Shown here piece by piece: positions 1 through 7,481 of a DNA stretch of 7,481 bases. This stretch comes from an uncultured Terrimonas sp. (lineage in GTDB: Bacteria; Bacteroidota; Bacteroidia; Chitinophagales; Chitinophagaceae): the NCBI GenBank assembly GCA_946886925.1, contig CAMPJQ010000124.1:1-7481 (forward strand), given 5' to 3'. Below the pieces are notes generated by a model. That model ran no database searches and was not told the origin of the DNA. It saw nothing but the letters and a program-made list of their open reading frames with translations. How positions within the stretch are numbered: position 1 is the stretch's first letter; every line of letters starts with the position of its first letter. The position numbers were made by a program, and so were the translations under genes.

Positions 1-912
1 GAACATGATCTGAGCTCCGGGCTTCAGCTTCAGCGTTTTTTCTGCAGGAAGTGCCCTTTCATTGAAGTCGCCTGTCAGTTCTCCTTCAAAAGCAGACGGT
101 TTTCCCGGAAGCTTTTCCAGTTCCTGCCTGTTGATTTGATCGGCGCGGGTATTGTGCGTGGTAAGCACAATAAAGTTTTCTTCCTTTGGAGGTTCAAAGC
201 CTGGCTTATAATATTGATGCAACCGTTCGAGATCGGCAGCGGTAGTGTTGTTGTTTCGGACATTATTTAGTATGTGTATAAAGTCCGCTTCATTCTGCCG
301 GTATATTTTTTTCAGTTCCAGGTACAAAGGCGGCCTCTGCTGTAAAGCCAGCGCATCAAAAAAGAAAGGGCTTTTGTAAACAGACTGCAGTATTTCCCAT
401 TCGGCATTATTGATCACCGGCGGCAGTTGAAACAGGTCGCCGATATACAATATCTGCACGCCGCCAAAGGGCACCAAAAGCTGCCGGCGGAAATGGCGGA
501 GTATCGTATCTATGGCATCTAAGGTATCGGCACGCATCATGCTTACTTCATCTATTACCAGCAAGTCCAGTTCCTGCAACAATTCACGTTTACTGCTGTT
601 AAATTTTAAATTTCTGAACAGGGTATGTTCGTTGGTAACCTGTGCTTCGTTTACAGATGAATTACGTGTGGGCAAATAAGGTCCGAAAGGCAGTTGAAAA
701 AAAGAATGGAGAGTGGTACCTCCTGCGTTGATGGCAGCTACGCCTGTTGGCGCTACTACAGCCATTTTCTTAAAGCAGTTCTCGCGTATATAGCGCAGGA
801 AAGTGGTTTTGCCGGTACCTGCTTTACCGGTTAAAAAAATATGCCTGTTGGTTTGATTTACAAACTGCAGTGCCCGCTGAAAATGGACATTAGACGTGTC
901 GAAGGAAGTCAT
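1..912 (-). CDS. PIF1-family DNA helicase, N-terminal part (truncated by window edge)
   Basis: This is an ATP-dependent DNA helicase of superfamily 1B, PIF1-like group. Family members move 5' to 3' on single-stranded DNA and unwind structured or replication-associated DNA. I translated the minus strand: the ATG is at 912-910 and the frame stays open for 304 codons to base 1. Motifs seen, in order: Walker A GKAGTGKTT (residues 29-37), motif Ia APTGVAAINAGG (54-65) followed by TLHSFF, Walker B VIDEVSMM (119-126), motif III GDLFQLPPV (158-166), the arginine-bearing IYRQ (203-206), LTTHNTRADQIN (250-261), and LKPGAQIMF at the window end, where PIF1 proteins continue into the 2B and C-terminal RecA parts. 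The GDLFQLPPV and IYRQ motifs favour PIF1 over RecD. The C-terminus is outside the window, so total length and any extra C-terminal domain cannot be judged. It diverges from the transporter gene at 1638. Confidence 0.94.
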   Translation of the reverse strand, partial: MTSFDTSNVHFQRALQFVNQTNRHIFLTGKAGTGKTTFLRYIRENCFKKMAVVAPTGVAAINAGGTTLHSFFQLPFGPYLPTRNSSVNEAQVTNEHTLFRNLKFNSSKRELLQELDLLVIDEVSMMRADTLDAIDTILRHFRRQLLVPFGGVQILYIGDLFQLPPVINNAEWEILQSVYKSPFFFDALALQQRPPLYLELKKIYRQNEADFIHILNNVRNNNTTAADLERLHQYYKPGFEPPKEENFIVLTTHNTRADQINRQELEKLPGKPSAFEGELTGDFNERALPAEKTLKLKPGAQIMF

Positions 913-918
913 GTTTTC

Positions 919-926
919 CAAAGGTA
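919..926 (-). promoter_or_regulatory. Candidate Bacteroidota -7 promoter element before the PIF1-like gene
   Basis: Read on the minus strand this is TACCTTTG, an exact match to the Bacteroidota -7 consensus TAnnTTTG. It ends only 6 nt before the ATG, so a transcript started here would be leaderless or nearly so. I see no convincing TTG-type -33 box about 19 nt upstream, which keeps confidence low. If the ORF at 934-1278 is real, this element lies in the 21-nt gap between it and the helicase gene. Confidence 0.35.
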
Positions 927-933
927 AAAGCTA

Positions 934-1278
934 TTAGGTGATAAAATAACTGGTGTTAGCAAACAAAGGTTTAATATACTCATATCCTGTTATAAATGCA
1001 AGTAAAATATTTTCGTTTTGATAATGATTATAGAAGAAATGCCATAGCGCTAGAGTAAACGCAGCACAATTTTGTAGTACAAGACCTACAGGTCTTTTAA
1101 TATAAATTAGTACACCACAAACATATAAAGTACTATTTTTTATCGCCCCGTTATGCTTTTTCTTTGTGTCATCATTGATCAGTAAGAACCTAATCCATAA
1201 GCCCCCGAACTTCCCTTTCCCTTGTTGAAAGTATACAGCTGTTGCAACCGAAAGAAAAAATATTAAACCTGAAACCAC
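934..1278 (-). CDS. Doubtful small membrane-protein ORF (114 aa), possibly a decayed gene
   Basis: This is an open frame of 114 codons that I do not recognise. It starts at GTG (minus strand), ends at TAA, and stops 21 nt before the helicase ATG on the same strand. The predicted protein has a hydrophobic N-terminus (GLIFFLSVATAVYF, residues 4-17) and hydrophobic stretches near residues 51-60 and 66-80, so it could be membrane-associated. Points in favour: the frame is long for an AT-rich spacer, and its composition is plausible for a protein. Points against: a GTG start lying inside repeat-like DNA, a palindrome (1081-1096) inside the frame, codon use more AT-rich than the neighbours, and no recognisable family. 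It could be a gene remnant or a chance frame. Confidence 0.2.
   Translation of the reverse strand: MVSGLIFFLSVATAVYFQQGKGKFGGLWIRFLLINDDTKKKHNGAIKNSTLYVCGVLIYIKRPVGLVLQNCAAFTLALWHFFYNHYQNENILLAFITGYEYIKPLFANTSYFIT
1081..1096. repeat. 16-nt palindrome (7-bp arms)
   Basis: AAGACCT and AGGTCTT flank a two-base AC centre, giving a perfect 7-bp hairpin. Its compact form resembles short REP-like palindromes that are common between Bacteroidota genes. It falls inside the doubtful minus-strand ORF. No second copy is seen in the window. Confidence 0.5.
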
Positions 1279-1304
1279 AACCTGAGAAACAACCCTGAAC
1301 CCTT

Positions 1305-1386
1305 ACCAGAAGACGGAAATTTCCCTTGAGTAAATAAACCCTTAACCTTATCCCTAACCCCCTGGAAATAATTTCCGTTTTCTGGT
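1305..1386. repeat. Inverted repeat with 17-bp arms around a 48-nt centre
   Basis: The left arm is 1305-1321 and the right arm 1370-1386. They are reverse complements except at one position, which would pair G-T in RNA. Each arm also overlaps a smaller palindrome: GGAAATTTCC at 1315-1324 on the left, and GGAAAT-A-ATTTCC at 1364-1376 on the right. The right arm runs into seven Ts (1386-1392). That is terminator-like on the plus strand, but the loop is long and no plus-strand gene lies upstream. The centre carries CCCTTAACC-type degenerate repeats. No target duplication is visible, so I cannot call it a mobile element. Confidence 0.55.
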
Positions 1387-1398
1387 TTTTTTGTCTTC

Positions 1399-1426
1399 CG
1401 GCTGTCGGCCATCAGCAATCAGCCAT
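1399..1426. repeat. Period-7 degenerate array, unit CRGCnrT
   Basis: Four consecutive heptamers read CGGCTGT, CGGCCAT, CAGCAAT and CAGCCAT. The second base is G or A, and positions 1, 3, 4 and 7 are constant. The array begins 6 nt after the T-run that follows the inverted repeat at 1305-1386. Confidence 0.6.
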
Positions 1427-1443
1427 GAAGGGGCGTAAGCACT

Positions 1444-1471
1444 AAGAAACAAATACCAGGAACCAAATTTG
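1444..1471. repeat. Period-7 degenerate array, A-rich
   Basis: The heptamers are AAGAAAC, AAATACC, AGGAACC and AAATTTG. The 11-mer CAGGAACCAAA found here recurs at 3024-3034 in the other spacer, again inside a period-7 stretch, so the two spacers share repeat words. Confidence 0.4.
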
Positions 1472-1505
1472 CCTACCGGCAGGCAGGCCTGTCCGCCGTG
1501 GCGGA
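1471..1505. repeat. GC-rich tandem palindromes (REP-like)
   Basis: 1471-1484 reads GCCTACCGGCAGGC, a palindrome with one mismatched pair. 1481-1490 (AGGCAGGCCT) is a further short dyad overlapping it. 1492-1505 is a perfect 14-mer, TCCGCC-GT-GGCGGA. The block is far richer in GC than the surrounding spacer and resembles REP-type palindromes. No adjacent RAYT transposase gene is present. Confidence 0.55.
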
Positions 1506-1531
1506 TCTCAGATCTCCAATTTCAAATCAAT
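1504..1531. repeat. Period-7 degenerate array, GATCTC/AATTTC words
   Basis: The heptamers are GATCTCA, GATCTCC, AATTTCA and AATCAAT. The first two differ only at the last base. The array abuts the GC-rich palindrome block, sharing its last two bases. Confidence 0.5.
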
Positions 1532-1564
1532 TACCAGCCTGTCTTTAGTAGTTACGCATACCTC

Positions 1565-1592
1565 CCTGAAACCTGTGACCTGAAACCTGCAC
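1565..1592. repeat. Period-7 array, unit CCTGnnn
   Basis: The heptamers are CCTGAAA, CCTGTGA, CCTGAAA and CCTGCAC, with an invariant CCTG core. This is the clearest short-period array in the first spacer. It ends 45 nt before the transporter ATG and only 16 nt before the candidate promoter word at 1609. Confidence 0.7.
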
Positions 1593-1608
1593 ACATCCAT
1601 TCCTTTTG

Positions 1609-1616
1609 TATATTTA
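1609..1616 (+). promoter_or_regulatory. Weak candidate -7 element before the MFS transporter
   Basis: TATATTTA matches TAnnTTTG at all fixed positions except the last. It lies 21 nt before the ATG at 1638, a normal distance for a short leader. No clear -33 TTG box is visible because the upstream bases belong to a CCTG heptamer array. Low confidence. Confidence 0.25.
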
Positions 1617-1637
1617 GGCAATGTAAACTTGCCGTAT

Positions 1638-2963
1638 ATGAATAAAAAGGTTATTTTCTGGAGTATTTCTGTTGCACTCGGAGGCTTTCTGTTCGGATTT
1701 GATACTGCTGTCATTTCCGGAGCGGAACAGGCTATTCAGCAATACTGGGCGCTTTCACCTTTTGAACACGGGCTCACCGTGTCCATTGCTTTAATAGGCA
1801 CAATACTCGGCGCTTTAACCGGCAGTATACCTTCAGAAAAACTGGGCCGTAAAAAAACACTGATCATTATTGCAGTTATTTACCTCCTGGCTTCTGTGGG
1901 TACCGCTTTTGCCACCAATTGGTATATTTTTCTTTTTTTTCGTTTCCTTGGCGGCATTGGTGTTGGTGCTTCGTCTGTTACAGCGCCCGTTTACATTTCT
2001 GAAATATCACCGGCTAAGTCGCGCGGACGACTGGTGGCATTGTTCCAGTTTAATATTGTATTTGGCATACTGGTTTCGTATTTATCAAACTATCTTATCG
2101 GGCAGGATGGTGAACATTCATGGCGGTTGATGCTTGGCGTGCAGGTAATTCCTTCCGTTTTGTTTCTTATTCTCATGAAATACGTACCCGAAAGCCCGAG
2201 ATGGCTGATCGTTAAAAAGGGAAGGGTAGAAGAAGCAACAGCCGTTCTTAAAATTGTAAATCCGCGGGATTACGCTACCGAAGTAAATGATATTAAGGAG
2301 GATATGACCAGTCACCATGAGAAAAGATCTGATATTTTGTTTACCCGTAAAAACAGGTTTCCCGTTTTTTTAGCGATTGTTTTTGCAGTATTTAACCAGG
2401 TGTCGGGCATTAATGCTATCATATATTATGCGCCCCGCATTTTTGAAATGACAGGCCTCGGTAAGGAATCTTCTTTGCTGTCGAGTGTGGGCATCGGCGC
2501 CGTTAATTTTTTATTTACGTTGCTTGCCATCAATTTTATTGACCGCTTTGGAAGAAGAACGTTAATGCTTATTGGATCTGTTGGATTGATAGCAACGCTT
2601 GGGCTGGTGTCACGGGCATTTTACCTCAACGATTTTGGCGGATTTTCGGTAACCATTCTGCTGTTGGTATATATCGCATTCTTTGCTTTTTCGCAGGGCG
2701 CTGTAATATGGGTATTTATTTCAGAAATATTTCCCAACCAGGTAAGAGCAAAGGGACAAACGCTTGGCAGTCTTACACACTGGGTAATGGCAGCCATCAT
2801 TGCATTTATATTTCCCATGCTTACCGAAAATATAGGGGGCGGGCATACTTTTCTTTTCTTCTGCATTATGATGGTGCTGCAACTCATATTTGTATGGAAG
2901 ATCATGCCCGAAACAAAGGGTAAATCGCTGGAGCAGTTAGAGCATACATTGGTGATGCATTAG
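1638..2963 (+). CDS. MFS sugar transporter (sugar porter family)
   Basis: A 441-residue inner-membrane transporter with the hallmarks of the sugar porter family of the major facilitator superfamily (XylE/GLUT-like), probably proton-coupled monosaccharide uptake. Visible motifs: GGFLFGFDTAVISGA (15-29), GRKK (70-73), R-F-LGGIGVG (102-110), YISEISPAKSRGRL (119-132), PESPRWL (184-190), NQVSGINAIIYYAPRIF (253-269), DRFGRRTLM (302-310), WVFISEIFP (358-366) and PETKGKS at the C-terminus (424-430). By alignment from memory to XylE, sugar-contact residues Q168, Q289, N294 and W392 correspond to Q137, Q254, N259 and W358 and are kept. Q288 is N253 and Q415 is H381, so the exact sugar cannot be assigned. 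I chose the ATG at 1638; a TTG three codons upstream is less likely. The gene appears monocistronic, with repeat-filled spacers on both sides. Its TAG stop begins a period-7 array. Confidence 0.95.
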   Translation: MNKKVIFWSISVALGGFLFGFDTAVISGAEQAIQQYWALSPFEHGLTVSIALIGTILGALTGSIPSEKLGRKKTLIIIAVIYLLASVGTAFATNWYIFLFFRFLGGIGVGASSVTAPVYISEISPAKSRGRLVALFQFNIVFGILVSYLSNYLIGQDGEHSWRLMLGVQVIPSVLFLILMKYVPESPRWLIVKKGRVEEATAVLKIVNPRDYATEVNDIKEDMTSHHEKRSDILFTRKNRFPVFLAIVFAVFNQVSGINAIIYYAPRIFEMTGLGKESSLLSSVGIGAVNFLFTLLAINFIDRFGRRTLMLIGSVGLIATLGLVSRAFYLNDFGGFSVTILLLVYIAFFAFSQGAVIWVFISEIFPNQVRAKGQTLGSLTHWVMAAIIAFIFPMLTENIGGGHTFLFFCIMMVLQLIFVWKIMPETKGKSLEQLEHTLVMH

Positions 2964-2995
2964 TGTGAAAACGGGTGAGAAGTGAAAGGTAGGTG
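2961..2995 (+). repeat. Period-7 array starting at the transporter stop codon
   Basis: The heptamers are TAGTGTG, AAAACGG, GTGAGAA, GTGAAAG and GTAGGTG. The first contains the TAG stop itself. The periodicity is degenerate but consistent, with GTG recurring. Compare the array at the last stop codon of the window (7417), whose first unit is TAGTGAG. Confidence 0.45.
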
Positions 2996-3006
2996 GCCCA
3001 TAAAAA

Positions 3007-3041
3007 AACCAAATCACAAAAAACAGGAACCAAAGAAAATT
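3007..3041. repeat. Period-7 degenerate array, AACCAAA words
   Basis: The heptamers are AACCAAA, TCACAAA, AAACAGG, AACCAAA and GAAAATT. Unit 1 and unit 4 are identical. It shares an 11-mer, CAGGAACCAAA, with the A-rich array near 1444-1471. Confidence 0.45.
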
Positions 3042-3043
3042 TT

Positions 3044-3094
3044 AAATCCGAAATTTCAAGTCCGAACGGCCTTAAGCTCTAAATCCGAAGGCAT
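3044..3094. repeat. Period-7 degenerate array, AARTCCG words
   Basis: The heptamers AAATCCG, AAATTTC, AAGTCCG and AACGGCC occupy 3044-3071. After a 9-nt break, AAATCCG recurs with AAGGCAT (3081-3094). The array follows the AACCAAA array almost directly, so different heptamer families lie side by side. Confidence 0.5.
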
Positions 3095-3096
3095 AC

Positions 3097-3156
3097 AACG
3101 GTAAACTAAAAACGATAAAGGTTTCATGTTTATCGTCTATCGTACCGTCTCACGAG
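3097..3156. repeat. Paired, oppositely oriented period-7 arrays forming a hairpin
   Basis: The left half has AACGGTA, AACTAAA, AACGATA and AAGGTTT (3097-3124). The right half has TTTATCG, TCTATCG, TACCGTC and TCACGAG (3129-3156), whose first three units are the same kind of words in reverse complement. As a result 3112-3119 pairs with 3129-3136 (8 bp) and 3098-3103 pairs with 3143-3148 (6 bp). There is no T-run, so an intrinsic terminator for the transporter is unlikely. Confidence 0.5.
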
Positions 3157-3172
3157 AGCTGTGCTGAATTCA

Positions 3173-3193
3173 TTATTGCCTATTGCCTGTTCA
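3173..3193. repeat. Period-7 array interrupted by the MITE-like element
   Basis: The heptamers are TTATTGC, CTATTGC and CTGTTCA, running straight into the left end of the hairpin element. CTGTTCA recurs at 3440-3446 just beyond the right end, as part of the flanking direct repeat. This is consistent with insertion into a pre-existing array. Confidence 0.5.
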
Positions 3194-3195
3194 CC
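3186..3195. repeat. Left copy of 10-bp direct repeat (putative target site duplication)
   Basis: CCTGTTCACC lies directly before the AGGGC end of the element. An identical copy is at 3439-3448. Ten bases fall within the range produced by several DDE transposase families, for example some IS4-type elements. No family can be assigned from this alone. Confidence 0.65.
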
Positions 3196-3438
3196 AGGGC
3201 AAACGCATTTAAATTTGCGAAGAGCCGTAAGCTCGACACTTTTGTAAAGTCGTGCTTTAGCACGGTTGTAAATGAATCTTTGAAGAAGTAAGTGCCATCG
3301 GCACGGTTCATAATGGCAACGAGCCTACGGCTCTCTATACCTTTTTGCTATTTTAAACGGGTTGAAACCCGTTTTTACAATATCTTTCGAGGCTGCGCCT
3401 CTTTTTACAACTTTATAAATTAGATGCGTTTGCCCTGA
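3196..3438. mobile_element. MITE-like element with 14-bp terminal inverted repeats and six internal hairpins
   Basis: This non-coding element of about 243 bp has inverted ends: CAGGGCAAACGCAT at 3195-3208 and its perfect reverse complement at 3424-3437. A 10-bp direct repeat flanks it (3186-3195 and 3439-3448). The exact ends are slightly ambiguous. With the full 10-bp duplication the right end carries an extra GA; with perfectly symmetric ends the duplication becomes 10 bp with one mismatch at its outer base. The interior holds no ORF of note, only a hairpin array. Inverted ends, duplicated target and lack of a transposase together fit a miniature inverted-repeat transposable element moved in trans. 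It sits 83 nt upstream of the lipoprotein gene. Confidence 0.75.
3222..3401. repeat. Array of six short, sequence-different hairpins inside the element
   Basis: Hairpins, as stem-loop-stem: GAGC-CGTAA-GCTC (3222-3234), CGTGC-TTTA-GCACG (3251-3264), GTGCC-ATC-GGCAC (3292-3304), GAGCC-TAC-GGCTC (3321-3333), AAACGGGTT-GA-AACCCGTTT (3355-3374) and GAGGC-TGC-GCCTC (3389-3401). Five of six stems are perfect; the first pairs only four bases before a C/A mismatch. Centre-to-centre spacing alternates: about 30, 40, 29, 38 and 30 nt. This suggests three hairpin pairs. Spacers on the left carry TTGTAAA and those on the right TTTACAA, so the spacers also mirror each other roughly. No CRISPR-like identical repeats are present. 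Confidence 0.85.
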
Positions 3439-3448
3439 CCTGTTCACC
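3439..3448. repeat. Right copy of 10-bp direct repeat (putative target site duplication)
   Basis: CCTGTTCACC is identical to 3186-3195 and lies immediately outside the right end of the hairpin element. Confidence 0.65.
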
Positions 3449-3521
3449 TCTTCATACTATATATAAATATCAAACGTTTTAATATGGTATAACAGCCATG
3501 TTATGCATAAATCCATATAGT

Positions 3522-4568
3522 ATGAAACATACAGTATTTTATATTTTAATTTCTGTAAGCTTATATTCCTGTGCATCAACAGAATTGGTGCGTTTAAGTG
3601 TGCTTGAGCCGGCTCCTGTAACCCTTCCCGGCCATATAAAAAATATTGGCGTAATAAACAGGAGCGAGGTAACCGAACAAAACAAGGTGATTGAAGTAGT
3701 AGATAAAATTTTTTCCCTGGAAGGGCGTAACCTGGATAAAGAAGGCGCACAGGCGAGTATAGCCGGTTTGGAAAATGAGCTGATAAAGAATAACAGGTTT
3801 ACCGGGGTAAAAACAATTGACGATGCCAGTCTTAAAAGCCCGGTTCCGGGAGTTTTTCCTTCACCATTGACATGGGATATTGTAGAAAAAATATGCAGGG
3901 AAAACAATACGGATGCCCTTTTTGCACTCGAATTGTTTGACACCGATTCTAAAATAAGTTATGCGGCTAACCCTGTTACCATAAGCACACCATTAGGCAA
4001 AGTGCCCGGTGTTGAGCACAGGGCCACAATGCTTACAACAGTAAAAGCGGGCTGGCGCATATATGATCCTGTTGAAAGAAGTATTTTAGATGAATTTCCC
4101 GTGGCAGGTAAAATGGTATTTACGGGGAAAGGAATTAACCCGGTAAAAGCAGCCGGTGCACTAATTGGCCGAAAAGAGGCGCTGAAGCAGGTGAGCAATA
4201 AAGCCGGGCAGGATTATGCTTTCCGGATTATCCCTTACTGGTTAAGAGTATCAAGAGATTATTATGTAAGAGGAACGGACAACTTCAGAGTAGCACGGCG
4301 TAAAGCCCAAACGGGCAACTGGGATGATGCCGCGGCGATATGGGAAAAAGAAACCACCAGCGATAAAAGTAAGGTAGCCGGAAGAGCCTGCTATAATATG
4401 GCTATCATTAATGAAATTAATGGCAACCTCAACGGGGCCATACAATGGGCGCAAAAGGCCTATGAGAATTATAATAACAAACTGGCATTACGGTATGTAA
4501 AAATTCTGGAAAACAGGATGGTAAACAATGCCATTCTGGAAGACCAGGAAGCGATAAGTGCCAGGTAA
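3522..4568 (+). CDS. Lipoprotein with TPR-like C-terminal helices (Bacteroidota family of unknown function)
   Basis: This is a 348-residue predicted lipoprotein. The start at 3522 gives a short basic N-terminus, a hydrophobic segment (VFYILISVSL, 5-14) and a lipobox ending at Cys17 (LYSC), so it should be lipid-anchored and exported. An in-frame ATG at 3498 would add eight residues before the signal and is less likely. After the lipobox comes an alpha/beta-looking region that includes HIKNIGVINRSEV (38-50). The stretch WDIVEKICRENNTDALFALELF (118-139) resembles the 'is this value handled' segment of small Bacteroidota lipoproteins. Helices at about 256-320 (ARRKAQTGNWDDAAAIWEK; CYNMAIINEINGNLNGAIQWA) look like two TPR repeats, suggesting protein contacts. 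From memory it resembles proteins annotated DUF6340; this is not verified. Molecular function is unknown. It stands alone, with a mobile element just upstream. Confidence 0.88.
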   Translation: MKHTVFYILISVSLYSCASTELVRLSVLEPAPVTLPGHIKNIGVINRSEVTEQNKVIEVVDKIFSLEGRNLDKEGAQASIAGLENELIKNNRFTGVKTIDDASLKSPVPGVFPSPLTWDIVEKICRENNTDALFALELFDTDSKISYAANPVTISTPLGKVPGVEHRATMLTTVKAGWRIYDPVERSILDEFPVAGKMVFTGKGINPVKAAGALIGRKEALKQVSNKAGQDYAFRIIPYWLRVSRDYYVRGTDNFRVARRKAQTGNWDDAAAIWEKETTSDKSKVAGRACYNMAIINEINGNLNGAIQWAQKAYENYNNKLALRYVKILENRMVNNAILEDQEAISAR

Positions 4569-4686
4569 ATTTCAATCGCCTGTTCGATATTGTTTCACTC
4601 CACTCACAAAGCAATAGTGTAGCATCACACAATACTACCGGTCATTGGTATTATAGCCGCGTGTTAAAGATTTGCTCATTAGTGCT

Positions 4687-4694
4687 TACCTTCG
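4687..4694 (+). promoter_or_regulatory. Weak candidate -7 element for the CLC gene
   Basis: TACCTTCG differs from TAnnTTTG by one base. It lies in the 215-nt spacer between the lipoprotein and CLC genes, 89 nt before the ATG, so the leader would be long. A TTTG at 4671-4674 is only 12 nt upstream, shorter than the usual gap to a -33 box. The leader has short dyads such as CTATC...GATAG (4740-4766), but I recognise no riboswitch. Confidence 0.25.
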
Positions 4695-4783
4695 CCTCTT
4701 TAAAACTATAAGGCTGAGTTATATCCGGCCATTTTGATGCTATCTGTATCATCCTCAGCGGATAGTAAAAAGACAAATATTAA

Positions 4784-6679
4784 ATGATCAAAAGTAAAAT
4801 TTTAAGCAAGGGCATACCTGTTTCCATTTCATTAACGCCAACCATAGAAGCAGAGATTGATCAGCCACTGGTGGCCCAGGACAAAAAAAGATTATTAACC
4901 ATTTCTGCATTGGCTGTTTTGGTTGCTCTCTGCATCAGTATTATTGCCAAACTGCTTGTTCATCTTATTGATTTAATTACCAACATTGCTTTTTATGGAA
5001 GTTTTTCCACAGTGCATTCCGCGCCGGTTAATCATACGGTTGGCCTGTTTGTTATTGCAGTTCCGGTAATAGGAGGAGTAATAGTAGGGTTAATGGCCCT
5101 GTATGGTTCAAAAGCAATAAGAGGACATGGCATTCCGGAGGCCATGGAACAAATATTAACCAATCAAAGTAAAATAAAGCCAACCATTACCTATTTAAAA
5201 CCGCTGTCATCGGCAGTATCCATTGGTACTGGTGGTCCCTTTGGAGCAGAAGGTCCAATTATAGCCACCGGCGGAGCCCTGGGTTCTACCCTCGGGCAAT
5301 TGATGAAGATTACCCACAATGAAAGAAAAATATTACTGGCGGCCGGGGCCACAGCAGGGATGTCGGCTATTTTTGGAAGCCCCATTGCTGCTATTTTTTT
5401 GGCCGTAGAATTATTGTTGTTTGAATTTTCACCACGTTCTATTATCCCCGTAGCACTGGCATGTATTACTGGCGCAGCAGGGCACCACCTGCTATTTGGA
5501 TCCGAACCTGTATTCGCTATTAAGCATGTTATAGCAACACCTTCCAATACTGCGCTGGCAGCGTACAGCGGTATGGGTATTGTTATTGGGGTATTATCGG
5601 TTTTGGTTACCAAAATCGTTTATTATATAGAAGATGGATTTGAGAAATTGCCAGTTCACTGGATGTGGTGGCCCGCTATTGGCGGATTGGCGGTTGGCAT
5701 AATAGGTTATTTTTCTCCGGCAACACTGGGTGTGGGATATGAAAATATAACGAATATCCTGTCCGGAGAACTTACCATTCAACTTGTATTGTCGTTGTGT
5801 CTCCTCAAATTTTTATCGTGGGCAATTGCTTTGGGCAGTGGTACATCGGGCGGCACATTGGCGCCGTTACTTACCATAGGAGGTGCCACAGGTGTTTTGC
5901 TGGGTAGCGTTATTATTTATTTTTTTCCGCAAAGTGGCGTTACCATTCCATTGGCAGCGTTAGTGGGGATGTCGGCCATGTTTGCCGGCGCATCCAGGGC
6001 ATTGCTCACTTCCATTATTTTTGCGCTGGAAACCACGGCGCAATCCAATGCACTATTACCATTGCTGGCAGCCTGCGCCGCTTCTTATTTTGTTTCCTTC
6101 TTTATAATGGAAAACACGATCATGACGGAAAAAATAGCACGCAGGGGCGTTAAAACCCCGCATTCGTATGAGCCTGATATCCTGGAAAAAATTTCCGTTG
6201 AACAGGTTATCAAAGAAAATGGCGTAGTGCTGAGTGAAGATAATACGGTTAAAGAAGTAAAGGAATGGCTGGGTAAAGAGCCGGATTACAATAGCAACTA
6301 TTTCATTATTTCCAGTAATGAAGGAGAATATAAAGGGATACTGAGTTCTTCTACCATATTCAGTAATCTTCAAAACGATGACAGCAGGGTGGGGACGCTT
6401 ATTAAACGAAAAAATATTTCTGTTGGTATTGGCAGCAGCCTGCGTACGGCGGTAGAAATCATGGCAAAAGAAAATACAGACGTATTGCCAGTGGTATCAA
6501 AAGAAAACAACAATAGTATTATCGGCATCCTCTCTTACCGGGAAATTATTGCTTCCTACAAAAAAAATATGGAGGAACATGTAAAAAAATACCCCGACAT
6601 TTCATTAAAAAGAAGAGGGCTGAAAATATTATTGAGAGGACAAAAGCTGATGACTTCGATCAAGATAAAAGATAAGTAG
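4784..6679 (+). CDS. CLC-family anion channel/transporter with two CBS domains
   Basis: A 631-residue membrane protein moving chloride or a similar anion. The hydrophobic core spans about 36-445. CLC signatures are present: GHGIPE (114-119, equivalent to GSGIP), GAEGP (154-158) with the gating glutamate E156, and GGTLAP (356-361, equivalent to GGxFAP). A cytoplasmic C-terminal pair of CBS motifs follows (about 468-530 and 533-595), which in this family bind adenine nucleotides and adjust activity. By alignment from memory to E. coli ClC, three important positions differ: central anion ligand S107 is H115, Y445 is S421, and internal proton glutamate E203 is L210 (E202 is kept as E209). Transport mode (channel or H+ exchange) therefore cannot be inferred from the model protein. 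The leader is AT-rich with no Shine-Dalgarno. The next gene starts 8 nt after the stop, suggesting one transcript. Confidence 0.95.
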   Translation: MIKSKILSKGIPVSISLTPTIEAEIDQPLVAQDKKRLLTISALAVLVALCISIIAKLLVHLIDLITNIAFYGSFSTVHSAPVNHTVGLFVIAVPVIGGVIVGLMALYGSKAIRGHGIPEAMEQILTNQSKIKPTITYLKPLSSAVSIGTGGPFGAEGPIIATGGALGSTLGQLMKITHNERKILLAAGATAGMSAIFGSPIAAIFLAVELLLFEFSPRSIIPVALACITGAAGHHLLFGSEPVFAIKHVIATPSNTALAAYSGMGIVIGVLSVLVTKIVYYIEDGFEKLPVHWMWWPAIGGLAVGIIGYFSPATLGVGYENITNILSGELTIQLVLSLCLLKFLSWAIALGSGTSGGTLAPLLTIGGATGVLLGSVIIYFFPQSGVTIPLAALVGMSAMFAGASRALLTSIIFALETTAQSNALLPLLAACAASYFVSFFIMENTIMTEKIARRGVKTPHSYEPDILEKISVEQVIKENGVVLSEDNTVKEVKEWLGKEPDYNSNYFIISSNEGEYKGILSSSTIFSNLQNDDSRVGTLIKRKNISVGIGSSLRTAVEIMAKENTDVLPVVSKENNNSIIGILSYREIIASYKKNMEEHVKKYPDISLKRRGLKILLRGQKLMTSIKIKDK

Positions 6680-6687
6680 CCTGTCAT

Positions 6688-7419
6688 ATGTCTTATCAAA
6701 TAACAAGTAATCCCCGCGCCTTTTGGTTTCCGGGGCCATGGGTTGGTGGAATTACCATGATCCTTGCGCCTTTATTGCTGTTTACCGGCGTATTGCTTCG
6801 GATACGGTATAACTTTTTCTTTCCCGATCAGTTGCAGGCCTATAAGGAAAATCCAACGCTGATGTTTTCGGCATATAGTTTTTTCCTGGCTGGTAATATC
6901 CTTCTTTGGCCTGCGGTTATAACGCTTGCTCAGCTAATTGGAAATAAAAAGCCGGGGTGGGCAATGTGGGGAGGCATTTTTGTAATGTTTGGGCTGTTTG
7001 CGAGAACCTTTCATGCCGGCGCCGATCATCTTGCTTTTCAGTTGGTGAATGTGCAGGGAATTGAAACGGCAACAAAGGCGGTGGCCGATTCTTATGGCGC
7101 GCCACATATCATATCCACGCTTTCCCTGCTTATAATTGCGGGATGGACAATCCTTGCCATAGGCGCTTATCTTTCCCGTACACTTAATATATGGTGTTCT
7201 GTTGCGCTGGCTTTGATGTCGGCATTGATGATGGGTGTGCTGAAAGGAAGCTCTGTGGTTTCGGTTATAGCCACTGCAGGACTTTGCATAGCGTTTGTTC
7301 CGGCAGGCCTTAAATTGCTGAAAGAATTGCCAGCACCAGGTTATAAGGTCATTGCAGGATGGACTGTTTTTATTATAGTATTTGTTGTATTGCTTTTTGT
7401 TATAGGACGTGCGGGGTAG
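6688..7419 (+). CDS. Unrecognised seven-helix membrane protein, probably co-transcribed with CLC
   Basis: A 243-residue integral membrane protein of no family I can name. Hydrophobic segments lie at about 18-37, 58-84, 90-108, 140-162, 167-186, 188-210 and 220-240, giving about seven helices. Between helices 3 and 4 is a polar, probably conserved-looking stretch, RTFHAGADHLAFQLV (106-120), with R106, H109, D113 and H114 near the membrane surface. Such a His/Asp cluster could bind a metal or move protons, but this is speculation. The ATG at 6688 lies 8 nt after the CLC stop with no Shine-Dalgarno, fitting translational coupling in an operon. The TAG stop is also the first unit of a heptamer array. 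That this is a real gene is well supported by length, spacing and composition; its function is unknown. Confidence 0.85.
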   Translation: MSYQITSNPRAFWFPGPWVGGITMILAPLLLFTGVLLRIRYNFFFPDQLQAYKENPTLMFSAYSFFLAGNILLWPAVITLAQLIGNKKPGWAMWGGIFVMFGLFARTFHAGADHLAFQLVNVQGIETATKAVADSYGAPHIISTLSLLIIAGWTILAIGAYLSRTLNIWCSVALALMSALMMGVLKGSSVVSVIATAGLCIAFVPAGLKLLKELPAPGYKVIAGWTVFIIVFVVLLFVIGRAG

Positions 7420-7451
7420 TGAGTAGTGGATAGTGAATAGTGAGTAATAAA
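7417..7451 (+). repeat. Period-7 array TAGTGRR beginning at the stop codon
   Basis: The heptamers are TAGTGAG, TAGTGGA, TAGTGAA, TAGTGAG and then TAATAAA. The first TAG is the stop codon of the seven-helix gene. Because 7 is not a multiple of 3, successive TAG words fall in all three forward frames, and the first unit also gives an in-frame TAG-TGA double stop. This is the cleanest heptamer array in the window. Confidence 0.8.
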
Positions 7452-7464
7452 TGGGTGAATGTTT

Positions 7465-7477
7465 CACGCAAAGCGTG
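7465..7477. repeat. Small hairpin CACGC-AAA-GCGTG at window edge
   Basis: A perfect 5-bp stem with a three-base loop, extendable by T-G wobbles to 7462-7480. It may be the terminator of the CLC operon or the start of another repeat. The window ends before any T-run could be seen. Confidence 0.45.
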
Positions 7478-7481
7478 GGAA

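Follow-up and report, generated by a model that had tools for sequence, protein, structure and literature searches.

Insertion site and boundaries of the element

Within the window, i.e., the whole stretch of 7,481 nucleotides that was analysed, a 243-bp element without coding capacity has a sugar-transporter gene (1629-2963) on one side and a DUF6340 gene (3498-4568) on the other. The element is a MITE: it is short, lacks a transposase, ends in terminal inverted repeats and is flanked by a target duplication (Table 1). Its perfect 14-bp inverted ends are found exactly where the initial annotation of this DNA had placed them (3195-3208 and 3424-3437), and when the arms are widened to 21 nt, 19/21 positions still match (90%). 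The same annotation described an identical 10-bp direct repeat outside the ends. This repeat, CCTGTTCACC, is indeed present on both sides (3186-3195 and 3439-3448), with the left copy sharing one base with the terminal repeat and the right copy lying one base away from the end; the flush duplication, however, is shifted by one base and is identical at 9/10 positions. We prefer the flush reading of both element and duplication, since the CAGGG end directly adjoins the duplication in other elements. Taken alone, the 14-bp ends are weak evidence, because a 14-mer inverted pair within 600 bp arises in 10 of 200 whole-window shuffles; the element is settled by the 21-nt arms together with the duplication, the recurrence of the element and an empty site. 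Next to the element, a perfect 12-bp inverted repeat (3451-3462 and 3515-3526) reaches from upstream of the listed DUF6340 frame into it and is largely kept in genome G362.

Table 1. Features of the element, in window coordinates.
Feature	Position	Strand	Basis
Left target-duplication copy, GCCTGTTCAC	3185..3194		directly adjoins the CAGGG end; present once in related locus L189
Whole ISAs1-type MITE, 243 bp	3195..3437		ends, duplication; related copies L201, L202, L203
Left terminal inverted repeat, CAGGGCAAACGCATTTAAATT	3195..3215	+	matches the left end of the intact L160 IS at 20/21 letters
Three-hairpin unit A (hairpins 3222-3234, 3251-3264, 3292-3304)	3221..3305	-	model R2, 54.2 bits, E 1e-11
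Centre between the units, 14 bp, GTTCATAATGGCAA	3306..3319		CATAATG, two ATG feet face to face
Three-hairpin unit B (hairpins 3321-3333, 3355-3374, 3389-3401)	3320..3402	+	model R2, 91.1 bits; 35-unit covariation
Right terminal inverted repeat, CAGGGCAAACGCATCTAATTT on the - strand	3417..3437	-	compare right end of L160
Right target-duplication copy, ACCTGTTCAC, one substitution	3438..3447		flush reading; L189

The empty site is provided by locus L189 of genome G362, whose DUF6340 protein is 96% identical to that of the window: the matching intergenic place reads ATTGCCTGTTCAC and then continues directly into the right flank; the target sequence is present once, and the element is missing. The two loci align over 262 bp of the right flank at 90% and over 70 bp of the transporter end at 94%; beside the site the left flank matches over 13 bp only, local insertions setting the genomes apart between transporter and site. 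Related copies were sought at the DNA level in 394 genomes of the Niabella (G001) family, with two candidates scored per genome, and 13 genomes gave a match. The best copies are L201 (90%), L202 (81%) and L203 (74%), the last of which has two perfect 21-nt ends and, as read by eye, a perfect 10-bp duplication, CATTCGTGCA. Both ends are present in degenerate form in L202, L275, L276 and L279; together with the window and L203, these make up the 6 of 40 scored loci with both ISAs1-type ends within 7/21 mismatches, a threshold that shuffled segments reach in 0.9% and 1.5% per side. By eye, two ends each are also recognizable in L278 and L201, one of those in L201 being degenerate (the end-scoring script misplaced L278 and one L201 end), and L221 has one end with 3 mismatches and another with 8.

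Distribution of the ISAs1-type ends

Ends that begin with CAGGG are the rule in the ISAs1 family, and target duplications in this family range from 8-10 bp. By its ends, and by comparison with an intact relative in another genome, the shell of the window element is classified as ISAs1-type. The intact relative (L160:1293-2528, 1236 bp) sits in genome G013, a Bacteroidales MAG that is also the source of L044; it encodes a 362-aa transposase of the type NCBIfam NF033564 / Pfam PF13808 + PF01609 and is flanked by the duplication ACTAGGATCT. A Nostoc copy (L139, 1524 bp) has identical 14-bp ends, a broken gene and no duplication, and an ISAs1 IS of genome G020 with the ends CAGGGCTATCGCGT shows 10-bp duplications at 3/3 copies fetched. 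ISAs1-family transposase matches were obtained in 12/29 genomes searched, 9 of them above the cut-off. The mobility proposed in the initial annotation is thus supported by three of the things that it had suggested looking for: related copies in other genomes, an unoccupied site where the target is single, and a full-length, transposase-bearing IS with ends of this type, the latter in another genome. Present mobility is a different matter: no ISAs1 transposase gene was found in any of the 6 array-carrying genomes searched, which counts against it.

The distribution of the ends was surveyed in one genome per species by scanning for exact 14-mers 181-241 nt apart, a design that excludes other element sizes and gives no copy numbers. 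At least 117 stretches were retrieved. In these MITE-sized elements, whose interiors are unrelated, a single terminal sequence, CAGGGCAAACGCAT, is used across at least eight phyla as judged by record title; the titles name Bacteroidota, Cyanobacteria, Spirochaetes, Verrucomicrobia, Nitrospirae, Planctomycetes, Acidobacteria, Deltaproteobacteria, Synergistaceae and others. Among the 117 elements listed with both flanks, the 10-bp flanking duplication is exact in 43, within one mismatch in 65 and within two mismatches in 76, compared with 13 of 13,689 mismatched flank pairings that reach two mismatches or fewer. Among the matches listed, duplications within two mismatches occur in at least seven groups and are absent from three Deltaproteobacteria elements and one Synergistaceae element. 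The two-ended pattern had no match in viral contigs; the one-ended pattern gave 17 stretches there, most of which look like chance by their extended ends, while L004 may be real. Weak matches were obtained in 74 plasmid records, many surely by chance; those to the ends are in cyanobacterial and Haliscomenobacter records, and one plasmid match, L018, is a 127-bp MITE with a perfect 10-bp duplication.

Several single loci are worth recording. In L123:1753-3668, a complete MITE is preceded upstream by three copies of CGCTATTAAC and by an isolated ISAs1-type end, which would fit the duplication of a segment that included one end of an element. Niabella drilacis (G001) carries 408-bp ISAs1-type MITEs (L143:566-973 and L148:497-904) with a seemingly nested element that has the ends GAGCCTGTTTAAA. 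Finally, the MITE type occurs in records titled Bifidobacterium breve (MAG) (L081, L112), which are probably misbinned contigs.

Hairpins in the interior

The six interior hairpins described in the initial annotation are present: five have perfect stems of at least 5 bp (3251-3264, 3292-3304, 3321-3333, 3355-3374 and 3389-3401), and the sixth (3222-3234) has a 4-bp stem. Shuffled interiors contain a mean of 0.385 such perfect-stem hairpins, and five were reached in 0/1000 shuffles. Folding gives z-scores of -6.4 as DNA and -7.2 as RNA, the latter with the flanking repeats of the element included (0/200 shuffles each). The interior alone scores -3.85 (40 shuffles), so part of the whole-element score is due to the terminal repeats.

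A hairpin-rich interior is common under this type of end. Among the matches listed, 119 ISAs1-type elements, the window included, fall into 50 clusters by their interiors, of which 35 fold better than shuffles at z < -2; in total the 50 clusters contain 77 hairpins, compared with 23.8 in shuffles and 29.2 in flanking DNA. Even in lineages whose interiors are unrelated, the ISAs1-type shell thus tends to enclose hairpins. One could conclude that the window element is an ordinary ISAs1-type MITE whose hairpins act as internal terminators or insulators, so that elements blocking read-through are better tolerated, and that any likeness to the Y1-linked arrays described below reflects a common type of hairpin. 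The hairpin richness and folding of unrelated interiors would fit, as would two terminator-like sites in the element (3304-3292 on the - strand and 3389-3401 on the + strand) where 0.2 are expected. However, the terminator scan called only 2/6 hairpins, and, as detailed below, neither the homology of the hairpin units nor their genomic neighbourhood is what termination alone predicts; we hold this explanation to be rather unlikely.

Three-hairpin units and covariation

The interior consists of two related three-hairpin units of ~83 nt in inverted orientation (Table 1), the arrangement that is typical of REPINs. Unit B is itself one row of the alignment behind model R2. Among 25 units, A is found at position -6 relative to the unit in 21, T at -5 in 19 and G at -4 in 19; two of the 25 are from the window and the remainder are 23 of the 43 matches at Y1-clade loci (see below), mostly the stronger ones. 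Order and spacers are conserved between the window array and seven other arrays, and the unit alignment shows conserved loops, too. It is this homology in order, spacers and loops over several genomes that a terminator function by itself does not predict. Ordered homologous arrays in other genomes, also outside ISAs1-type ends, further argue against the hairpins having been gained one by one in the MITE. The initial annotation had considered an element that collects REP-like palindromes: REP-like the units are, by their link to a Y1 transposase, but they do not look collected singly; they form an ordered inverted doublet.

The proposal that the structure is under selection, with compensatory stem changes as the suggested test, was addressed by covariation. 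The eight full arrays show none that is significant by most measures (59, 160, 59, 394 and 29 of 500 shuffles reach the observed values), because the rows are too alike. A sequence-only search of the fetched loci gave 69 distinct units, 35 of which were chosen by hand for variety (alignment A3); the ends of some were shifted by a few bases, and many rows derive from shared genomes. The units left out are mostly near-copies from genome G303 or truncated. In this alignment, 96.7% of cells are paired, and 13/19 pairs show double changes. Double-change cells number 84, compared with 21.3 after shuffling (0/500 reach the observed value), although the shuffles ignore kinship; in slid controls, in which partners are moved by 1-3 columns and kinship is retained, 27-52% of cells are paired. 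Further pair types, the one weaker measure of the five, number 27 compared with 23.4 (22/500). Compensatory changes therefore do hold the stems, but the stems are far from free to vary, given that order, spacers and loops are conserved as well.

Strong covariation and the fold z-score of -7.2 for the element with its flanking repeats might equally be expected if the units were structured RNAs that covary as RNA and are carried by the MITE. A strand-specific RNA would be expected to show an excess of G-U on one of the strands, however, and the wobble-type cells are about equally divided (11 G-U and 13 A-C); for this lack of strand bias, an RNA gene was set lower than first choice. The units also occur in both orientations, even inside one element, and Rfam gave no match in the window. 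An RNA is accordingly a highly improbable explanation, and the wobble cells suggest a DNA structure on either strand instead.

Under strict filters, the unit model matches in 29/296 genomes of the phylum. No unit match was found in the 118 MITEs of the end scan, among the matches listed, and the pairing of shell and cargo is thus seen only in family-level relatives. Individual arrays show some variation: in L202 (G362), one arm of the long hairpin is altered and another hairpin, CCCGC-TTTTT-GCGGG, follows the AACCC of the array, and L216 of the same genome has an altered long-hairpin arm and an imperfect hairpin like that of L202.

Arrays in other shells

Genome G303 has 97 matches to model R1, with both strands of one doublet counted. 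Twenty loci were fetched, of which 19 were anchored and aligned, and most of them share another shell, with ends of the type GAAGCTGTTTAAAAA: such an end pair is present at 16/20 loci and an exact 3-bp duplication at 10/20, while an ISAs1-type end within 7 mismatches was found at 0/20. The array therefore travels in at least two shells. No transposase of the G303 shell was found, and the IS5-type pieces of this genome lack the ends of the G303 MITE; the term "IS5-like" for this shell is accordingly based on its form. Arrays in three further genomes (L207, L222 and L224 in G295, G175 and G066) lie near the motif TGTTGTGTCACTC, possibly a third shell type.

Association with a clade of Y1 transposases

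Y1 (HUH) transposase genes are present in 9/9 genomes with arrays, but also in 5/14 named controls. The mere presence of such a gene was therefore rejected as evidence, and a test by clade was run instead. In a first survey, 6/30 fetched Y1 loci had unit matches. Those of G395, G263 and G305 have several matches and lie between arrays, and their proteins form one clade (100/99); L345, L342 and L329 have one match each and are placed elsewhere in the tree, so that the six matching loci are not one clade. When the G263 protein was searched against 388 genomes, 11 matches of at least 67% identity were obtained, the next listed having at most 51%. Ten of these 11 loci were tested (the second G269 copy was left out; the G145 match is a fragment), and all ten have unit matches, 43 in 30.7 kb, compared with 2/20 control Y1 loci of 40-48% identity (7 matches in 65.7 kb). 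The two matching controls are L364, with six matches, and L371, with one weak match. Of the clade loci, those in G395 (L206, two rows) and G145 (L223) supplied rows of A3, so that 8/10 loci are independent of the model. A link to one Y1 clade is the second observation not predicted if the hairpins merely terminate transcription.

At seven of the ten clade loci, units are found on both sides of the Y1 gene (L335, L344, L355, L356, L359, L360 and L362), and at L357, L358 and L361 on one side only. At 6/7 two-sided loci, with L355 as the exception, the nearest units have the orientation seen in the window, - to the left of the gene and + to its right. The motif DHxH is present in 3/3 clade proteins examined and Y---Q--HH in 2/3, from which L344 departs; in the classification given in the excerpt of PMC6006769, the latter motif is the mark of TnpA_Y1 subclass 1.2. 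With a minimum of 67% identity, no member of the Y1 clade was found in the two closest relatives, G362 and G336, or in G303, and the cargo may therefore be inert there. The Y1 gene of control locus L364, with its six unit matches, is 48% identical to the clade query, and the link may be wider than the clade.

In other genomes, the units thus adjoin a cognate Y1 transposase, as REPs do. They are not short REPs with a GTAG or CGTC tag: each unit has three hairpins and an ATG foot. What is claimed is therefore that the doublet works like a REPIN, not that it belongs to the REPINs. The Y1 enzyme would cut the units, and by analogy with the GTAG guide of REPs, the ATG foot may be the putative place of its action.

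A probable composite of two mobile systems

Linkage and covariation support a REPIN-like cargo, and the most convincing explanation of the locus, which we consider likely, is a composite of two selfish systems in which a REPIN-like doublet is the cargo of an ISAs1-type MITE. An ISAs1-family DDE transposase, supplied in trans, would recognise the CAGGGCAAACGCAT ends and move the shell; ends, duplication and the intact IS suggest that such an enzyme moved the window copy, which is inserted between the sugar-transporter and DUF6340 genes, with 10 bp of target sequence duplicated. A Y1 (HUH, IS200-like) enzyme of the subclass 1.2 type would recognise the structures that the hairpins form in single-stranded DNA, as in REPINs. 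The doublet itself may derive from a Y1-linked array, perhaps from a gene-flanking pair of units whose gene is gone, because the nearest units at most two-sided loci have the orientation of those in the window. It would then have been captured by the MITE and spread as cargo, and we infer that it entered the MITE as a ready-made unit.

The reverse order of events would have the MITE come first, with no entry of the doublet at all and with the Y1-linked arrays as descendants of old MITEs. Arrays of G263 away from the Y1 locus do keep both ISAs1-type ends (L203, L275, L276 and L279; L278 by eye), in line with this order. However, ISAs1-type ends are lacking from the arrays beside the Y1 genes of L344, L337 and L335 (9-14/21 mismatches, one score per locus), and G303 carries the array in different ends; a MITE-first origin is therefore improbable.

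If the doublet is indeed a REPIN-like cargo, the window element is a variant that combines known kinds, a MITE shell and a REPIN-like interior. One non-autonomous element would then ride inside another, in a form open to testing, and a little-known subclass of single-strand-DNA transposases would gain a likely DNA substrate. A wider generalization is tentative, and we would give it somewhat less than an even chance: that a Y1 subclass listed without partners has a large, structurally conserved DNA partner, the three-hairpin inverted doublets, and that these doublets spread in Bacteroidota partly inside unrelated DDE transposon ends, so that two unrelated chemistries can move one element.

Comparison with known elements

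With the ISAs1 family and its derived MITEs, the window element shares the CAGGG ends, the 10-bp target duplication and the transposase of an intact relative with such ends; it differs from them in being non-coding, with a Y1-linked hairpin doublet as its interior. REPINs and RAYTs, as described in the excerpt of PMC3116915, resemble it in the inverted doublet, the predicted single-stranded DNA hairpins, the extra copies genome-wide and the clusters beside a Y1 gene. By contrast, each half of the window doublet measures ~83 nt with three hairpins instead of one short palindrome, the units have a conserved ATG near the foot and not the GTAG/CGTC tag (excerpt of PMC3733652), and the doublet lies inside DDE-transposon ends.

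The Y1 clade proteins, with DHxH and mostly Y---Q--HH, resemble TnpA_Y1 subclass 1.2, which according to the excerpted part of PMC6006769 is found mostly in Cyanobacteria and Bacteroidetes. The table of that excerpt gives no REP for subclass 1.2, whereas here one clade is flanked by structured arrays; the Bacteroidetes subclass for which it notes "atypical secondary structures" is 2.6.

Two further MITEs invite comparison. BrickBuilt of Porphyromonas gingivalis is likewise a MITE of Bacteroidota in which IS-like ends enclose a repeat module, but in the excerpt of PMC4596501 its ends are IS5-type and its module is a tandem 23-nt minisatellite, and no such doublet or Y1 link was found in that excerpt. 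The hupL MITE of Thiomargarita nelsonii, compared by its description only, has 10-bp direct repeats and 19-bp inverted repeats with one shared base, and its authors found no parent in ISfinder (excerpt of PMC4853749). No ISAs1 end or duplication rule was found in the excerpt of PMC3281130, the 12-mer GGGCAAACGCAT was absent from the text of the open-licence papers searched, and among the open-licence papers listed in the literature searches, none describes this element by title and start of abstract. Elsewhere in the window, positions 1478-1506 form a stretch rich in inverted repeats, CCGGCAGGCAGGCCTGTCCGCCGTGGCGGA, which is perhaps another REP-like repeat.
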